From Desulfoluna limicola (GTDB lineage: Bacteria; Desulfobacterota; Desulfobacteria; Desulfobacterales; Desulfolunaceae): a stretch of 64,000 nt of DNA. The stretch is taken from NCBI RefSeq assembly GCF_021654575.1, contig NZ_AP024488.1, positions 310,001 to 374,000 on the forward strand, written 5' to 3'. Below, piece after piece: positions 1-64,000 of this stretch. Numbering within the stretch: position 1 is the stretch's first letter; every line of letters begins with the position of its first letter. The notes below the pieces were generated by a model. It did not search any database and had not been told where the DNA came from. It saw only the letters and a program-made list of their open reading frames with translations. The position numbers were made by a program, and so were the translations under genes.

Positions 1-1314
1 GATCCCTGCTTTGAGTATATACGCTACTGCGACCATCACCAATGTACAGACAAACGGGGATTTAATCGCTACCATGTATTTGCTAAGTCTTAAATTAATC
101 AAGTTATTGGCTATAGGCTGAAGGAAGATAAATAATATGACCTGAGCAACAAGTAAGGCTGCAGCAACACAGGTGGCACTCCATTGAGATCCGATTACCA
201 CGGCCACACTCACTATTGTTACCGCAACAATATTGAAATAGAATCCAATGTTTGCTTTCCCTTTTGCAAGGATGATTGACCCTACAGGGTTGCCCAGAGA
301 TTTCAACGCTCCGACCACGCAAAGGATTTTAACGATTATTATTGAATGCAACCATTGATCCCCGAGAAATAGGTCGATAAACTCTGGTGCAACTATAAAC
401 AATCCGGCCATCATAGGGAACGAAACCGTAGTGATTATATTTATAATTCTGCAATAACCCTTCTGGAGTCTGAGGTTGTCGCTCTGGATCTTTGAAAAGA
501 TAGGAAATGCAACTTTTGTGATTACAGGATTTATTTTCATCAATGGGAATATAGCCAATTGGTAGGCCAAGGTATAATACCCGAGAGCTGCAGGTCCCAT
601 TCTGTGGCCGATGATCAGATAATCTATATTAGCGGAGAGATAGTTTACAGTCCTTTCTCCCATTTGGTAAACACCGAAACCCAGGAACCCATCCAAGTCG
701 CTCCTTGTAAAATGAAAACGTGGCTGCCAGTAATTCCAGCCCCTCACTGAGAGCAGTAAGACACTAATCAGGGTACGAGCAAGTTGGCCCCAGATTAGAG
801 CATAGACACCAAAATTATTATACGCGAGCACGATACTGACAATGGAATTAACGATCGAACAAGCAACCTCGATCTTTGCCAGTTGCTCGAACATCAGTTC
901 TTTTTGCATGAGGCTTTGAAATAGTTGCCCCAAGGGGGTGATTAAAAAAATCAAAGCGGTTAGGTAGATCATGCGGCTCAAGCGGGGCTCTTCGTAAAAA
1001 GCAACTACAAGTGGGGCTGATACACAGATAATAATATAAACCGTCACCCCGGATAGGAGATTCAGCCAGTAAAGACTGGAAAGCTGATCCATTCTAGTAT
1101 TCTGATGCTGTATGATTGCATTGGATATTCCCATGTCGGCAAAGGATTGAGCGAACCCGATTACAACCATTATCATCCCCATCAGGCCGAAGTCAGATGG
1201 AGAAAGTAACCTGGCCAAGGCTGTGAGTGTGAAGACTTGAAGGCCGGTCATCACAACCATTGAAATACTATTCCACTTTAATCCAGATACAGCTTTTTGT
1301 TTGAGGTTCATCAT
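1..1314 (-). CDS. Wzx/TuaB-type polysaccharide flippase (partial)
   Basis: This reading frame is open from an ATG at 1314 to the window edge (438 codons), so its C-terminus is missing. It encodes a polytopic membrane protein of the MOP exporter superfamily. The start MMNLKQKAVSGLKWNS and the segment LARLLSPSDFGLMGM match the N-terminus of WzxC/TuaB-type lipid-linked oligosaccharide flippases. Such proteins move undecaprenyl-linked repeat units to the periplasmic face of the inner membrane. The N-terminal half holds about six hydrophobic segments. A second ATG follows directly, and no clear Shine-Dalgarno site precedes either. It is the last visible gene of the minus-strand polysaccharide operon and follows the methyltransferase by 112 bases. 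The family is secure; the glycan moved is unknown. Confidence 0.9.
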   Translation of the reverse strand, partial: MMNLKQKAVSGLKWNSISMVVMTGLQVFTLTALARLLSPSDFGLMGMIMVVIGFAQSFADMGISNAIIQHQNTRMDQLSSLYWLNLLSGVTVYIIICVSAPLVVAFYEEPRLSRMIYLTALIFLITPLGQLFQSLMQKELMFEQLAKIEVACSIVNSIVSIVLAYNNFGVYALIWGQLARTLISVLLLSVRGWNYWQPRFHFTRSDLDGFLGFGVYQMGERTVNYLSANIDYLIIGHRMGPAALGYYTLAYQLAIFPLMKINPVITKVAFPIFSKIQSDNLRLQKGYCRIINIITTVSFPMMAGLFIVAPEFIDLFLGDQWLHSIIIVKILCVVGALKSLGNPVGSIILAKGKANIGFYFNIVAVTIVSVAVVIGSQWSATCVAAALLVAQVILFIFLQPIANNLINLRLSKYMVAIKSPFVCTLVMVAVAYILKAGI

Positions 1315-1426
1315 AAAAAAAATAAATTTTATTAAGAATACAACTGTTCAGTAAACTCGGAGGTAAGATAATTTTTCATACCATTTCCTGCCAAGGTTAT
1401 CTTTAGATACCAAGAAAAAAAGGCTA

Positions 1427-2086
1427 TCAGTCCGTCTTCTTCGCAACAACTATGTGCATCCATGTCCATTGCTCGGTCTTGTCCATCTTATCAAGAAGGT
1501 AACTCACTCCCTGGATAGCTATCCCGATACATGGAATGATAGGGATGTATTTCATTGGGCCTCGGTTAAATCGATAGATATTATAGACTAGTAACTGCCC
1601 AAAGGTGACCCAGAATCCAGAAAGGGCTTTGATCTTTATGATCTCAAACCCCGTCTTTTCAAATAGGTATTTAAGGCCATATTTGGAGTATCGGAAAAAA
1701 TCCCGTGGCTCTTCGTGAAGATGCCAAATGAACGGTACGCTATAAATTGCATATCCTCCCGACTTCAATACCCTGTGACATTCACGCAGGGCCTGTTCGG
1801 GCTCTTCTAGATGTTCCAAGACCGCTGTGCTGATTGCGCTGTCGAATGATAGGTTATCCACCGGGATTTCATAAGCAGTACCGAGTAAATCAATATGGGA
1901 CTTATCATGAATTGTTTCGTTGTGGTCCACACCAATGTGTTCCTCAACATATGGGGCAAGTAGTTTTTGGTAGGGTTTATCACCACAACCAATATCTATC
2001 AAACGGCCTGAAATATACTTACCAATCAGTTTATTTAGTTGATAATCATGGATATGTCTAACGAGTAAATTTTTGTAGCTATTCAT
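1427..2086 (-). CDS. Class I SAM-dependent methyltransferase
   Basis: A 219-residue Methyltransf_11-like enzyme. The SAM-binding motif I is LIDIGCGDKPYQKLL near residues 30-45, and the acidic loop GVDHNE follows. Later motifs are SAISTAVLEHLEEPEQAL and the post-II segment VLKSGGYAIYSVP. It lies between an acyltransferase and a flippase gene, so its likely role is methylation of a sugar or glycolipid intermediate of the surface glycan. The EEPRDFFRYSKYGLKYLF segment is common in methyltransferases of exopolysaccharide loci. Family assignment is firm. The acceptor cannot be read from the sequence. Confidence 0.85.
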   Translation of the reverse strand: MNSYKNLLVRHIHDYQLNKLIGKYISGRLIDIGCGDKPYQKLLAPYVEEHIGVDHNETIHDKSHIDLLGTAYEIPVDNLSFDSAISTAVLEHLEEPEQALRECHRVLKSGGYAIYSVPFIWHLHEEPRDFFRYSKYGLKYLFEKTGFEIIKIKALSGFWVTFGQLLVYNIYRFNRGPMKYIPIIPCIGIAIQGVSYLLDKMDKTEQWTWMHIVVAKKTD

Positions 2087-2200
2087 GGTGTTATCAAAGT
2101 GCCTTATAACGCTAATTTTTGTTTTTGGGTGTCTTGGTGATAATTAAAACTCGAAGAGTTGTTGATGGTCTCAGTAGAGATTCTAATAATCTAAATAATA

Positions 2201-3034
2201 TTACTTGATCGGTAGGAATTTTGCATTTGGCAATAGATGCCTCATTAAGCGGTATTCAAGATTTGTACCGGTTTTTCTGTATGTATAGTTAGTCACATTG
2301 AATACGGGAATATTTTGAGGGTATGTTTTGATATCTTCATTGCAGTTTACGATTCCAACGCAAGATTTTAATGAAATGTTTTCCTTATGCTCAAACTCTT
2401 CAAATTTTAATTTTAGATAGTCAATACGATCACTAAAACTCTTGTTAGAGAACTGAGGGCCAACTTTATCTGTAATATCTATTGCGGGAGACCCGGCGTA
2501 AACTCGATCCGCAGCCATTCCTTTTGTAAGTAATGAGCCCAGCATCGCCATGCTTCGAGCTTCATATTTTCCTGGAGAAACAAGGCAGTGTCCAACAAAC
2601 CATACATCATCTTCAATACGGAGTTCCTGTTTGGAATGAAAACGGCATCCCTTTAATACATCTCCAAATTTCATGTGGGTCCAAAGTTGGCTATGAGCCC
2701 CGATGCCTACGTTATTCCCTATAAGAGTATTTCCTTGGCAGTCGATGATTGTATGTTGTCCAGCCCAAAAATTACAGCCTATATGAATTTCACCAGGACC
2801 GGGGAAAAAACAACCTGAGTATATTGTCCCATAATCACCTAACTCAAATACATCTGCATTAACAACAACATTATTACCGATAATGGAGCCATCACCGATA
2901 TGTACTTTTTTGCAGTTGAATACGGCGTTTTTACCGATTGTTACGTTTTTTCCAATGGTAACATCGTTTGTAGAAAAGGAATGGTTCTTGAAGAAATTGC
3001 TGGTTTTATTCATGATATTTCTAAATACAACCAT
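2201..3034 (-). CDS. Hexapeptide-repeat acyltransferase
   Basis: A 277-residue protein with left-handed beta-helix (hexapeptide) repeats. Examples are VTIGKNVTIGKNAVF near residues 26-40 and IGDGSIIGNNVVV. A later segment, GNNVGIGAHSQLWTH, holds the histidines typical of O- or N-acetyltransferases. The C-terminal 80 residues are not hexapeptide-like and I do not recognise them. The protein probably acetylates a nucleotide sugar or a lipid-linked glycan. It follows the aminotransferase gene by 33 bases in the same operon, which suggests N-acylation of the amino sugar made by that enzyme; this is inference. Another in-frame ATG lies at 3013, and neither start has a convincing ribosome binding site. 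Confidence 0.82.
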   Translation of the reverse strand: MVVFRNIMNKTSNFFKNHSFSTNDVTIGKNVTIGKNAVFNCKKVHIGDGSIIGNNVVVNADVFELGDYGTIYSGCFFPGPGEIHIGCNFWAGQHTIIDCQGNTLIGNNVGIGAHSQLWTHMKFGDVLKGCRFHSKQELRIEDDVWFVGHCLVSPGKYEARSMAMLGSLLTKGMAADRVYAGSPAIDITDKVGPQFSNKSFSDRIDYLKLKFEEFEHKENISLKSCVGIVNCNEDIKTYPQNIPVFNVTNYTYRKTGTNLEYRLMRHLLPNAKFLPIK

Positions 3035-3067
3035 ATTGTATATACCTATGAGGCTCTGAGTCTAAGT

Positions 3068-4267
3068 TTAAAACTGCTTTTTAGGTCTGTGCTTTTTTGA
3101 ATCGATACTGCTTCGAATTGCTATCACCACATCTTCAATATCCTCATTACTCAGTTTGGCTGAGAGTGGCAAGCTTACAGTTTGACGCCCGATTCGCATC
3201 GCATGCGGGTAGTCTTGAGGGACCCACCCAAAGGTTTTTCGATAATAGGGGTGTTCAGGAAGGCTCAGATAATGCACGCCGGTGCCGATATTCTGGTTAT
3301 TCATTGCTGATAAAAATGCATCACGAGAGATACCAGCTTTTTTCTCATCGATGAGTATCGGGTAGAGATGATAAGCATGCCTCGTATCGGGCTCCGGCTC
3401 AGGTGGGGTAGTAACAGGCAGTTTCCTTAACAAATTGTTGTACGCATTCCATATCTCTTGGCGACGCTGCCAGTAATGGTCGATACGAGTCAACTGATGG
3501 ATTCCAATGGCGGCTTGAAGGTCCATCATGTTGTACTTAAAGCCCGGCTCGGTGACCATGTAATGTTTGTAGCCTTCATCGGAGAAACGTTGCCAGGCAT
3601 CAGAACTCATACCGTGGAGGGCTAAGATTTTAAGTCGGTCTGCATACTCTTTTTTATTCGACAAAATCATGCCGCCTTCACCGGTGACTATATTTTTGGT
3701 TGTGTAGAAACTGAAACAACCCAGGTCGCCGAAGGTTCCTGCTTTTCTGCCATGGTATTCGGTTTCGATGGCATGAGCACAGTCCTCTATCAAGACAAGG
3801 TCATTCTGATGGGCTATGGCGCATAGCGCGTCCATCCTGCACGGGCGGCCTGCAAAATGAACGGGGATGATTGCTTTTGTGCGAGGGGTGATCTTTTTCT
3901 CAACCTCGACAGGGTCAATATTCATCGTGAGAGGGTCTACATCGGCAAGGACTGGTGTTCCGCCGGCGTGGATTATAGCGTTGACCGTTGCACAGAAGGT
4001 GAGTGGTGTCGTGATGACTTCGTCCCCCGGTTCTATCCCTGTGACAAGTATGGACAGGTGAAGCGCTGCGGTGCATGAATTTACAGCGACGGCATGGTCG
4101 GCTTTCTTGTAAGCCCTGAAGTCTTCCTCAAACTTTGCGACCTTGGGACCTGTTCCCAGCCATGCTGATTGCATGCAGGAGACAACTTCGTCGATCTCAG
4201 CCTGTTCTATTAATGGTGAGCCAAATACAAGAAAGTCTTTTTTTGAACGTTTCACCCATTTATTCAT
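3068..4267 (-). CDS. DegT/DnrJ/EryC1 sugar aminotransferase
   Basis: A PLP-dependent aminotransferase of about 399 residues that converts a keto sugar nucleotide to an amino sugar. The PLP lysine is K191 in FYTTKNIVTGEGG. The upstream EDCAHAIE segment supplies the aspartate (D162) that contacts the pyridine nitrogen. VNSCTAALHLS near residue 63 forms the phosphate-binding region. I chose the ATG at 4267 rather than the longer frame to 4312, because it overlaps the wecB stop in an ATGA junction, a sign of translational coupling. Family members make 4-amino or 3-amino sugars for surface glycans. The exact substrate is undetermined. Confidence 0.9.
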   Translation of the reverse strand: MNKWVKRSKKDFLVFGSPLIEQAEIDEVVSCMQSAWLGTGPKVAKFEEDFRAYKKADHAVAVNSCTAALHLSILVTGIEPGDEVITTPLTFCATVNAIIHAGGTPVLADVDPLTMNIDPVEVEKKITPRTKAIIPVHFAGRPCRMDALCAIAHQNDLVLIEDCAHAIETEYHGRKAGTFGDLGCFSFYTTKNIVTGEGGMILSNKKEYADRLKILALHGMSSDAWQRFSDEGYKHYMVTEPGFKYNMMDLQAAIGIHQLTRIDHYWQRRQEIWNAYNNLLRKLPVTTPPEPEPDTRHAYHLYPILIDEKKAGISRDAFLSAMNNQNIGTGVHYLSLPEHPYYRKTFGWVPQDYPHAMRIGRQTVSLPLSAKLSNEDIEDVVIAIRSSIDSKKHRPKKQF

Positions 4268-5391
4268 CCTAAACTTCCTTCTGTTGATGCCAACCGAATA
4301 TCTAATAAACATTTTATATTCTTAACGACTCTCTCAGCTGCTCTGCCGTCCCAAAGATGAATCTTTTTATTCACATTGATAGCTTTCGCATTAATATTGC
4401 TTATGTCATCCAACAAACGATCAGCGGTTGTAAGAATATTTGTTCCCTCAATGACCGTAACTGGCCGTTCGGTGTTGGGTCGCAAGGTAAAGCAGGGTAT
4501 CCTTAGAAAGGATGTCTCTTCCTGTAAACCGCCCGAATCGGTTATAACCAGCCTGCAGTCAAAGACAAGGCTCATGAACGATTTGTAACTCAAAGGTTCC
4601 AAGAATGTCATGTTAGGTGTGTTTATCAGCTGATCCCAGATGCAATATTCTTTCAATTTGTTTTCTGTTCGTGGATGAACAGGAAAAACCATAGGAATCT
4701 TTTCGGAGACTCGTTTAAGCGTGTCGGCAAGAGCCATAAGCTTGCTCTCATCATCCACGTTGGATGGCCGGTGTAACGTAACGACCCCGTATTTCCCGGG
4801 GGGTAGCCCCTTCTTTTTGGCTTCTTTCTCCTCCCGGATGGCCGGTGTCATCATGACGAGTGAGTCGATCATGATGTTACCCACACGGGTAATCTTTTTC
4901 GCGCTGATCCCTTCACGCAATAGATTTTCATCTCCATCCGGTGAAGGGGTCCACAAATAGTCGGCGACAGCATCGGTGATTACTCGGTTGATTTCTTCAG
5001 GCATGCTACGGTCGCCTGATCGCAAACCAGCCTCAAGATGAGCCACTTTGATGCCCAATTTGACAGCAGCTAAGGTACAGGCCACGGTAGAATTGACGTC
5101 ACCGACCACTACCACCAGGTCTGGCCGTGCTTCCATCAGTGTCTTTTCATAGGCGATCATCACTCTGCCGGTTTGTTCAGCATGGGTGCCACTACCTATT
5201 CCAAGGCTGATATGTGGTTTTGGTAGATTAAGGTCCTTAAAAAAAGACGCAAACATGTTTTCGTCATAGTGCTGCCCCGTGTGTACGATGACCGGTATGG
5301 CCCAAGTCTCAAGGCTCAGGGCATGGTACAGCGGTGCAATCTTCATGAAGTTGGGCCGTGCTGCTGCGATTAAATGTATTATTTTTTTCAT
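4264..5391 (-). CDS. wecB: UDP-N-acetylglucosamine 2-epimerase (non-hydrolysing)
   Basis: A 375-residue protein that interconverts UDP-GlcNAc and UDP-ManNAc, feeding amino-sugar synthesis. The N-terminus MKKIIHLIAAARPNFMKIAP is the typical WecB opening. Other family signatures are VHTGQHYDENM, VVVGDVNSTVAC, HLEAGLRSGDRSMPEEINR, VTLHRPSNVD and the C-terminal ITDSGGLQEE. Length matches the family. It is the first enzyme gene of the operon, 242 bases downstream of the regulator, and is coupled to the aminotransferase by a 4-base overlap. The intergenic stretch before it contains a 7-bp-arm hairpin at 5419-5434. Confidence 0.95.
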   Translation of the reverse strand: MKKIIHLIAAARPNFMKIAPLYHALSLETWAIPVIVHTGQHYDENMFASFFKDLNLPKPHISLGIGSGTHAEQTGRVMIAYEKTLMEARPDLVVVVGDVNSTVACTLAAVKLGIKVAHLEAGLRSGDRSMPEEINRVITDAVADYLWTPSPDGDENLLREGISAKKITRVGNIMIDSLVMMTPAIREEKEAKKKGLPPGKYGVVTLHRPSNVDDESKLMALADTLKRVSEKIPMVFPVHPRTENKLKEYCIWDQLINTPNMTFLEPLSYKSFMSLVFDCRLVITDSGGLQEETSFLRIPCFTLRPNTERPVTVIEGTNILTTADRLLDDISNINAKAINVNKKIHLWDGRAAERVVKNIKCLLDIRLASTEGSLG

Positions 5392-5633
5392 TGAAGTAGC
5401 GTCATATATGGTTTTGTAGAAGCGAAGTCGCTTCGGCTTAATGCTTTAAATGTTGTGATTTCGGCTGCTTGTTATGTCGCAATATTTTATGTTTGCAGGG
5501 GTGTGATTGGATCTATTGGAACATTTTTAAGAGTGGATGTTGTGTCTCTATGTTGGCATAGCTCCGCCCCCTCGGGTACACCAAGTGTGGCTGCTCTTTA
5601 TTTAGTCGTCTTGGCTTTACCTGCCAATGATCA

Positions 5634-6191
5634 TCATGAACTTTCGGCGTTTGTCGCTTGCCAAACCAAGACCATGGGCCTTCGCTTAAGATTCTCTTGA
5701 AAATCATCGTATTCATCTTTTGTCATCACAAGAGATCTGATCTTCCGGTTGATGTACCGTTCTGTTTTTCTGCTCAAATCATTTAAATGGTATGGATCTA
5801 TGTTGCCAACCAGGACAAGATCGATAATTCCTGTGTCTTTTCCCTCCGCATAGTCGTCAATGAGATAGGCGGCTTCAAGGTCGCCCAGGCGTGTGACAAT
5901 GCTGTCGATAATTTTGTCGACGCCGATGGCTTTTCGTACCATGGAGCGGAGTTCTGGGAAGAGGGGGTGCTTTTGGTTGGCAGTGTAGTGGATTTGGCGT
6001 CCATTTTTGGATGATGTGAGCAGGTCGGCTTGGCTGAGCTGGTTGAGCTCTTCACGGACGGCATTGGTGGAAACGCCGAATTCGGCGGCCAGTTCACGTA
6101 GATATGCGTGGGTATCGGGGTTGAAGAAGAGTCGGACAAGCAACTTAATACGTGTTTTGGAGCCGATAATGCCGGAGAGAAGATCTCCCAT
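5634..6191 (-). CDS. Winged-helix regulator with nucleotidyltransferase-like domain
   Basis: A 185-residue protein. Residues about 8-75 form an ArsR-like winged helix, with YLRELAAEFGVSTNAVREEL as the DNA-recognition region and LLTSSKNGRQIHYTANQ as the wing. Residues about 90-170 resemble a minimal nucleotidyltransferase fold: AAYLIDDYAEGKDTGIIDLVLVG stands where GSxxxGxxxxxSDIDL would be. The Gly-Ser motif and most acidic catalytic residues are missing, so this domain probably does not transfer nucleotides. The gene precedes the polysaccharide operon on the same strand and is its likely local regulator, which is inference from position. The ribosome binding site AAAGGTGA precedes the ATG at 6191. 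Confidence 0.8.
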   Translation of the reverse strand: MGDLLSGIIGSKTRIKLLVRLFFNPDTHAYLRELAAEFGVSTNAVREELNQLSQADLLTSSKNGRQIHYTANQKHPLFPELRSMVRKAIGVDKIIDSIVTRLGDLEAAYLIDDYAEGKDTGIIDLVLVGNIDPYHLNDLSRKTERYINRKIRSLVMTKDEYDDFQENLKRRPMVLVWQATNAESS

Positions 6192-6310
6192 TGTTTCACC
6201 TTTTATGAGTAGTATAATTGAACGTAATATATGGTTGGGTCGCTTGTCAAGCGTTCTTTTGGAAGTGATTTGGCATATATGCAGGGTGTTGGGCGAAGCA
6301 ACATGGCTAT

Positions 6311-6328
6311 GGGGGGGGGGGGGGGGGG
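6311..6328. repeat. Homopolymeric G tract, 18 bases
   Basis: Eighteen consecutive G residues lie about 120 bases upstream of the start of the polysaccharide regulator and about 440 bases upstream of coaBC. Long G runs slip during replication and in other bacteria underlie phase variation of surface structures. Here the tract is outside any supported gene, so an effect would have to be on transcription. The exact length may be uncertain, because such runs are also prone to sequencing error. Confidence 0.9.
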
Positions 6329-6577
6329 CAAGGCAAAAGGCCGATGATTTGCTTTGTTATCTAATATCCAAGAGGTCATGAGCGAGGCGAATCCATCGAA
6401 CCAATAATGGGTTTAATGTCTTAATACATGGATTTCTGCGTATACGGTGATTAAGGCGTGCAGCGAGGCAATTGCTTATGAATGTTGTTGAAAAGGGATA
6501 GTGTCCAAGTAGCCAGAGGAAGGTTCAATTTCTGTCGTTGATTCCGTCGAAGTCCAAAGTGAATGTTGTCGATCCGA

Positions 6578-6638
6578 TACGCGATGGGTGAGGCGTTCGC
6601 AATTTGCTTTCGAGGTGGCTCACCTCGCCGCCGGAGGC
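6578..6638 (+). repeat. GCCTCC-terminated hairpin element, copy 1 (facing coaBC)
   Basis: Shortened copy. It holds the hairpin CGAGGTG-N3-CACCTCG followed by the conserved terminus CGCCGGAGGC, which ends 131 bases before coaBC. The upstream module is reduced to a TTCGCAA remnant. Confidence 0.75.
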
Positions 6639-6768
6639 TTTTTTGTGTTCGAGGCTGGCTTCATGAAACAACCGGGTTGTGGTAAGGAAGGGATCCATAT
6701 ACAGTGGCGGTGGCTGTACATCAACAGATGAGCCAGTTGGCGCGGAGCGGAGACTAAGGAGATAAGTG

Positions 6769-7974
6769 ATGGCTGTGCTTGAGAATAAACGGGTGGTTGT
6801 GTGTGTGACGGCAGGGATTGCTGCTTACAAAGCGGTGGAGGTTGTGCGGCTTCTTCAAAAGGAGGGGGCTGACGTCTGGGTTGCCATGACGCGTGGGGCC
6901 AAAGAGTTCGTGGGCGAGATGACCTTTGCCTCCATTTCGGGGCACCCTGTGCTTTCCAACCTCTTTGAAGAGGGCAAAGGCGCGTCCATCGGGCATATTG
7001 AGATGGCTGAAAAAGCCGATGTGGTGGTGGTGGCGCCTGCCACGGCCAACATCATCGGTAAGTTGGCCCACGGCATTGCCGATGATGCAGTGACGACCAC
7101 GATGCTGGCAGTAACGGCGCCGAAGCTTATTTGTCCGGCCATGAACACTCACATGTATGAAAACCAGGCTGTTCAGAGAAATCTGGATATTTTGGAAGGG
7201 GATGGGTATCAGGTTGTCGAGCCAGGCGTGGGAGAGATGGCTTGTGGCACAACCGGGCCCGGGCGTTTGCCTGAACCCGCAACCATTGTAGATCGCGTCA
7301 AGGCAGCACTCATTTCAAAGGACCTTGAGGGAAAGAAGATTCTTATCTCTGCGGGTCCGACCCGGGAGGCCATTGATCCGGTGCGGTACATTTCCAATCG
7401 CTCCTCCGGCAAGATGGGTTATGAAATTGCCCGTGCTGCCGAATACCGGGGTGCGGAGGTAACCCTTGTTTCCGGCCCCGTAAACCTTGATGTACCCGTG
7501 GGGGTGGATTGTATTTCGGTCACCTCCGTGGATGAAATGGCCGAAGCTGTCTTTTCGCGCATGGAGACTGCCGATGCGGTTATAAAGGTGGCTGCCGTTG
7601 CTGATTACAGGCCAAAGAACAGGGCTGAGCACAAGATCAAGAAGAAAAGCCATGACATGACCATCGAGCTGGATAAGAATATCGACATCCTGAAAGAACT
7701 CGGAAAGCGCAAAACCCATCAGGTTCTTGTCGGCTTTGCAGCGGAAACCCAGTCTCTTGCCGAAAATGCCCGAAAGAAGATCGAGGCCAAGAACCTGGAC
7801 ATGATTGTTGGGAACCTGGTTGGTGATCCCCGCTCCGGCTTTGGTACCGATACCAATATTGTCACCTTTTTTCATCCCGATGGCCGTAAGGAACCTTTTG
7901 AGTCCATGGGGAAGGATCAGGTGGCCCATGAGCTTCTCGATAGAGTGGTGGGGTTGATGAAGGTGCGTGGGTAG
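6769..7974 (+). CDS. coaBC: Phosphopantothenoylcysteine decarboxylase / synthetase
   Basis: A bifunctional enzyme of 401 residues for coenzyme A synthesis. It joins cysteine to 4'-phosphopantothenate (CoaB) and decarboxylates the product (CoaC, an FMN flavoprotein). The CoaC half opens with VVVCVTAGIAAYKAVEVVR and contains VVAPATANIIGKLAHGIADD, the substrate motif PAMNTHMYENQAV, and ACGTTGPGRLPEP with the catalytic cysteine. The CoaB half starts near residue 185 with ILISAGPTREAIDPVRYISN and includes KVAAVADYRP. The start is the ATG at 6769, preceded by AAGGAG at 6757-6762. It appears monocistronic. Confidence 0.97.
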   Translation: MAVLENKRVVVCVTAGIAAYKAVEVVRLLQKEGADVWVAMTRGAKEFVGEMTFASISGHPVLSNLFEEGKGASIGHIEMAEKADVVVVAPATANIIGKLAHGIADDAVTTTMLAVTAPKLICPAMNTHMYENQAVQRNLDILEGDGYQVVEPGVGEMACGTTGPGRLPEPATIVDRVKAALISKDLEGKKILISAGPTREAIDPVRYISNRSSGKMGYEIARAAEYRGAEVTLVSGPVNLDVPVGVDCISVTSVDEMAEAVFSRMETADAVIKVAAVADYRPKNRAEHKIKKKSHDMTIELDKNIDILKELGKRKTHQVLVGFAAETQSLAENARKKIEAKNLDMIVGNLVGDPRSGFGTDTNIVTFFHPDGRKEPFESMGKDQVAHELLDRVVGLMKVRG

Positions 7975-8047
7975 AAATAATTTTCTTACCATCCATTCTC
8001 AGCACCGCTAAGTGTATTGATGTCCCAGCATGGTGGCTTGTAGAAAT

Positions 8048-8098
8048 TGTTCTTCGTGCTTAGTTCTTGGTTCTTGGTTCGAGGAGTCGCTGCACTCC
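8048..8098 (-). repeat. AAGAAC-family dispersed repeat, copy 1
   Basis: Heptamer-like run of GTTCTTG/GTGCTTG units followed by GAGTCGCTGCACTCC. The same two-part pattern recurs at 8351, 9380, 9876, 9941, 11018 and 39611. Confidence 0.7.
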
Positions 8099-8350
8099 AT
8101 CAGTTATGAAAAAAACATGATCTGGCTGCTGTGGTCGCAACTCTTCAAAAAGTCCAAAGCCTTGATGGCCGCAGTGGGGCTGGGATCCAATTATTTCAGC
8201 CTGTTGTGATTAGCTTGGATGTTCGGAATATGGCTGTGAATAACGGGTAATTAAAAAAATAAATACCTATGACTGTTAAAGACGTTTTTGGTGCTTTTTT
8301 TTTGTTTTTCGTTCAATGTATTCGCTTCACTCAAGCCTTTTCTAATCGCA

Positions 8351-8400
8351 GGAGCGTAGCGACTCATTAACCAAGCACTAAGAACCACGAACTAAGAACA
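8351..8400 (+). repeat. AAGAAC-family dispersed repeat, copy 2
   Basis: The pattern GGAGCGTAGCGACTC followed by CCAAGCACTAAGAACC units, in opposite orientation to the copy at 8048. Confidence 0.7.
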
Positions 8401-8436
8401 CATGTTTGTATGATTTTTATGGAATATTCAGAATAG

Positions 8437-9363
8437 ATGGACGGAATAATGGAAGACAATCCCCATACACCCCTGCAACGTGCTCCCCTTGATGAGGTGA
8501 AGGCCTCGCTCCTTTATTTAAAGAGCCTTGGGCTCCAAGGGGTGGAGTGCACCGATGAGGCGGCGAAGCTTCTTGGCTCTATGGGGCGGGGGGGGGCTTC
8601 GGGTGGGCCGGTCGGTCGCCGCGGAAATCAGCAGCCGCAAGTCTCAGTTCAACAGGGGCAGGGCAGGCAGAAATCCGTGGCTGTGCGCCCCTCTGTTGCG
8701 AAGCCTGTTGCTGAACCTCCTCAAGTGTCTGTTGGTTCTGCAAAGGAGACGGGGGCTGTGCAGCCTTCAAATTCTGTTGGCATGAGGCGACCTGCCGTAG
8801 AGCCTGTGGTGGAAACACTGGAGTCCATTCGCGCGGATCTTGGGGAGTGTACGAGGTGCGGCCTTTTCAGGGGGCGAAACCAGGTCGTTTTCGGTGCCGG
8901 CAACCCCAATGCCAGGCTGATGTTTATAGGGGACGTGCCGCTTTCTGAAGAGGATCAGGAGGGGATTCCATTTCTTGGGGCTTCAGGTGATTTGCTGAAT
9001 AAGATGCTACAGGCCATGGGGCTCACACGCAATGATGTTTATCTTTCCAATCTTTTGAAATGTTGCCCCGGCGATTCCCAGAAGAAACCGGACATGAGCC
9101 TTTGTCTCTCGTTTCTGGAGCGGCAGATAGCAGTTGTGAGACCAGACATTATCTGCACTTTGGGTGCCGTTGCTGCCCAGACGCTTCTCGGGATTACGTC
9201 TGGGGTTGGCGGAATCCGGGGGCAGTTTCAGCACTACAAGGGCATTCGGCTGATGCCGACCTTTCACCCCACCTTTCTCCTTCGCCATCCGGAGCACAAG
9301 CGCCAGGCTTGGCAGGACCTCCAGCAGGTGATGGCGGCGCTGGGGCTCGAAAGCAGGCGATAG
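8437..9363 (+). CDS. Family 4-like uracil-DNA glycosylase
   Basis: A 308-residue protein whose C-terminal 190 residues form a family 4/5-type iron-sulfur uracil-DNA glycosylase. This enzyme removes uracil from DNA at the first step of base-excision repair. Cysteines expected to hold the 4Fe-4S cluster are CTRC near residue 136, the CC of NLLKCCP, and a cysteine in MSLCLSFLERQI. The active-site region is MFIGDVPLSEEDQEGIPFLG, in which the usual GEAPG is replaced by GDVPL. MPTFHPTFLLRHP supplies the late histidine motif. Residues about 40-125 are a low-complexity linker rich in Q, P, S and V. The start is uncertain: ATG at 8437 or 8449, neither with a strong ribosome binding site. Confidence 0.88.
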   Translation: MDGIMEDNPHTPLQRAPLDEVKASLLYLKSLGLQGVECTDEAAKLLGSMGRGGASGGPVGRRGNQQPQVSVQQGQGRQKSVAVRPSVAKPVAEPPQVSVGSAKETGAVQPSNSVGMRRPAVEPVVETLESIRADLGECTRCGLFRGRNQVVFGAGNPNARLMFIGDVPLSEEDQEGIPFLGASGDLLNKMLQAMGLTRNDVYLSNLLKCCPGDSQKKPDMSLCLSFLERQIAVVRPDIICTLGAVAAQTLLGITSGVGGIRGQFQHYKGIRLMPTFHPTFLLRHPEHKRQAWQDLQQVMAALGLESRR

Positions 9364-9379
9364 GGGTATAAAAGTAAGG

Positions 9380-9430
9380 GCGTTCTTAGTGCTTCGTTCT
9401 TGGTTCTTCGCTAAATGGTCGCTATGCTCC
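9380..9430 (-). repeat. AAGAAC-family dispersed repeat, copy 3
   Basis: TTCTTAGTGCTTCGTTCTTGG units followed by GGTCGCTATGCTCC, just after the glycosylase gene. Confidence 0.65.
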
Positions 9431-9636
9431 AACGGTAAGAGTGTGGGGTAAGAAGAGCAGAAGATATGCTTAAGGGCGTGGAGTCGTTATATCTTGCCTT
9501 TTCTGGGAAGTTCATAAGTAAAGTTGGATGTATTGAGTCAGGAGCAGCGTTTAGGGATTTGTGATTCGTGAGTCGGGTGCATTCCATGCTCCAGGTTAGG
9601 TAGCCAATGCCTTTTGCGTAATTCAGGCCATCGTTT

Positions 9637-9663
9637 TTGGTGCGTGGAACGCACCCTACGGCA
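9637..9663. repeat. GGTGCG/CGCACC palindromic repeat, copy 1
   Basis: Short REP-like palindrome: GGTGCG, a loop of six bases, CGCACC, then CTACG. Further copies lie at 49858, 50951 and 51018. Confidence 0.6.
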
Positions 9664-9875
9664 GTTCGGTTCCCCCATGGCTTTGGGTGGATGCTATCTG
9701 GTCTGTTCACCAGGTGCAAGGCTGTCGGTTGTCGGATAGCCTGCGGTGGAGCAACCACTACTCGGCATTAACACACGCTGTTGGATGCCTAAGGGCATAG
9801 CCTGCCAGCAAATGTGATCAGATCGAGGAACGAGAGCTGGAACTGGAGCATTTGCGAATCTTTTTGTCCTGAAAA

Positions 9876-10000
9876 ACCCATGAGCAGAGCTAATTCATTG
9901 AACGAAGAACAAGGAACAACGAACCATGAACGCTTTTGCTTTTAAAAATCCATGAGCGGAGCGAATACATTGCACCAGGAACCAGGCACCAAGCACCAAG
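9876..10000 (+). repeat. AAGAAC-family repeats, copies 4 and 5
   Basis: Two tandem copies (about 9876-9930 and 9941-10000), each with ATGAGC(A/G)GAGC followed by a run of GAAC/AAGCAC units. The second copy supplies the start codon and first 18 or so codons of the Xer recombinase gene. Confidence 0.7.
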
Positions 10001-10941
10001 CACGCATCAACGCAAAATCCCTCCACGATCATATCCTCGATTTTCTTGAGTACCTGACGGCACAAAAAGGGTACTCAACTCATACCGTTCGAGCCTACCG
10101 CACGGATTTTAAAGATTTTCACGCCTTTTTAATCGGGTTTTTGACCGGTTCTTGTGATTCTATTCATAGAAATGAAGGTTTGTCCCCGGATGCTGTTGAC
10201 GTCATATGTATAAGGGGATATCTTAACAGGTTACATAAAGAGGGGTTGTCCAGGCGCTCTGTGGCGCGAAGGCTCTCCTCTCTTCGGTCGCTTTATAAAT
10301 ACCTGAAAAAGAGGGGTGTTGTGGAGAAGAGTCCCCTGGACACGATCCGCACGCCAAAACTGGAGAAGACGCTTCCCTCCTACCTGACGGTGGACGACAT
10401 GTTTCGTCTGTTGGATGCCATGGATGACGGTACGGTTCTGGCGAGACGAAATCGAGCCATGTTTGAGCTGTTGTACTCGAGCGGGCTTCGTGTGTCCGAA
10501 CTCTCCGGCCTTGATTGCCCCCATCTTGATGTGGGGTTGAACAGCGTTCGGGTGATCGGGAAAGGCAACAAGGAGCGAGTGGTGCCGGTGGGAGAACGGG
10601 CTGTTCGGGCGATTTCTCTTTACCGGGAGACCCTGGAAGCGGACAAGAAGATCTCCCAAGATAAGGGGCCGCTGTTTCTGAACAAGAATCTCGGGCGGCT
10701 GTCCACAAGGTCCATTGCCCGGATTCTTGAGAAGACCGCCAGGGAGAGCGGGCTGACGGTGCCGGTCTCTCCCCATGATCTCCGCCACTCCTTTGCTACC
10801 CATATGCTTGATGCGGGGGCCGACCTTCGGGGGGTGCAGGAGATGCTGGGCCATGAGAGCCTTTCGACCACGCAGAAGTATACCCATGTTTCTATCGATC
10901 GGCTGACAAAGGCCTACGATAAGGCGCATCCGAGAAAATGA
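9952..10941 (+). CDS. Tyrosine recombinase of the XerC/XerD family
   Basis: A 329-residue site-specific recombinase. All catalytic residues are visible: R180 (SSGLRVSEL), K204 (GKGNKERV), H275 and R278 (SPHDLRHSFATH), H301 (LGHESLS) and nucleophile Y310 (TQKYTHV). Residues about 27-120 form the SAM-like core-binding domain. The length is slightly above the 300 usual for XerC/XerD because of the N-terminal extension. The ATG at 9952 and about 18 following codons lie inside an AAGAAC repeat, and no Shine-Dalgarno site is seen. No other ATG or GTG occurs before the conserved domain. It probably resolves chromosome dimers, but a xerC or xerD assignment is not possible here. Confidence 0.93.
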   Translation: MSGANTLHQEPGTKHQARINAKSLHDHILDFLEYLTAQKGYSTHTVRAYRTDFKDFHAFLIGFLTGSCDSIHRNEGLSPDAVDVICIRGYLNRLHKEGLSRRSVARRLSSLRSLYKYLKKRGVVEKSPLDTIRTPKLEKTLPSYLTVDDMFRLLDAMDDGTVLARRNRAMFELLYSSGLRVSELSGLDCPHLDVGLNSVRVIGKGNKERVVPVGERAVRAISLYRETLEADKKISQDKGPLFLNKNLGRLSTRSIARILEKTARESGLTVPVSPHDLRHSFATHMLDAGADLRGVQEMLGHESLSTTQKYTHVSIDRLTKAYDKAHPRK

Positions 10942-11017
10942 TATTTGTTTCTCTACGGATAAATGGCAGCTAAGGATTGAGGGGTGTATCCCATGGGCAA
11001 CGGTACGTGATTAGCTG

Positions 11018-11062
11018 TTCGTCGTTCTTGGTTCTTAGTGCTTGGTTGATGGGTCGCTACGC
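11018..11062 (-). repeat. AAGAAC-family dispersed repeat, copy 6
   Basis: GTTCTTGGTTCTTAGTGCTTGG followed by GGGTCGCTACGCTTCGG. Confidence 0.65.
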
Positions 11063-11227
11063 TTCGGCAATTTGATTTCAAGGTGTGGCCGAGCGCATGC
11101 ATGGATCCCCCGGTCACTCGGCTTTACGAAGGGCGTCGAGTGATTCTAAAATAATGCAATATATCGTTTCCCGTGTCTTTTACAGCCAGGGAAGCCGATT
11201 CGAACCAATTTTACGACACCGTTATTT

Positions 11228-11326
11228 ACGGGCGTAGCCCGTCAGTGAATGTGACGTGCCCGAGGAACGAGGGCAAGGGAGCATTCGCAACCAGCTTTCA
11301 AGGTGGCACACCTTGCCGCCGGAGGC
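11228..11326 (+). repeat. GCCTCC-terminated hairpin element, copy 2 (facing argB)
   Basis: Complete copy that serves as a reference. Modules in order: hairpin ACGGGC-GTA-GCCCGT; arms GTGAATG and GCATTCGC enclosing CCGAGGAACGAGGGC; variable hairpin CAAGGTG-N3-CACCTTG; terminus CCGCCGGAGGC. It ends 52 bases before argB. Similarity to other copies extends upstream to about 11099. Confidence 0.88.
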
Positions 11327-11378
11327 TTCTTTATTTGTTTTAATCATTCTGTTCGCCTTAATGTGGAGATAAATTACG

Positions 11379-12254
11379 ATGACGGAGAAGAGTGTCGCAG
11401 ATATTCTCATTGAATCTCTGCCCTACATACGGAAATTTGCCGGCAAGACCATTGTTGTTAAATACGGCGGCCATGCCATGGTGGATGAGCAGCTCAAGGA
11501 AGATTTTGCCAGGGACATCACCCTGATGAAATACATCGGGTTGAATCCAGTGGTGGTTCATGGGGGCGGCCCTCAGATCAACCTGGTGCTGGACAAGATG
11601 GGGATCAACTCCACCTTTGTCCGGGGCATGCGCAAGACCGACGACGAGACCATGGATGTTGTGGAGATGGTTCTTGGCGGCAAGGTGAACAAGTCCATCG
11701 TGGCTCAGATCAATCGGGAGGGCGGAAAGGCTGTGGGCCTCAGTGGTAAGGACGGTGGCCTCATCAGCGCTGAGAAGCTCAGGATCGTCAGCGAAGAGGA
11801 GGGGAAACCCCCTGAGATCATCGATGCCGGGCACGTGGGCAAGGTGACCCGGGTAAATCCTGAGATCATTGAAACGCTCACAGCCAAGGGCTTTATTCCG
11901 GTCATCGCACCGGTTGGCGTTGGAAAGCACGGTGAGACGTACAACATCAACGCCGATCTCGTGGCTTCGGAAGTCGCCTCGGCCCTGAAAGCTGCCCGGC
12001 TTCTTCTCCTTACCGATGTGGACGGTGTCCTCGACAAGGAGAAAAACCTGGTCTCCACCATCGAAGCAGAGCGCGTGCCCGGCCTGATTCAGGATGAAAC
12101 CGTCACCGGCGGGATGATCCCCAAGATTGAGTACGCCCTGGCTGCCTTGCGGCAGGGGGTTGAAAAGACCCACATCATCAACGGAAAGCGAAGGCATTCG
12201 CTGATTCTTGAACTCTTTACCGATCAAGGAATCGGGACGGAAGTGGTATTATGA
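11379..12254 (+). CDS. argB: Acetylglutamate kinase
   Basis: A 291-residue enzyme that phosphorylates N-acetyl-L-glutamate, the second step of arginine synthesis. The amino-acid kinase fold shows [11 protein letters not shown] near residue 26, [12 protein letters not shown] near residue 58, [13 protein letters not shown] for acetylglutamate binding, and [16 protein letters not shown]. It is the first gene of argB-argD and overlaps argD by 4 bases (ATGA). A conserved hairpin element lies in its presumed 5' leader. The opening [20 protein letters not shown] resembles the N-terminal helix of arginine-inhibited hexameric ArgB proteins, so feedback inhibition is possible but inferred. Confidence 0.97.
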
Positions 12255-13444
12255 ATGAATGGATAGATCGTGAATCAAAGGTGATGGCGCAGACTTACGC
12301 CCGTTATCCCGTGGTCTTCGTCAAAGGCGAAGGAACCACCCTCATTGACGATGCGGGAAAGACCTACACGGATTTTCTTTCCGGCATCGCCGTCTGCAAC
12401 TTGGGCCACGCCCACCCCAAGGTGGCCGAGGCCCTGGCTGAGCAGGCAAAGACCCTGTGTCATGTCTCCAACCTCTTTTACACCCAGCCCCAGGTGGAGC
12501 TGGCCGAGTGGTTGACCGAGCGGTGCTTTGCCGATCGCCTTTTTCTGTGCAACAGCGGCGCTGAAGCCAACGAAGCGGCCATCAAGCTGGCTCGGAAGTA
12601 TTTTCATGACAAGGGGGAGGAGCGGCATCGCATTATTTCCATGACGCGATCCTTTCACGGTCGAACCATGGCAACCCTTTCCGCCACCGGTCAGGATAAG
12701 ATCAAGGAAGGGTTTACCCCCCTTCTGCCCGGATTCGAGCATGTCACCTTTAATAGCATGGAAGCCCTTGAGGAGATCATGGACGAGTCGGTCTGTGCCG
12801 TTCTGGTGGAGCCGCTTCAGGGCGAAGGCGGGGTGTGCGCCCCGGATGATGGGTACCTCGAAGATCTGCGGGCTCTGTGTGATCATTATGGCTCTCTCCT
12901 CATTTTCGATGAAATCCAGACCGGCATGGGCCGAACCGGCAAATTGTTCGCCCATCAGCACACAACGGTTGCTCCCGATATCATGACCCTGGCCAAGGCC
13001 CTGGGCAACGGCCTTCCCATCGGCGCCATGCTGGCCACAGACAAGGTGATGGCCTCCTTTGGTAAAGGCGCTCACGGGTCCACCTTCGGCGGGACACCCC
13101 TGGTAACGGCGGCAGCCCTTGCCGTTGTGCGATGCTTTGATGAAGAGAATGTTGTGGAGAAGGGTGCCGAAGTCGGTGCCTACTTCAAAGAGGCGCTGGA
13201 GGCGCTTCAAGGCAAGCACACCCTTGTCAAGGATGTGCGAGGCATGGGCCTGCTCCTCGGCATGGAGATTGACGGAGACGGGGCCGATGTGGTCAAGAAA
13301 TGCCTTGAAAAAGGGCAGGTGATCAATGCGGTTCAGGGCAACACCCTGCGGTTTGTGCCCCCCCTGACCATCACAAAACCTGAGATTGATGCCCTCATTG
13401 TGGTTTTGGATGAGATTTTTATGGAGATGCACGTAGACTCGTAA
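12251..13444 (+). CDS. argD: Acetylornithine aminotransferase
   Basis: A 397-residue class III PLP aminotransferase that converts N-acetylglutamate semialdehyde to N-acetylornithine. Motifs are [50 protein letters not shown] and [19 protein letters not shown]. The PLP lysine lies in [17 protein letters not shown]. It is translationally coupled to argB by a 4-base overlap. A hairpin element starts one base after its stop codon, in inverted orientation to the element upstream of argB. Confidence 0.97.
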
Positions 13445-13445
13445 A

Positions 13446-13544
13446 GCCTCCGGCGGCGAGGTGTGCCACCTCGAAAGCTGGCTTGCGAATGTGACCGACC
13501 CTCGTTCCTCGAGTCGATCACATTCGCCGACAGGCATCGCCCGT
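13446..13544 (-). repeat. GCCTCC-terminated hairpin element, copy 3 (facing argD stop)
   Basis: Complete copy, inverted relative to copy 2. It begins GCCTCCGGCGG one base after the argD stop, then CGAGGTG-N3-CACCTCG, GCGAATG ... CATTCGC arms around CCTCGTTCCTCG, and GGGC-like terminal sequence. Its distal extension continues to about 13670, where GACCGGGGATCCATG mirrors 11099. Confidence 0.88.
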
Positions 13545-13814
13545 GGTTTATCATAACGGCGCCTCTCTGTGTCGTCTTCCCTGGCAGCCGAATAAGTGGG
13601 TTCCATTGTGACGCTTTACCCTCAGGTCCACACGTAATCACTTGTATGGTGAGGTGACCGGGGATCCATGAGTGTGTCTCCAAGCCGCTTGGCATCTATT
13701 TTGGCGGTTGACTTTCACCGAAAAAATGCCACCGATTCGTTTTATGATCTGGGCTCTGGTAATTGTCCGTTTATGAAAATAATGTCGTCACTTTTGAGTG
13801 ACCTGAATATTTAA
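13545..13814. other. Non-coding spacer between argD and argF
   Basis: The first half is the distal extension of copy 3. The rest shows no gene. The argF promoter is expected between about 13690 and 13815 but was not pinned down. Confidence 0.5.
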
Positions 13815-13870
13815 AAACCTGTTTGTCAAACTTTTCAAAAGTTTGGCCCCCGGCAGGGCCGCCGGAGGCA
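13815..13870 (+). repeat. GCCTCC-terminated element, AAACTTTT subtype (facing argF)
   Basis: Variant with a different distal hairpin, AAACTTTT-C-AAAAGTTT, followed by GGCCCCCGGCAGGGCC and the shared terminus GCCGGAGGC. It ends 14 bases before the argF start. Closely similar copies lie at 29210 and, inverted, at 41135. Confidence 0.85.
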
Positions 13871-13883
13871 AAGGGAGATAGAG

Positions 13884-14798
13884 ATGAAACAAGATCTGCT
13901 GACACTCAAGGACCTGACCAAAGAGCAATTTGATGCCCTGTTCGCACGCGCGCTGGAGCTGAAGAAGAGAAAGAAAGAGGGGATTGTGGATCGCCCCCTT
14001 GAGGGGAAAACAGTGGGGCTTCTCTTTAACAAGCCCTCCACCCGAACCCGTATCTCTTTTGAAGCCGCCACCATCCAGTTGGGCGGTGTCTCCATTTTCA
14101 TGAACGAGAACGACACCCAGATTGGGCGAAGTGAGCCCGTGAAAGACACGGCACGCGTTCTTGCCCGCTATATCGATTGCCTCGTGATTCGTACCTTCTC
14201 CCAGGAACTCATTGAAGAGTACGCCAGCTACTCCGATGTTCCGGTGGTAAACGCCCTGACCGATATGTACCACCCCTGCCAGATTCTCTCGGACCTCATG
14301 ACCGTCATTGAAGACAAAGGCAGCTACGACGCCAAGGTGGCATGGGTGGGTGACGGCAACAACGTGGCACACTCCTGGATGTGGGCGGCATCGACCCTCG
14401 GGTTTGAGCTTTCCATCGCATGTCCCGAAGGGTTTGATCCGAATGATGCCATCCTTAAGGAAGCCTTGGCGCGTGGCGCTAAAATCACCGTGGTTCGCGA
14501 TCCCAAAGAGGCCGTGGCAGGCGCTGATATTATCTACACCGACGTCTGGGCCAGCATGGGGCAGGAAGCCGAGCAGGCAGCCCGTGAGAAATCATTTGAA
14601 GGCTTTATCGTGGACGATGCCCTCATGGCGCTTGCAAAGCCCGATGCTTCTTTCATGCACTGCCTCCCCGCCCACCGCGGCGAAGAGGTCTCCGAATCCG
14701 TCATGGAAGGCGATCAGTCCATTATCTGGGATCAGGCCGAGAACAAGCTTCACATGCACAAGGCTATCCTTGACATGCTGATTAGCCGGACTCTGTAA
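13884..14798 (+). CDS. argF: Ornithine carbamoyltransferase
   Basis: A 304-residue enzyme that makes citrulline from ornithine and carbamoyl phosphate. The carbamoyl phosphate site is FNKPSTRTRISFE near residue 50. HPCQILSDLMT near residue 131 and FMHCLPAHRGEEVSE near residue 255 hold the other active-site residues; the latter carries the ornithine-binding HCLP motif. GGGAGATAG just before the ATG is the ribosome binding site. It is bracketed by an AAACTTTT-type element 5' and a CCAGGGG-type element 3'. Confidence 0.97.
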   Translation: MKQDLLTLKDLTKEQFDALFARALELKKRKKEGIVDRPLEGKTVGLLFNKPSTRTRISFEAATIQLGGVSIFMNENDTQIGRSEPVKDTARVLARYIDCLVIRTFSQELIEEYASYSDVPVVNALTDMYHPCQILSDLMTVIEDKGSYDAKVAWVGDGNNVAHSWMWAASTLGFELSIACPEGFDPNDAILKEALARGAKITVVRDPKEAVAGADIIYTDVWASMGQEAEQAAREKSFEGFIVDDALMALAKPDASFMHCLPAHRGEEVSESVMEGDQSIIWDQAENKLHMHKAILDMLISRTL

Positions 14799-14811
14799 GG
14801 GGAACAAGCAT

Positions 14812-14908
14812 GCCTCCGGCGGGCAGGGTATGATCCCCTGCACCCCAGGTTGCGAATGCTCCTTGCCTTCGTTCCTCAGGCCTGTCGCATTCGCTGATGG
14901 GCAGGGCC
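14812..14908 (-). repeat. GCCTCC-terminated hairpin element, copy 5 (facing argF stop)
   Basis: Copy with a different variable hairpin: GCAGGG-N4-CCCCTGC replaces CGAGGTG/CACCTCG. The other modules (TTGCGAATG, CTTCGTTCCTCAG, GCATTCGC and GGGCAGGGCC) are kept. It begins 13 bases after the argF stop. Confidence 0.8.
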
Positions 14909-15109
14909 TTGATTACCGAGTTGGTCGCACAAGTTTGGCGCTATGTTCGGGGCACAACGCTCCCAATTCCCGCCTTCCCCGCGAAGGCGGAGACCCATGG
15001 TGGCTATGTCGTAGCCTTTGGGGTGCTTCAATGGTTGCCTGACTTTACCCATATGTCACCCTACTGAGCCGTGGATTCCTGACAGGGCCTGTATGGCATC
15101 AGTTTTGAT

Positions 15110-15153
15110 GCATCGCCACGATCCGATTCGGTAGAATCGGATCGTGGCGATGC
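15110..15153. repeat. Perfect 20-bp inverted repeat, 4-base loop
   Basis: The arms 15110-15129 and 15134-15153 are exact reverse complements around GGTA. No T run follows on either side, so it is not a standard intrinsic terminator. It lies about 360 bases upstream of argG and 310 bases after argF. Confidence 0.9.
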
Positions 15154-15513
15154 CACATGGGGTCCAGGGGATCATCCCCTGGATTTGGTTGTTGCGTCCT
15201 TTTATAACGTGGTGTTAATAAGGGGCGGGGATATGTGGCAGGGAACGTGCATGCATGTCCAGGCGGTTGCAGCTAGTGTTATGGCTATTTTGTGACAATG
15301 AGTTGAGTTCCCCTGATACCTTTTCAAGGGGGCCTTTTTGTAGGTTATAATAAAATTTAAGATGCATTCGTTAAGACATAAGGATCATGCGAGCCTGCTT
15401 TTGTTCCTATAGTTGCGGGACAAGGCGGCGACGCCGCGCACCGACCACGAGTAATAAAAATCGGTGCCCTGATATCTTGCGAGGCTATCAACCAACATGA
15501 CCAGGGGGTTATT

Positions 15514-16728
15514 GTGTCTGATATTAAAAAAGTGGTCCTTGCCTACTCGGGCGGACTCGATACATCTGTTATTCTCAAGTGGCTCATCGAGACTTATGAC
15601 TGTGAAGTGGTCACCTTTTCTGCCGACCTCGGTCAGGAAGAGGAGCTTGACGGCCTTGAAGAAAAAGCGAAAAAGACCGGTGCGGTGAAAGCCTACATCG
15701 ACGACCTTCGTGAAGAGTTTGTCCGTGATTATGTCTTCCCCGCTTTCCGTGCCAACGCCATCTACGAAGGCCAGTACCTTCTCGGTACCTCCATCGCGCG
15801 TCCGCTCATTGCCAAGCGTCAGATGGAGATCGCCCGCATGGAAGGGGCTGACGCCGTGAGCCATGGCGCCACCGGCAAGGGCAACGACCAGGTTCGTTTC
15901 GAGTTGAGCTACCTCGCCATTGATCCCGGCATCAAGATCATCGCCCCCTGGCGTGACTGGGATCTGAATTCCCGTACCGTGCTCATGGAGTTTGCCAAGA
16001 AGCACGGCATCGAGGTTCCCCAGACTCCCAAGAAACCTTACAGCACCGACCGCAACATGCTCCACATCAGCTACGAAGGCGGTGTTCTGGAAGATCCCTG
16101 GGCCTCTGCCACCGACGATATGTACACCATGAGCGTACGCCCCGAAGATGCTCCGGACACCCCCGAAGAGGTTGAGATCACCTTCAGAAAGGGCAACCCC
16201 GTTGCCATTAACGGCGTGGAGATGACTCCCGGCGTGCTCTTTAAAGCGCTGAACGTCCTGGGCGGAAAGCATGGAATCGGCCGTATCGACTTGGTTGAGA
16301 ACCGATTCGTCGGCATGAAGTCCAGGGGTGTTTACGAGACTCCGGGTGGTACTCTTCTGCGCAAGGCGCACATGGCCATGGAGTCCATCACCCTGGACCG
16401 CGAAGTGGCTCACCTGCGTGACTCGCTGATTCCCAAGTATGCCGAGCTGATTTACAACGGTTTCTGGTTCTCTCCCGAGATGCAGATGCTTCAGAACACC
16501 ATCGACCAGAGCCAGGAGTTCGTCAACGGCGTGGTTCGCATGAAGCTCTACAAGGGCAACTCCTACGTCCAGGGCCGCAAGTCCGACGACTCTCTCTACA
16601 ATGAAGCATTTGCCACCTTTGAAGGGGACGAGGTCTACACCCAGAAGGATGCCGAAGGGTTTATCCGTCTTAACGCCCTGAGACTCCGTATTCAGAAGAT
16701 GGCCGGCAGAAAGCTTGGGGGGGAATAA
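15514..16728 (+). CDS. argG: Argininosuccinate synthase
   Basis: A 404-residue enzyme that condenses citrulline and aspartate with ATP. The ATP pyrophosphatase loop is [18 protein letters not shown] near residues 7-24. Further family motifs are [29 protein letters not shown] and [10 protein letters not shown]. The start is a GTG at 15514 preceded by AGGGGG, which gives the typical opening [14 protein letters not shown]. It lies 5 bases upstream of argH and is surely cotranscribed with it. Confidence 0.97.
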
Positions 16729-16733
16729 GACCG

Positions 16734-18122
16734 ATGAGCGAAAAACTCTGGGCCGGCCGTTTCTCTACGGGGACCGACAAGGCAGTGGAGGCCTTCACCT
16801 CCTCTATCCTTGTGGACAAGCGCCTCTACGCCCATGATATTGCCGGGAGCATCGCCCACTCCAAGATGATGGCCAAACAGGGCATCATCGAAGAGGGTGA
16901 GGCGGAGCTTATGGAAAAAGGCCTTCTTGACGTGAAGGCGGATATCGAGAACGGCAGCTTTGTCTACGACGATGCCCTTGAAGATATCCACATGCACATC
17001 GAGTCCGCCCTGACCGAGAAGATCGGGGATGTGGCGAGAAAGCTCCACACCGGTCGAAGCCGAAACGACCAGGTGGCCCTGGATGTCCGTCTCTACCTGC
17101 GCGACGAGACCCGGGTGATCATCGACGGCCTCAAGACCCTTCGTGGGGTGATCGTGGAGCTGGCGGAAAAGCAGTTCGGCGTGGTGATGCCGGGGTATAC
17201 CCACCTTCAGCGCGCTCAGCCGGTGCTTTTTTCCCACCACATGATGGCTTACTACGAGATGTTCTCGCGGGATCAGGAGCGCCTTGAAGACGCCCTTACC
17301 CGTATCAATGTGATGCCCCTGGGGGCAGCTGCCCTTGCCGGCACGACTTATCCCATTGATCGGCATTATGTGGCCGAGCTCCTCGATTTTCCCAAGGTTT
17401 CCGCCAACAGCATGGATACCGTTGCCGATCGAGACTTTATCATGGAGTTTCTCTCAGCCGCCTCCATTGCCATGGTGCACTTCTCCCGGTTCTCGGAAGA
17501 GTTGATCCTCTGGTCGTCCTCTGAGTACCATTTTATCGAGATCTCTGATGCCTTCACCACCGGCAGCAGCATCATGCCCCAGAAGAAAAACCCGGACATT
17601 CCCGAACTGGTGCGTGGCAAGGCAGGGCGTGTCATCGGCAGCCTCATGGCCAGCATCACCCAGATGAAGGGGCTTCCCATGGCCTACAACCGGGACATGC
17701 AGGAAGACAAGCCGCCCCTTTTCGATGGGGTAGACACGCTTAAGGGTGTCATTGATATCTACATTCGCATGCTGCCCAACATCAAGGTGATGGCAGGGGT
17801 GACCCGTCTCGCCACCGAGACCGGGTTCCTCAATGCCACGGATTTGGCCGATTACCTCGCCACCAAAGGGATGCCCTTCCGGGAAGCCCACAGCGTGGCC
17901 GGTAAGGCTGTGGCCCACGCCCTTGAAAAGGGTGTGGAGCTTGGCGATCTGTCGGCGGAGGAGATGAAGAGGTTCTCGGAGCTCATCGAGCCCGATATCT
18001 TTGATTTTCTCACCACCGATGCCATGGTGGAACGGCGCACCTCCTTTGGCGGCACCGCGCCGTCCCGCGTGCGCAAGGCCATGGATCAGGCCATTGCCGA
18101 TCTTGGCGGAAGGGTTTCATAG
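16734..18122 (+). CDS. argH: Argininosuccinate lyase
   Basis: A 462-residue member of the aspartase/fumarase superfamily that releases arginine and fumarate. The signature GSSIMPQKKNPDIPELVRGK near residue 280 holds the catalytic serine loop. HTGRSRNDQVALDVRLYLRD and PGYTHLQRAQPV are the other conserved regions. The start is the ATG at 16734 after GGGGGGAATAAGACC. It follows argG closely and is followed 24 bases later by a small lipoprotein gene. Confidence 0.97.
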   Translation: MSEKLWAGRFSTGTDKAVEAFTSSILVDKRLYAHDIAGSIAHSKMMAKQGIIEEGEAELMEKGLLDVKADIENGSFVYDDALEDIHMHIESALTEKIGDVARKLHTGRSRNDQVALDVRLYLRDETRVIIDGLKTLRGVIVELAEKQFGVVMPGYTHLQRAQPVLFSHHMMAYYEMFSRDQERLEDALTRINVMPLGAAALAGTTYPIDRHYVAELLDFPKVSANSMDTVADRDFIMEFLSAASIAMVHFSRFSEELILWSSSEYHFIEISDAFTTGSSIMPQKKNPDIPELVRGKAGRVIGSLMASITQMKGLPMAYNRDMQEDKPPLFDGVDTLKGVIDIYIRMLPNIKVMAGVTRLATETGFLNATDLADYLATKGMPFREAHSVAGKAVAHALEKGVELGDLSAEEMKRFSELIEPDIFDFLTTDAMVERRTSFGGTAPSRVRKAMDQAIADLGGRVS

Positions 18123-18145
18123 CCATGATGTGGGGAGGAGAGAGG

Positions 18146-18583
18146 GTGTCTGATGTGTGGATGCGCAGATTATTTCTGCTTGGCATGCTGCTTTTGGTCT
18201 GTGTTGCCTGCGGGCGAAAAGCGCCTCCGGTTCCTCCCCGCTTTGACGGGCTTACGCCGCCTTCAGGGGTGGCTGCCATCGTGAAAGATGGGATGGTTCG
18301 TGTCTCGTGGTCCGACCCGCCTTTTTCCGAGTGGAACGAGGTCACCGGGTATCGCATTTACCTCTCCATCCTGAAAGAGGGAGAGGACCCGTGTACCGGT
18401 TGCCCTGTCCGGTTTGAAAAGGCAGGTGATGCCGGCGCCGGTGAGACCCAATTCAGATTTTCCGCTTCACCCGGTGTTCTCTACACCATTGAGGTTAGGG
18501 CCACTGCCGAAGGCGGGTATGTGAGTGATCCGTCAAAACAGGTGCAGGTAGACCTGAGAGGGGCTGCTGCGCCTGGCGAGTAA
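18146..18583 (+). CDS. Small lipoprotein with fibronectin III-like domain
   Basis: A predicted lipoprotein of about 145 residues. A hydrophobic signal segment (LFLLGMLLLVCVACGRK) ends in a cysteine suited to lipidation. CGRKAPPVPPRF then resembles the short LptM-type lipoproteins often found near arginine and lysine genes. Residues about 45-140 have the strand pattern of a fibronectin type III fold (GMVRVSWSDPP, VTGYRIYLS, YTIEVRATAEGGYVS). I chose GTG 18146 because GGGGAGGAG lies 5 bases upstream; ATG 18125 and 18161 are in frame. It is cotranscribed with argGH, and its function is unknown. A possible role is helping outer-membrane assembly. Confidence 0.7.
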   Translation: MSDVWMRRLFLLGMLLLVCVACGRKAPPVPPRFDGLTPPSGVAAIVKDGMVRVSWSDPPFSEWNEVTGYRIYLSILKEGEDPCTGCPVRFEKAGDAGAGETQFRFSASPGVLYTIEVRATAEGGYVSDPSKQVQVDLRGAAAPGE

Positions 18584-18598
18584 GGGCAAAAAAAAACT

Positions 18599-18700
18599 GC
18601 ATCCGGCGGCCAGGGGCTGAGCCCCTGGACCCCAGGTTCGCAAATACTCCGAGCCCTCGTTCCTCGGGCACGTCACATTTGCTGACGGGCTTCGCTCGTG
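18599..18700 (-). repeat. GCCTCC-terminated hairpin element, copy 6
   Basis: Begins GCATCCGGCGG 15 bases after the lipoprotein stop. The variable hairpin is CCAGGGGC-N1-GAGCCCCTGG-like, followed by TTCGCAAATAC, CCTCGTTCCTCGGG, CACATTTGC and GACGGGCTTCGCTCGTG. It closes the argG-argH-lipoprotein unit. Confidence 0.82.
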
Positions 18701-18732
18701 AGTGTGTGAAGGCAGGTGAGTGATTTCTTGTA

Positions 18733-18764
18733 TTGACACCCATGCTTTCAAGCATGGGTGTCAA
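18733..18764. repeat. Perfect 15-bp-arm palindrome upstream of folK
   Basis: The arms TTGACACCCATGCTT and its exact reverse complement flank a 2-base centre, 37 bases before the folK start. There is no T run. It could be an operator or an RNA hairpin. The TTGACA at its left edge may also serve as a -35 hexamer. Confidence 0.85.
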
Positions 18765-18801
18765 TGCGTTTAGCGTATTTAAGCATATTGCGGAGCCATG
18801 C

Positions 18802-19305
18802 ATGACTATGCACGACGTGTTTCTCTGCCTTGGATCCAATATGGGGGATCGTGAGGCTCATCTTGAAAGGGCGCTTCGGGAAATCGAAGAGCGGGGGATT
18901 GCCCGGGTTGTGGGGGTGTCTCCTCTCTACAAGACGTCTCCTGTGGACTACACCGACCAGGCGTGGTTTTTAAATGGCGCCGCCCGTGTGGAGACAGCCC
19001 AGGCGCCACGGGAGCTCCTTGCCGGCCTGAAGCAGGTTGAGGCCGACTTGGGGCGTGATGCCGGGGGTGTTCGGTTCGGTCCAAGGCCCATCGACATCGA
19101 TATCATTTTGTATGACGACCTCATTTACAACGATGAGGCGCTGACGATCCCGCATCCCCGCATGGATAAAAGGGCTTTTGTCCTTACTCCCCTTTGTGAT
19201 ATAGATTCTGAGATTATTCACCCGGAAATAAACAAAAAACTGCGAACACTCCTCTCTGAGATTGACGATGCGTCCCAGGAGGTGCTTCCATATTCAAAGG
19301 AGTAG
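18802..19305 (+). CDS. folK: 2-amino-4-hydroxy-6-hydroxymethyldihydropteridine pyrophosphokinase
   Basis: An HPPK of about 167 residues that transfers pyrophosphate from ATP to the pterin in folate synthesis. Motifs are FLCLGSNMGDREAHLERAL at the start, VSPLYKTSPVDYTDQAWFLNGA, and GPRPIDIDIILYDD with the magnesium-binding aspartates, followed by IPHPRMDKRAFVLTPL. The frame is open further upstream, but ATG 18802 has GGAG six bases before it and gives the normal length. The following gene starts 4 bases after its stop. Confidence 0.95.
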   Translation: MTMHDVFLCLGSNMGDREAHLERALREIEERGIARVVGVSPLYKTSPVDYTDQAWFLNGAARVETAQAPRELLAGLKQVEADLGRDAGGVRFGPRPIDIDIILYDDLIYNDEALTIPHPRMDKRAFVLTPLCDIDSEIIHPEINKKLRTLLSEIDDASQEVLPYSKE

Positions 19306-19308
19306 CCC

Positions 19309-19563
19309 GTGAAGGTTCTGATTATCCTGGCCATCATCTACTTCGTTTACCGGCACTTTAAAAACAAGATGCTGGGCGATACAGGCATGGCTGGCGGCCA
19401 AAGCCAGAAAGGGCCGACAAGTGCCGATGATGTGATGATTCAGGATCCCGAATGCGGGGTCTATTTCCCTTTGCGTGAAGGGGTCCCCTGTAACCTCAAT
19501 GGGGAGTCGTTAAGTTTCTGTTCGACCGAGTGCCGTGACGCTTACATGAAAAAGCACAGCTGA
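19309..19563 (+). CDS. Small membrane protein with TRASH/YHS-like cysteine motif
   Basis: An 84-residue protein starting at GTG 19309, with AAAGGAG 7 bases upstream. One N-terminal membrane helix ([15 protein letters not shown]) is followed by a soluble domain with [34 protein letters not shown]. The cysteine pattern resembles metal-binding TRASH or YHS domains. It lies between folK and the transaldolase and is probably cotranscribed with folK. Metal binding is likely; the partner is unknown. Confidence 0.75.
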
Positions 19564-19606
19564 TTTTCCATTTCTCACGTTCCAGCGGAATTCGAAAGGG
19601 GGCAGC

Positions 19607-20254
19607 ATGAAGTTCTTCATCGATACAGCGAATGTTGACGAGATACGTGATGCGGTCAGTATGGGAATGGCCGATGGGGTGACCACCAACCCGTCTCTCA
19701 TGGCAAAAGAGGGCGGGGAGCCCACAGCCCTTCTCAAGGAGATCACATCCATTGTGGCAGGGCCTGTCAGTGCCGAGGTGATCAGCCTCGATACCGAGGG
19801 CATGGTCCAGGAGGCCAGAAACCTTGCCGTTATCGCCGACAATATCGTGGTGAAGATCCCCATGACCGTGGATGGCATCAAAGCCGTTCGCATTCTTTCT
19901 GCAGAGGGAATACGCACCAACGTTACCCTCGTCTTTTCGCCTCTTCAGGCCCTTATGGCCGCCAAGGCCGGTGCGGATTACGTGAGTCCTTTTGTGGGCC
20001 GCCTGGACGACCTCGCCCAGGAGGGGATGTTGGTTGTGGAGCAGATCGGGCAAGTGTTTACAAACTATGAATACACAGCAGAAGTGATTGTGGCCAGCAT
20101 CCGAAACCCCATGCATGTATTGGATGCGGCCCTTGTGGGGGCGCATATCGCCACCATACCCCACGCCGTTCTTGCCAAGCTGGCGTCTCATCCTTTGACG
20201 GATAAGGGCATTCAGACATTTATGGCGGACTGGCAGCGGGTGCATGGGAATTGA
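19607..20254 (+). CDS. Transaldolase (fructose-6-phosphate aldolase type)
   Basis: A 215-residue protein of the short TalC/FSA transaldolase group. It opens [20 protein letters not shown] and has [27 protein letters not shown] with the Schiff-base lysine, and [13 protein letters not shown]. Short members act as transaldolases of the pentose phosphate pathway or as fructose-6-phosphate aldolases, and sequence alone does not separate the two with certainty. The ribosome binding site GAAAGGGGG precedes the ATG. A 192-base spacer without visible features follows. Confidence 0.93.
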
Positions 20255-20446
20255 TCGGGACCGACGGCGTGTGGCCTGACGCTTTGTAAGGGCGGGTCAT
20301 TGGGGGGAACGCATATTTGGTTTGGCAGGGGTGGGTCCCTGTCGGCTCAGGCTTTTTTTAAGGGTCTGATCGGTCATCAAGGGTAAAGGTGGGTATGTCT
20401 CTAAGGCATAGACAGATGCGGCACTCCAAAGGTTTGAGTCCGCAGG

Positions 20447-21064
20447 ATGAATGAAACGACAGTTGATCGCCTGACAGGCGTTCTGCAGATTGGAATTTTG
20501 GGCAGACTATTTATGAGAAACACAATCAAGCACCCCAACAATTTGACGATCCTCCGCATGGCCTCCGTGCCGTTGATCGTTGCACTTCTTTTATTCCCCG
20601 AAAGCCGGGTTGCCGCGATTCTGGCGGCCCTTATTTTTTCAGCAGCTTCCATTACAGACTATCTGGATGGGTTTCTTGCGCGAAAATGGGGTATGGAGTC
20701 CACCTTTGGTAAAGTGATGGATCCACTGGCCGATAAGCTTCTTGTGGGCTGCTCTCTCATCATGATGTGTTCCGTTGGCTGGATACCCGGCTGGGTGGTT
20801 TGTGTCATCATCGGTCGCGAGTTGGCCATTACCGGATTGCGGAGTATCATCGTGGAGGGTGGTGAGGATGCCTCTGCTTCCAAGCTTGGGAAGTACAAGA
20901 CAGGGTTTCAGATCGCGGCCATTATCCCGCTGCTTATCCACTTCAGCTACTTCGGTATAGATTTCCATGGCATAGGGATGTTCTTTCTCTGGTGCGCACT
21001 TCTGCTCACCGTCTGGTCCGGAGCGGACTATTTTTTCCGGTTCAGAAAACTTCTGACCATGTAG
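20447..21064 (+). CDS. pgsA: CDP-diacylglycerol--glycerol-3-phosphate 3-phosphatidyltransferase
   Basis: An integral membrane enzyme that commits phospholipid synthesis to phosphatidylglycerol. The CDP-alcohol phosphotransferase signature D-G-x2-A-R-x8-G-x3-D-x3-D is present as DGFLARKWGMESTFGKVMDPLADK. Hydrophobic helices flank it. The frame starts at 20447 (205 residues), but homologues begin near KHPNNLTILRM, so ATG 20513 is an alternative start (183 residues); CGCAGG precedes the first ATG. The tRNA pair starts 59 bases downstream. Confidence 0.92.
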   Translation: MNETTVDRLTGVLQIGILGRLFMRNTIKHPNNLTILRMASVPLIVALLLFPESRVAAILAALIFSAASITDYLDGFLARKWGMESTFGKVMDPLADKLLVGCSLIMMCSVGWIPGWVVCVIIGRELAITGLRSIIVEGGEDASASKLGKYKTGFQIAAIIPLLIHFSYFGIDFHGIGMFFLWCALLLTVWSGADYFFRFRKLLTM

Positions 21065-21123
21065 ATTTTTTCGTTGACACCAACCGGCTCAGCGGTTAAA
21101 ACACACAGGTCTTCGGGCACTGA

Positions 21124-21198
<75 letters not shown>

Positions 21199-21205
21199 CA
21201 ATTTC

Positions 21206-21280
21206 GGCGGCTTGGCCAAGTGGTAAGGCGACGGCCTGCAAAGCCGTTATTCTCCGGTTCGAATCCGGAAGCCGCCTCCA
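21206..21280 (+). tRNA. tRNA-Cys (GCA), copy A
   Basis: 75 bases with encoded CCA. The acceptor GGCGGCT pairs with AGCCGCC, the anticodon loop is CTGCAAA (anticodon GCA), and the T-arm loop is TTCGAAT. It lies 7 bases after tRNA-Gly. It differs from copy B by one T-stem base pair (G21256-C21266 here, A-T in copy B). Confidence 0.97.
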
Positions 21281-21284
21281 AATT

Positions 21285-21323
21285 AAAAAACCCCATCGAC
21301 CCTACGGGCCGATGGGGTTTTTT
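21285..21323 (+). terminator. Intrinsic terminator after tRNA-Gly/Cys copy A
   Basis: A8-rich flank, stem CCCCATCG ... CGATGGGG, then T6. It is repeated, inverted, after copy B. Confidence 0.93.
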
Positions 21324-21932
21324 AATTTGGAGGCGTGCGAAGCGCTGCATGGCTTGCGGAGCAAGACATCTGGCGGCACCCCGGAGGGGCAACTCGCCTC
21401 TCTGTCAGCCCATGATCATGGGCTGGTTTTTTGTTTTTAGAGCCGCACGAAGCGCTGTATGGTCTATGTATAGCCGAATCGGGCGAGAGCCCAGCTCTCA
21501 TTCAAATGAGTCGCACACTGCCTCATTCTATCCCGTGAGAATCGGCCTGCTCTGCAAGGCGCTATGGTGTGCTCAGGAACAGGCACCTCACTGTCCATTT
21601 GAACGTGACTCTCCTTCTTTGGTCCCCTTCCAGCATCACCATTATGAACGCAACGCACGCTATGTTTATGGTGCTGTGTAGCTATCTGGGTAAGCCTCCG
21701 GTATCCACCAGCCCTCGTTTCTCGGGGTAATCTTCTTGAAAGCTGGGGGTGGGGTGGGAAGGGGGGGCAATCCGGCATTTCGCTTGGTCGTTTTTTGCCG
21801 TCTTGACAACATGACAAAAATAGCCAAGAAAGGACACGTAGGGCAACGGCCACCAAACGGGTCCTTTTTGGGTGAGGGGGCAAGCACGGTGGGAAAACAG
21901 CCTGTAAAGGGGCTTTCATGGAAGGTAGACTT
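21324..21932. other. Non-coding gap after the tRNA pair
   Basis: The first about 75 bases (to about 21396) are one unit of the array repeat found at 22990-23640, in inverted orientation. The remainder has no supported gene. A degenerate hairpin element remnant (CCTCGTTTCTCGGGG) is near 21712. Confidence 0.55.
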
Positions 21933-22277
21933 ATGGATATAGAGAGCATTCAAGCTCGGTTCAGGGCGTTTGCCCGTGAGCGAGAATGGGAGCCGTTTCA
22001 CTCCCCGAAAAACATCGCCATGGCCTTGACTGTGGAGGCTGGGGAGCTGCTGGAACACTTCCAGTGGATGACCGAAGAGGCTTCTTTTGATCTGGATTCA
22101 GAGAAAAAGGAGCAGGTGGCCCAGGAGATCGCTGATGTCCAGCTTTACCTTTGCCGGATTGCCGACCTTTTAAAGATAGATATGGCCGAGGCTGTGGATC
22201 GGAAGATGGTCATCAACGAAGAAAAGTATCCGGCCGATTTGGTCCGGGGTTCTGCGAAGAAATACACGGAATACTGA
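21933..22277 (+). CDS. MazG-like nucleotide pyrophosphohydrolase
   Basis: A 114-residue all-alpha NTP pyrophosphohydrolase of the MazG-like (RS21-C6/dCTPase) group. It cleaves nucleoside triphosphates to monophosphates and so cleans the nucleotide pool. HSPKNIAMALTVEAGELLEHFQW carries the first E-x2-E metal site, and EQVAQEIADVQLYLCRIADLL the second (E-x3-D). The start at 21933 follows GGAAGG by 7 bases; ATG 21918 is in frame but lacks a good site. It lies alone between inverted tRNA copies. Confidence 0.9.
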   Translation: MDIESIQARFRAFAREREWEPFHSPKNIAMALTVEAGELLEHFQWMTEEASFDLDSEKKEQVAQEIADVQLYLCRIADLLKIDMAEAVDRKMVINEEKYPADLVRGSAKKYTEY

Positions 22278-22417
22278 AGCAACACCCGCTTACATGATGC
22301 TGCTGTTTCAATATGAATTCTTGCTGCTTCGTGTTGTGCCCCGTTGCCGGTGTGCTATACCAACGGCATTTTTTGTGGCGCAGGTTCAAACGGCCTGCCG
22401 CGGAGAGTCGCTTGAAA

Positions 22418-22454
22418 ATAAAAAAGCCCCTGCATGATTCATGCAGGGGCTTTG
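22418..22454 (-). terminator. Terminator of tRNA-Leu (possibly bidirectional)
   Basis: Perfect stem AGCCCCTGCATGA with its complement. On the minus strand a T-rich run follows, right after tRNA-Leu. It may also stop read-through from the MazG-like gene on the plus strand. Confidence 0.85.
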
Positions 22455-22463
22455 TGATCTTTT

Positions 22464-22550
22464 TGGTGCCGAAGGGGAGACTCGAACTCCCACGAGGTTT
22501 CCCTCACTAGTCCCTGAAACTAGCGCGTCTACCAATTCCACCACTTCGGC
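22464..22550 (-). tRNA. tRNA-Leu (CAG)
   Basis: 87 bases including CCA, with the long variable arm of a class II tRNA. The acceptor is GCCGAAG/CTTCGGC, the anticodon loop TTTCAGG (anticodon CAG), and the T-arm loop TTCGAGT. It lies between the two inverted tRNA-Gly/Cys copies. Confidence 0.96.
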
Positions 22551-22984
22551 AATGTGAGAGAGGTAATAGCAGTGGGTGGGCTGCCAATCAAGGGTTTTCA
22601 TCTGTAACGGACATTTTTTTCTGGCGGTGCAGAAGGACTGTCTGGAGTGATGGGGGAAAATACGTGAGTGTGAGGTGGGTTGGGTGCGGAAGGGAAGGGC
22701 GCGTTCAGACGTATAGGGCTGTGTGTGGGGTAAAAAATGTACTGCTGATTTGTGGGGCAGGGGGGGAGAGGTGGGGGTTGGTTGCGTTGGTGTTGTTTGA
22801 GGTCTTCCAGTGTGGGTTCTGTCGAGGGTTGTATGGTTCAAGAGAGTGAAATCTTGATAGCCCCACTGTGTTGGCTGGCCAACAGCCTTGGGTTTAATGT
22901 GTAAGCCCCTCCTTTTGTCGCCAACGCCCCGCCGGAGGCATGGCTGAATAGCTACGATAAAAATAAGCCTACAGCGGTGGGGGT
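22551..22984. other. Non-coding gap, G-rich
   Basis: No gene is seen. The stretch is rich in G runs on the plus strand around 22640-22800. An isolated CCGCCGGAGGC terminus of the hairpin element is at 22930-22940. Confidence 0.5.
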
Positions 22985-23640
22985 GTTCCTATAAGGGTTC
23001 CGGCTGCGCCGGGCTGACAGAAGTCTTGCTGCGCAAGCCTTGCATGGCTTCGCTATGGTCAATAAACACAAAAGTCATTGACCTGTTCAGGTGGGGATAA
23101 GTGGTATGAGTATTGATTAAAGAGGCGGGCTGCCCCTCCGGGGTGCCGCCAGATATCTTGCTCTGCAAGCCATGCCGCGCTTCGCACGGCTCCAAATTGA
23201 ACAACGTATCGGTAGCTGGGACGAAGTATGTGGCATCCCTTATTGCTATGAGAGGCGGGTTCCGGCTCCGCCGGGCCGCCTGAAGTCTTGCTCCGCAAGC
23301 CTTGCATGGCTTCGTCATGGTCAATGGACAAGAAATCCATTGACCTGCCAGGTGGGTAAGCAGTCATTTTGTTGGTTGGGGAGGCGGGTTCCGGCTGCGC
23401 CGGTGCCGCCAGAAGTCTTGCTGCGCAAGCCTTGCATGGCTTCGCCATGCCCAATAAACAACAAAAGCCATTGACCTGCTCATGTGGGGATAAGTTGCAT
23501 GGCTATTGATCAAAGAGGCGGGTTGCCCCTCCGGGGTGCCGCCAGAAGTCTTGCTCCGCAAGCCATGCCGCGCTTCGCACGGCTCCAAATTAAAAAACCC
23601 CATCGGCCCGTAGGGTCGATGGGGTTTTTTAATTTGGAGG
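22985..23640. repeat. Tandem array of five ~130-bp hairpin-rich units
   Basis: Units start near 22990, 23121, 23251, 23380 and 23514, spaced 129-134 bases. Each holds GAGGCGGG(T/C)T(T)CCGGCT..CGCCGG or CCCCTCCGGGG, then AGTCTTGCTNCGCAAGCC and GCATGGCTTCGCCATGG. Short hairpins such as CTTGC-TCC-GCAAG and CATGGC-TTC-GCCATG are built in. The last unit abuts the terminator of the tRNA copy B, and one inverted unit abuts copy A. The spacing is not a multiple of three, so it is not a protein repeat. Confidence 0.88.
23592..23630 (-). terminator. Intrinsic terminator after tRNA-Cys/Gly copy B
   Basis: Same 39-base sequence as at 21285-21323, inverted. It stops minus-strand transcription from the tRNA pair. 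Confidence 0.92.
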
Positions 23641-23709
23641 CGGCTTCCAGATTCGAACTGGAGAATAACGGCTTTGCAGGCCGTCGCCTTACCACTTGGC
23701 CAAGCCGCC
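23635..23709 (-). tRNA. tRNA-Cys (GCA), copy B
   Basis: 75 bases with CCA. It is identical to copy A except for two T-stem bases that change a G-C pair to A-T while keeping the stem. Confidence 0.97.
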
Positions 23710-23716
23710 GAAATTG

Positions 23717-23791
<75 letters not shown>

Positions 23792-24156
23792 GCACTGTCC
23801 GAAGACGAGGAGTGTTTTAACCGGAGAGGCGCCCGGTGTCAACAAAAAATGCAGGTTTCTTGCCCGCAGGCTGAGCGCTGAAAAACAGGCATGGGATAAG
23901 CCATGGAGAGGGCTCGCGATTTAAGCGAGGACGCGTTCATGGCCTTGATACATAGGGGTGCTTGTTGCTACGTAACTTTGGTGACGCCCTGCTTTATGCC
24001 GTTCAGGCATGCGTCGCTCCGGAGTAGGGGCTCGCATGCTGCCGTAGATGTGTGTGTGGTATGTTATGAGAGGTGTCAATCGCGCTAAGACGCTCACTTT
24101 GTTGCAACCCTGCTTTCGAGGTGGCTCACAGGTCATCGGAGTGTCGTTATCGGCCT
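23792..24156. other. Non-coding gap
   Basis: No gene is seen. A truncated hairpin element (CTTTCGAGGTGGCTCAC) lies at about 24113-24129, close to the stop of the regulator gene. Confidence 0.5.
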
Positions 24157-25317
24157 CTAAATTCGTTCAATACGCAACGTATCAGCCACTTTGATTGCGT
24201 ACATCCCCAGCTCCGTTGTGCCCGTTATTTCAAGGTCCGGGTCCACACTCAGCTCGCCTTTTTTGTTGGCATCAGTCACAAGGAGGGCCTTGGTCGCACC
24301 TTTTGTGTGGGAGAAGGAGAGGGTGGATATGGTGTTGAAGGCGATTTGAAGGGTGCCTGCGCCGATGGCGCCTGTGAGGTGCGGTGAACCATTGCAGGCG
24401 AGGGCCTTCAGGGTGACAGATTCCCCGGAGAGGAGAGTGAGGGTAAATGGGGTCTCCTGCCTTGATGGGAGGTTGTGGGGCGTCAGGGCGTAGCGGAGGA
24501 AATCCTCGATGATATCAAAGCCTTCTTCTGTGGTGTAGGTGGCGTCCATGAGGAGGCGGTGGCCAAAGGTTTCGTTGATGCCGAGGAGGAGGAAGGCAGC
24601 CAGGTCAGTGTCCATGGGGCGGACTTGACCTTCGGCTATGGCCAGCTCGAGATCTTTGCGTAAGGGGGTGGAAAGGGATTTCAGGCATTCCGCCGCTTTT
24701 TGTGCCAGGAGCCTGTCTTCGCCGCCGAGGACCAGCTTCGTGTGGTTGAGCATGCCTATGTAGCTGTGAAAAGCCCCCAGCATGGCGTCCCCTCGTTTCC
24801 GGAGCCGGGTGATGTAATCGGGCTCTCGTTTCACCTCATTCCAGGTGTCCCGGGAGACCATGATCTTAGGGAGCCTTTCCAGACAGTGGAGGAAAAGTTC
24901 CTCCTTGGACTTGAAGTAGCGATAAAAGGTTCCGTTGCCCATGTGCAGGGCATTGGTGATGTCGCTGATTTTGGTTTTGTCGTAATGTTTTCGGGAGAAG
25001 AGGGTCAGCGCCGTGTCGATGATCTGATTTCGTATGTCTGCGTCTTCCTCCGGCACCAGTTCCGCTGCGGGTGCGTCTGCCTTGCTGTCCAGTCTCTTCT
25101 TGATCTCTGCAAGGGGGAGTTTCTCTTTTTCCCGCATGGCCCGAATTGTTTTCAGGCGCTTGAGGTGACTCTCATTATAAGTGGCCTTGGTGGGGCCGCG
25201 CCGCACAGGGGGATGAAGGACCCCGCTTCTGAGGTATTCATAGAGGGTGGATATGCTCAGCCCGCTTTTCTTTGAAAGCTGGGGGAGTTTCATTCCTGTT
25301 TGTGCGGTATCATTCAT
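24157..25317 (-). CDS. MerR-TetR fusion transcription regulator
   Basis: A protein of about 386 residues with two DNA-binding modules. Residues about 9-75 form a MerR-type helix-turn-helix (KLPQLSKKSGLSISTLYEYL with wing and SHLKRLKTIRAMREKEKLPLAEIKK). Residues about 93-140 form a TetR helix-turn-helix (DTALTLFSRKHYDKTKISD, MGNGTFYRYFKSKEELF), followed by a TetR ligand-binding domain to about 290. The last 80 residues are beta-rich and unrecognised. GGAG precedes the ATG at 25317; a longer frame begins at 25377. It is divergent from the acyl-CoA dehydrogenase gene 378 bases away and is likely its regulator, sensing an acyl-CoA or fatty acid; this is inference. Confidence 0.85.
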   Translation of the reverse strand: MNDTAQTGMKLPQLSKKSGLSISTLYEYLRSGVLHPPVRRGPTKATYNESHLKRLKTIRAMREKEKLPLAEIKKRLDSKADAPAAELVPEEDADIRNQIIDTALTLFSRKHYDKTKISDITNALHMGNGTFYRYFKSKEELFLHCLERLPKIMVSRDTWNEVKREPDYITRLRKRGDAMLGAFHSYIGMLNHTKLVLGGEDRLLAQKAAECLKSLSTPLRKDLELAIAEGQVRPMDTDLAAFLLLGINETFGHRLLMDATYTTEEGFDIIEDFLRYALTPHNLPSRQETPFTLTLLSGESVTLKALACNGSPHLTGAIGAGTLQIAFNTISTLSFSHTKGATKALLVTDANKKGELSVDPDLEITGTTELGMYAIKVADTLRIERI

Positions 25318-25694
25318 GGAAAGGCTCCAGCCCTGACATTGTTTGAGATGGTAAGTGTGTGGCGCTTTCAACGGCATTATTTATAAACGCTGCTCCGAAG
25401 CATGGTCACGTCATTTCTTCGGACTATAGCACAGGATCATGAAGGGTCAAAACAATCCGTAAGAACTGATTCATGAATCCATTCTTGTTGTTTGTGCGAA
25501 ATATTATAATGCGAATGTGTATAAAGTTATCGGAGCTTGACATTGTTTTACGGCACGGGTATGAAATCATAATATATGATTCATCGTTCAGAAATTATGG
25601 AGAGAAGGGCTTGCTCCGTCGATTCTCAGGCGGGCGGTTTCATAACATGGTGTTTTGGTGCAGGCTTCGGCTTGTGATGTAAGGAGGAGAGACA
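25318..25694. other. Divergent promoter region, regulator / acyl-CoA dehydrogenase
   Basis: No gene is seen. The 12-bp palindrome GATTCATGAATC at 25468-25479 and a related TGATTCAT at about 25576 are candidate operators for the MerR-TetR protein. The stretch is clearly more AT-rich than its flanks. Confidence 0.45.
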
Positions 25695-27392
25695 ATGTTG
25701 CTTCTGAATCCCCAGAAATTCGATCGGAAATATGCGGACGAGAAGACCCGGAATATGATGGCAAAGACCATCGAGTTCCTTGAGAACAAGGGCTTGAAGT
25801 CGCTGAAAAAAGATTGGCACGACAAGACCTGGAACCACGAGTTTGTCGAGTTCATGAAGGAAGAGAAGGTGCTGGGCACCCTCATGACTCCCACCGGGTA
25901 CGGTGCTGAAGATTCTCGTTGGGATACCTTTCGCAACGCAGAGTTTGCCGAAATTTCTGCTTTCTACGGCATTACCTACTGGTACACCTTCCAGGTGAGC
26001 ATGCTGGGCCTCGGGCCCATTTTTCTTGGCGCCAATGAAGAGATGAAGCACAAGACAGCCAAGCTCCTTGAAGAGGGTGGGGTTTTTGCCTTCGGCCTCT
26101 CCGAAAAAGAGCACGGAGCGGACATCTACTCTTCCGACATGATGCTCACCCCCAATGGGGACGGCACGTACAAGGCCAACGGCGATAAGTACTATATCGG
26201 CAACGGCAACGAAGCCTCCCTGGTCTCCACCTTTGCCAAAATGAGCGACACCGGCGAGTATGTCTGGTTTGCCGTGGATTCCAAGCATGAGAACTACGAG
26301 CTTGTTAAAAACACCGTCAACGAGCAGAACTATGTCTCTGAGTACGCCCTCCACGACTACCCCATCACCGAGGGGGATATTCTGGAGAAGGGTGACAAGG
26401 CGTGGGACAACATGCTCAACACCATCAACATCTGCAAGTTCAACCTCGGCTGGGGCTCCATCGGCATGTGTACCCATGCGCTGTACGAAGCCATCGATCA
26501 TGCGGCGGGTCGCTTTGTTTACGGCAAGTACGTCACCGACTTCCCCCATGTGAAGCGTCTCTTTACCGACGGTTACACCCGCCTTGTGGCCATGAAGCTC
26601 TTTGCAGAGCGTGCCCGTGACTACATGAGAAGCGCCTCTGAGACAGATCGTCGCTACCTCCTCTTCAACCCCATGGTAAAGATGAAGGTGACCTGTCAGG
26701 GGGAAGAGGTGATCAACCTCCTCTGGGATGTCATTGCCGCCAAAGGCTTCGAGAAGGAGCCTTTCTTCGAGGTCGCTGCCCACGAGATCCGCATGCTGCC
26801 CAAGCTTGAAGGCACCGTTCACGTGAACATGGCGCTGATCGTCAAATTCATGCAGAACTACTTCTTCAATCCCGGCGAGTTCCCTGAAGTGCCCATGAGA
26901 ACCGACGCGGCAAACGATGACTTCCTCTTCGACCAGGGTCCCACCAAAGGCCTCGGCAAGGTACAGTTCCACGATTACAACATCGCTTACGACAGCGTGG
27001 ATCTCCCCAACGTCAACGTTTTCAAGGAGCAGATCGCCACCTTCAAAGAGTACCTCATGAAGGCATCTCCGGATAAGAACCAGGCCCGTGATATCGATTA
27101 CCTCCTTTCAGTCGGTGATATCTTTACCCTGGTGGCCTACGGCCAGCTGATCCTGGAGGCCAAGCCTCTCTTTGACGTGGAAGACGACCTCATCGAAGAA
27201 ATTTTTGACTTCATGATTCGTGATTTCGCTAAGTTCGCCGTGACACTTCATGGCAAGCCCAGCAACAGCGATGCCCAGAAAGAGTACTGCCTCAAGATGG
27301 TGAAGAGCCCTGTGGCGAACCCCGAGCGCTTCAATAAGATCTGGACCGAGCAGGTATACGCCCTTAAGGGACAGTACAAAATGAACGACTAA
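25695..27392 (+). CDS. Acyl-CoA dehydrogenase family flavoprotein
   Basis: A 565-residue FAD enzyme of the long acyl-CoA dehydrogenase group, which introduces a double bond beside the thioester. Motifs are FAFGLSEKEHGADIYSSDMML in the middle domain and KYYIGNGNEASLVSTFAK after it. The C-terminal helical domain includes GRFVYGKYVTDFPHVKR and GTVHVNMALIVKFMQNYF. The C-terminus beyond residue 400 is longer than in standard 380-residue members. AAGGAGGAGA precedes the ATG at 25695. The substrate is unknown; the divergent TetR-type regulator suggests fatty or branched acyl-CoA use. An intrinsic terminator follows. Confidence 0.9.
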   Translation: MLLLNPQKFDRKYADEKTRNMMAKTIEFLENKGLKSLKKDWHDKTWNHEFVEFMKEEKVLGTLMTPTGYGAEDSRWDTFRNAEFAEISAFYGITYWYTFQVSMLGLGPIFLGANEEMKHKTAKLLEEGGVFAFGLSEKEHGADIYSSDMMLTPNGDGTYKANGDKYYIGNGNEASLVSTFAKMSDTGEYVWFAVDSKHENYELVKNTVNEQNYVSEYALHDYPITEGDILEKGDKAWDNMLNTINICKFNLGWGSIGMCTHALYEAIDHAAGRFVYGKYVTDFPHVKRLFTDGYTRLVAMKLFAERARDYMRSASETDRRYLLFNPMVKMKVTCQGEEVINLLWDVIAAKGFEKEPFFEVAAHEIRMLPKLEGTVHVNMALIVKFMQNYFFNPGEFPEVPMRTDAANDDFLFDQGPTKGLGKVQFHDYNIAYDSVDLPNVNVFKEQIATFKEYLMKASPDKNQARDIDYLLSVGDIFTLVAYGQLILEAKPLFDVEDDLIEEIFDFMIRDFAKFAVTLHGKPSNSDAQKEYCLKMVKSPVANPERFNKIWTEQVYALKGQYKMND

Positions 27393-27438
27393 CTCGTTTA
27401 AAGCCGGGGGGGGACCCGGCTGTAAAATGAGGAACAAT

Positions 27439-27479
27439 ACGAGCGGGCTGTCCACATCGGTGGGCCGCCCGTTTTTTTA
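27439..27479 (+). terminator. Terminator after acyl-CoA dehydrogenase
   Basis: GC-rich stem GGGC...GTGGGCCGCCC, followed by T7. A smaller hairpin AGCCGGG...CCCGGCT lies just upstream at 27401-27422. Confidence 0.85.
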
Positions 27480-27928
27480 TTGTATGGAGGGGTGTGAATG
27501 GTCTCGGACTTGTTGCTTCCGTTGGGCAGATTCACTTGTGGGTTGGGCTTGTGAAAGTCTTGGCACCGAGTCAGGTTGACCCTGGGGAAATGACTCTCCC
27601 GCCTGACCAACGGCGCCGAAACCTCCTCCCATGCCGAACGATTTTGGCCTCAACCATTGCCCTTTGAGGGGGGCGACGGTGAGGTCATAATCCGGACCAC
27701 GTCAGGTTTATGGTTGAGTGCCTGCACGGATGAGGTTCTGGTATCAATGGGAATTGAGGTATAGGGGGATATGGCTTGTGTCATGCATTTCGATTGATAA
27801 TCGGATTAAATTATAATAGAATTTCATCCACAGTTTAACGGAAATACACCTTTCTTTTAGATATGCGGCGACTCGCCCCAACCTCAAAACGGCAGAATTA
27901 CCCTGCCAACCATTCTATGGAGGATATC
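27480..27928. other. Non-coding gap before superoxide reductase
   Basis: No gene is supported. A longer open frame runs upstream of the superoxide reductase start but has no family support. AT-rich sequence at about 27790-27850 is the likely promoter area. Confidence 0.5.
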
Positions 27929-28303
27929 ATGATCGAACGAAACCAGGTTTATAAGTGCTCATTGTGTGGAAATATTGTTGAAGTGCTTGTGGGAAGTGGA
28001 CCGATTCCCGTTTGTTGCGGTCAGGATATGGGGCACCTTACAGAAAATACCGAAGATGCCGCTGTTGAAAAACATGTCCCTGTGGTTGAGAAAATCGCAG
28101 GCGGCTATCGTGTGGTGGTGGGTGAAGTGGCACACCCCATGCTGGACGCCCATTACATTCAGTGGATCGAAGTGCTCGCAGACGGAAAGGTCTACCGTCA
28201 GTATCTCAACCCCGGTGATGCCCCCGAGGCGACCTTTATGATTGATGCCGATAACGTCACCGCCCGTGAGTATTGCAACCTGCACGGCCTCTGGAAAAAA
28301 TAG
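27929..28303 (+). CDS. dfx: Desulfoferrodoxin (superoxide reductase)
   Basis: A 124-residue 2Fe superoxide reductase that reduces superoxide to hydrogen peroxide without forming oxygen, as in anaerobes. Desulforedoxin-type centre I ligands are C10, C13, C29 and C30. Centre II ligands are H49, H69, H75, C116 and H119, with E47-K48 in the EKHVP loop near the active site. GGAGGA lies 6 bases before ATG 27929. The rubredoxin-like gene and a triheme cytochrome follow on the same strand and may donate electrons. Confidence 0.97.
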
Positions 28304-28427
28304 TCACGTCGTGACGTTTGCCTGGATGACGTGACGTGGGCAAGGCCTTCTTACCAGAATACATCTCAACCCAAAGACCGTTTCACTTTGACCCGTGGGT
28401 AAGAGGGGCAAAGCGAAACGGCAATAC

Positions 28428-28451
28428 ACTTTCGAGGTGGCTGACCTCGAT
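28428..28451 (+). repeat. Degenerate hairpin element facing the rubredoxin-like gene
   Basis: Only the hairpin core TTTCGAGGTGGCTGACCTCGA is kept, 24 bases before the rubredoxin-like start. The usual CCGGAGGC terminus is replaced by sequence that contains GGAGGAAG. Confidence 0.55.
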
Positions 28452-28474
28452 CACCATAATATGGAGGAAGAGAG

Positions 28475-28630
28475 ATGGAAAAGAGCTGGAAATGCACGGA
28501 ATGTGGATACGCCGTTAAAGAGAAGGAACCCCCGGAAGAGTGCCCTGCGTGTAAAGAGAAGTGCTCGTTTGTGGACAACATTGATTATACCCAGAACATT
28601 GGTGACAAACGACCCGACGAGCGGATCTGA
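28475..28630 (+). CDS. Rubredoxin-like iron protein
   Basis: A 51-residue protein starting at ATG 28475 with GGAGGAAGAG upstream. Two cysteine pairs, CTECGY at residues 7-12 and CPACKEKC from residue 23, form a rubredoxin or rubrerythrin-tail-type Fe(Cys)4 site. The protein lacks the usual aromatic core of full rubredoxin. Its place between superoxide reductase and a cytochrome suggests an electron carrier in peroxide or superoxide reduction. The domain is clear, the partner inferred. Confidence 0.85.
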   Translation: MEKSWKCTECGYAVKEKEPPEECPACKEKCSFVDNIDYTQNIGDKRPDERI

Positions 28631-28656
28631 TTCGGGGCGGCCGAAATGAGGAATTC

Positions 28657-28998
28657 ATGATGAGAAAGATTGGGACTGCAGTGGCGTTATTGCTACTCGT
28701 GGTTGGGGTGTTCTTTGCCTTTGCCGGGCAGGGGTCGGAGACAATGCTTCTGCCAGTGGAAGGAAAGTATGGGGCCGTTGACCTTCCCCATTGGGATCAC
28801 CAGGAGAGCCTGGGAGACTGCAACGCCTGCCACGGGCTTTTTCCCCAGGAGGCGGGGGCCATTGACCGACTCAAAACGGAGAAGGCTTTAAAGAAGAAGC
28901 AGGTGATGAACAACTGCAGAGGATGTCATCGCTCCATGACCAAGGCCGGTAAGGCAAGTGGGCCCATCAAGTGCTTTGATTGCCACGCAGCCGGATAA
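28657..28998 (+). CDS. Periplasmic triheme cytochrome c (c7-like)
   Basis: A 113-residue secreted cytochrome. A signal peptide (KIGTAVALLLLVVGVFFAFA) is followed by three CxxCH motifs: C55-H59, C87-H91 and C106-H110. H45 and H48 (HWDH) are probable distal ligands. The spacing resembles the class III c3/c7 group of sulfate and metal reducers. Two adjacent ATGs start it, with GAGGAA upstream. It forms a probable operon with the superoxide reductase and rubredoxin-like genes. A strong terminator follows. Confidence 0.92.
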   Translation: MMRKIGTAVALLLLVVGVFFAFAGQGSETMLLPVEGKYGAVDLPHWDHQESLGDCNACHGLFPQEAGAIDRLKTEKALKKKQVMNNCRGCHRSMTKAGKASGPIKCFDCHAAG

Positions 28999-29011
28999 AA
29001 ATGGAAACAGC

Positions 29012-29046
29012 AAAAAACCGCAGTGCATTGCACTGCGGTTTTTTTA
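29012..29046 (+). terminator. Intrinsic terminator after triheme cytochrome
   Basis: Perfect stem AACCGCAGTGCA with its complement, then T7, 14 bases after the stop codon. Confidence 0.95.
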
Positions 29047-29083
29047 TGGGCGAGGAGTCAGGGCGCGGTGTCGGATCTCAAGT

Positions 29084-29264
29084 AGGGGGCTCCGGTCATT
29101 CGGCCAGTCAAATGGCTTCGTGTGGGCCTAAGCGAATGTGGTTAACCCAGGAACGAGGAGGAAATCACATCCGCATTTAAAGTGGAATTCATTCAAGAAC
29201 AATTTTTAAGACCTGTTTGTTGAACTTTTTAAAAGTTTAGCCCCCGGCAGGGCCGCCGGAGGCA
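29084..29264 (+). repeat. Hairpin elements (degenerate plus AAACTTTT subtype) facing the bd-like operon
   Basis: At 29084-29180 a degenerate copy holds GCGAATGTGG, CCAGGAACGAGGAGG and CACATCCGC. At 29210-29264 a clear AAACTTTT-type copy has ACTTTTTAAAAGTTTAGCCC, GGCAGGGCC and the terminus GCCGGAGGC, ending 50 bases before the 29314 gene. The latter is nearly identical to 13815-13870. Confidence 0.82.
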
Positions 29265-29313
29265 CAAGCTGAATAGTTACCACTGCTTTTTACTTTCTTG
29301 CGACGAGGGATAA

Positions 29314-30315
29314 ATGATGGCGTTTGACAGCCTGCATGCAGGAGGGGTGGCACTGCCGGTGTCGCCCTGGATTGTGAAAGGTCTTCACATGGTGACGCTT
29401 ACCACCCATGTGGCGGTGATGAACATTCTTTTGGGCACTGCCCTGCTCTATGCGGTGGGGCTTTATGTGGGTGGGGATAAGGGTGCGACGGCTCCAAAGC
29501 TGCCCATCTGGATGGCCTTTACCATTAACACCGGGGTTGCGCCGCTGCTCTTTTGCCAGGCCCTTCTGGCGCACTACATTTACACCAGCTCCATCCTCAT
29601 CGCCGGGTGGTGGCTTGGCGCCGTCTTCATTCTCATAGCGGCTTATTATCTTTCGTACCTTGCCACCTCTGCAGAGGCCGTTGTCAGTACCAGGCGCCTG
29701 GCAGCCACAGCCATCGCTCTTCTTCTGCTTTTTGTCTCCTTTATTTTTGTCTGCAATATCGATCTCATGACACACCCGGTCCGATGGAACCGGTATTTTG
29801 ACTCTCCCCACGGTTGGCTTCTCTTTACCGGAGGGGCGGATACCCTGCTTCGATGGGCCCATGTGGTTCTGGCGGCACTTTTTCATGCCCTTCTTCTGGG
29901 AAGAATCCTTGGTAAGGCCGATTGGCTGGCCGGGAAAAAGGGGCGCTGGCTGGGGGGGAGTTTTCTGCTTTTTCTTTTTGCCACCGGTATCGCACACCAC
30001 GGGCTTTTGCCTGCAACGGTAAAACACATGGCTGGGGATGGCATCCTTGACCTGACCTTGCTCATCATCTCCGCTGGGGTGCTTGCTCTCGTGTATGTCA
30101 GCGGGCGTTTAAAACTCGCCGGTTTATGGGCTTGCAGTAATCTCACTCTGATGATCCTTTTCAGGGAGGACATCCGGAGCGGGTTTCTGGCACCGGTTAC
30201 CAACACGGGCCCCGCCGACTACGGATCGTTTACCATGTTTGTTCTCTCTCTTGTTCTGGGAGGTGCTGCCCTTGGTTACATGGTTTCCCTTCTCCGAAAA
30301 GGAGGTGGCGCATGA
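29314..30315 (+). CDS. Polytopic membrane subunit of cytochrome bd-like complex
   Basis: A 333-residue protein with about nine membrane helices and no heme c motif. Its first helices contain LHMVTLTTHVAVMNILLG, where histidines stand like the axial-ligand histidine in the first helix of CydA. A second feature is LFREDIRSGFLAPVTNTGP near the C-terminus. GAGGG precedes two adjacent ATGs. It overlaps the next gene by 4 bases (ATGA), so the two products probably form one complex. I infer a second membrane subunit related to the bd oxidase superfamily, with moderate confidence. A NapC or Nrf-type anchor is less likely because no CxxCH is present. Confidence 0.65.
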   Translation: MMAFDSLHAGGVALPVSPWIVKGLHMVTLTTHVAVMNILLGTALLYAVGLYVGGDKGATAPKLPIWMAFTINTGVAPLLFCQALLAHYIYTSSILIAGWWLGAVFILIAAYYLSYLATSAEAVVSTRRLAATAIALLLLFVSFIFVCNIDLMTHPVRWNRYFDSPHGWLLFTGGADTLLRWAHVVLAALFHALLLGRILGKADWLAGKKGRWLGGSFLLFLFATGIAHHGLLPATVKHMAGDGILDLTLLIISAGVLALVYVSGRLKLAGLWACSNLTLMILFREDIRSGFLAPVTNTGPADYGSFTMFVLSLVLGGAALGYMVSLLRKGGGA

Positions 30316-32705
30316 CTTACCCTGTACTGGATTTTTTTCAAGGGGGGGGCGGACTCCTCATCGCAGTCATCGCCGTGGTGCATGTCTATGTGGCCCATTT
30401 TGCGGTTGGGGGAGGGCTCTTTCTGGTCCTTACGGAAGCAAGGGCCCGGAAAAAGAAAAGCGAGGCAATGCTTCGTTATGCAAAGCAAAGCACCCTGTTT
30501 TTTCTCCTTTTGACCATGGTCTTCGGGGGGCTCACCGGGGTGGGGATCTGGTTTACCATCGGCATCGTCAGCCCCGAGGCCACAGCAAAACTGATTGAAA
30601 CCTTTCTGTTTGCCTGGGCGGCGGAATGGGTTTTCTTCTCTGTGGAGATCACGGCCCTTCTCGTTTACTGGTACCGGTTTGATACCATGCGCCCTGCCGA
30701 TCACATCCGGGTGGGGTGGATCTATTTTGCCTCGGCCTGGCTCTCGCTTTTCATCATCAACGGTGTGATCAGTTTTATGCTGACCCCCGGTTCGTGGCTT
30801 GAAACCGGACAATTTTACGACGCCTTCTTTAATCCGGGCTTCTGGCCGTCCGTGGTGTTCCGAACGGCTATTGCCATTTGGGCCGCAGGGCTCTTTGGGT
30901 TTGTAACCGTCGCTTTCTCAAAGGAGGCGGATGTGAGGGAAGGCATGCGGCGGTTCTATACGCTCTGGGTGGTTGGCATGGGGCTGGCTGTTCTTGCGGT
31001 GGGGAGGGTCTATCTTGTATCGGTGCCGGAGTTTCATCTGGCCGGACACTATGAATCTGCGGCCACAGTCTCTCAGCTTGTCTCCGGTTTTACCGGGGTT
31101 ACCCTGGGAATCATGGTGCTGGCCACGTTCATGGGGTTTTTGAGATCTCAAAAGGCGGGGATAGTGTTGGCTGTGGTTGTGCTGGCAGCGGGACTCCTTC
31201 ACATGGGGCTTTTTGAAATGGTGAGGGAGCATGCCCGAAAACCGTGGATTATCACCGGGGTGCTTTACGCCAACAGTATTTCCTCTGACGAGGCTGATGA
31301 ATTGAACAGCCAGGGGCTTCGCAGCCGCTCTCCCTGGCTGGCGGATGAGCATCTCACCGGCCGAAACCTGTTCAAGACGCAGTGCCTCTCCTGTCATAGT
31401 GTAGACGGTCCCATCAACGACATCATGCCCCTCACCGCCCGATACACCCCTGAAGGGCTTGAGCAGGCCCTGGCAGGTCAGGGGCAGCTTCATGGTTATA
31501 TGCCGCCTTTCTTCGGAGACGACATCGAACGGCGCATGTTATCCCAGTGGCTTACCGATGGGCTTCATGGAAAAAAAACGGTTGAGGTCGATGAAATGCC
31601 CGGGGCAACGATTGAGTCCGTTCAGACCAGAAAAAAACCGGTTCTTCTGGCGTGGCGAAACACCATCGGCAGTGCGAGGCTTCACAGCCCGCTCTTTACT
31701 GCCGGAGGCCCGGTGACGCAACGTATTCAAGCTTCATTGGTGCGAAAGGGCGAGTTTCCGGAAATCGTGTTGGATGGCTCGGAGGTACACGTGACATCAT
31801 CCGGAAAAACATTCCCCATGACCTTTGATGATGACAAGGGGGGGTGGGCAATAGAGGCCGCTCGGGGTACCCTTGACGACCGGTGCGTCGTGACGGGAAC
31901 CGAAGGGGGCGAGGTGCTTAATCAGGTTGTCCTTCCACCTGAGCCCCAAGCCACCCAGGGGTGTTTTAACTGCCATGGCGGGCTACCTGTTTCATCGGGC
32001 ATCGGTGAAACCACCGCCAGGAATATCCTTGCCTCCCACGATAAGAACAGCGGTACCACCCTTGCCGAGAAGGCCTCCGGGGGGGATACCGTTATATGTA
32101 CCCAGTGCCATACCGGAAACCGGCCGTCGCCATCCGCCGCCCTCCACGGCTGGCACAACATCTATATGGCCGATAAAGATGAAACATCCTGTCGCCTCTG
32201 CCACAGCAGCGGCCCAGCTCATGCCCCGGAGTTCTTCTCGGGGCGGCACAGGAAAAACCTGAACTGCACCGATTGCCATGGCACAATGACGCTCCATGCG
32301 GCCAGGCTCTTGAAGCCCTTCACCGTTCCGGAAGTGACACGCCTGAAAAAGCCCCTTGGAAAAAACGCGGACACCGCCGTCGCCCGGGAACCCTACACCC
32401 AGCTTCCCAACTGTCTCTCTTGTCACCAAGACTTTCAGCCGTCGACGGCGGGAAGCTCTGCCACCATGACAGTGACCCCCGAGGAACGGTTCAGCGCCAT
32501 GAAAGACGACATGGAGGCCTTGGCCTGTACGGCCTGCCATGGCAGAGCCCATGAATTGGTTCCGGCAACCCGCATAGGCATCAATGATCTGAGCCAGGCC
32601 TATATGGGGCAGCCAGGTGTCATGGGCTCCGTGACATGCACCGCCTGTCACGACGAAGAAAAAGAAGACGAAGGCCACCATATGGGCATGCTGAAAAATC
32701 GGTAA
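30312..32705 (+). CDS. CydA-like membrane protein fused to octaheme cytochrome c
   Basis: A 797-residue protein. Residues 1-315 hold about eight or nine helices related to cytochrome bd subunit I: HVYVAHFAVGGGLFL (helix 1 histidines), FAWAAEWVFFSVEITALLVYWYRFD (acidic residues like CydA E99/E107), and EHARKPWIITGVLYAN, which aligns with the GRQPW-type motif. The rest is periplasmic with eight CxxCH motifs: C358, C551, C596, C627, C652, C701, C739 and C776 (first cysteines). C358 lies in a mono-heme cytochrome c domain; the last seven are clustered multiheme type. A beta-rich stretch of about 110 residues (440-545) separates them. Members of the bd superfamily with c-type domains are known; this octaheme arrangement is unusual. 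It could oxidise quinol or cytochrome c and reduce oxygen, nitric oxide or another acceptor; none is proven. Confidence 0.8.
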   Translation: MTYPVLDFFQGGGGLLIAVIAVVHVYVAHFAVGGGLFLVLTEARARKKKSEAMLRYAKQSTLFFLLLTMVFGGLTGVGIWFTIGIVSPEATAKLIETFLFAWAAEWVFFSVEITALLVYWYRFDTMRPADHIRVGWIYFASAWLSLFIINGVISFMLTPGSWLETGQFYDAFFNPGFWPSVVFRTAIAIWAAGLFGFVTVAFSKEADVREGMRRFYTLWVVGMGLAVLAVGRVYLVSVPEFHLAGHYESAATVSQLVSGFTGVTLGIMVLATFMGFLRSQKAGIVLAVVVLAAGLLHMGLFEMVREHARKPWIITGVLYANSISSDEADELNSQGLRSRSPWLADEHLTGRNLFKTQCLSCHSVDGPINDIMPLTARYTPEGLEQALAGQGQLHGYMPPFFGDDIERRMLSQWLTDGLHGKKTVEVDEMPGATIESVQTRKKPVLLAWRNTIGSARLHSPLFTAGGPVTQRIQASLVRKGEFPEIVLDGSEVHVTSSGKTFPMTFDDDKGGWAIEAARGTLDDRCVVTGTEGGEVLNQVVLPPEPQATQGCFNCHGGLPVSSGIGETTARNILASHDKNSGTTLAEKASGGDTVICTQCHTGNRPSPSAALHGWHNIYMADKDETSCRLCHSSGPAHAPEFFSGRHRKNLNCTDCHGTMTLHAARLLKPFTVPEVTRLKKPLGKNADTAVAREPYTQLPNCLSCHQDFQPSTAGSSATMTVTPEERFSAMKDDMEALACTACHGRAHELVPATRIGINDLSQAYMGQPGVMGSVTCTACHDEEKEDEGHHMGMLKNR

Positions 32706-32720
32706 AGCTTGAAAAAGCGT

Positions 32721-32802
32721 GCCTCCGGCGGCAAGGTGAGCCACCTTGAGAGCTGGTTACGGATGTAAGTTGTCCCTCGTTCCTCGGGTCAAATTACATC
32801 CG
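32721..32802 (-). repeat. GCCTCC-terminated hairpin element, copy 10 (facing bd-like operon stop)
   Basis: GCCTCCGGCGG, then CAAGGTG-N3-CACCTTG, then GGATGTAA ... TTACATCC arms around CCCTCGTTCCTCGGG. The outer arms differ from other copies (GGATGTAA in place of GCGAATG) but still pair with each other. Confidence 0.85.
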
Positions 32803-33132
32803 TTTTTTATGGTTTGTGCGGGTACTGGGGAGCTCTCTGTAAATATATGAATAAACAGCATGATTGAATCCATTGGGTGGTTGTGTCGTGCCGGTAACCC
32901 CCGAATGTGTGACGCACGCGAAGGAACGTCACACATCGTGCGAATGCGGGCGCGAGGGACGCTGAAAGGTGAGGCCCTTCTCGCATTCGCCATAGGGTTT
33001 CGAGGTGCCCCACCTCGCCGCCGGAGGCTGCAACCTTGAAAAAAAGATGTAACGTTTTTTTGAAAAATGGCTCTCAAAGGGGAGTTGTGAATAAATTATA
33101 CTTACATTGAATTGATAATCAGGAGACCGATA
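32803..33132. other. Non-coding gap before CoA-disulfide reductase
   Basis: No gene is seen. It is largely made up of hairpin element copy 11 and AT-rich sequence from 33045 on, where the promoter of the next gene is expected. Confidence 0.5.
32902..33028 (+). repeat. GCCTCC-terminated hairpin element, copy 11
   Basis: Holds CGAATGCGGGCGCGAGGGACGC..., GCATTCGC, the hairpin CGAGGTG-N3-CACCTCG and the terminus CCGCCGGAGGC. It ends 105 bases before the CoA-disulfide reductase start. The distal part (GAATGTGTGACGC ... GTCACACATCG) is a further inverted repeat. Confidence 0.82.
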
Positions 33133-34788
33133 ATGAGTAAAATTGTGATTGTTGGGGGGGTTGCAGGTGGCGCCACGGCGGCAGCGAGGGCAAGGCGTCT
33201 CAACGAAGATGCGGAAATTATCCTTTTTGAGAGGGGCGAGTATATCTCCTTTGCCAACTGCGGGCTCCCTTATTATATCGGCGGGGTGATCACAGAGCGG
33301 GACGCGCTTCTGGTGACCACAGAGGAGTCCTTTACCAAACGGTACAATGTAGACATCCGCAGCATGACCGAGGTGATGGGGATTGATCGGGAGAAAAAGG
33401 AGGTGGAGATTCGGGACGTGAGGACCGGTAAGACCGCAACGGAAAGCTATGACCGCCTGATCCTTTCCCCCGGAGCCGAACCCTTCAGGCCGCCCATCAA
33501 GGGGATCGATCTTCCCGGCGTCTTTACCCTTCGGAATATTCCCGATACCGATCGCATCAAACGCTATGTGGATGCAAAAGCTCCCAAGACCGCACTTGTG
33601 GCCGGGGCCGGGTTTATCGGCCTTGAGATGGCTGAAAACTTGGTTGAGCGAGGCGTTGCCACCACCGTGGTGGAGCTTTCCGATCAGATCATGCCCCCTC
33701 TGGATGTGGAGATGGCCGCAGCCGTAGAAACCCATGTGAAAAGCAAGGGCACCACCGTTCTTACGTCTACTTCCGTTCAGGGCATCGAAGAGGCCGATGG
33801 GGCCTATGAGGTCCTTCTGCAGAACGGAAATGGCCCCGAAACAAGGCGTTTCGACCTGGTGCTTCTGGCCACCGGTGTTCGTCCCGAAGCGAGCCTTGCT
33901 GCCTCTGCCGGCCTTGATATGTCGGACAAAGGCGGGGTACGCGTGGATGCATGCATGGCTACGTCCGATCCTTCTGTTCTTGCCACCGGTGATGCCGTGG
34001 CCACCCTTGATTTTGTCTCCGGCTCTGAAATGGTGATTCCCCTGGCCGGTCCCGCCAACAGGCAGGGCCGTATCGCAGCGGACAATGCCTCTGGCCGACG
34101 ATCCGTCTACAAAGGGACCCTGGGTACCTCCATTGCCAAGATTTTTGACGTGAACGCCGCCTCCACCGGTATGAGCGAGAAGCGCCTCAAGGCTGCCGGG
34201 ATTCCTTACAAAGCAAGCTGGACCCACTCCGGCTCCCATGCGGGCTACTATCCCGGCGCCGAGATGATGGCCATTAAAATCCTCTTCGCCCCCAACGACG
34301 GCAAACTCCTGGGCGCTCAGATCGTGGGCGGCAAAGGGGTGGACAAGCGCACCGATGTCCTGGCCACGGCCATCAAAGCGGGCATGACTGTTTTTGACCT
34401 TCAGGAACTCGAGCTCGCCTACGCGCCTCCCTTTTCTTCCGCCAAAGATCCGGTGAACATCGCAGGCTACGTGGCCGGCAACATCCTCATGGGTGACGTG
34501 GAGATGGTGAACTACGAAGAGACCCTTGACGCGGACCTTGAAAATGACCTCATCCTCGATGTGCGTACCGCAGAGGAAATCGAGGAACACGGCACCCTGG
34601 ACCACGTGCTCCACATCCCCGTGGATGAGCTCCGCACCCGATACGCTGAGATTGATTCCTCCAAGCGGGTCCTGGTTCTCTGCGCCATCGGTCTGCGCGG
34701 CTACCTCGGTTACCGGATACTTAAACATCGGGGCTTTGATGTGAAAGCTGTTGCCGGCGGGTATGCGACGTTGAGGCATATGAGATAA
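33133..34788 (+). CDS. CoA-disulfide / persulfide reductase with rhodanese domain
   Basis: A flavoprotein of 551 residues. The FAD motif VIVGGVAGGATAAARARRL opens it, and the single active-site cysteine is C43 in FANCGLPYYIG, as in CoA-disulfide reductases. The NAD(P)H motif is ALVAGAGFIGLEMAENL. A C-terminal rhodanese domain (about residues 455-551) has LILDVRTAEEIEEHG and the catalytic cysteine in VLCAIGLRGYLG. Fusions of this type reduce CoA persulfides or disulfides with NADH. AGGAGA lies 7 bases before ATG 33133. The role in sulfur or thiol redox control fits the neighbouring superoxide reductase region. Confidence 0.93.
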   Translation: MSKIVIVGGVAGGATAAARARRLNEDAEIILFERGEYISFANCGLPYYIGGVITERDALLVTTEESFTKRYNVDIRSMTEVMGIDREKKEVEIRDVRTGKTATESYDRLILSPGAEPFRPPIKGIDLPGVFTLRNIPDTDRIKRYVDAKAPKTALVAGAGFIGLEMAENLVERGVATTVVELSDQIMPPLDVEMAAAVETHVKSKGTTVLTSTSVQGIEEADGAYEVLLQNGNGPETRRFDLVLLATGVRPEASLAASAGLDMSDKGGVRVDACMATSDPSVLATGDAVATLDFVSGSEMVIPLAGPANRQGRIAADNASGRRSVYKGTLGTSIAKIFDVNAASTGMSEKRLKAAGIPYKASWTHSGSHAGYYPGAEMMAIKILFAPNDGKLLGAQIVGGKGVDKRTDVLATAIKAGMTVFDLQELELAYAPPFSSAKDPVNIAGYVAGNILMGDVEMVNYEETLDADLENDLILDVRTAEEIEEHGTLDHVLHIPVDELRTRYAEIDSSKRVLVLCAIGLRGYLGYRILKHRGFDVKAVAGGYATLRHMR

Positions 34789-34834
34789 ATAAAGTCTCCG
34801 ATGGCTCGGTGAAGATTCCCTGCTCCACAGGCTA

Positions 34835-34874
34835 AAAATCCCCTTGCACTTTTTTTATCAGTGTAAGGGGATTT
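34835..34874 (+). terminator. Terminator after CoA-disulfide reductase
   Basis: Stem AAATCCCCTTGCAC with GTGTAAGGGGATTT around an 11-base T-rich loop. Confidence 0.75.
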
Positions 34875-35047
34875 GTTGTCGGGCTTTTACTTGAAGATCT
34901 TAATATATGAGGGGGGGATAGGTTGAATGTTGTGAGGTATGCTATCTTATAGCTTTGGTCTGTACAAGTGATGATATGTATGCTTTATACTGAGCCCTAA
35001 TAGTAGCGGTTTGGAGATTTTTCAATAAGATATGGCAAGGTGAAATA

Positions 35048-36406
35048 ATGAATGGTCAAATGTTTTCTGTGAAGAAAGATTTTTTGTTTGTTATCCTTGC
35101 TGTTTTTGTTTTTTTTGTTTCGTTTTCCCTACGGGTAAAAGTGATAAACGAAACAATGGTCGATTCCCCCATTCGAAATGACGCCAAAGGTTATTATTTT
35201 TATGCAATGAATCTCAAGAAGCGCGGAGTGTATTCGCGTGACAATTACAGTGTCGAAAATCCAAAACCTGATTCGGTCTGTTCACCAGGTTATCCGATGG
35301 CCATCTTGCCCTTTGTTGAGTTTCCTCCTACCGTGAAAATGGTTTGGGATATTCAACGAATGCAGGTTGTTTTGGGACTTGCTACTGTCGCTTTAGTGTA
35401 TTTGATTGCTCAGTATTGTTTAAGTAGATGGTTGGCTTTGGTGGCAGCATTTCTTGCGGGAATTTCACCGCATTTGGTAGTGTGTACAACGTATGTATTA
35501 ACAGAAATTCTTTTTACTTTTTTGATGTTTTTAAGCCTATGGTTTATTGTTTATGGCATTAATCGCCAAAAAAACTGGATTCTGTTTTTTGCGGGATTAA
35601 CGCTTGGTTTGGCCTCCCTGACTCGTCCAACCCTTCAGTATTTTATTTTAGCACTTATTCCCTTGGTTTATATTGCCTCAGATCGACGTTTTAAGCTGAA
35701 AAATTGCCTTTTGGTTTTATTTTGCTTTCTTCTTACGATGGCCCCATGGTTTGTTCGGAATTATCATGCAACTGGAAAAATTTCAGATAGCCGATTGAAA
35801 GTATCGACACTGGCCCATGGGATTTATCCTGACTTCATGTATAAGAATAACCCCGAATCAAAGGGCTTTCCCTATAGGTTTGATCCAGGTATTCATATTA
35901 TTTCAAAAGATATGGATAGTGTTTTGGCAGAAATCAAACGTAGGTTTCAAAGCGAACCTTACCGCCATTTGACATGGTATTTTATAAAAAAACCCGTTAC
36001 CTTGCTATCTTGGAACATATTGGGTGGGAAAGGTGATATTTTTATATACCCAGTTATACAATCTCCTTATTTACAAGGGGGGTGGGTACGTTGGACATAT
36101 CAATTCATGAAACCAATTCACTGGCTTTTTGTGACATTATCTCTTTTGGGAACCGTTCTGGTTTGGGTACCCCACTCTAAGCGGGGTCTTAGTGCAACAA
36201 ACGTAAATGTTTCTCGGTTGCTTTCATTGCTTATGTTGTATTTTATAGCTATTCACATCATAGGTGCACCTTTTCCACGGTATGGTATACCCCTGAGGCC
36301 AGTGATGTATATACAGGCCCTGTTTGTGATCCAGTTATTCGGTATGGTGATATTAGAAAAGTGGGAGTCTCGGTATGGAATGATTGGGGTACAGGGTGAT
36401 GAGTAA
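35048..36406 (+). CDS. GT39/ArnT-like membrane glycosyltransferase
   Basis: A 452-residue GT-C type protein with about ten membrane helices. The first periplasmic loop has DSPIRNDAKGYYFYAMNL, which carries the acidic residue typical of PMT/ArnT enzymes using polyprenyl-phosphate sugars. CSPGYPMAILP and LASLTRPTLQYF are further family hallmarks. The gene is AT-rich compared with the genes on either side of the island. It overlaps the next gene by 8 bases. It probably moves a sugar from undecaprenyl phosphate to a glycan, lipid or protein outside the membrane. The acceptor is unknown. Confidence 0.82.
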   Translation: MNGQMFSVKKDFLFVILAVFVFFVSFSLRVKVINETMVDSPIRNDAKGYYFYAMNLKKRGVYSRDNYSVENPKPDSVCSPGYPMAILPFVEFPPTVKMVWDIQRMQVVLGLATVALVYLIAQYCLSRWLALVAAFLAGISPHLVVCTTYVLTEILFTFLMFLSLWFIVYGINRQKNWILFFAGLTLGLASLTRPTLQYFILALIPLVYIASDRRFKLKNCLLVLFCFLLTMAPWFVRNYHATGKISDSRLKVSTLAHGIYPDFMYKNNPESKGFPYRFDPGIHIISKDMDSVLAEIKRRFQSEPYRHLTWYFIKKPVTLLSWNILGGKGDIFIYPVIQSPYLQGGWVRWTYQFMKPIHWLFVTLSLLGTVLVWVPHSKRGLSATNVNVSRLLSLLMLYFIAIHIIGAPFPRYGIPLRPVMYIQALFVIQLFGMVILEKWESRYGMIGVQGDE

Positions 36407-36752
36407 GGCTCAAGTTTTTCATTGTTTCTTGTGTGTTGTGGGGATAAGCGGTGGGCAGTTGCTCTTCAGGGCGGGTGCTCTCAGGATTAAGGGGGCCGGT
36501 CTTCAAGCTTTGGTGGATGCGGTTCTTCAGCCTTACCTCTGGCTTGCATTTGTTCTTTATGTCTTTACAACTTTTTTGTGGGTACACGTATTAAGGACAA
36601 CGGCTTTGAGTTTTGCGTATCCTTGGATGGCACTGGCCTTTGGCTTGGTTCCCTTGATGGCTTATTTTATATTTGATGAGCCCATTGGGTTTAATCAAAT
36701 TGCGGGTTTTTTGTTGATTCTATTGGGTGTTACTCTGTCGGGGTTGAAATGA
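36399..36752 (+). CDS. Small EamA/ArnE-like membrane transporter
   Basis: A 117-residue protein with four predicted helices, like the small multidrug resistance and ArnE/ArnF families. Clues are GGQLLFRAGALRIKG, LWVHVLRTTALSFAYPWMALAFGLVPL, and FDEPIGFNQIAGFLLILLGVTL. ArnE/F-type proteins flip undecaprenyl-phosphate sugars across the inner membrane. It overlaps the GT39-like gene by 8 bases and the GT2 gene by 4 bases, so it is translated in concert with both. The inferred role is flipping the lipid-linked sugar made by the GT2 enzyme to the GT39-like enzyme. Confidence 0.8.
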   Translation: MSKAQVFHCFLCVVGISGGQLLFRAGALRIKGAGLQALVDAVLQPYLWLAFVLYVFTTFLWVHVLRTTALSFAYPWMALAFGLVPLMAYFIFDEPIGFNQIAGFLLILLGVTLSGLK

Positions 36753-37732
36753 CTATTTGTCTTGTCTTGCCATGTTATCAAACTCGTGAATCTATTTTGC
36801 CTCTTCTGGAAAAGGTTGGGCTTGAAATCGATTGGGTCATTCTTGTCGATGATGGCTGCCCTGAAAAGACCGGTGTGTATGCTATCGATAATTCGTCTGA
36901 TTCACGCCTTGTTCTTGTTGAACATGGGGAGAACAGAGGTGTTGGAGCAGCTGTTGTCAGCGGTTTTCGAAAAGCGATTGAACTGCATGCGGATATTATT
37001 GTTCGAATTGACAGTGATGGTCAGATGGATCCATCATTAATTCCTCAGTTCATTCAACCCCTGAGGGGGGGATTGGCTGATTTTGCAAAAGGAAATCGAT
37101 TTTGGAGTCCGGAAACAATGTCTGGAATGCCTGCAATTCGACTCATCGGCAATGTTATATTATCCTTTATCAGCAAAGTGTCTTCGGGTTATTGGAGCTT
37201 GATGGACCCCAATAACGGTTTTTTTGCTATTCATGCGGCAGTTGTCCGGAAGCTTGATTTGAAGAAGCTGGATAATAGGTACTTTTTTGAGTCTGACCTG
37301 CTTTTTAGGTTGAACACTGTAAAGGCTGTAGGGATAGATATACCCATGTACTCTGTTTATCAAGGAGAGAAGAGCAATCTGAACCCTGCTAAAAGTAGTA
37401 TAGAATTTTTAGTTAAGCATATTCGAAATATTGTGAAACGTGTCGTTTATAATTATTTTGTGAGAGATTTTAACGCAGCAAGTCTGCAAATGGTAATTGG
37501 GCTGTTCCTTTTGTGCTCTGGTACAACTTATGGCTGCGTCAATTGGGCTTATTTTTCAAGTCATGGCACTTATGCGAGTAGCGGAACAGTCATGCTTGCA
37601 GCTCTTCCAATTTTGCTTGGGTTTCAGTTGTTGCTGTCCGCATTGCAACAAGACATTAACTCCGAACCAAAGATTCCCTTGCATAAATTGATATCAGTGG
37701 ACTACGAGAAAAATGATTCGATGACTGAATAA
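36749..37732 (+). CDS. GT2 glycosyltransferase (polyprenyl-phosphate sugar synthase type)
   Basis: A 327-residue protein with an N-terminal GT-A domain (residues 1-230) and two C-terminal membrane helices (about 247-300). LVLPCYQTRESI, WVILVDDGCPEKTG, VLVEHGENRGVGAAVVSGF and RIDSDGQMDPSLIP (DxD-like) show a DPM1/ArnC-type enzyme. ELHADIIVRIDSDGQ gives the metal-binding aspartates. The ATGA overlap couples it to the flippase-like gene. It probably loads a sugar on undecaprenyl phosphate. Confidence 0.87.
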   Translation: MTICLVLPCYQTRESILPLLEKVGLEIDWVILVDDGCPEKTGVYAIDNSSDSRLVLVEHGENRGVGAAVVSGFRKAIELHADIIVRIDSDGQMDPSLIPQFIQPLRGGLADFAKGNRFWSPETMSGMPAIRLIGNVILSFISKVSSGYWSLMDPNNGFFAIHAAVVRKLDLKKLDNRYFFESDLLFRLNTVKAVGIDIPMYSVYQGEKSNLNPAKSSIEFLVKHIRNIVKRVVYNYFVRDFNAASLQMVIGLFLLCSGTTYGCVNWAYFSSHGTYASSGTVMLAALPILLGFQLLLSALQQDINSEPKIPLHKLISVDYEKNDSMTE

Positions 37733-37819
37733 TCAGGGTGTTTTGCTTCCAGCTTGCCATCATTATTCAGTAAGGCACATTAACCTTCTACAATCGTATC
37801 TATCCTTATCGGTATCAAT

Positions 37820-38554
37820 ATGTTTAATAAATTTCCGAAAACACGTCCTCGACTTCCAAGCGAAATTGAAGCTATTTATTTAACCTACTATAAGTCCAAC
37901 CGGGAAGGGCAGACATCTGCCTCATCCTTAGCCCAAAAAATGGAATCCTGGTTGCACAATCAAGTCGCAAAAGACCTTGCTGATGAGCAAGGTATGTCGA
38001 AAGCTACCTTGGAGTTGGGGGCGGGCACTCTTAATCAACTCCAGTATGAACCTGTTGTAGGGCATTATGATATTGTGGAGCCCTTCAAAGGTCTCTACAT
38101 CAACTCGTCTCGCTTAGAAAGAGTTCGGAATGTCTACTCAGATATTTCAAATATTCCGGAAAAGTATCGATACGACCGGATCACTTCAATAGCCACACTT
38201 GAACACGTATGTAATTTGCCGGAAGTTATAGCGCGATGTGGTTTGCTCTTATCAAAAAATGGTGTGGTGCGTGCCTCTATTCCAAGTGAGGGTACATTTC
38301 TCTGGGCCATGGGGTGGCGATTGACCACAGGAATAGAGTTCAAGTTGAAATATGGGCTTGATTATGGGTTGGTTATGAGGCATGAACACGTAAATTCGGC
38401 ATATGAAATTGAAGCGGTTTTGAATTTCTTTTTCGAGAAAGTCGAGTGCAAAGTATTTGGGATTAGTAAGGCAATATCTCTTTATCGGTTTTATACGTGC
38501 AGTAGACCAATCATTGAGGAATGTCAAAAGTATGTATCTCAAAAGAGTATATAA
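37820..38554 (+). CDS. Class I SAM-dependent methyltransferase
   Basis: A 244-residue methyltransferase with motif I LELGAGTLNQLQYEP near residue 63, DIVEP as the acidic loop, ITSIATLEHVCNLPEV for motif IV and GLLLSKNGVVRASIPSEG after it. It closes the AT-rich glycan island and is followed by a bidirectional terminator. An 87-base gap separates it from the GT2 gene. It may methylate the island's sugar or polyprenol product; the substrate is not readable. Confidence 0.8.
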   Translation: MFNKFPKTRPRLPSEIEAIYLTYYKSNREGQTSASSLAQKMESWLHNQVAKDLADEQGMSKATLELGAGTLNQLQYEPVVGHYDIVEPFKGLYINSSRLERVRNVYSDISNIPEKYRYDRITSIATLEHVCNLPEVIARCGLLLSKNGVVRASIPSEGTFLWAMGWRLTTGIEFKLKYGLDYGLVMRHEHVNSAYEIEAVLNFFFEKVECKVFGISKAISLYRFYTCSRPIIEECQKYVSQKSI

Positions 38555-38619
38555 TCGAGAATACATAACGATTTTAGCTCAATTCCCCAAATTATCCTGA
38601 TTTTTCCGTTTCTATCAGT

Positions 38620-38659
38620 AAAAGGCGATTGCATTTTAATACATGCAATCGCCTTTTTT
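38620..38659. terminator. Bidirectional intrinsic terminator
   Basis: Stem AAAGGCGATTGCAT with its complement and T6 on the plus side; an A4 run on the other side also serves minus-strand ccsA transcripts (stop at 38737). Confidence 0.9.
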
Positions 38660-38736
38660 GATTGTAGCGCCCATCTATATCCAGCCAGTCATCATGTTTT
38701 GAGTGGGTGCTCAAGACACATCGCCGGTTGGGTGCG

Positions 38737-39552
38737 TTATGCCCCGTAGCTGTGCAGCCCCGGCAGCAGGTTCACGCCAAAGTAGGTGAACATGACGGCG
38801 GCAAAACCGATGATGGAGAGGATGGCGGTTTTTTTGCCGCTCCAGCCGCGGACGAGGCGGACGTGGATGAGGGTGGCGTAGATGAACCAGGTGATAAGGG
38901 ACCAGGTCTCTTTGGGGTCCCATCCCCAGTAACGGCCCCAGGCGGAGTTGGCCCAGACAGCGCCGGTGATGATGCCGATGGAGAGGAAGAGAAATCCCAG
39001 GAGGATCATCTGGTGGGAGGTCTCGTCGATGTCAAAGGAGGAGCCGTCGGCCTCCCCTTTGCCTGAGCGGGAAAGGAAAAGGAGACTCAAGGCAAAGGAG
39101 AGGGCGAAGGCTGCGTACCCAACAAAGCAGGTCATCACATGGGCGGTGAGCCAGTTGCTTTTCAGAGCCGGCATCAGGGGACGGATCTGAGAACCTACGT
39201 TGGGTGACAATGATGCGTAAGCCAGGGCCAGAAACGAGAAGGTGAGGGCAAAGCCCCCAACGACCCTGATTTTCATGATTCTTTCCAGGATCAGGTAGAG
39301 GGCGGCAATGGAAAACCCATAGAACACGAGGGACTCATAGAGGTTGGAGAGAGGGATGCGCCCGATGCCCATGGCGTAGGACTCGTACCACCGAAGGAGA
39401 AACCCTGCTGTATTGATCCCAAGGCCGATGGCGGCAGTGGCAGTGGCCGGCAGGTCGAGTTTTTGAGCTTTAAAGATCCACGCGCAGAAGTAGAGCAGGG
39501 CGGACAGGCCGTAGACAAAGGTTGCAATGGATATGAGCAGGGAGCTGGTCAT
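38737..39552 (-). CDS. ccsA: Cytochrome c biogenesis protein CcsA (ResC)
   Basis: A 271-residue membrane protein of System II cytochrome c maturation, which exports heme and ligates it to apocytochromes with ResB. The tryptophan-rich heme motif WGRYWGWDPKETWSLITWF is near residue 210. Conserved histidines lie in SNWLTAHVMTCFVGY and ATLIHVRLV. About eight helices are visible. It lies 221 bases downstream of resB on the same strand. The many multiheme cytochromes encoded in this window need such a system. Confidence 0.95.
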   Translation of the reverse strand: MTSSLLISIATFVYGLSALLYFCAWIFKAQKLDLPATATAAIGLGINTAGFLLRWYESYAMGIGRIPLSNLYESLVFYGFSIAALYLILERIMKIRVVGGFALTFSFLALAYASLSPNVGSQIRPLMPALKSNWLTAHVMTCFVGYAAFALSFALSLLFLSRSGKGEADGSSFDIDETSHQMILLGFLFLSIGIITGAVWANSAWGRYWGWDPKETWSLITWFIYATLIHVRLVRGWSGKKTAILSIIGFAAVMFTYFGVNLLPGLHSYGA

Positions 39553-39610
39553 ATGTTTTTCTCCAAATGTGTCAGCCGCATCGGATGATGCAGGGGTAAA
39601 TACAAAAGAT

Positions 39611-39650
39611 CGTTCCTGGTGCCTGGTTCTTCGTGCTTGGTTGCGTCGTC
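39611..39650 (-). repeat. AAGAAC-family dispersed repeat, copy 7
   Basis: GTTCCTGGTGCCTGGTTC and TTCGTGCTTGG units in the resB-ccsA spacer. Confidence 0.6.
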
Positions 39651-39709
39651 GTTAGGCGCTGTGGGAGATACGGCACTGTCATTATAGTCGTGAGACGTTT
39701 GTGAGAGTG

Positions 39710-39782
39710 CCATTGCGATTTGCCCCGAGGAACGAGGGGCCTAAGCGCAATGGCAACCCGCTTTCGAGGTGGTTCACCTCGC
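39710..39782 (+). repeat. GCCTCC-element, truncated copy overlapping the resB stop
   Basis: The arms CCATTGCG ... CGCAATGG enclose CCCCGAGGAACGAGGGG; the hairpin CGAGGTG-N3-CACCTCG follows. The CCGGAGGC terminus is missing because the element runs into resB. The resB stop codon lies inside this copy. It is nearly identical over 70 bases to 46375-46445. Confidence 0.82.
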
Positions 39783-41123
39783 GTTTTTCGCCACGCTCAG
39801 CACATGGTCTGCATAGCGCTTCATCCACCATTTGCTTTTTCCTGCAGAGCCGGAGATGGTGACGGTGCTGCCAGTACCGGAGGAGGCGACCTCAATCCGA
39901 ATTTTTTTATGGCCCATGAAAAAGGCGACGGTGCAGCCTCCGATCATGAGAAGAAAGCCTAAGTAGACCAGAGCGACGCCGGGGTCCCGCGTAACCTGAA
40001 GGCCGGTGTAGTAGGCGTGCTCATGGCCGGCCACGGAGAGGATCCACGAGCCTTTGCGCATTTTGTCGTAGTTGGAAAAACGGGTAAGGAGCACCACTTC
40101 TTCCGGGGCTTTCCCCTCTTCGGTCAGGGTGCCGACAACGGCTTCACCAACGGATCTTCCGTTGAATGCGAAGTCCGAATCATAGCGATCAAAGGTAAAG
40201 GCTTTGCCGTTGCCGAAGGGGATGGATTCACCGATAGCAATGGGCTTTGTCATTTCCTTTCCGGTGGCCTTCTCCGTAAAACGGATGGTAAAGTCCTTTG
40301 CGCCCATGGAACCGTAGCTGGCCTGGTAGAAGGTGATCCCTTTGTAGGTGAGGGGATCGTTGACGATGATATCCCGTGTCAGCACCTCTTTGCCGTCCTC
40401 TATAATGGTAAGGCTGGAGCGATACTCTTTCACACTGCCGGAGTCGTAATGGCTGAGGCTGAAACTGTTGCATCGCACGGAAAAGTCCAGGGGCTTTTTT
40501 TCGTTGGTGTTGCGAAGGGTGATGGTGCTGACGGTCTCTCCTTCGGGCACATTGACGAATCCGTCAAACCCGAAGATGGATCCCACAAGGGCACCTGCCA
40601 GGAGAAGGAGGATGCCTGCGTGGACAATGTCTGCCCCGATGCGGGTCCAGCGGCCTTTTTCCGCCTCCAGGGCAAACCCGTCCTGTGTGGAGAGCTCTCT
40701 GATGGATGAGAACTTGGAGGAGAGGGCCTTTTTAACAGGAGCTTCCAGGTCTTCGGGGGTGTTTTCAAGGGTAGCCTGCCCTTGGAGCGGCAAAGAAGAG
40801 AACCCTTTGAAGCCTGTTCCGAAGGCCTGCTTCATGGTGGATCGAAACCGGCTGACCGTGCAGACAATGATGTTCAGGGTGAGGGTAATGATCAGAAGGA
40901 TGAACCACCATGAGCTGTACATATCTGTCAGATCGAGAATGTGCATGAGCCGGTAGATGGGCTCACCAAATGTCTGAATGTAGTCGGCTGCATGCTTGTT
41001 CTGGGGAATCACCGTTCCCAGGATCGAGGTGCCGGCCAGAAGAAGCAGGACAACAACCGTCAGGCGTACGGATTTGAAAAAGTCCGTGATGGACGATACA
41101 GTGCGTGTCATGGAAAACCTCAT
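39774..41123 (-). CDS. resB: Cytochrome c biogenesis protein ResB (Ccs1)
   Basis: A ResB-family protein of about 449 residues that works with CcsA to deliver heme and hold reduced apocytochrome c. It has the N-terminal helix VRLTVVVLLLLAGTSILGTVIPQ, another near residue 55-85, RIGADIVHAGILLLLAGALVGSIFGF, and a C-terminal helix VALVYLGFLLMIGGCTVAFFMGH. A large periplasmic domain lies between the last two. I chose ATG 41123; the frame is open to 41162 only because it crosses a hairpin element, and ATG 41111 is an alternative. The last codons and stop lie in another element copy. Confidence 0.92.
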   Translation of the reverse strand: MRFSMTRTVSSITDFFKSVRLTVVVLLLLAGTSILGTVIPQNKHAADYIQTFGEPIYRLMHILDLTDMYSSWWFILLIITLTLNIIVCTVSRFRSTMKQAFGTGFKGFSSLPLQGQATLENTPEDLEAPVKKALSSKFSSIRELSTQDGFALEAEKGRWTRIGADIVHAGILLLLAGALVGSIFGFDGFVNVPEGETVSTITLRNTNEKKPLDFSVRCNSFSLSHYDSGSVKEYRSSLTIIEDGKEVLTRDIIVNDPLTYKGITFYQASYGSMGAKDFTIRFTEKATGKEMTKPIAIGESIPFGNGKAFTFDRYDSDFAFNGRSVGEAVVGTLTEEGKAPEEVVLLTRFSNYDKMRKGSWILSVAGHEHAYYTGLQVTRDPGVALVYLGFLLMIGGCTVAFFMGHKKIRIEVASSGTGSTVTISGSAGKSKWWMKRYADHVLSVAKNAR

Positions 41124-41134
41124 GCTTGAGAATT

Positions 41135-41191
41135 CACCTCCGGCGGCCCTGCCGGGGGGCAAACTTTTGAAAAGTTTGATAAACAGGTTTT
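41135..41191 (-). repeat. GCCTCC-terminated element, AAACTTTT subtype (upstream of resB)
   Basis: On the minus strand it reads AAACTTTTCAAAAGTTTGCC, CCGGCAGGGCC and GCCGGAGG, ending 12 bases before the resB start at 41123. The GGAGG of the terminus may assist ribosome binding, although the spacing is long. Confidence 0.83.
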
Positions 41192-41261
41192 AGTTAAAGA
41201 CCGGAATTATTGGAGCCAATGTAAGGCATCAAAGTGAAAATTAACCGCTGTCGAAATGCAC

Positions 41262-41435
41262 ATATGGATCCCCGGTCACGTGGCTTTACGAAGAGGAACG
41301 TGTCATTTTAAGATAACGCAATGCATCGGTTTTTAAATCTCTTGCAGCCGGGGAAGAGGAAACCGGCAGTGTTACCGATGGCCTCCCCCTCCCTTTCGAG
41401 GCGTTTTAGCCTGATGTGGCTTCGCCGCCGGAGGC
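41262..41435 (+). repeat. Long hairpin element facing the TPR gene stop
   Basis: Its distal half (GGATCCCCGGTCACGTGGC, TTACGAAG, AACGTGTCATTTTAA) is homologous to 11099-11185. The proximal part is degenerate (TTTCGAGGCGTTTTAGCC) but keeps CGCCGCCGGAGGC. No gene is seen in this 328-base gap. Confidence 0.72.
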
Positions 41436-41451
41436 ATGCTTTTCCTGGGCT

Positions 41452-42054
41452 TTACTTTTTGCCTTCGCTGTCATGGCCGTCCTGAAAATGGGTAATCAAC
41501 TCGTCAATGGACTGGTTGCCGGCCATGGCAAGGGGGTTGATGTCCCGAAGGGTTTCCCAGGTTTTAATGGCCTCTTCGCGGTTGTCCAGGTCGTACATCA
41601 GGACGATGCCCTTGTTGAGGTAGGCATTTTCATGCTCGGGGTTTACGGCAATGGCGGCTTCAAATGAAGCAATGGCCTCCTGGGGCTGGTTGTTTCGTCG
41701 GTACATGATACCCAGGTCGGTCAGAACATTGGTGTTAGACGGGTCGATGGCAATGGAGCGCATATAGGCGTCGATGGCCTTGGGGTATTGGTTTGTATCG
41801 AAATACGTGTTGCCGAGGCGGGCAAGCAGGTTGGCATTCTTGGGGTCCTTGGCCACCTGGGCCTCAAGGGCTTCTGCCATTTGAGCCAGCTTGGTGGTCC
41901 CCTGGGGAGGGGCGCTCGCGTAGTCGGGGTCTTTTAACTTCCAGGCAGAGAAGGCCACGCCCAGTAAAAACCCGATGACAAGGGTCAGGGTTAGAAGAAT
42001 AGGGGATGTCCGGGTTTGGACGGGGTTTTCAGATGTGTTTTCTTTATCCGTCAT
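41452..42054 (-). CDS. TPR protein with N-terminal membrane anchor
   Basis: A 200-residue protein. A single helix (ILLTLTLVIGFLLGVAFSAW, residues 19-38) is followed by about three tetratricopeptide repeats: ANLLARLGNTYFDTNQYPKA, TNVLTDLGIMYRRNNQPQEA, and ENAYLNKGIVLMYDLDNREEA. The design resembles CcmI/CcmH or NrfG C-terminal domains, which bind apocytochromes. It sits upstream of resB-ccsA on the same strand, 329 bases from resB, so a role as apocytochrome chaperone is plausible but not proven. Confidence 0.8.
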   Translation of the reverse strand: MTDKENTSENPVQTRTSPILLTLTLVIGFLLGVAFSAWKLKDPDYASAPPQGTTKLAQMAEALEAQVAKDPKNANLLARLGNTYFDTNQYPKAIDAYMRSIAIDPSNTNVLTDLGIMYRRNNQPQEAIASFEAAIAVNPEHENAYLNKGIVLMYDLDNREEAIKTWETLRDINPLAMAGNQSIDELITHFQDGHDSEGKK

Positions 42055-42466
42055 GACAATGGTATCCTGATTGTTGTGAACGTTTAGCCAGTCTTAGTTG
42101 ATGAGTGGAGTGTGTGGTGGTCGAGGCGGAATGATATGCTATCCATGCTTCACCTGATAATGATGGCCTCAAAGAGGTGGGTGGAATGCTCTCCCCGGTT
42201 ACAACACCGGGGGTACCAGGAGGACCGCACCCTGACCTTTTTAATTTCATCGACCTTGACCTTTTCCGCCTCGACCGCTCAGACTATAACGAAGTCATAT
42301 TACCGAAACCTTTCCTGGTCATTACAATAGTGAAAGGTTCTTGGGGGGCGTTGACAGGTGCAGGGGCCTTTTTTAGGGTGAGTGATCAAGACGGTTGTGT
42401 GTTATATTTCCGGCGTCAGCTGTTTATGCGCCTGCCCTGTGGATTATCTTGAGGATACTTGAAGAT
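42055..42466. other. Divergent spacer between TPR gene and two-component system
   Basis: No gene is supported. Open frames here have no ribosome binding sites or family motifs. Both promoters must lie within it. Confidence 0.45.
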
Positions 42467-43144
42467 ATGCGAATATTGATCGTTGAAGATGATGAAGAGA
42501 TTGCAGGGTTCATTGCCAAAGGCCTGCGGCAGGAGGGGTTTGCCGTGGACACGGCCTTTCGTGGCGATGACGGCCTTGCTTTGGCGCTTGAAGGACAGTA
42601 CGACGCCGCTGTCATTGATATCATGCTGCCTGAACTTGGTGGGCTTGAAGTGATCGAGACCATGCGGGAAAAAAGGGTGAACACCCCCGTGCTGATCCTA
42701 AGCGCCAAGCGGTCTGTGGACGACCGGGTGAGGGGTATCCAGCGCGGCGGAGACGATTATATGGTGAAGCCCTTTGCGTTTTCAGAACTGCTGGTGCGTG
42801 TTCAGGCCCTTATCCGTCGTTCCGGCGGGGTGGCCGAAGCCTCTACGCTCACCGTGGGGGATGTGTTTATGGATCTGTTGAAGCGCGTTGTGACGCGTGG
42901 GGACACGGTTCTGGACCTCCAGCCCCGGGAGTTCTCGCTCCTTGAGTACCTGATGCGCAATGCCGAGCGCCCTGTTTCCAAAACCATGATCCTGGAGCAC
43001 GTGTGGGATCTTCACTTCGATCCCCAGACCAATGTGGTTGATGTTCTGGTGTGTCGCTTGAGAAATAAGGTGGACAAGGAGTTTGAGACCAAGATGATCC
43101 ATACCATCCGAGGGGTGGGGTATGTCCTTAAAACGCCTTCGTAA
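42467..43144 (+). CDS. OmpR-family response regulator
   Basis: A 225-residue two-domain regulator. The receiver domain has the acidic pair EDDEE at residues 7-11, phosphoacceptor D51 in VIDIMLPELGG, and the conserved lysine in YMVKPFAFSELL. The C-terminal winged helix (LDLQPREFSLLEYLMRN, VVDVLVCRLRNKVD, IRGVGYVL) is typical of OmpR/PhoB. It is closest in style to CopR/CusR metal-response regulators. The frame extends upstream, but ATG 42467 gives the standard start MRILIVEDD. It overlaps the kinase gene by 23 bases. Confidence 0.95.
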   Translation: MRILIVEDDEEIAGFIAKGLRQEGFAVDTAFRGDDGLALALEGQYDAAVIDIMLPELGGLEVIETMREKRVNTPVLILSAKRSVDDRVRGIQRGGDDYMVKPFAFSELLVRVQALIRRSGGVAEASTLTVGDVFMDLLKRVVTRGDTVLDLQPREFSLLEYLMRNAERPVSKTMILEHVWDLHFDPQTNVVDVLVCRLRNKVDKEFETKMIHTIRGVGYVLKTPS

Positions 43145-44516
43145 TATCACCCGAACCCTCGGATTTCGGGTAGGGGCGTGGTACTCTGCCATCTTTATCG
43201 GAAGCTCCGCCCTTCTTTTTGTGCTGGCCTACCTGTTCCTCGGCGCCACGCTTCGGAACCAGGACTACGAGGAAATTCAACTCGAACTGCGTGAGGTACA
43301 AACCCTCTACGATATTGGCGGCGTGACCGCTCTGAATCGGTATGTGGATCACCTCAGCAGCGAGCGACGCTCACGGCCCCTGTTTATCCGCATCGCAGAC
43401 AAGGGCAATCACACCCGGCATATCTTCTCCAGGGACAGCTGGGACGATTTCAACCTGGACCTCCTCTCCCAGGGGTGCCCGGACTGCCAGGGGTGGCAGA
43501 CCTTCTCCTGCAGGAAAGGGACTTATGTCCTTGATGTCCTCTCCGGCCCTGTTACGGCAAGGGGCAACCGGGTGCAGGTGGGCATGAGCAGCCAGCGGCG
43601 CCAGGAGATTTTGAGGCAGTTCAGAAAGATTTTCCTCGTGGTGATGGCCCCCCTCTTTGTGTTGGGCCTTTCCGGAGGCATCTTTCTTTCCCGCAGGACC
43701 CTTCGTCCCATTCGGGGCATTATCAAGACGGTTCGATCGATTGATGCCGGCACCATGGATGCCCGCGTGAAACGGACCCACACAGGCGATGAACTCGACG
43801 AGCTGGCTGGCCTGTTCAACAGCATGCTGGACAGCATCCATCGTCTTATCATCGGCATGGAAAACTCCCTTGACCACGTGGCTCATGATCTTCGGACTCC
43901 CATGACCCGGCTCCGCAATATTTCGGAGATGGCCTTGAGGGAAGAAGGCGACCCCGAACTTGCAAGGCAGGCCCTTGAGAAAGGGATCGAAGAGTCCGAT
44001 CGCATTTTAAGCCTTCTCACAACGCTCATGGATGTCTCCGAAGCGGAGACCGGTGTGCTGCGTATCGTTCCCCATGACACCAACCTCTCCCATTTGATCG
44101 AGACCATTGTCGAGATGTACCGGTTCGTGGCCGAAGAGAAAGAGGTGGAACTCCTGTCTGAAATTGAAAAGGGCCTCACCGCATCCGTGGACCCCCATCG
44201 CATGAGTCAGGCCCTTGCCAACATTCTCGACAACGCCGTCAAGTTTACCCCCCAAGGCAAAAAGGTTCGCCTGACCGCCCGAAGAGAGGGCGCCAGGATT
44301 CATATTGCCATTCAGGACTCCGGCCCCGGCATCCCCTCCGAAGACCTCCCCCGCATCTGGGACCGCCTCTTCCGGGGCGACCGCAGCCGCTCGCAAAAAG
44401 GGCTGGGCCTTGGGCTCAGCCTTGTGAAAGGCATTGTCTCCGCCCATCACGGCGAGATTTATGTGGAGAGCAGCGAAGGGGAGGGGGCGCTTTTTACCGT
44501 GGTATTGCCGGGGTAA
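43122..44516 (+). CDS. Sensor histidine kinase
   Basis: A 464-residue membrane kinase partnered with the upstream regulator. Helices at about 20-40 and 170-190 flank a periplasmic domain of about 125 residues. This domain holds C119, C122 and C130 (GCPDCQGWQTFSC), a possible metal or redox site. A HAMP domain (RRTLRPIRGIIKTVRSID) leads to the H-box with H255 in HVAHDLRTPMTRLRN. The ATPase has NILDNAVKFTP, DSGPGIP and GLGLGLSLVKGI. ATG 43122 follows AGGGGTGGGG. A GCCTCC element begins 7 bases after the stop. Confidence 0.94.
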   Translation: MSLKRLRNITRTLGFRVGAWYSAIFIGSSALLFVLAYLFLGATLRNQDYEEIQLELREVQTLYDIGGVTALNRYVDHLSSERRSRPLFIRIADKGNHTRHIFSRDSWDDFNLDLLSQGCPDCQGWQTFSCRKGTYVLDVLSGPVTARGNRVQVGMSSQRRQEILRQFRKIFLVVMAPLFVLGLSGGIFLSRRTLRPIRGIIKTVRSIDAGTMDARVKRTHTGDELDELAGLFNSMLDSIHRLIIGMENSLDHVAHDLRTPMTRLRNISEMALREEGDPELARQALEKGIEESDRILSLLTTLMDVSEAETGVLRIVPHDTNLSHLIETIVEMYRFVAEEKEVELLSEIEKGLTASVDPHRMSQALANILDNAVKFTPQGKKVRLTARREGARIHIAIQDSGPGIPSEDLPRIWDRLFRGDRSRSQKGLGLGLSLVKGIVSAHHGEIYVESSEGEGALFTVVLPG

Positions 44517-44522
44517 AAGCGT

Positions 44523-44620
44523 GCCTCCGGCGGCGAGGTGTGCCACCTCGAAAGCGGGTTCGCGAATGCTTCAACCCTCGTTCCCCGGGTTGTCACATTC
44601 GCTGACGGGCTTAGCCCGTG
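44523..44620 (-). repeat. GCCTCC-terminated hairpin element, copy 15 (facing kinase stop)
   Basis: Complete copy: GCCTCCGGCGG, CGAGGTG-N3-CACCTCG, GCGAATG ... CATTCGC around ACCCTCGTTCCCCGGGT, and ACGGGC-TTA-GCCCGT. Confidence 0.88.
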
Positions 44621-44877
44621 TGGTGTTTTAACGGGTTTTTCTGTTTCGTCTTCCCAGGAAATACCTCGCGGTCGTGATGAGGCACCCGTGATCCTACTGT
44701 GATTGCGTTTATTGTCATGTTATTTCGAGTGCCCAGCATAAGTCAGCAGCGTTTTGAGAAACATCATACCGTAAAACCGTTTAACCTCTTCCAATCCCAC
44801 TTAGTCGCCCTACCATTTAAAGCGTGTAAGATCGTGCCACGTTGAATTGGGCCAATAAACTTCATTTTTATCAGTTC

Positions 44878-44952
44878 CGGGCGAAGCCCAAAGCGAATGT
44901 GACTGATCCGAGGAACGCGGGTCAGGAGCATTCGCAAACCTGGGCCACTGGT
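44878..44952 (+). repeat. Hairpin element, truncated copy 16
   Basis: Holds CGGGC-GAA-GCCC, GCGAATGTGAC, CCGAGGAACGCGGG and GCATTCGC, but lacks the variable hairpin and the GGAGGC terminus. Confidence 0.72.
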
Positions 44953-45175
44953 CGCCAGAGTTATTTCGGTGAACGTCAACCGTCAAACGGAGCGCCACCC
45001 GGTGTCATCTTGCAAGCATGGCTCCCCGGTCACTCAATCCGCCAACGTGACAATAAAACGTACCATAAAGGCTTATCTGACACGTAAGGCCACCCGGAGA
45101 GAAATTGAGAATCTGTCGCTACGCAACAATGAAACAGGTCTCTTCTCATGAACGGTGGCACTGCCTTACCCTCCA

Positions 45176-45262
45176 CGCGAATGCCTCGAAAGAGATTGCA
45201 ACATGGCGAAATCCATGCATTCGCCATAGGGTTTCAAGGTGCACTCACCTTGGCCGGAGGCA
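45176..45262 (+). repeat. GCCTCC-terminated element running into mnmM
   Basis: CGCGAATG ... GCATTCGCC arms, then CAAGGTG-N4-CACCTTG, then GGCCGGAGGC. The last ten or so codons and the stop of the mnmM-like gene are written in this copy. Confidence 0.8.
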
Positions 45263-45845
45263 CGCTTTTCGGCCTTGCGCGTTCCATGAGCAGGAGGGTC
45301 TCCTGGTTTCGACTTTTGTTGGTAAACTCGTAGGAGGCGATGCGGAACTCATCGAAGGGGACGTTGGCGGCCCAGGCTTTGAGGCGTTGTTGCTCGATTT
45401 TCCCCTGGGGGTGGCCGCCGTAGATGGCTATGGAGATGATGCCGCGTCTGTGGAGGAGTTCCATGGCCGTTTCAATGGCGGCAAGGGAGGTGTCGGCGAT
45501 GGTGGTGACGGGAGAGTCGCTTGCCGGAAGGAAGCCCAGGTTGAAGCTGAAGGCTTTGATGGCACCGTGGGTTTCAGGGGGGAGGTGGGCGGCCATGGTT
45601 TCGTGCCCGGACTTGAAGAGGGTGACCCGGTCCATGAGATCCGCTTTGGTAAGGGTTGCCGTTGCCCTTGTCAAGGCTTCATCCTGGACATCAAATCCGT
45701 AGACATGGCCCTTGGGCCCAACGGTCTTGGCAAGAAAGAGGGTGTCGTAGCCTGCGCCCACGGTGGCGTCTACGACGATATCACCGGGTTTGAGAAACCG
45801 TTGAATGGTCTGTTGGGCGATATGGACAATGCCTTGAAGGGACAT
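45234..45845 (-). CDS. mnmM: MnmM/YtqB-like tRNA wobble-uridine methyltransferase
   Basis: A 203-residue class I methyltransferase of the rRNA_methylase (PF06962) family. Its characterised members methylate 5-aminomethyl-2-thiouridine at the tRNA wobble position. Motifs are IVVDATVGAGYDTLFLA, VYGFDVQDEALTRA, AFSFNLGFLPASDSPVTT and IISIAIYGGHPQGKIE. The C-terminal tail SVPPAKVSAP is encoded by an inserted hairpin element and is not family sequence. GGAGAA lies 5 bases before the ATG. It is the only gene on this strand between resB/TPR and the flavoprotein gene. Confidence 0.88.
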   Translation of the reverse strand: MSLQGIVHIAQQTIQRFLKPGDIVVDATVGAGYDTLFLAKTVGPKGHVYGFDVQDEALTRATATLTKADLMDRVTLFKSGHETMAAHLPPETHGAIKAFSFNLGFLPASDSPVTTIADTSLAAIETAMELLHRRGIISIAIYGGHPQGKIEQQRLKAWAANVPFDEFRIASYEFTNKSRNQETLLLMERARPKSVPPAKVSAP

Positions 45846-45905
45846 GTGGTTCTCCGAAAAAGTTTGTCTGTCCGAAAATTATTTCACAAAAGTAAAAAAA
45901 TTTAC

Positions 45906-45933
45906 TTTACAAAGTTTATGCCGGGCTTATATT
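45906..45933 (+). promoter_or_regulatory. Probable sigma-70 promoter of the 47-residue peptide gene
   Basis: TTTACA, a 16-base spacer, then TATATT, in an AT-rich segment. It ends 84 bases before the peptide start codon. Confidence 0.6.
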
Positions 45934-46017
45934 GTTTTTAACAAGGGGTAAAAACCTCTCAAACCAAGCACTCAACCGAGTTCACTCGATTTGAATATAC
46001 AGATCAGGAGGTCAGCC

Positions 46018-46161
46018 ATGAAAACCCAACGACACGAACACAGACACTCCACTGCTCACGTTGCACACGTTATCGGTCGCTCTGTTAAAAGCATCCTCAA
46101 GAAAGGCGGCTCCCTCGGCACCAGCTCCCTCAACGTGAGCTGGCCCATCAAGTGCATATAA
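46018..46161 (+). CDS. 47-residue basic peptide, unknown function
   Basis: A short gene with strong expression signals. AGGAGG lies 6 bases before ATG 46018, a sigma-70-like promoter lies upstream and an intrinsic terminator downstream, so it forms its own transcription unit. Residues 2-19 are rich in His, Arg and Lys (six His). KKGG at 29-32 is followed by a Ser/Thr-rich tail SLGTSSLNVSWPIKCI ending in one Cys. This basic first part, a Gly-Gly and a Ser/Thr/Cys tail look like a ribosomal-peptide precursor. Yet no modification enzyme or peptidase-transporter gene is nearby. Codon choice resembles well-expressed genes of the window. It has no family I recognise. Confidence 0.75.
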   Translation: MKTQRHEHRHSTAHVAHVIGRSVKSILKKGGSLGTSSLNVSWPIKCI

Positions 46162-46206
46162 TCTGATCGGCTGCTTTTGTCACGGGCCGATAGGATAGGA
46201 AGAAAT

Positions 46207-46243
46207 CAAGGCGCAGTTCCCAAGGGGGCTGCGCCTTTTTTGT
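46207..46243 (+). terminator. Intrinsic terminator after peptide gene
   Basis: Stem AAGGCGCAG with CTGCGCCTT, then T4-6, 45 bases after the stop codon. Confidence 0.92.
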
Positions 46244-46351
46244 GAGTGGTGAATGGTAAGTAGTGAATAGTTGATAAGGCAATTTTTGAACCACAGTATC
46301 CACAACTCTACGGTGCGTGTGGCAACATATGCGCAACCCTCAGCTCTGGTG

Positions 46352-46456
46352 GCGGGCGCAGCCCGCAGCGAACGCCATTGCGATTTGCCCCGAGGAACGA
46401 GGGGCGAAGCGCGATGGCAACCCGCTTTCGAGGTGGCCCACCTCGCCGCCGGAGGC
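46352..46456 (+). repeat. GCCTCC-terminated hairpin element, copy 18 (facing flavoprotein stop)
   Basis: Complete copy: GCGGGC-GCA-GCCCGC, GCCATTGCG ... CGATGGC arms around CCCCGAGGAACGAGGGG, CGAGGTG-N3-CACCTCG, CGCCGGAGGC. The terminus ends 9 bases from the stop of the minus-strand flavoprotein gene. Confidence 0.87.
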
Positions 46457-46464
46457 AATGCTTT

Positions 46465-48030
46465 TTAACCCTGCTCCAACCATCTTCCAATCGCATCTGC
46501 CACGTTAAGGCCGTCCATGGCGGCTGAGACGATGCCGCCTGCGTAGCCTGCGCCTTCACCGGTGGGGAAGAGGCCGGTGGTGTCGGTGTGCATGAAGGTC
46601 TCCCGGTCTCTTGGGATGCGAACGGGGGAGCTGGTGCGGGACTCCACGGCGATGAGTGTGGCATCGGGGTGGTCGAAGCCTTTGTATTTTTTTCCGAAGG
46701 TTTTAAGGCCTTCGGCGAGGCTTTCCGCCACAAAGCGGGGGAGCAACTCGTGGAGGTTTGCTGGGTAGAGTCCGGGGATGTAGGAGGTGTCCGGCAGGTC
46801 AGTCGAAGGCCGCTCTTGGAGAAAATCCCCCACGCGTTGGGCCGGGGCTTTCTGGGTGGTGCCGTCGCCTGCCTTGAAGACGTTTCGTTCCACCGACTCC
46901 TGAAATTCCAGGGCGGCCAGGGGGTGGGCCGTGGTATCTTCTGGCATGTCGGAAAGCTTTACTTCGGCCACCAGGCCTGCGTTGGCGAATTCGGCGCTGC
47001 GGTAAGAGAGGCTCATGCCATTCAAAACCAATTCTCCGGGAGCGGTGGAGGCGGGAACGACAAAGCCGCCTGGGCACATGCAGAAGGAGAAGACGCCTCT
47101 CCCCTTTGCCTGGCAGGCGATACGATAGCTTGCGGCGGGCAGGTTCGCATGGCGTTTTGTTGTGTTGTAGAAAATCTGATCGATCATGGATTGGGGGTGT
47201 TCGATGCGGACACCCAGGGCAAAGGGTTTGGCTTCGACGCGGATCTTCTGTTTATGGAGACGGCGATAGATGTCCCGGGCCGAGTGACCGGTGGCAAGCA
47301 CCACGGCATCCGCCTTCAGGGTCTGTCCATCGGCAAGGGTTACGCCTGTCATGCGGTCTTCGTCTATAATAAAGGATGTCACATGGCTGTCGAAACGGAT
47401 CTCCCCGCCGGCTTTGAGGATGTTCTCCCGCATGGCCCGGACAATTTTGGGCAGCACATTGGAGCCCAGGTGGGGGTGGGCGTCGATGCGGATGGACTCC
47501 GAAGCCCCGTGATCGATAAAGAGATCCAGAACCCGGCCTACGTCGCCTCGCTTGCTGGAGCGCGTGTAGAGCTTTCCGTCGGAGTAAGTTCCTGCGCCCC
47601 CTTCACCAAAGCAGTAGTTGGAATGGGGGTCGATCAACCCTTCAGAATAGATCTTCTTCAGGTCGAACCGCCTTGCCCGGACATCTTTTCCCCGCTCCAG
47701 AATCAACGGGCGTATGCCCTGCTCCAGAAGACGAAGGGCTGCAAAGTACCCGGAAGGTCCGGCTCCAACAACAATGACCTCTTTTCCCGTCAGCGGAGCC
47801 GGATTAAATGGCCGACAGGCCGCAGGCTCGGGAAGAGCCCCTTCGACCACCTCGGCCCGAATTGAAAACCGAGGCTCACGGCTTCGCCCGTCAATGGATC
47901 TTTTTAACACTCTGTATGCAAACGCCCCTTCATCACAGGGTCCGTACTTCGCCATCAGGGCTTTCTTGATGGCATCCGGGTTGTCGATCTCTTCAGGGGT
48001 GACGCGAATTTCGATGGCTTTTGGCTGCAT
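46465..48030 (-). CDS. FAD-dependent oxidoreductase of unknown substrate
   Basis: A 521-residue flavoprotein. Residues about 1-80 form an N-terminal domain common to this conserved family (IRVTPEEID, AYRVLKRSIDGR). The FAD dinucleotide motif is VIVVGAGPSGYFAALRLLEQG near residue 85. YCFGEGGAGTYSDGKLYTR and VVLATGHSARDIY follow, with a C-terminal FPTGEGAGYAGGIVSAAMDG. It belongs to the widespread 'NAD(P)/FAD-dependent oxidoreductase' group annotated by homology only. Bracketed by inward-facing hairpin elements at both ends. The substrate is not known. Confidence 0.88.
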   Translation of the reverse strand: MQPKAIEIRVTPEEIDNPDAIKKALMAKYGPCDEGAFAYRVLKRSIDGRSREPRFSIRAEVVEGALPEPAACRPFNPAPLTGKEVIVVGAGPSGYFAALRLLEQGIRPLILERGKDVRARRFDLKKIYSEGLIDPHSNYCFGEGGAGTYSDGKLYTRSSKRGDVGRVLDLFIDHGASESIRIDAHPHLGSNVLPKIVRAMRENILKAGGEIRFDSHVTSFIIDEDRMTGVTLADGQTLKADAVVLATGHSARDIYRRLHKQKIRVEAKPFALGVRIEHPQSMIDQIFYNTTKRHANLPAASYRIACQAKGRGVFSFCMCPGGFVVPASTAPGELVLNGMSLSYRSAEFANAGLVAEVKLSDMPEDTTAHPLAALEFQESVERNVFKAGDGTTQKAPAQRVGDFLQERPSTDLPDTSYIPGLYPANLHELLPRFVAESLAEGLKTFGKKYKGFDHPDATLIAVESRTSSPVRIPRDRETFMHTDTTGLFPTGEGAGYAGGIVSAAMDGLNVADAIGRWLEQG

Positions 48031-48159
48031 GGGGCTCCCTTTATGGTAAGCGGCTGGAACTCATTCCGACCGCCTGTCTGTTTCATTAAGAATAGTTCGG
48101 GTTATCAGGGTTTTGCCATCGATTGTCAAGCGTGAGGTTGGGGGAGGGATGGGGAGCAA

Positions 48160-48250
48160 GCCTCCGGCGGCAAGGTGTGCCACCTTGAAAGCGGGTTTGC
48201 GAATGCGATACGGACGCCGCAACGTTAAGTATGTCGCGTCCGCATTCGGG
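48160..48250 (-). repeat. GCCTCC-terminated hairpin element, copy 19 (upstream of flavoprotein gene)
   Basis: GCCTCCGGCGG, CAAGGTG-N3-CACCTTG, then GCGAATGCG ... CGCATTCG arms. The inner core is GATACGGACGCC ... GTCGCGTCC in place of CGAGGAACGAGG. The terminus is 130 bases from the flavoprotein start. Confidence 0.83.
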
Positions 48251-48363
48251 TGAAGGCTGATGGGATGCATTGTGCCTCGCAAGTATTTGGGCTGTCGGTG
48301 CTTTGTGTTGAATTATGGGTTATCTGTGCGCTTTGCCCCCTGAGTCAGGATACTGTTGGAATC

Positions 48364-48516
48364 CTGTAGGATGGGCAAAGCGCGAAGCGTGCCCATCATT
48401 GGTAGATTAACCTCCATTGATCATATTGGCTGACCGGCCGCTGGAGATCCTCTTCAGATGTGGGTGGTTTTCACGGTCCGTGATGGGCACGGCACTACCT
48501 TTGCCCATCCTACAGC
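48364..48516. repeat. GTAGGATGGGCAAAGC inverted repeat pair
   Basis: Left copy 48364-48398 (CTGTAGGATGGGCAAAGC, then GAAGCGTGCCCATCA). Right copy 48481-48516 is its inverse (TGATGGGCACGGC, then TTTGCCCATCCTACAG). Each copy also has an internal GATGGGCA/TGCCCATC pairing. The motif is familiar from intergenic regions of many proteobacteria. Confidence 0.7.
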
Positions 48517-48757
48517 TACGGTACTTCCCTAATCAGGTTGCAAAGAGATAGAGCCTCCTTAATCTGTGAGATGAATGATAAAAGACCCTCTTAGAAGGAA
48601 GCCACTCTTTGCATTTACCCGGGACTTTGTTTAAAACAGAAATCGTACATGATCAGGAATCAGGCAGCTGAATGGATATGGTGCCGTGAATAATAAGGGC
48701 CATGGTATCCCCCTGACAAGATGAAATGCATGGAATCTCTGCTCAAAGGACGCTGAT

Positions 48758-49819
48758 ATGACGAGGTGGAACGGAACGTTTCGGGTTGTAGTCGCAATGG
48801 CTTTCATGCTTGGTTTGTCTGGCTGCCTCGGAGGTGCGAAGAAACCGGAGTGCACAGCCGATGTGTCGCCCGTTCCCACCTGGGTGTATCATATGGAGAA
48901 CTTTGACGGGTATTATGTGGGGGTGGGCCAGGCAGAACCGATGGATGGGAACCTTTTTCTTCAAAGGCAATTGGCCAGAAGACGAGCCCTTGACCAGCTT
49001 ATTCAATCCATCCAGGTGACCGTTGAAAGCAGTATGGAGCTTATGGAGAGCCAGCAGGGATCGGCCGGTGGCGATACCTCGGCTATCCGAACCGCCACAC
49101 GGCGCCTTCGGGTTGCTTCCGACCTTACCGTGAATGAGGTGACCAATGCCGGGATCTATCAGGACCCTGTCACGTGTATCCTCTGGGTTCGCCTCAAGGT
49201 CAGACGAGATCTGGCCGACAACCTTGTGGCCTTGAAGCAGGCAACCATTCTTCACCAGTTGAGTGTGGACGAGACCGAAGCGACCCCTGCCCAGAAATTA
49301 CGATGGATCAACGAAGCCCTGGTTCGTCTGAGCGATGTCGACTTTTCGGCGCTTCCCAAAGATGCCGGCAATAAACAGCACCTCACAGAACTCTTTGAAA
49401 ACCGAAAGGTCGAGCTTGAAGCAAACGGTGGTCGTAAGACGGTCTGGTTTCTCGCCGCCCCCTCAGAGATTAGAAAACCCCTTACTTCAACCTTTCGTTC
49501 CCTTGCCGACACCTACGGTGCCACATATATTGGCACCCCATGCATCGCTGTCCACGACTGCCTCAGCCAGGCCCGGGAGTATGCAGGAAAACACCTGGTG
49601 TGGATAAAAGCCGACGGAAACACCTCCTCCGGGGCCCTTGGCATGCACCAAGGGACCCTTCGCCTTGGCATTGCCCGATTCGACGTGGAGACCGGCTCGC
49701 TTCTTTCCACCCATTCCGAAGAGGGACAGGTTTTCGCCTTTGACGAGGGAAGCATCGACTGGGCCGGGTTGGCGGAACAGCTTCTGGCGAAAGAGGGCAT
49801 GGACACGTTGCTGGAGTAA
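48758..49819 (+). CDS. LPP20-like lipoprotein
   Basis: A 353-residue outer-membrane or periplasmic lipoprotein. The signal peptide ends in LGLSGC (lipobox, lipidated Cys near residue 23). WVYHMENFDGYYVGVGQAEP, followed by RQLARRRALDQLIQSIQVTVES, matches the LPP20 domain (GxGxA, then long helix). RLRVASDLTVNEVTNAGIYQDP...ILWVRLKV continues the domain. The C-terminal 150 residues (WFLAAPSEIRKPLTSTF onward) are beta/alpha mixed and unrecognised. Family members occur in cell-envelope and motility contexts, but the function is unclear. It is monocistronic as far as seen. Confidence 0.82.
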   Translation: MTRWNGTFRVVVAMAFMLGLSGCLGGAKKPECTADVSPVPTWVYHMENFDGYYVGVGQAEPMDGNLFLQRQLARRRALDQLIQSIQVTVESSMELMESQQGSAGGDTSAIRTATRRLRVASDLTVNEVTNAGIYQDPVTCILWVRLKVRRDLADNLVALKQATILHQLSVDETEATPAQKLRWINEALVRLSDVDFSALPKDAGNKQHLTELFENRKVELEANGGRKTVWFLAAPSEIRKPLTSTFRSLADTYGATYIGTPCIAVHDCLSQAREYAGKHLVWIKADGNTSSGALGMHQGTLRLGIARFDVETGSLLSTHSEEGQVFAFDEGSIDWAGLAEQLLAKEGMDTLLE

Positions 49820-49857
49820 CCTATGTGTTTAGGGCGGTGGTTTGCAGTACGTTAGAA

Positions 49858-49880
49858 GGTGCGGGAGCCGCACCCAACGG
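49858..49880. repeat. GGTGCG/CGCACC palindromic repeat, copy 2
   Basis: GGTGCGG-GAG-CCGCACC hairpin, 38 bases after the lipoprotein stop. Confidence 0.65.
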
Positions 49881-49971
49881 TCGCATATCCAATTGTCTCG
49901 CAAACCAGCCTTCGATCCGTCTTCGCCTCTGGATAAGCCGGGCAAGGGCGATACCAAGAATTCCGCAGACG

Positions 49972-50035
49972 GTGAGCGCCAGCGAACCGAATGCAACCTG
50001 GGGTGGAGGGGATCATCCCCTCCCCGTTGGAGGCA
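49972..50035 (+). repeat. GCCTCC-like element, CCAGGGG subtype (facing yaaA)
   Basis: CCGAATGCAACCTGGGG, hairpin GGAGGGGAT-C-ATCCCCTCC, then CCGTTGGAGGC as a variant terminus, ending 25 bases before the yaaA start. Confidence 0.75.
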
Positions 50036-50059
50036 ATGTATTTTAAGGAGAACATATAC

Positions 50060-50824
50060 ATGATGATCACAATCCTCGCGCCGGCAAAGCGGATGGAGGT
50101 GGGGGCCCCGGTGTGGGCTGAAGAGACTGGACGTCCATTTTTTGCGGCGAAGACGAGCGAGCTGGTTGAGGCGTTGCGCGGGTATTCTGTGGCTGAGATG
50201 GGGGCGCTCATGAAGGTGAGTGAGGGCATTGCAAGGGAGACCGTAGCGCGTTTCGCCTCCTTTTCCCTCGGGGAGAAGAAGGCTACCTCGGCACTTTTTG
50301 CCTACCGGGGGGATGCGTACCTCGGGATCGACGCGGAGAGCCTGTCTGAGGACTCGGTGCGTTGGGCTGAAGGGCGGCTGAGGATTTTGTCCGGGCTCTA
50401 TGGCGCGCTCTCACCCTTCACCGGCGTGGAACCGTATCGTCTGGAGATGGGACTCTCCCTGCCGGGGTTCGGGGTGCTTTCAACCTGGTGGAAGGCGCCA
50501 TTGACAGAGCACCTGAAAGAACTCATGGGGCCGGACGGGGTGCTGCTCAACCTCGCTTCGGGGGAGTATGCCAAGAGCGTGGATAAGAAAGCCATCCGCT
50601 CTCGTGGGCGCTTCGTCGATGTGACGTTCAAGGAGAAGAAGGGCGATACCCTGAAGGCTGTGGCCATCCATGCCAAGCGGGCCAGGGGGGCCATGGTACG
50701 CTGGATCATCGAAAATCGGATCGACGCCGTGGAAGATGTAAAGGGGTTTCATGCGAATGGCTACCGGTTTGATGAGACCCTTTCAACGGAAGACAGCCTG
50801 CTTTTTGTTCGGGAAGCGTCATGA
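50060..50824 (+). CDS. yaaA: Peroxide stress protein YaaA (DUF328)
   Basis: A 254-residue member of the YaaA family, which limits free iron and DNA damage during hydrogen peroxide stress. Typical motifs are ITILAPAKRM at the start, ALFAYRGDAYLGIDAESL, RILSGLYGALSPFTGVEPYRLEM, and LLNLASGEYAKSVD, ending GYRFDETLSTEDSLLFVRE. AAGGAG lies 7 bases before ATG 50060. The role agrees with the other oxidative-stress genes of the window, but it is not linked to them in an operon. Confidence 0.95.
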   Translation: MMITILAPAKRMEVGAPVWAEETGRPFFAAKTSELVEALRGYSVAEMGALMKVSEGIARETVARFASFSLGEKKATSALFAYRGDAYLGIDAESLSEDSVRWAEGRLRILSGLYGALSPFTGVEPYRLEMGLSLPGFGVLSTWWKAPLTEHLKELMGPDGVLLNLASGEYAKSVDKKAIRSRGRFVDVTFKEKKGDTLKAVAIHAKRARGAMVRWIIENRIDAVEDVKGFHANGYRFDETLSTEDSLLFVREAS

Positions 50825-50950
50825 TGTCTCCGATATCGGTGTTAATTTTGGTAGAGTTTGCCGTGCACACAGTCTGTCGATGTAAAAACCGGTGACGTTT
50901 TCTTTTTGCATATGCATGGAAGATAAGGCCGGTGGTTTGTTTCGCGCCAG

Positions 50951-51047
50951 AAGGTGCGGGAGCCGCACCCTACGTTCCTCGCAAACTCGGTGGTGTTACG
51001 GGATTGCTTCGGGAGATGGTAGGGTGCGCCGTGCGCACCGCATACCG
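50951..51047. repeat. GGTGCG/CGCACC palindromic repeats, copies 3 and 4
   Basis: GGTGCGG-GAG-CCGCACCCTACG at 50952 and GTAGGGTGCGC-CGTGCGCACC at 51018. They are in opposite orientation around 45 bases of unique sequence. Confidence 0.68.
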
Positions 51048-51114
51048 TTGCAAAGACCGGTAACGATCTCTTCTTGTATCGGGTGAATAAGGTGGATAAA
51101 AACGGTGTTTATCC

Positions 51115-51218
51115 ACGGCCGCAGGCCGTCAGCGAATGCGATGAACCCGAGGAACGAGGGTAAAGAAGCATTTGCGAACCTGGGGTCCAGGGGATTGATC
51201 CCCTGGCCGCCGGAGGCA
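51115..51218 (+). repeat. GCCTCC-terminated element, CCAGGGG subtype (facing fliW stop)
   Basis: Complete copy: CGGCC-GCA-GGCCG, GCGAATGCG ... GCATTTGCG arms around CCCGAGGAACGAGGG, hairpin CCAGGGGAT-TG-ATCCCCTGG, terminus CCGCCGGAGGC. It ends 15 bases from the fliW stop. Confidence 0.86.
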
Positions 51219-51231
51219 CTCTTTTTAGCCC

Positions 51232-51684
51232 CTACCCCTCAGCCTTTTCTTCCTCCGCCGGAAAAATCAGGTGTTTGTGGGAGTACTTTTCATCTGCAAT
51301 GACCATCTGCAGGGCTTCGTTCAGGCCGGTGTGGACGAGAAGGGGGCCTGCCAAGTTGGCGGTGATCTCTTCGGGACGGTCACCGCTGGCATTGATGATG
51401 GTGTAGAGGTAGAGTTCTTCGGGCTTTTCCACATCCCAGCCCATGTCCCGGACAGCGGCGTCCAGGTCGATGGCGTACTCGGTCATGAAGAGAAATGGGT
51501 CCATGAGCGCGAAGGCCAGGTCGGGGTCGTCCACGCACTGGAAGCTGACCATGGGGTCAATCTCTTCTTGGGAGAGGAGGATAAACCTCTCCTTGCCGGG
51601 GAATCCGGGCATACCCTTGGGCATGGAGATGATTTTCTCTTCATCGATTTCGACGGGACCAAACTGTCTGGATGTGATGATCAA
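51232..51684 (-). CDS. fliW: Flagellar assembly factor FliW
   Basis: A 150-residue protein that binds CsrA and flagellin and thereby ties CsrA activity to flagellin export. Motifs are FGPVEIDEEKIISMPKGMPGFP, LLSQEEIDPMVSFQCVDDPDLAFALMDP and LYTIINASGDRPEEITANLAGPLLV. It begins 4 bases after the csrA stop, the usual pairing. It closes the minus-strand flagellar operon. Confidence 0.96.
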   Translation of the reverse strand: MIITSRQFGPVEIDEEKIISMPKGMPGFPGKERFILLSQEEIDPMVSFQCVDDPDLAFALMDPFLFMTEYAIDLDAAVRDMGWDVEKPEELYLYTIINASGDRPEEITANLAGPLLVHTGLNEALQMVIADEKYSHKHLIFPAEEEKAEG

Positions 51685-51688
51685 CGCT

Positions 51689-51931
51689 TTACTCCTTGGT
51701 TTTTTTACCCTTCAGCATGGATGCCGCGTGAACCAGGGTGTTTCGGTTCCGGTTGGCGGCCATAAGGTTCTCTTTCTCGATGCGTTCCACCACTTCGTCG
51801 CGCATGATGGCCACATCTTTTGGGGCTTCCACCCCGATACGGACGTTCCCTTTACCGATGTCGACCACGTGAATGACGATGTCGTCACCGATTCGGATTT
51901 TGTCGCCCTCTTTTCTTGTCAGTATGAGCAT
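51689..51931 (-). CDS. csrA: Carbon storage regulator CsrA
   Basis: An 80-residue RNA-binding dimer that represses translation by covering GGA motifs, notably of flagellin mRNA. It opens MLILTRKEGDKIRIGDDIVI and has VRIGVEAPKDVAIMRDEVVERI. The C-terminal extension of about 20 residues (NRNTLVHAASMLKGKKTKE) is longer than in E. coli (61 residues), as often in FliW-containing bacteria, where this part meets FliW. It lies between flgL and fliW. Confidence 0.97.
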   Translation of the reverse strand: MLILTRKEGDKIRIGDDIVIHVVDIGKGNVRIGVEAPKDVAIMRDEVVERIEKENLMAANRNRNTLVHAASMLKGKKTKE

Positions 51932-51988
51932 CAGTTTTTTCCTGTCTGCGATCGTGTTTCCCTCGGGGCAGGAGCCGTGGGCCCTTTG

Positions 51989-53278
51989 CTACTTGAGGTA
52001 GTTGAGAAGGCTCGTGTTCAGGATCCGTGACGTCGAGGCCAGGGAAGATTCATAGCCGAACTGCTTGAGCTTGAGGTCGGATATGGCACGTACAACGTCG
52101 GTGTCTTCCAGCTTGGATCGGTTGGCATCGTGGCTGATGGTGAGATCCTTGAGGAGATCATTCCGCGAGTCCAGGCGGCCGGCCCGGACACCGGCCTCGG
52201 AGATGGAGCTCAGGATATTGTTGTGATCAGCCCCCAGCCGGGAGATGGACTGGTGGAGCCCTTCCTTGTCGTTGGTTTCAAGGGCCGATTTCAATTCGAA
52301 GAGAGAGTTGAAGATCCCCCACTGAACCCCTCTGCGGCTCACAAGGGGCTGCCGGGAGGGTTCCGTGGCGATGTCGTCGGTGGGAAACCCCATGAAGGCG
52401 CCCACGGACTTGTGGCGGTTGTCACCGGAGCGGAAGAGGACGCCAACGCGGTCCAGCTTGGCGGGATCGGGTCCGTTTTCTTCGGCAATGGTAAAGGTCT
52501 CCTCGGCTTCGTTCCAGGAGACGCGGTAATCTGTCCCCTCGCCTTTTTCGGCCGAAGCTCTCTCCATGGCCATTTCCACGGCATGGGCGAGTCCCTGGCG
52601 TGTATAGGTGGCGCCGTCCACCATGGCGGTGAGGACTGTCTCTTCTCCGGGCAGGGCACCGGCCCTTTTTTCAACGAAATCGAGTCGGTTGTTGGTCTCG
52701 TCGATGACCGCTGTGTCCGATGAAAAGATCTCTTCTCCGGCAAAGCCCACGACCATGTCGGACTGGGGGCCGATTTTCACCCGGAAGGGCGAGGCGTTCC
52801 CGACATACGAGATGGAGCTCGGGAGGTCATCGTTGTCTGCTTGAAAAGGCCGGACATCGCTTCGGGTTCCGGAAAAGATGTACTGGCCGTCCATGCGGGT
52901 GTTGGCCAGGTCCAGGACCCCTTTGATGAGGCCCTCCACTTCAAGGGCACCGGTCTGGAGGTCGTCGGGGTTGGCCATTCCGTTGGCCATGGAAATGGCA
53001 AGCTCTTTGGCCCTGTCCACCATCTCCTTGACCCGTACCATGGACTCCTCACTGCCTTCCAGCCATAAGCTTCCCGTGGCCACGTTGCGCTGAAGCTGCG
53101 AGAGGTCGCTCATGGTGGTCTTGAGCGCCGCCACGCGGCTGGCATCCACGGGGTTGTCCGAGAGCTTTCTGATCTGCTTGCCCGAGGAGATGAGGGAGTT
53201 CTTATCGAGCACCTCCCGGTTTTTCCGGCTGATGTTCTCCTTGGACTGGTTGTAAAGGGTGGAGGTCGCTACCCGCAT
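51989..53278 (-). CDS. flgL: Flagellar hook-associated protein FlgL (HAP3)
   Basis: A 429-residue hook-filament junction protein. The N-terminal coiled coil shows RVATSTLYNQSKENISRKNREVLDKNSLISSGKQIRKLSDNP, matching flagellin-like D0/D1. The C-terminal helix (ISDLKLKQFGYESSLASTSRILNTSLLNYLK) completes D0. MDGQYIFSGTRSDVRPF is a typical FlgL motif. It is longer than enteric FlgL (about 317) by a variable central domain. A 420-base gap separates it from flgK upstream, so it may have its own promoter. Confidence 0.94.
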   Translation of the reverse strand: MRVATSTLYNQSKENISRKNREVLDKNSLISSGKQIRKLSDNPVDASRVAALKTTMSDLSQLQRNVATGSLWLEGSEESMVRVKEMVDRAKELAISMANGMANPDDLQTGALEVEGLIKGVLDLANTRMDGQYIFSGTRSDVRPFQADNDDLPSSISYVGNASPFRVKIGPQSDMVVGFAGEEIFSSDTAVIDETNNRLDFVEKRAGALPGEETVLTAMVDGATYTRQGLAHAVEMAMERASAEKGEGTDYRVSWNEAEETFTIAEENGPDPAKLDRVGVLFRSGDNRHKSVGAFMGFPTDDIATEPSRQPLVSRRGVQWGIFNSLFELKSALETNDKEGLHQSISRLGADHNNILSSISEAGVRAGRLDSRNDLLKDLTISHDANRSKLEDTDVVRAISDLKLKQFGYESSLASTSRILNTSLLNYLK

Positions 53279-53698
53279 GAATCACTCTCATCGTTTGGTG
53301 CCCGGCCGGTGGATGGAAGGACGTCTTCCATGTGTGCCGACGCAAGCTCTGGAACCCTGGTTGTTGCATATCAAGCATTCATGTTATCGGCAATTGCCGC
53401 GTAAAACCTGAACGCTTATTGATCGGACCCGATCTCTCGCAGAGGGCTGATGCACCCCGCTGCGTGGATGGGTTCGAAGGATATTAGAGAACAGTTAATC
53501 GTGAGTGGTTATGGCGTCGCTTCGCTCTGATAAAAACAGGGCGAATGGCAAAAGGCTTATGACGAAAGGTCATAGAATCGCCTTGCTCCGTCAATTTAAG
53601 AAATCAGGGGCCAATCAAATGGGTTGAACGACGGCCGGTGGATTTTTTCAATTTTAATCTGACCGCAGCACTCATCCCTTGCTCCTTCCTTTGGCCTT
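53279..53698. other. Spacer between flgK and flgL
   Basis: No gene is seen in 420 bases, unusual because flgK and flgL are normally adjacent. Minus-strand promoter or processing signals could lie here; none was fixed. No hairpin element occurs. Confidence 0.5.
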
Positions 53699-56431
53699 TT
53701 ATCTCATACTCAGCAGGGTCTGGAGCATCTCGTCGGAGGTGGTGATGAGTTTGGATGCGGCCTGATAAGCCTGCTGGTTGGCCAGCATGCGCACCAGCTC
53801 CTCATCCACGGAGACCCCGGAGACGGAGTCCCTCAAGTCTGAGAGCTTGTCCACCATCACCTGCCCCATCTCTTTCTCTTTTCTGAAGCTCGATGCCCGA
53901 ACGCCGATGGAGCCGAGCATGTCCCGGTAAAAGGCGTCGGGTGTGCTGACGAGGCTCTCTGCCACGGCACCCCGTTTGCGTGAGTAGGCGTAGTGGGGCA
54001 TGGTTTTTTCCATGTGCTGCATGTCCGCCATGATGAGGGCGTTTTCGTTGTTGATTTTGCCGTAGTCCCCCACTGCGGGCACGAAGGTTTCCGGCTCGGG
54101 CCGAAAGCCTGTGATCTCGGCTAGGCCCGGTGAGCGGTCCCACCTCATGGTGAGCTGCTGCAGAGGGGAGCCGTCGTTTTCCGAGAACTCGAAGCGGTTT
54201 TCGTTTTCCACATACCGAACCTTGTATGGGGAGGAGAGCCCGGATGCGGCGTTCATGGCCTGTTCCATATCGGTGGCCAGGGTATGGAGATCCCCTCTGG
54301 AGGTGAGGGTTCTCGGGGCTATCTCAACGGCTTTGGGCACGTCATCTTCTTCGAAGTAGAGGATGGGTGGCCCGGCTGCGCCGATATCCACGGGGCGCGA
54401 TTCCGGGTTGGTGACGTGGAGGGTGCTGCTGATGGCGTCTGCATCAGCGCCTCGAACGCGGGCCGCGGCGATATTGGAGGGGTCCTGTATCAGGTCGGTG
54501 AGCCCCATGGTGCTGGCATCTTCGCCCTTAAAGAAGGTGTTGAGCCCGAGGGCCGAGGCCACACCGCCGTCTCGGGCGCTGCTGTCGGAGAAGGCGAAGG
54601 CCACCCCGAAGTCGGGGCGAAGTTCGAAGCTTCCGTCGTGGTTGATGAAGGCTTTGAGGCCGACCCCCGCTTCGTCAGCCTGTCGGTTGAATTGGTCGGC
54701 CATGGAGAAGGTGGTCCAGTGCCAGGAGGACTTCTGGTCCACGGTGGTGTTGCCGTCAAGGTCCAGGGGCTGGCCGGCCTCACCGGTTTTTACCACAAAG
54801 CTGTCGCCGGTGAGGAGGGTCCCCTTGTCGATGGAAAGGGTCATGCCGTCCACTTCAAACCGGGTCTGGGCTGGGTCTTCGATACGAACGGTGCCCCTTC
54901 CCGTGCTGTTGGCCCACTCCAGAATGATGGGATTCTGCTCGGAGATGTTTTTAATGGAACCGGCGCCCTCTTTTACCGTGATGGTGTAGCGGTCTTCGGC
55001 GCATCGGGCCCGACCTTCCGGGAGGCCCTTGAAGGCAACGGGATTGGCTTCTCCGGTTTCCGAGGTGTTGAACTCAAAGACGTTGCCGGCAACAAGGCGT
55101 CCCTTGCCGATCTCAAAGCTGATTCCGTCTATGGGCGGATTGGCTGTAAAACTGTTTTCTCCGGTGACGGCAAACCGCCCCATGTCCACGGGGGTGCCAT
55201 CGGTGCCGAGGCGTTCCCAGCGCATGACGGGATCGTCGTTTCCCTGGCCGATGGTGCCGCTTCGTTCCACGGTGAGGCGGTAACGGCTCATGGGCATGGC
55301 GCTGCCGGTGAAGTTGGCAGGGGCCGTTGTGGACAGGCCTGTGTCGATCTCTACAGCGGAGGCGGCCTCGGGGCTGTTGAGTTTTTTTACCCAGACCTTC
55401 ATGCCCCCGTCGTGGTCGATGCGGTCGCCAAAGGGGAGGTTGTAGAGTTTGCCGTCCAGTGGTGCCTCTGAGGAGGTGACGGCGCTCTGGTGGTAGCTGG
55501 TACCCACGCCCTGGCTGTGGACCAGGTTGACGCGCCACATCACCTCTTTGGAAAGGGCGTCCAGGTTTTGCTGCACTTCGGAGAGGATATCATCCTTGAC
55601 GGTCAGCCATCCTCCCAGTTTGCCATGTTTGATGGCTCGGGAGATGTCCACCACGCCTCCGGAGGAGGTCTGCCACCCGACGGTACCGCGCGTACTTTCA
55701 AGATCGTAGGAGCGGTTTCCCACCACGAGGGGGTAGCCGTTGCTGGTCATGACAGAAAGGTAGCCGTTGGGTTGTTCCACGGTGTTGACGTCCAGGTATT
55801 CGGAGAGCTCGGTGACGAGCTGGCCCCGAATGTCCCGCTGGTCGTTGGCGGGGCGGGTGGCCTCGGTGACAGCGATATCCTCGTTGACCTTGGCGATCTT
55901 GGCGATGAGGGTGTTCACCTGCTGGACCCCGGCGTCAATGTCCTGGCTGACGTTGGTTTTCAGGCGCGTGAGGTCGCTGGAGAGGGCGTTGAACTGCCCG
56001 GACATGTTGCGGGCAGACTCCAGCAGCACCGAGCGTGCCGAGGGGTCGTCCGGGTGATTTGCCACCTGGTGCCAGCCTTGCCAGAACTCACTCATGAGGG
56101 TTCCCAAGTGATGTTCGGAGTCGACGTTGAAGAGGGATTCCAGGTTGTCGATGTAGACAATGGCCTCGTCGTAGGTGGCGAATTTGGACTTCTGGTCGAT
56201 GAGCCGTTCTTCGAGGCGCTGGTCCACGTGGCGGTTCACGTTGTCCAGTGAGGCGCCGGAACCGAGTTGAAGAACACCAATGGTGTGGGGACGGTTCGTG
56301 GTGATGGTCTCGGTTTGGCGGCTGAAGCCCGGGGTGTCCACGTTGGCGATGTTGTGGCCATTGACGGACATGGCCCGACCGGCATTGGCCAGGGCCCCTT
56401 TGGCGATGTCCATGGTTATGCGGAAACCCAT
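53699..56431 (-). CDS. flgK: Flagellar hook-associated protein FlgK (HAP1)
   Basis: A 910-residue hook-filament junction protein. The N-terminus has FRITMDIAKGALANAGRAMSV and NGHNIANVDTPGFSRQ, the rod/hook family signature. The C-terminus ends VDEELVRMLANQQAYQAASKLITTSDEMLQTLLSMR, the matching D0 helix. At 910 residues it is much longer than enteric FlgK (about 550); the extra sequence is a large central region of beta-rich repeats (for example two RIxxxQTxFEV-like strands). It starts 3 bases after flgN's stop. Confidence 0.95.
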   Translation of the reverse strand: MGFRITMDIAKGALANAGRAMSVNGHNIANVDTPGFSRQTETITTNRPHTIGVLQLGSGASLDNVNRHVDQRLEERLIDQKSKFATYDEAIVYIDNLESLFNVDSEHHLGTLMSEFWQGWHQVANHPDDPSARSVLLESARNMSGQFNALSSDLTRLKTNVSQDIDAGVQQVNTLIAKIAKVNEDIAVTEATRPANDQRDIRGQLVTELSEYLDVNTVEQPNGYLSVMTSNGYPLVVGNRSYDLESTRGTVGWQTSSGGVVDISRAIKHGKLGGWLTVKDDILSEVQQNLDALSKEVMWRVNLVHSQGVGTSYHQSAVTSSEAPLDGKLYNLPFGDRIDHDGGMKVWVKKLNSPEAASAVEIDTGLSTTAPANFTGSAMPMSRYRLTVERSGTIGQGNDDPVMRWERLGTDGTPVDMGRFAVTGENSFTANPPIDGISFEIGKGRLVAGNVFEFNTSETGEANPVAFKGLPEGRARCAEDRYTITVKEGAGSIKNISEQNPIILEWANSTGRGTVRIEDPAQTRFEVDGMTLSIDKGTLLTGDSFVVKTGEAGQPLDLDGNTTVDQKSSWHWTTFSMADQFNRQADEAGVGLKAFINHDGSFELRPDFGVAFAFSDSSARDGGVASALGLNTFFKGEDASTMGLTDLIQDPSNIAAARVRGADADAISSTLHVTNPESRPVDIGAAGPPILYFEEDDVPKAVEIAPRTLTSRGDLHTLATDMEQAMNAASGLSSPYKVRYVENENRFEFSENDGSPLQQLTMRWDRSPGLAEITGFRPEPETFVPAVGDYGKINNENALIMADMQHMEKTMPHYAYSRKRGAVAESLVSTPDAFYRDMLGSIGVRASSFRKEKEMGQVMVDKLSDLRDSVSGVSVDEELVRMLANQQAYQAASKLITTSDEMLQTLLSMR

Positions 56432-56433
56432 GG

Positions 56434-56919
56434 CTACGCCTCTCCCTGAATGAAGACGGACCCGCCGGGTTCCATCAGGTGACGGTCCATGCCGTAGATT
56501 TTTGTTTTGGACGAGGAGGAGGTGAGCATCTGGATGATCTCTTCAATGGTCTCAAGGTAGTTTTCAACGAACGAGACGCTGGACTCGGCAATTTTACGGA
56601 TTTTTCCTTTGAGGAAAATGATGGACTCCACGGATCGGCTGATCATGGGCTCGTGTTCGGCAAAGAGTCTGGGCAGCTCGCGAAGGTGCATGGGGGCGGT
56701 GCCTGTTTTCAGCCCGAGTCGGGCCGAGGCGAGCAGGAGGAGCTCTTCCCGGATGGCTTCAATCTCCATGGAGAGGCGGGTTTTCTCTTCCGTGTAAGCC
56801 CAGAGGCTCTCTAAGGCAATGGAAGAAAGGGTGCGGCTCTCCTCATTCACAATGGAAAGGAGTTCGGTGTAAAGGGCCTCTTTTTTTTCGAGCAGCTCGA
56901 TGATGGATTTCGATGCCAT
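56434..56919 (-). CDS. flgN: FlgN-like flagellar export chaperone
   Basis: A protein of about 161 residues, nearly all helical: SIIELLEKKEALYTELLSIVNEESRTL, RLSMEIEAIREELLLLASARLGL, and VENYLETIEEIIQMLTSSSSKTKIYG. The length and the position before flgK and flgL fit FlgN, the export chaperone for both hook-associated proteins. ATG 56919 has GGGGA six bases upstream; the frame is open to 56931. Sequence conservation in this family is low, so the call rests partly on context. Confidence 0.82.
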   Translation of the reverse strand: MASKSIIELLEKKEALYTELLSIVNEESRTLSSIALESLWAYTEEKTRLSMEIEAIREELLLLASARLGLKTGTAPMHLRELPRLFAEHEPMISRSVESIIFLKGKIRKIAESSVSFVENYLETIEEIIQMLTSSSSKTKIYGMDRHLMEPGGSVFIQGEA

Positions 56920-57083
56920 AATTGTCCCCATGAATAGAAGGGTCGCTTAAAAAAGCCGGATTGTTCCGCGTTGCCCTCAAACCGCCGGTTTAAGGGGGGG
57001 TGAGCCCGGCTTTGTGCTTTTCTCAAAGGCGTCCTTTGCCTTCTGGCTTTGTCGGCTGGGAAACATTTTCCCAGCTGAGGGCC

Positions 57084-57431
57084 TTACTCTGATGAAATTG
57101 CATGATCTGTGCCAGTTGATGCGGCTTTCGGTGTTGTGGCGTCCAGTTTTTCCACCAGCTGGCGGTAGAGGAGGTCGCCGACGCCCAATGGGCTTCGCTC
57201 CCGAGTCAGGTGCTCGGCCATCTGCTCGTCCTGCATGGACTCGAAAATTTTGCGGGCATGGCTGTCTCCAAAGATGGGATCCTCGCCCTCGGGGCGCATC
57301 TCTTTGAGCATTTGGGTCACGAAGACCGCCTCAAAATCCTGGCATGCCTCCTTGAGCTTTTTCTTCTCCGGATCGGTGGGCGCGTTGTCCAGTTTCTGGG
57401 CGGTGGGTGCCGCTGAGGGTTTGATAAGCAA
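57084..57431 (-). CDS. flgJ: Rod-binding protein FlgJ, N-terminal domain only
   Basis: A protein of about 115 residues matching the Rod_cap (Rod-binding) domain. The motif is LKEACQDFEAVFVTQMLKEMRPEG, then IFESMQDEQMAEHLTRERSPLGVGDLLYRQL. It lacks the C-terminal peptidoglycan hydrolase domain of enteric FlgJ, as is common outside gammaproteobacteria; a separate lytic enzyme must open the wall. I chose a TTG start at 57431, because AAGGAGG lies 4 bases before it. The nearest ATG or other start further upstream would overlap flgI. No flgM follows. Confidence 0.88.
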   Translation of the reverse strand: MLIKPSAAPTAQKLDNAPTDPEKKKLKEACQDFEAVFVTQMLKEMRPEGEDPIFGDSHARKIFESMQDEQMAEHLTRERSPLGVGDLLYRQLVEKLDATTPKAASTGTDHAISSE

Positions 57432-57462
57432 GGTGCCTCCTTGAACGCTTGAAATATCGGGG

Positions 57463-58560
57463 TTAAATGACCACAAGTTCAGCCTGGAGGGCACCGGCGG
57501 CCTTGATGCTCTGGAAGATGCTGATCATGTCCCGGGGGCTGACGCCAATGGCGTTCAGGGCGGTAACCAGCTCCTGGATGGTGGTGCCCTTGGGCATGAG
57601 CATCACGTTGGCCTTCTCTTCATCCAAGGTGGTGTTTTTCTCTTTGGTGACAACGGTCTCTCCCGGAGCCAGGGTGTTTGGCTGGGAGACATTTTTGGTC
57701 TCTGTCACGGTGATGGTGAGGTTGCCGTGGGCCAGGGCCACGGTGCCGATGCGGACGTTCTCACCGATGATGACGGTGCCGGTTTTTTCGTTCACCACAA
57801 TGCGGGCAGGGGTGTCCGGGGTTACGGTGAGGTTCTCCACCTTGGCGATGAATTCGGTGACCCTGCCCTGCATGTAGTGGGGCATGGTGAGTTGGATGGC
57901 CGCGGAATCCATGGTTCGGGCGGTGTTTTTTCCAAACGTGTCGTTGATCTTCCTGGCAATGCGGCTGGACGTGGTGAAGTCGGGGTTGTGAAGGCTCAAG
58001 ACCATGCGATTTTTTCGGGAAAAGCCGGTGTCCACCTCGCGTTTGACGGTGGCCCCTTCAGCGATACGGGCCACCAGGAGGTGGTTTTTTTGTGTTTTGG
58101 CGTCTCCGGCACCCCCGATGGCCAGGGAGCCCTGGGCCACGGCGCGGGGCTCCCCGTCTACGGTGCGAAGAGAGGTCAGGAGAAGGGTGCCTCCTGTCAG
58201 GCTTTTGGCGTTGCCGATGGAAGAGACGGTGATGTCAAGCTTTGAACCTCGCTTGGCGAAAGGGGGCAGGGAGGCCGTGACCATGACGGCTGCTGCGTTT
58301 TTCAGCTTCAGTGAGTCCTTGTCCACCTTGACCCCCATGCGGGTCATCATGTTTGCCAGGGATTCCTGCGTAAAATCGGCCCCTTTTTTGTCCCCGGTCC
58401 CGGCAAGGCCGACCACGATGCCATAGCCGGTAAGCTGGACCGGGCTGGCCCCCTGGATGAAGGCAATGTCTTTGAGGCGTTCCCCGTAGGAGGTCAGGGG
58501 CAGGGCCATGATCAGGAAGACAACGACAATGATGGTTTGATGAAGTGGATGTCTCTTCAT
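57463..58560 (-). CDS. flgI: Flagellar P-ring protein FlgI
   Basis: A 365-residue periplasmic protein that forms the P ring in peptidoglycan. A signal peptide (TIIVVVFLIMALPLTSYG) precedes ERLKDIAFIQGASPVQLTGYGIVVGLAGTGDK, the family hallmark. Further motifs are LKNAAAVMVTASLPPFAKRG, LDITVSSIGNAKSLTGGTL and IGVSPRDMISIFQSIKAAGALQAELVVI at the end. Length matches FlgI. It follows flgA directly with no flgH between. Confidence 0.97.
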   Translation of the reverse strand: MKRHPLHQTIIVVVFLIMALPLTSYGERLKDIAFIQGASPVQLTGYGIVVGLAGTGDKKGADFTQESLANMMTRMGVKVDKDSLKLKNAAAVMVTASLPPFAKRGSKLDITVSSIGNAKSLTGGTLLLTSLRTVDGEPRAVAQGSLAIGGAGDAKTQKNHLLVARIAEGATVKREVDTGFSRKNRMVLSLHNPDFTTSSRIARKINDTFGKNTARTMDSAAIQLTMPHYMQGRVTEFIAKVENLTVTPDTPARIVVNEKTGTVIIGENVRIGTVALAHGNLTITVTETKNVSQPNTLAPGETVVTKEKNTTLDEEKANVMLMPKGTTIQELVTALNAIGVSPRDMISIFQSIKAAGALQAELVVI

Positions 58561-58621
58561 GAATCTCTTTTGGTCTTGTTTAAGGTGTCATTAAACGATG
58601 GCAGTCATATTGACGGTGCCA

Positions 58622-59560
58622 TCACAAAAGCGGCTCCACAGTGCGTTCACCTGTGATGCGGCAGGTGATGCCTTTGCCGGAGCGGCTGTTTTTTACCTTG
58701 ATAAAATCACCCAGGCCCCCTGTCTCTCCGGCGATGCCGGTGGCGGCGATGACAAGGCCTCCAAGGGTGTACCGGATGCGAACGCCTTCGCCCCGTTCCA
58801 CCAGGGGGGAGGCCTTGACCATCCGGGCGTTAAGTACGGTACCTGGACGGATGGGGCGGGTGGCCATTCGCCCTACGGCCAGGGCCAGTTCGGTGACCAG
58901 CTTGTTGTCGGACGGGGGGACCGGGCGCGGGGCGAGGGCGACATGGTCGGAGGTGAGCTCATCCCCCTGCCTGATGGCTGTTGTGGCGACCACCACGTTT
59001 TTAAGGACGGTCACCTCGCCGGTGAGGGTGATCCGGCCCATGGACTCTCTACCTGCTGAGATGGCAACGGGCAGCTCAATGCGATTCTTGCGGATGCGCA
59101 GCCTCTTCTTGTCCGGGGTGAGGGTGATTTTCCCCACAGGGAAGGTGCGTCGTCCCACCACGCGAAGGTCGGTGATGGTGATGGGGCCGTTCCAGGTCTT
59201 TTTTGCCACCTGCTCCAGAAGAGGTTCCAGGCGGTTGTCTTTGAGGTACTGGCCCTTGCGGACAATGCAGACCCGGTTGGGGCTCTTGACCTTGAGGGCT
59301 TTGCATCCTGGCAACAGCGAGAGCTTTCGGGCAAGGAAAACGCCGGGAACGAAACGCTCTTTGCCGGGAAGTGGGGCGTTGAACACAGCGGTGTCTGCGT
59401 GCTTTTTAAGGGCCGCAGGGAGGGGGTGCTTGAACAGATCCGAGACCCTGACGGTCTCTCCCGTTACTTCAACCCGGGGGCGCATGGCAAGGGAGCTTTC
59501 CGCGCGCAGGCCTTCGGGAAGGAGCAGGAGAAGAACCCCAATCAGAAGGCACCAGGGCAT
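58622..59560 (-). CDS. flgA: Flagella basal body P-ring formation protein FlgA
   Basis: A periplasmic chaperone of about 312 residues for P-ring assembly. A signal peptide (CLLIGVLLLLLPEGLRA) follows the chosen ATG 59560, which has AGAAGG at good distance; a TTG at 59605 extends the frame. The C-terminal SAF domain shows VVVATTAIRQGDELTSDHVALAPRPVP, VGRMATRPIRPGTVLNARMV, VRIRYTLGGLVIAATGIAGE and GKGITCRITGERTVE. It lies between flgG and flgI on the same strand. Confidence 0.93.
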   Translation of the reverse strand: MPWCLLIGVLLLLLPEGLRAESSLAMRPRVEVTGETVRVSDLFKHPLPAALKKHADTAVFNAPLPGKERFVPGVFLARKLSLLPGCKALKVKSPNRVCIVRKGQYLKDNRLEPLLEQVAKKTWNGPITITDLRVVGRRTFPVGKITLTPDKKRLRIRKNRIELPVAISAGRESMGRITLTGEVTVLKNVVVATTAIRQGDELTSDHVALAPRPVPPSDNKLVTELALAVGRMATRPIRPGTVLNARMVKASPLVERGEGVRIRYTLGGLVIAATGIAGETGGLGDFIKVKNSRSGKGITCRITGERTVEPLL

Positions 59561-59620
59561 GAGATGCCTTCTGACGATTGGGTTGTTATGAGCAGAGCTG
59601 TTCAATGTCAGTCCCAGTCC

Positions 59621-60403
59621 TTACCGCTTGAGGTTGTTGGCGGTTTCCATCATGCGGTCGCCGGTCTGGAGGGCCTTGGAGTTGGCTTCATACGCTCGCT
59701 GGCCAACGATCATGGCCACCATCTCGTCCACGATGTTGACGTTGGACATTTCCAGGGATTGGTTGGTGAGGGAGCCGAAACCGTCTGTGCCGGGAATGCC
59801 TTCAATGGCTTCACCGGAACCCTCGGTGGGTCGCAGCAGGTTGCCGCCCATGGCGAAGAGGCCGGCGGCATTGGCAAAGTTGAAGACGGGAATTTCCGCT
59901 GTCAGAAGGACGGTGTCCTCCTGGCCGTGGGCCGTGAGGGTGCCGTCTGAGGTGACGGTGACCAGAACCGTTTCGGCAGGGATGGCGATCTCGGGCTGAA
60001 GGCGGTCTCCGGCGGGGGTGGTGATGAACCCTTCGCTGTCCAGGGTGAAGTTGCCGGCCCGGGTGAAGACCTCCTGCTCGCCATGGAGGACCTTGAAGAA
60101 CCCATCGCCTTCAATGGCCATGTCCAGGTCGTTGCCGGTGTGGACGTAGTCCCCTTGGGTAAAGACCTTCTGGACGCTGGAGGGTTTGACCCCCATGCCC
60201 ACCTGGATGCCCGTGGGAACCTGGCCACCCGAAGGCGTGGGAGCCCCTGCGATGAGCTGGGTCTGGTACATGAGATCCTGAAAGTTGGCCCGGCTCTTTT
60301 TGAATCCGGTGGTGTTGGCGTTGGCCAGGTTGTTGGAAACCGTGTCGATGTTCATTTGCTGGGCGCTCATGCCTGATGCCGCTGTCCAGAGTCCTCTCAT
60401 CAT
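59621..60403 (-). CDS. flgG: Flagellar distal rod protein FlgG
   Basis: A 260-residue rod protein. The signature MMRGLWTAASGMSAQQMNIDTVSNNLANANTTGFKK at the N-terminus and the C-terminal EMVAMIVGQRAYEANSKALQTGDRMMETANNLKR are those of FlgG. NDLDMAIEGDGFFKVLHGEQEVFTRAGNF is the conserved middle domain. Length matches FlgG (260 in Salmonella). It is 60 bases downstream of flgF. Confidence 0.98.
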   Translation of the reverse strand: MMRGLWTAASGMSAQQMNIDTVSNNLANANTTGFKKSRANFQDLMYQTQLIAGAPTPSGGQVPTGIQVGMGVKPSSVQKVFTQGDYVHTGNDLDMAIEGDGFFKVLHGEQEVFTRAGNFTLDSEGFITTPAGDRLQPEIAIPAETVLVTVTSDGTLTAHGQEDTVLLTAEIPVFNFANAAGLFAMGGNLLRPTEGSGEAIEGIPGTDGFGSLTNQSLEMSNVNIVDEMVAMIVGQRAYEANSKALQTGDRMMETANNLKR

Positions 60404-60463
60404 GATGTCTGCTCCCTTACTGTTACTGATGTCTTTAAATTATGCCCTAATTCAATTGTTTAC

Positions 60464-61141
60464 CTATGCGGGGCGGCCCATCTGGTTGGCCCGTGCATCG
60501 GTTTCATCGCTTGTTCGCATCACCTTCCCGGACGACTCATACATGCGCTGGGCATCGATGAGGTGGGTCATTTCGGTGACGGTTGAGATGTTGGCCCCTT
60601 CGAGGGATCCCTGGTGGAGCTTTGCCGTGGCGGCAGGAATTTCCGCTCCCTTTGCGGGGTCCAGTGAAAAGAGGTTGCTCCCCTCTTTTTTCAGGGCCCG
60701 CAGGTCGGTCATGGAGACAAGGTCCAGGCTGTCAAAGGCAATGGCGTTCATGATCACCTCCCCTTGTTCGCCGAAGAAGATGTCCTCTCCGGTAAGGGTG
60801 ACGGGGCCGTTTTTACCCATGACGGGGAACCCTTCCTGGGTGACCATGCGTCCGATGGCATCCACGGTGAAGTTGCCGTCCCGGGTGTAGCGGTCACCGG
60901 CAGGGGTGTTTATCTTGAAAAACCCCTCCCCTTCGATGGCCAGGTCCAGGGGGTTCCCCGTTTCAATGAGGTCGCCCTGGCTGTGGTCGGTGGTGAGGAT
61001 CGGGTTCAAGGCCCGGTCAAAAGAGAGGATGTCTTTTTTGAAGCCCGTGGTATTGGCGTTTGCCAGGTGGTTGGCAATCAGCTCGTGTTGTCTCTCTTTT
61101 CGCAAGCCCGCTTGTGCGGAACGTGTCATCTCAAACAGCAT
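60464..61141 (-). CDS. flgF: Flagellar proximal rod protein FlgF
   Basis: A 225-residue rod protein opening the operon. It shares the FlgG family fold: NHLANANTTGFKK at residue 26, NPLDLAIEGEGFFKINTPAGDRYTRDGNFTVD in the middle, and EMTHLIDAQRMYESSGKVMRTSDE at the end. It is shorter than FlgG and precedes it, as FlgF does. The flagellar promoter is expected in 61142-61480; I found no clear sigma-54 or sigma-28 site. Confidence 0.95.
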   Translation of the reverse strand: MLFEMTRSAQAGLRKERQHELIANHLANANTTGFKKDILSFDRALNPILTTDHSQGDLIETGNPLDLAIEGEGFFKINTPAGDRYTRDGNFTVDAIGRMVTQEGFPVMGKNGPVTLTGEDIFFGEQGEVIMNAIAFDSLDLVSMTDLRALKKEGSNLFSLDPAKGAEIPAATAKLHQGSLEGANISTVTEMTHLIDAQRMYESSGKVMRTSDETDARANQMGRPA

Positions 61142-61752
61142 GTGTGTCTCCTTGGTCGGTTAGTCCTGCAATACAAAGCAAGATGGATGCCAGGGTGGTG
61201 GTCTTTGGGGTGTGGTGTTGTGATTGCTTGATATTACAGGGGGCTGGGCGGGTGGGTGGTTTCGGCTTTGTGTGGGGGGGCGTGGGCAAATAATACCAGG
61301 GACGTCAGGATACCGACGCCTGATTCTGTGGGATTGACGCTCGTGTGACGGGAGTTGTGCGGGGCCGCGCTGTACCGGTAATTTTTTCCTATGGGATTCC
61401 CCATGAAACCACCGCTTCCCGTGGTGCCGGTCCGGGGGCAACCGGGCAAGGCTGAGGAAGCCATTCTTCTTGAACTTTGGACCAATTTCCTATAGTTATA
61501 TTAAGGTTTCCGATGAGTTCAAATACTTGCTGTTTGGACAGGAGAACGTTTTTGAATGTTATTGATGTTTTTATACAAACAGCCCTGTTTGCGCTTCATG
61601 CCACATCGCCCCCCTTTAAAGCCTCTTACAGACATTGAGCCTGTGGGCAAGGTCTGTGTGGCACCGATTTTTTCGAACGCCCCTTGATAGATGTTTTGAT
61701 TGAAAAAACACGATGCGTATCATGGCGCTGATTGATTGAATGAAAGGGCATT
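61142..61752. other. Divergent region between flagellar and type II secretion operons
   Basis: No gene is seen in 611 bases. Sequence near 61468-61500 is AT-rich with TTGAAC and TATAGT, a possible sigma-70 promoter. No hairpin element copy is present. Confidence 0.45.
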
Positions 61753-62202
61753 ATGCGACGACTTGTTTCCACCTCTTCTTCCCAGGCCGGTTTTACTTTG
61801 ATCGAGATGATTGTGGTCATCTTCATTCTGGGACTTCTCGCGACCTATGTGGCACCCAAGATTATCGGCAAGACCGATGACGCCAAAATTGTCAAAGCCA
61901 AGGCCGATATCCGCGGCTTTGAAACCGCCTTGGACATGTACAAACTGGACAACGGCTCCTACCCCACCACCGAACAGGGGCTGGTGGCGCTTGTTGAAAA
62001 GCCCGGGACCGGCAATGTGTCCAAGTGGCGTGAGGGCGGTTACCTCAAAAAGAGAAAAATTTCCAAAGACCCGTGGGGAAACGAGTACGTCTATGTTTCT
62101 CCCGGCTCCAACGGGGATGTGGACCTCTCCTCCTACGGAGCTGACGGCATTCCCGGCGGCGAAGGCAACGACAAGGATATCAATAACTGGGACATCGAAT
62201 AA
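61753..62202 (+). CDS. gspG: Type II secretion major pseudopilin GspG
   Basis: A 149-residue major pseudopilin of the type II secretion pseudopilus. The prepilin peptidase site is QAG/FTLIEM near residue 12, with E at +5, followed by a hydrophobic helix. KIIGKTDDAKIVKAKADIRG, then LDMYKLDNGSYPTTEQGLVAL, DPWGNEYVYVSPG and YGADGIPGGEGNDKDINNW (calcium-site loop) are GspG hallmarks. It is the first of gspG-H-I-J and is followed by a 179-base spacer. Confidence 0.97.
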   Translation: MRRLVSTSSSQAGFTLIEMIVVIFILGLLATYVAPKIIGKTDDAKIVKAKADIRGFETALDMYKLDNGSYPTTEQGLVALVEKPGTGNVSKWREGGYLKKRKISKDPWGNEYVYVSPGSNGDVDLSSYGADGIPGGEGNDKDINNWDIE

Positions 62203-62381
62203 GGGTCTTGCCAAAATTTGATTATACACGTTCTGTGTGGCCAGCACCGTGTGCTTTGAACGTTGAGCGTTGGACCGCACAGTCTTGTGGAAACGCCCGG
62301 TAACGGTCGTTGTATAATTATTTCACAGCGAGGCCCTGACCTGCCGGGGAACGCGCATGCGTCGATTGGGAGAGGAGAAGG

Positions 62382-62948
62382 ATGTTTCACAACAATTCCG
62401 GCCAGGATTCGGCAGAACGGGGACGGTCAGGCACAGATCCGAGGAGGTGCCTGTGCCGACGCGAGGCCGGATTTACCTTTCTGGAGCTGGTGGTGGTGAT
62501 CTCCATCCTGGCACTCCTCTTTTTTTTCTCCCTTCCCAGTCTTGACTCTTATATTTTTACCGACCCCTCCAAAAAAGTAGCACGACTCATTGCCTCAACG
62601 GTCCGGGACTTGAAACAGCGTGCCTTGACGGATCACAAGGAGTACCGTCTCCATATCGCCTCGGGTGCCGGTGAAATCTGGGTGGAAGAGGCCTCCATGG
62701 ACGAGAAGGCCTCGGCCGAGGCTCGGAAAAACGGGCTTTCGCTTCCGCAGGACATGATGGTCGAGGTTCCCGGCCTTGATTCTGCGGGCGATGAGTCGTC
62801 TGCAGAGGCGATGGTACGGTTCTACCCGAGGGGGTATTCGGACAGGGCTGAGATTCTTCTGGTGCGTGATGAGCAGAAACTGTTGCTTGTGGTGGAACCT
62901 TTTCTTTCCGAGGTTGAGATTGTGGAGGACCATGGCGATATTTTCTGA
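62382..62948 (+). CDS. gspH: Minor pseudopilin GspH
   Basis: A 188-residue type IV pilin-like protein. The prepilin site is EAG/FTFLELVVVISILALLFFFSLP near residue 30, with a rather long leader of about 30 residues. The rest is a globular beta domain (SKKVARLIASTVRDLKQRAL and YRLHIASGAGEIWVEE). AGGAG precedes the ATG at 62382. Its 3' end overlaps gspI. Identified from position between gspG and gspI and from its fold pattern. Confidence 0.85.
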   Translation: MFHNNSGQDSAERGRSGTDPRRCLCRREAGFTFLELVVVISILALLFFFSLPSLDSYIFTDPSKKVARLIASTVRDLKQRALTDHKEYRLHIASGAGEIWVEEASMDEKASAEARKNGLSLPQDMMVEVPGLDSAGDESSAEAMVRFYPRGYSDRAEILLVRDEQKLLLVVEPFLSEVEIVEDHGDIF

Positions 62949-63345
62949 CAGGGCTCGACGACCGAATAACACCCGGGGCTTTACGCTTCTGGAGGTGATG
63001 ATCGCGGTCTCCATTCTCTCCATCGGTTTTTTCGCTGTTTACAGCCTCTTTCTTCAGTCCGTCGCCGCCTCGGAGGAGGCGCGGTTCAGGCAACAGGCGG
63101 CGTTTCTCTCCTCTTTGAAGGAAAATTCGTGGGCAAAGGACCCATTGGAAATCTCCCGGGACGAAGGGGACTTCGGGGACGATTACCCCGGATGGCGATG
63201 GCGCCTGACTCCGTCAAAGGTCGAGAACAAAGAGTATGAAGAGGTGGTCAAGCGGCTTGCACGGGTGAGGCTCGAGGTGTTTCAGGAAGGCACCCCACGC
63301 CTCTACAGCGTCACACACTATCTCTTTGTGACGGAGGCTCCATGA
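62932..63345 (+). CDS. gspI: Minor pseudopilin GspI
   Basis: A 137-residue pseudopilin starting at ATG 62932, with GGAGGA just upstream inside gspH. The prepilin site TRG/FTLLEVMIAVSILSIGFFAVY near residue 16 is followed by a short globular domain ending VTHYLFVTEAP. A 4-base ATGA overlap couples it to gspJ. The order G-H-I-J and the size fit GspI, part of the pseudopilus tip. Confidence 0.87.
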   Translation: MAIFSDRARRPNNTRGFTLLEVMIAVSILSIGFFAVYSLFLQSVAASEEARFRQQAAFLSSLKENSWAKDPLEISRDEGDFGDDYPGWRWRLTPSKVENKEYEEVVKRLARVRLEVFQEGTPRLYSVTHYLFVTEAP

Positions 63346-64000
63346 CGGCTTCTCCACGTGATCAAGGCTTTACCCTGGTGGAAATTCTCGTGGCCGTGAC
63401 GATCATGGGGCTCGTGATGGTCACCATCGGCACGGCTTTCAGCCAGCTTACCAGGGGGGCCAAAGCCCTTGAAGAGAGCGGACGTGACAGCCTGGCCCTG
63501 GGGGATGCGGCCCGATGGATCGGTCGGGACCTTGAAGCCCTCTATGTGGTGCAGGACCCACTCTACAGTGGTGGCGACTCCAATGATGCGGAGGACCCCT
63601 ATCGCTTCACCCTGGCCCGGGAGATGGTGGGCGGTGAGGAGATGAGCATCCTTCGCTTCACGTCTCTTAACCACCTCCCCTTTGGCGGCCTCTCGCTGGG
63701 GGGGATCGCCGAAATTGTCTACTTTGTCACCGACGATGGGGGGGAACTCCGGCTTCGCCGCTCGGACCGGCTCTTTTTCCACGATCCCTTTGAGCGGGCC
63801 CAGGAGCACCCGGTGCTGATGAAACAGGCGTCGTCCTTTCAGGTTGTCTGTATCGACGCCGAGGGCCGGGAGCAGGACACCTGGGACTCCGAGAGCGACA
63901 CCTATGGACGGGCCACTCCCGTTGCCGTGAAGGTGACCCTCTCCCGGGGAGAGGGGGGCAGTCAGTCTTTGGAGGCCCTTTTTCTTCTCCGCAGTGTGCG
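63342..64000 (+). CDS. gspJ: Minor pseudopilin GspJ (partial)
   Basis: An open frame of 219 codons from ATG 63342 to the window edge; the C-terminus is missing. DQG/FTLVEILVAVTIMGLVMVTIGTAF near residue 9 is the prepilin cleavage region. RWIGRDLEALYVVQDP and ILRFTSLNHLPFGG fit the GspJ tip-complex fold. It is translationally coupled to gspI. Confidence 0.87.
   Translation, partial: MTASPRDQGFTLVEILVAVTIMGLVMVTIGTAFSQLTRGAKALEESGRDSLALGDAARWIGRDLEALYVVQDPLYSGGDSNDAEDPYRFTLAREMVGGEEMSILRFTSLNHLPFGGLSLGGIAEIVYFVTDDGGELRLRRSDRLFFHDPFERAQEHPVLMKQASSFQVVCIDAEGREQDTWDSESDTYGRATPVAVKVTLSRGEGGSQSLEALFLLRSV

Follow-up and report, generated by a model that had tools for sequence, protein, structure and literature searches.

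What could a CydA-like membrane protein that carries an octaheme cytochrome c do in Desulfoluna limicola? Sulfate reducers are strict anaerobes, yet they consume oxygen, and a clear membrane enzyme for periplasmic O2 reduction is missing in many of their lineages. For Desulfovibrio, there is a report of O2 reduction in the periplasm (cited in PMC13047784). The D. limicola genome is a single contig of 6.26 Mb, and the fusion was analyzed in a 64,000-nucleotide stretch of it, referred to here as the window. The initial annotation had described two open reading frames (ORFs) with a 4-base overlap. Indeed, the start codon of one gene, A, and the stop codon of the other, B, share the bases ATGA. 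The features of the locus, in window coordinates, are as follows:

27863–28303, + strand: desulfoferrodoxin (superoxide reductase; TIGR00320, 189.9 bits, cut-off 146.9).
28657–28998, + strand: triheme c7-type periplasmic cytochrome upstream of B, a candidate electron donor.
29314–30315, + strand: gene B, an ORF of 333 residues with nine predicted helices, a predicted diverged CydA paralog (CydA'-like).
30312–32705, + strand: gene A, an ORF of 797 residues, a CydA-like membrane protein joined to an octaheme cytochrome c (PF01654, Cytochrome_C7).
30312–31346, + strand: CydA-like membrane domain of A, residues 1–345, eight helices (profiles, alignment and model).
31353–31556, + strand: class-I cytochrome c domain of A (PF13442), with heme 1 at C358-x-x-C-H362 and M397 as its likely distal ligand.
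31569–31946, + strand: putatively beta-rich linker of A between heme 1 and hemes 2–8, approximately residues 420–545 (alignment).
31962–32681, + strand: heptaheme c-type part of A, hemes 2–8, with seven CxxCH motifs and seven further invariant histidines.
32760–32808, + strand: intrinsic-terminator-like hairpin 3' of A, identified in the sequence as a 9-pair stem CGGATGTAA/TTACATCCG followed by TTTTTT.

A terminator scan partly recovered the hairpin after A, its overall counts being only modestly above those in shuffled sequences, and the hits of a promoter search were about as many as chance would give (3 vs 2.5). An 84-residue ORF at 28395–28649 was rejected as spurious: its composition is basic, it matched no family, and no relative was detected at the homologous loci of other Desulfoluna genomes.

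The fold of the membrane part of A was evaluated using profiles and a structure model. Residues 17–206 matched PF01654 (Cyt_bd_oxida_I) in Pfam at 37.0 bits, against a cut-off of 26.2 (E = 2e-9). In a structure search, the model aligned to solved CydA chains with Z-scores of 24.6–27.5 over 295–313 residues, far above the unrelated entries, and the top match was the CydA chain 5doq_A (Z 27.5, rmsd 3.2, 313 residues aligned). The initial annotation had proposed a CydA-like domain and had named a model unrelated to CydA as grounds for abandoning it; the profile and the model both identify CydA. The models of both subunits were built from four Desulfoluna sequences only, and these few, close sequences account for their low mean confidence (the two mean pLDDT values are 59 and 55).

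Residues were mapped from E. coli CydA to the canonical CydA encoded by the D. limicola genome and from there to A, the latter step by alignment and by structure, with the structural part extending to model residue 318. In E. coli CydA, H19, E99, E107, and E445 make up the high-spin di-heme site, and H186 and M393 are the ligands of low-spin heme b558. The di-heme site residues correspond to H24, E105, E112, and E306 of A, the equivalence of E105 and E99 requiring a one-residue gap, and were invariant in 53 of 53 homologs. R309 and P311, which belong to a motif similar to GRQPW, were equally invariant. Thus, the helix-1 histidines, paired glutamates, and ARKPW motif noted initially were well founded, the second histidine, H29, being present in 51 of the 53 proteins. 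The di-heme-site residues were also kept in the members from Thermus, Agrobacterium, and Methylosinus, one Glu being replaced by Asp. At the position of W441 in CydA, A has an invariant glutamate, E302, and its site thus differs from that of a canonical bd oxidase.

The residues and loop associated with quinol oxidation have been lost from A. Specifically, R184 replaces the b558 ligand H186 in 53/53 homologs, and no conserved methionine equivalent to M393 was found in TM7 across the same set. In the model, the TM6–TM7 loop spans only approximately 7 residues, between helices 206–243 and 250–276, and A therefore lacks a Q-loop. Because the b558 ligands and the Q-loop are gone, sequence and model together make it unlikely that A oxidizes quinol. 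The electron source had been left initially as either quinol or a cytochrome; the first does not agree with these losses and the second is favored. Canonical CydA has nine transmembrane helices, and c-type hemes are attached on the periplasmic side of the membrane. The model of A contains eight helices, helix 9 being absent; based on the known topology of CydA, this loss would place the C-terminus of A in the periplasm, as attachment of c-type hemes demands.

The remainder of A carries exactly eight CxxCH motifs, one at C358/C361/H362 and seven between C551 and H780. The 1+7 arrangement reported in the initial annotation holds beyond this protein, as all eight motifs were kept in 34 of 34 octaheme homologs. 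Pfam matches in the C-terminal part were to Cytochrome_C7 (E = 9.8e-13), Cytochrom_c3_2, and Mtrc-MtrF_II-IV. The heme-1 domain matched PF13442 with an E-value of 5e-4, under the cut-off of that family, and a PDB profile search with the octaheme part yielded weak cytochrome c3 matches only. Candidate distal ligands were inventoried among the 34 octaheme members as His and Met residues outside CxxCH that were conserved in at least 90% of them. The inventory returned M397 and seven histidines, H576, H612, H615, H646, H747, H789, and H790, each present in 34/34, and no other residue. This set fits seven bis-His hemes and a His/Met heme 1 whose class-I domain adjoins the membrane. With a candidate distal ligand available for every c-heme, the octaheme part would be an electron wire containing no open catalytic heme.

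The same inventory bears on a reading in which the octaheme part is the catalyst, as a reductase of the nitrite, hydroxylamine, or tetrathionate type, and the CydA-like part is a mere anchor. Octaheme reductases are known, and weak model matches to NrfB and NrfH were obtained. Nevertheless, the ligand count, with seven His and one Met for eight hemes, revealed no c-heme with an open axial position and largely refutes a catalytic reductase. Moreover, the family members with a single c-heme retain identical residues at the membrane site. We consider this reading very improbable.

Gene B was characterized by profile comparison (hhalign) and modeling. Its profile aligned to that of A over 275 columns (Prob 96.4, E = 1.4e-9). 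The comparison to CydB gave a Prob of 1.6, which, set against the match to A, rules out a CydB-type subunit. The comparison to canonical CydA gave a Prob of 2.5, with a short stretch aligning H183 of B to H186 of CydA. The best structural matches of the B model were all CydA chains (Z 17.1–18.6), and ActF of alternative complex III scored slightly lower (Z 16–17). Consistent with the nine or so helices and missing heme motif described initially, the model contains nine helices and the sequence contains no CxxCH. B had no family match in Pfam, NCBIfam, or PHROGs, and a PDB sequence search with B returned no match. Based on the profile and the model, B is a diverged CydA paralog. H32, H183, and M280 of B were invariant in 54 of 54 homologs from the phylum; of three distant B proteins encoded on plasmids, two did not keep H183 and M280, as judged from a rough alignment. 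B may carry a b-type heme.

These properties of the two subunits can be weighed against a second alternative, an electron outlet or inlet in which the octaheme wire would connect the membrane to cytochromes in the periplasm or outside the cell and no small molecule would be reduced. The similarity of the octaheme part to c7, c3, and MtrC-type domains is compatible with such a role, as are the apparent saturation of all of the c-hemes and the b558-like histidine retained in B. However, A lacks the quinol loop and b558 site that would take electrons from the quinone pool, and the TM6–TM7 loop of B is also short in the model. The invariant catalytic residues of the di-heme site would, in addition, be superfluous in a pure conduit. 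We therefore judge the outlet or inlet to be improbable.

The distribution of the pair was investigated by scanning genomes of the window's phylum and a plasmid collection. B was found in the genomes of 27 of 96 relatives. When 395 genomes were scanned with the profile of the A membrane domain, 78 of them, from across the phylum, contained relatives. B–A pairs with eight CxxCH motifs are not confined to D. limicola: further Desulfoluna-type genomes have them, as do many more families of the order. A occurs in several forms: an octaheme form of approximately 790–910 residues, a form with two or three c-hemes (approximately 520–650 residues), and a form with one c-heme (approximately 440–460 residues). 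In a further form, one c-heme is in A and two are in B. B adjoins A on the same strand at 46 of 59 A loci; at most of the others, the genome carries B elsewhere, as in one single-contig genome. B lies upstream of A at octaheme loci and downstream at nearly all others. In an unrooted tree of 53 A domains, the octaheme form and most two- and three-heme forms fell into one clade (support 99/97), and the main mono-heme clades were well supported and separate from it. A chance origin is ruled out, as many genera share the gene pair, the ligands, and the heme number.

The plasmid collection contained pairs of a mono-heme A and a B in Thermus thermophilus and in the Alphaproteobacteria Agrobacterium and Methylosinus, in which A was annotated as "cytochrome c" and B mostly as "hypothetical protein". 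More generally, annotation sees an "orphan CydA" or "cytochrome c" beside a "hypothetical protein". A probable two-subunit enzyme is thereby missed, as gene B has no match in Pfam or NCBIfam.

The neighborhood of the pair provides an indication of its role. The superoxide reductase and triheme cytochrome genes that the initial annotation had placed beside it are the desulfoferrodoxin and triheme c7 genes upstream of B, and Desulfoluna genomes keep the arrangement desulfoferrodoxin–triheme c7–B–A. At nine loci in relatives, B, or B and A, share an island with a flavodiiron protein and with varying sets of c7, canonical cydA, desulfoferrodoxin, a HEAT-repeat protein, and a fusion of FMN reductase and phosphatase. 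Overall, 16 of 27 loci of the window's order have desulfoferrodoxin, flavodiiron protein and/or canonical cydA within the fetched flanks, for which the chance expectation is a few per cent according to a rough estimate assuming few-copy genes in a 5-Mb genome. This association with superoxide reductase, flavodiiron protein, and canonical bd oxidase favors oxygen defense. No oxygen-related neighborhood was observed at the loci examined outside the order, where one mono-heme locus adjoins a gene for a MauG-type cytochrome c peroxidase.

Based on the abovementioned results, we propose that A and B constitute a cytochrome-c-fed O2 reductase of the bd superfamily that serves in oxygen defense, a reading toward which the balance of the evidence tips slightly. 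The two proteins would form a membrane enzyme of two subunits, in which A would hold the high-spin di-heme site and B would take the place of CydB and might hold a further b-type heme. Electrons would come from periplasmic c-type cytochromes, such as the triheme c7 encoded next door, and not from quinol. Entering by way of the seven bis-His hemes, they would move on to the His/Met heme 1, which would lie at the face of the membrane, and from there to the di-heme site of A, where O2 would be reduced to water. In these sulfate reducers, the enzyme would act in oxygen defense alongside superoxide reductase, flavodiiron protein, and canonical bd oxidase.

Several observations count against an O2 reductase: the lack of an oxygen-related context outside the order, the substitution of E302 for W441, the canonical CydA that the D. 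limicola genome already encodes, the apparent absence of H183 and M280 from two of the three distant B proteins, and the low confidence of the models. The main rival substrate to O2 is NO. More broadly, a bd-type reductase of NO or peroxide with the same architecture and electron path would accommodate the altered site at E302, the peroxidase gene beside the mono-heme member, and the flavodiiron proteins encoded near the pair in relatives, as these reduce either O2 or NO. On the other hand, the desulfoferrodoxin and canonical bd oxidase of the islands indicate O2 and superoxide, A retains the full set of four residues that form the di-heme site in bd oxidases, and the neighbors examined included no denitrification genes. 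NO or peroxide as the physiological substrate thus appears unlikely, if less so than the electron outlet. A heme-copper NO reductase (cNOR/qNOR) was rejected separately: the best fold for A is the distinct one of CydA, and the Pfam and NCBIfam results included no heme-copper family.

The proposed O2 reductase can be extended to a bolder claim, whose chances we place a little short of even. Specifically, the pair would be a CydA/CydA' heterodimer and a new type of terminal O2 reductase, fed only by periplasmic cytochromes through an electron-storing octaheme wire, and would represent the cytochrome-linked O2 reductase that has been missing from the membranes of strictly anaerobic sulfate reducers. 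In either form, A and B are a widespread and specific candidate for this function: their gene set is defined, their residues can be tested, and their oxygen-defense setting is conserved.

The pair also bears on the transfer of electrons to oxygen in cable bacteria, whose CydAh is a distant branch of the A group. CydAh is a CydA homolog that has a cytochrome c domain in the periplasm and lacks a CydB (PMC13047784, PMC10030654). The published cable-bacterium 16S primer ELF645wF (PMC7348212) matched four genomes of genus g326 (family f83), three of them exactly. Using the A profile, a distant A-group member, usually with one c-heme, was detected in 8/8 genomes of g326 and in 5/5 genomes of the neighboring genus g325, which is possibly Electronema. 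These A-like proteins fit the CydAh of PMC13047784. A B partner that might have been overlooked for CydAh was found neither nearby nor elsewhere in the 13 genomes of the two genera. In contrast to A, CydAh keeps a b558-like histidine and has no equivalent of E112. Based on the lack of a B partner and the different ligand set, CydAh is a separate branch.

Among known systems, the quinol oxidase CydAB (qOR) shares with A the CydA fold, the equivalents of H19, E99, E107, and E445, and a GRQPW-like motif. In contrast, A has no Q-loop, no H186 or M393, and no helix 9, carries eight additional c-type hemes, and is paired with a CydA paralog rather than CydB. Judged by b558 ligands, Q-loop, and CydB partner, A and B are not a canonical CydAB. 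The second-best fold was that of NrfD/ActF, found in polysulfide reductase and alternative complex III (Z 15.9–17.7 for A and 13.5–16.8 for B). However, the CydA matches of A were clearly stronger, and A keeps the bd-site residues.

Within the bd superfamily, A and B behave like the quinol-free OR-C and OR-N families, attributed to Murali, Gennis and Hemp 2021 in PMC10839748, PMC13189123, and PMC12342949. As portrayed there, these families have a CydA-like core without a quinol site and presumably another electron donor, and for OR-N, two superfamily members have been proposed to form a CydAA'-type pair. A literature search that left out the founding OR-C/OR-N paper found no description of an octaheme fusion, which is not proof of novelty. 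Compared by description, A resembles these families as a CydA core lacking a quinol site and bearing c-type hemes. The pair resembles the CydAA'-type heterodimer in that, at the level of the genes, two paralogous CydA-like subunits are encoded together. A and B thus probably belong within or beside the uncharacterized OR-C type, and the proposed function, if true, would give this quinol-free branch a characterized anchor. From this comparison by description with OR-C and OR-N, the octaheme fusion is best read as a new form within the bd superfamily.

Oxygen-defence islands recurred in six of the loci fetched from other genomes (L042, L045, L046, L050, L051, and L057). Their gene set comprised a desulfoferrodoxin, an FMN-reductase/phosphatase fusion, a flavodiiron protein, a HEAT-repeat protein, and B, the diverged CydA paralogue. 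A canonical cydA and the triheme cytochrome c7 were often, though not always, present. The CydA-octaheme fusion, A, accompanied B in some of these islands and was absent from others. In L046, L049, L050, L057, and others, B was located inside the island and A at another site in the genome. In L057, this separation was observed in a single-contig genome. Thus, the genes for A and B are separable.

The window also contains a short reading frame:

28395-28649: 84-aa ORF with a GTG start, between the desulfoferrodoxin and c7 genes

This ORF matched no family, and no relative of it was detected in the other Desulfoluna loci. It is probably not a gene.

Variant architectures were also observed. A split version (L139:6010-10954) encodes, in order, a three-heme A, B, and a separate octaheme protein in which c7-type domains and PF11783 were matched. 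The arrangement looks as though the wire existed as a subunit of its own. In L150-L153 and L227, A carries one c-heme and B is fused to a pair of class-I cytochrome c domains. The L150 example of this variant is adjoined by a MauG/diheme-peroxidase gene. Pairs of a mono-heme A with B occurred on plasmids of Thermus, Agrobacterium, and Methylosinus (L235, L236, and L237). Immediately downstream of both alphaproteobacterial pairs are genes for an ATP-binding protein, possibly a histidine kinase, and a response regulator, which suggests that expression of these pairs is under signal control.

Finally, the cable-bacterium candidate genomes (L213-L225; genera g326 and g325) encode a CydA homologue that usually bears a single cytochrome c heme and lacks a B partner. 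Its match to PF01654 (E = 2.5e-21) was stronger than that of A. The equivalents of E. coli CydA H19 and E445 and an H186-like histidine are retained, and that of E107 is missing. This homologue is probably CydAh, a proposed O2 reductase of cable bacteria (PMC13047784, PMC10030654).
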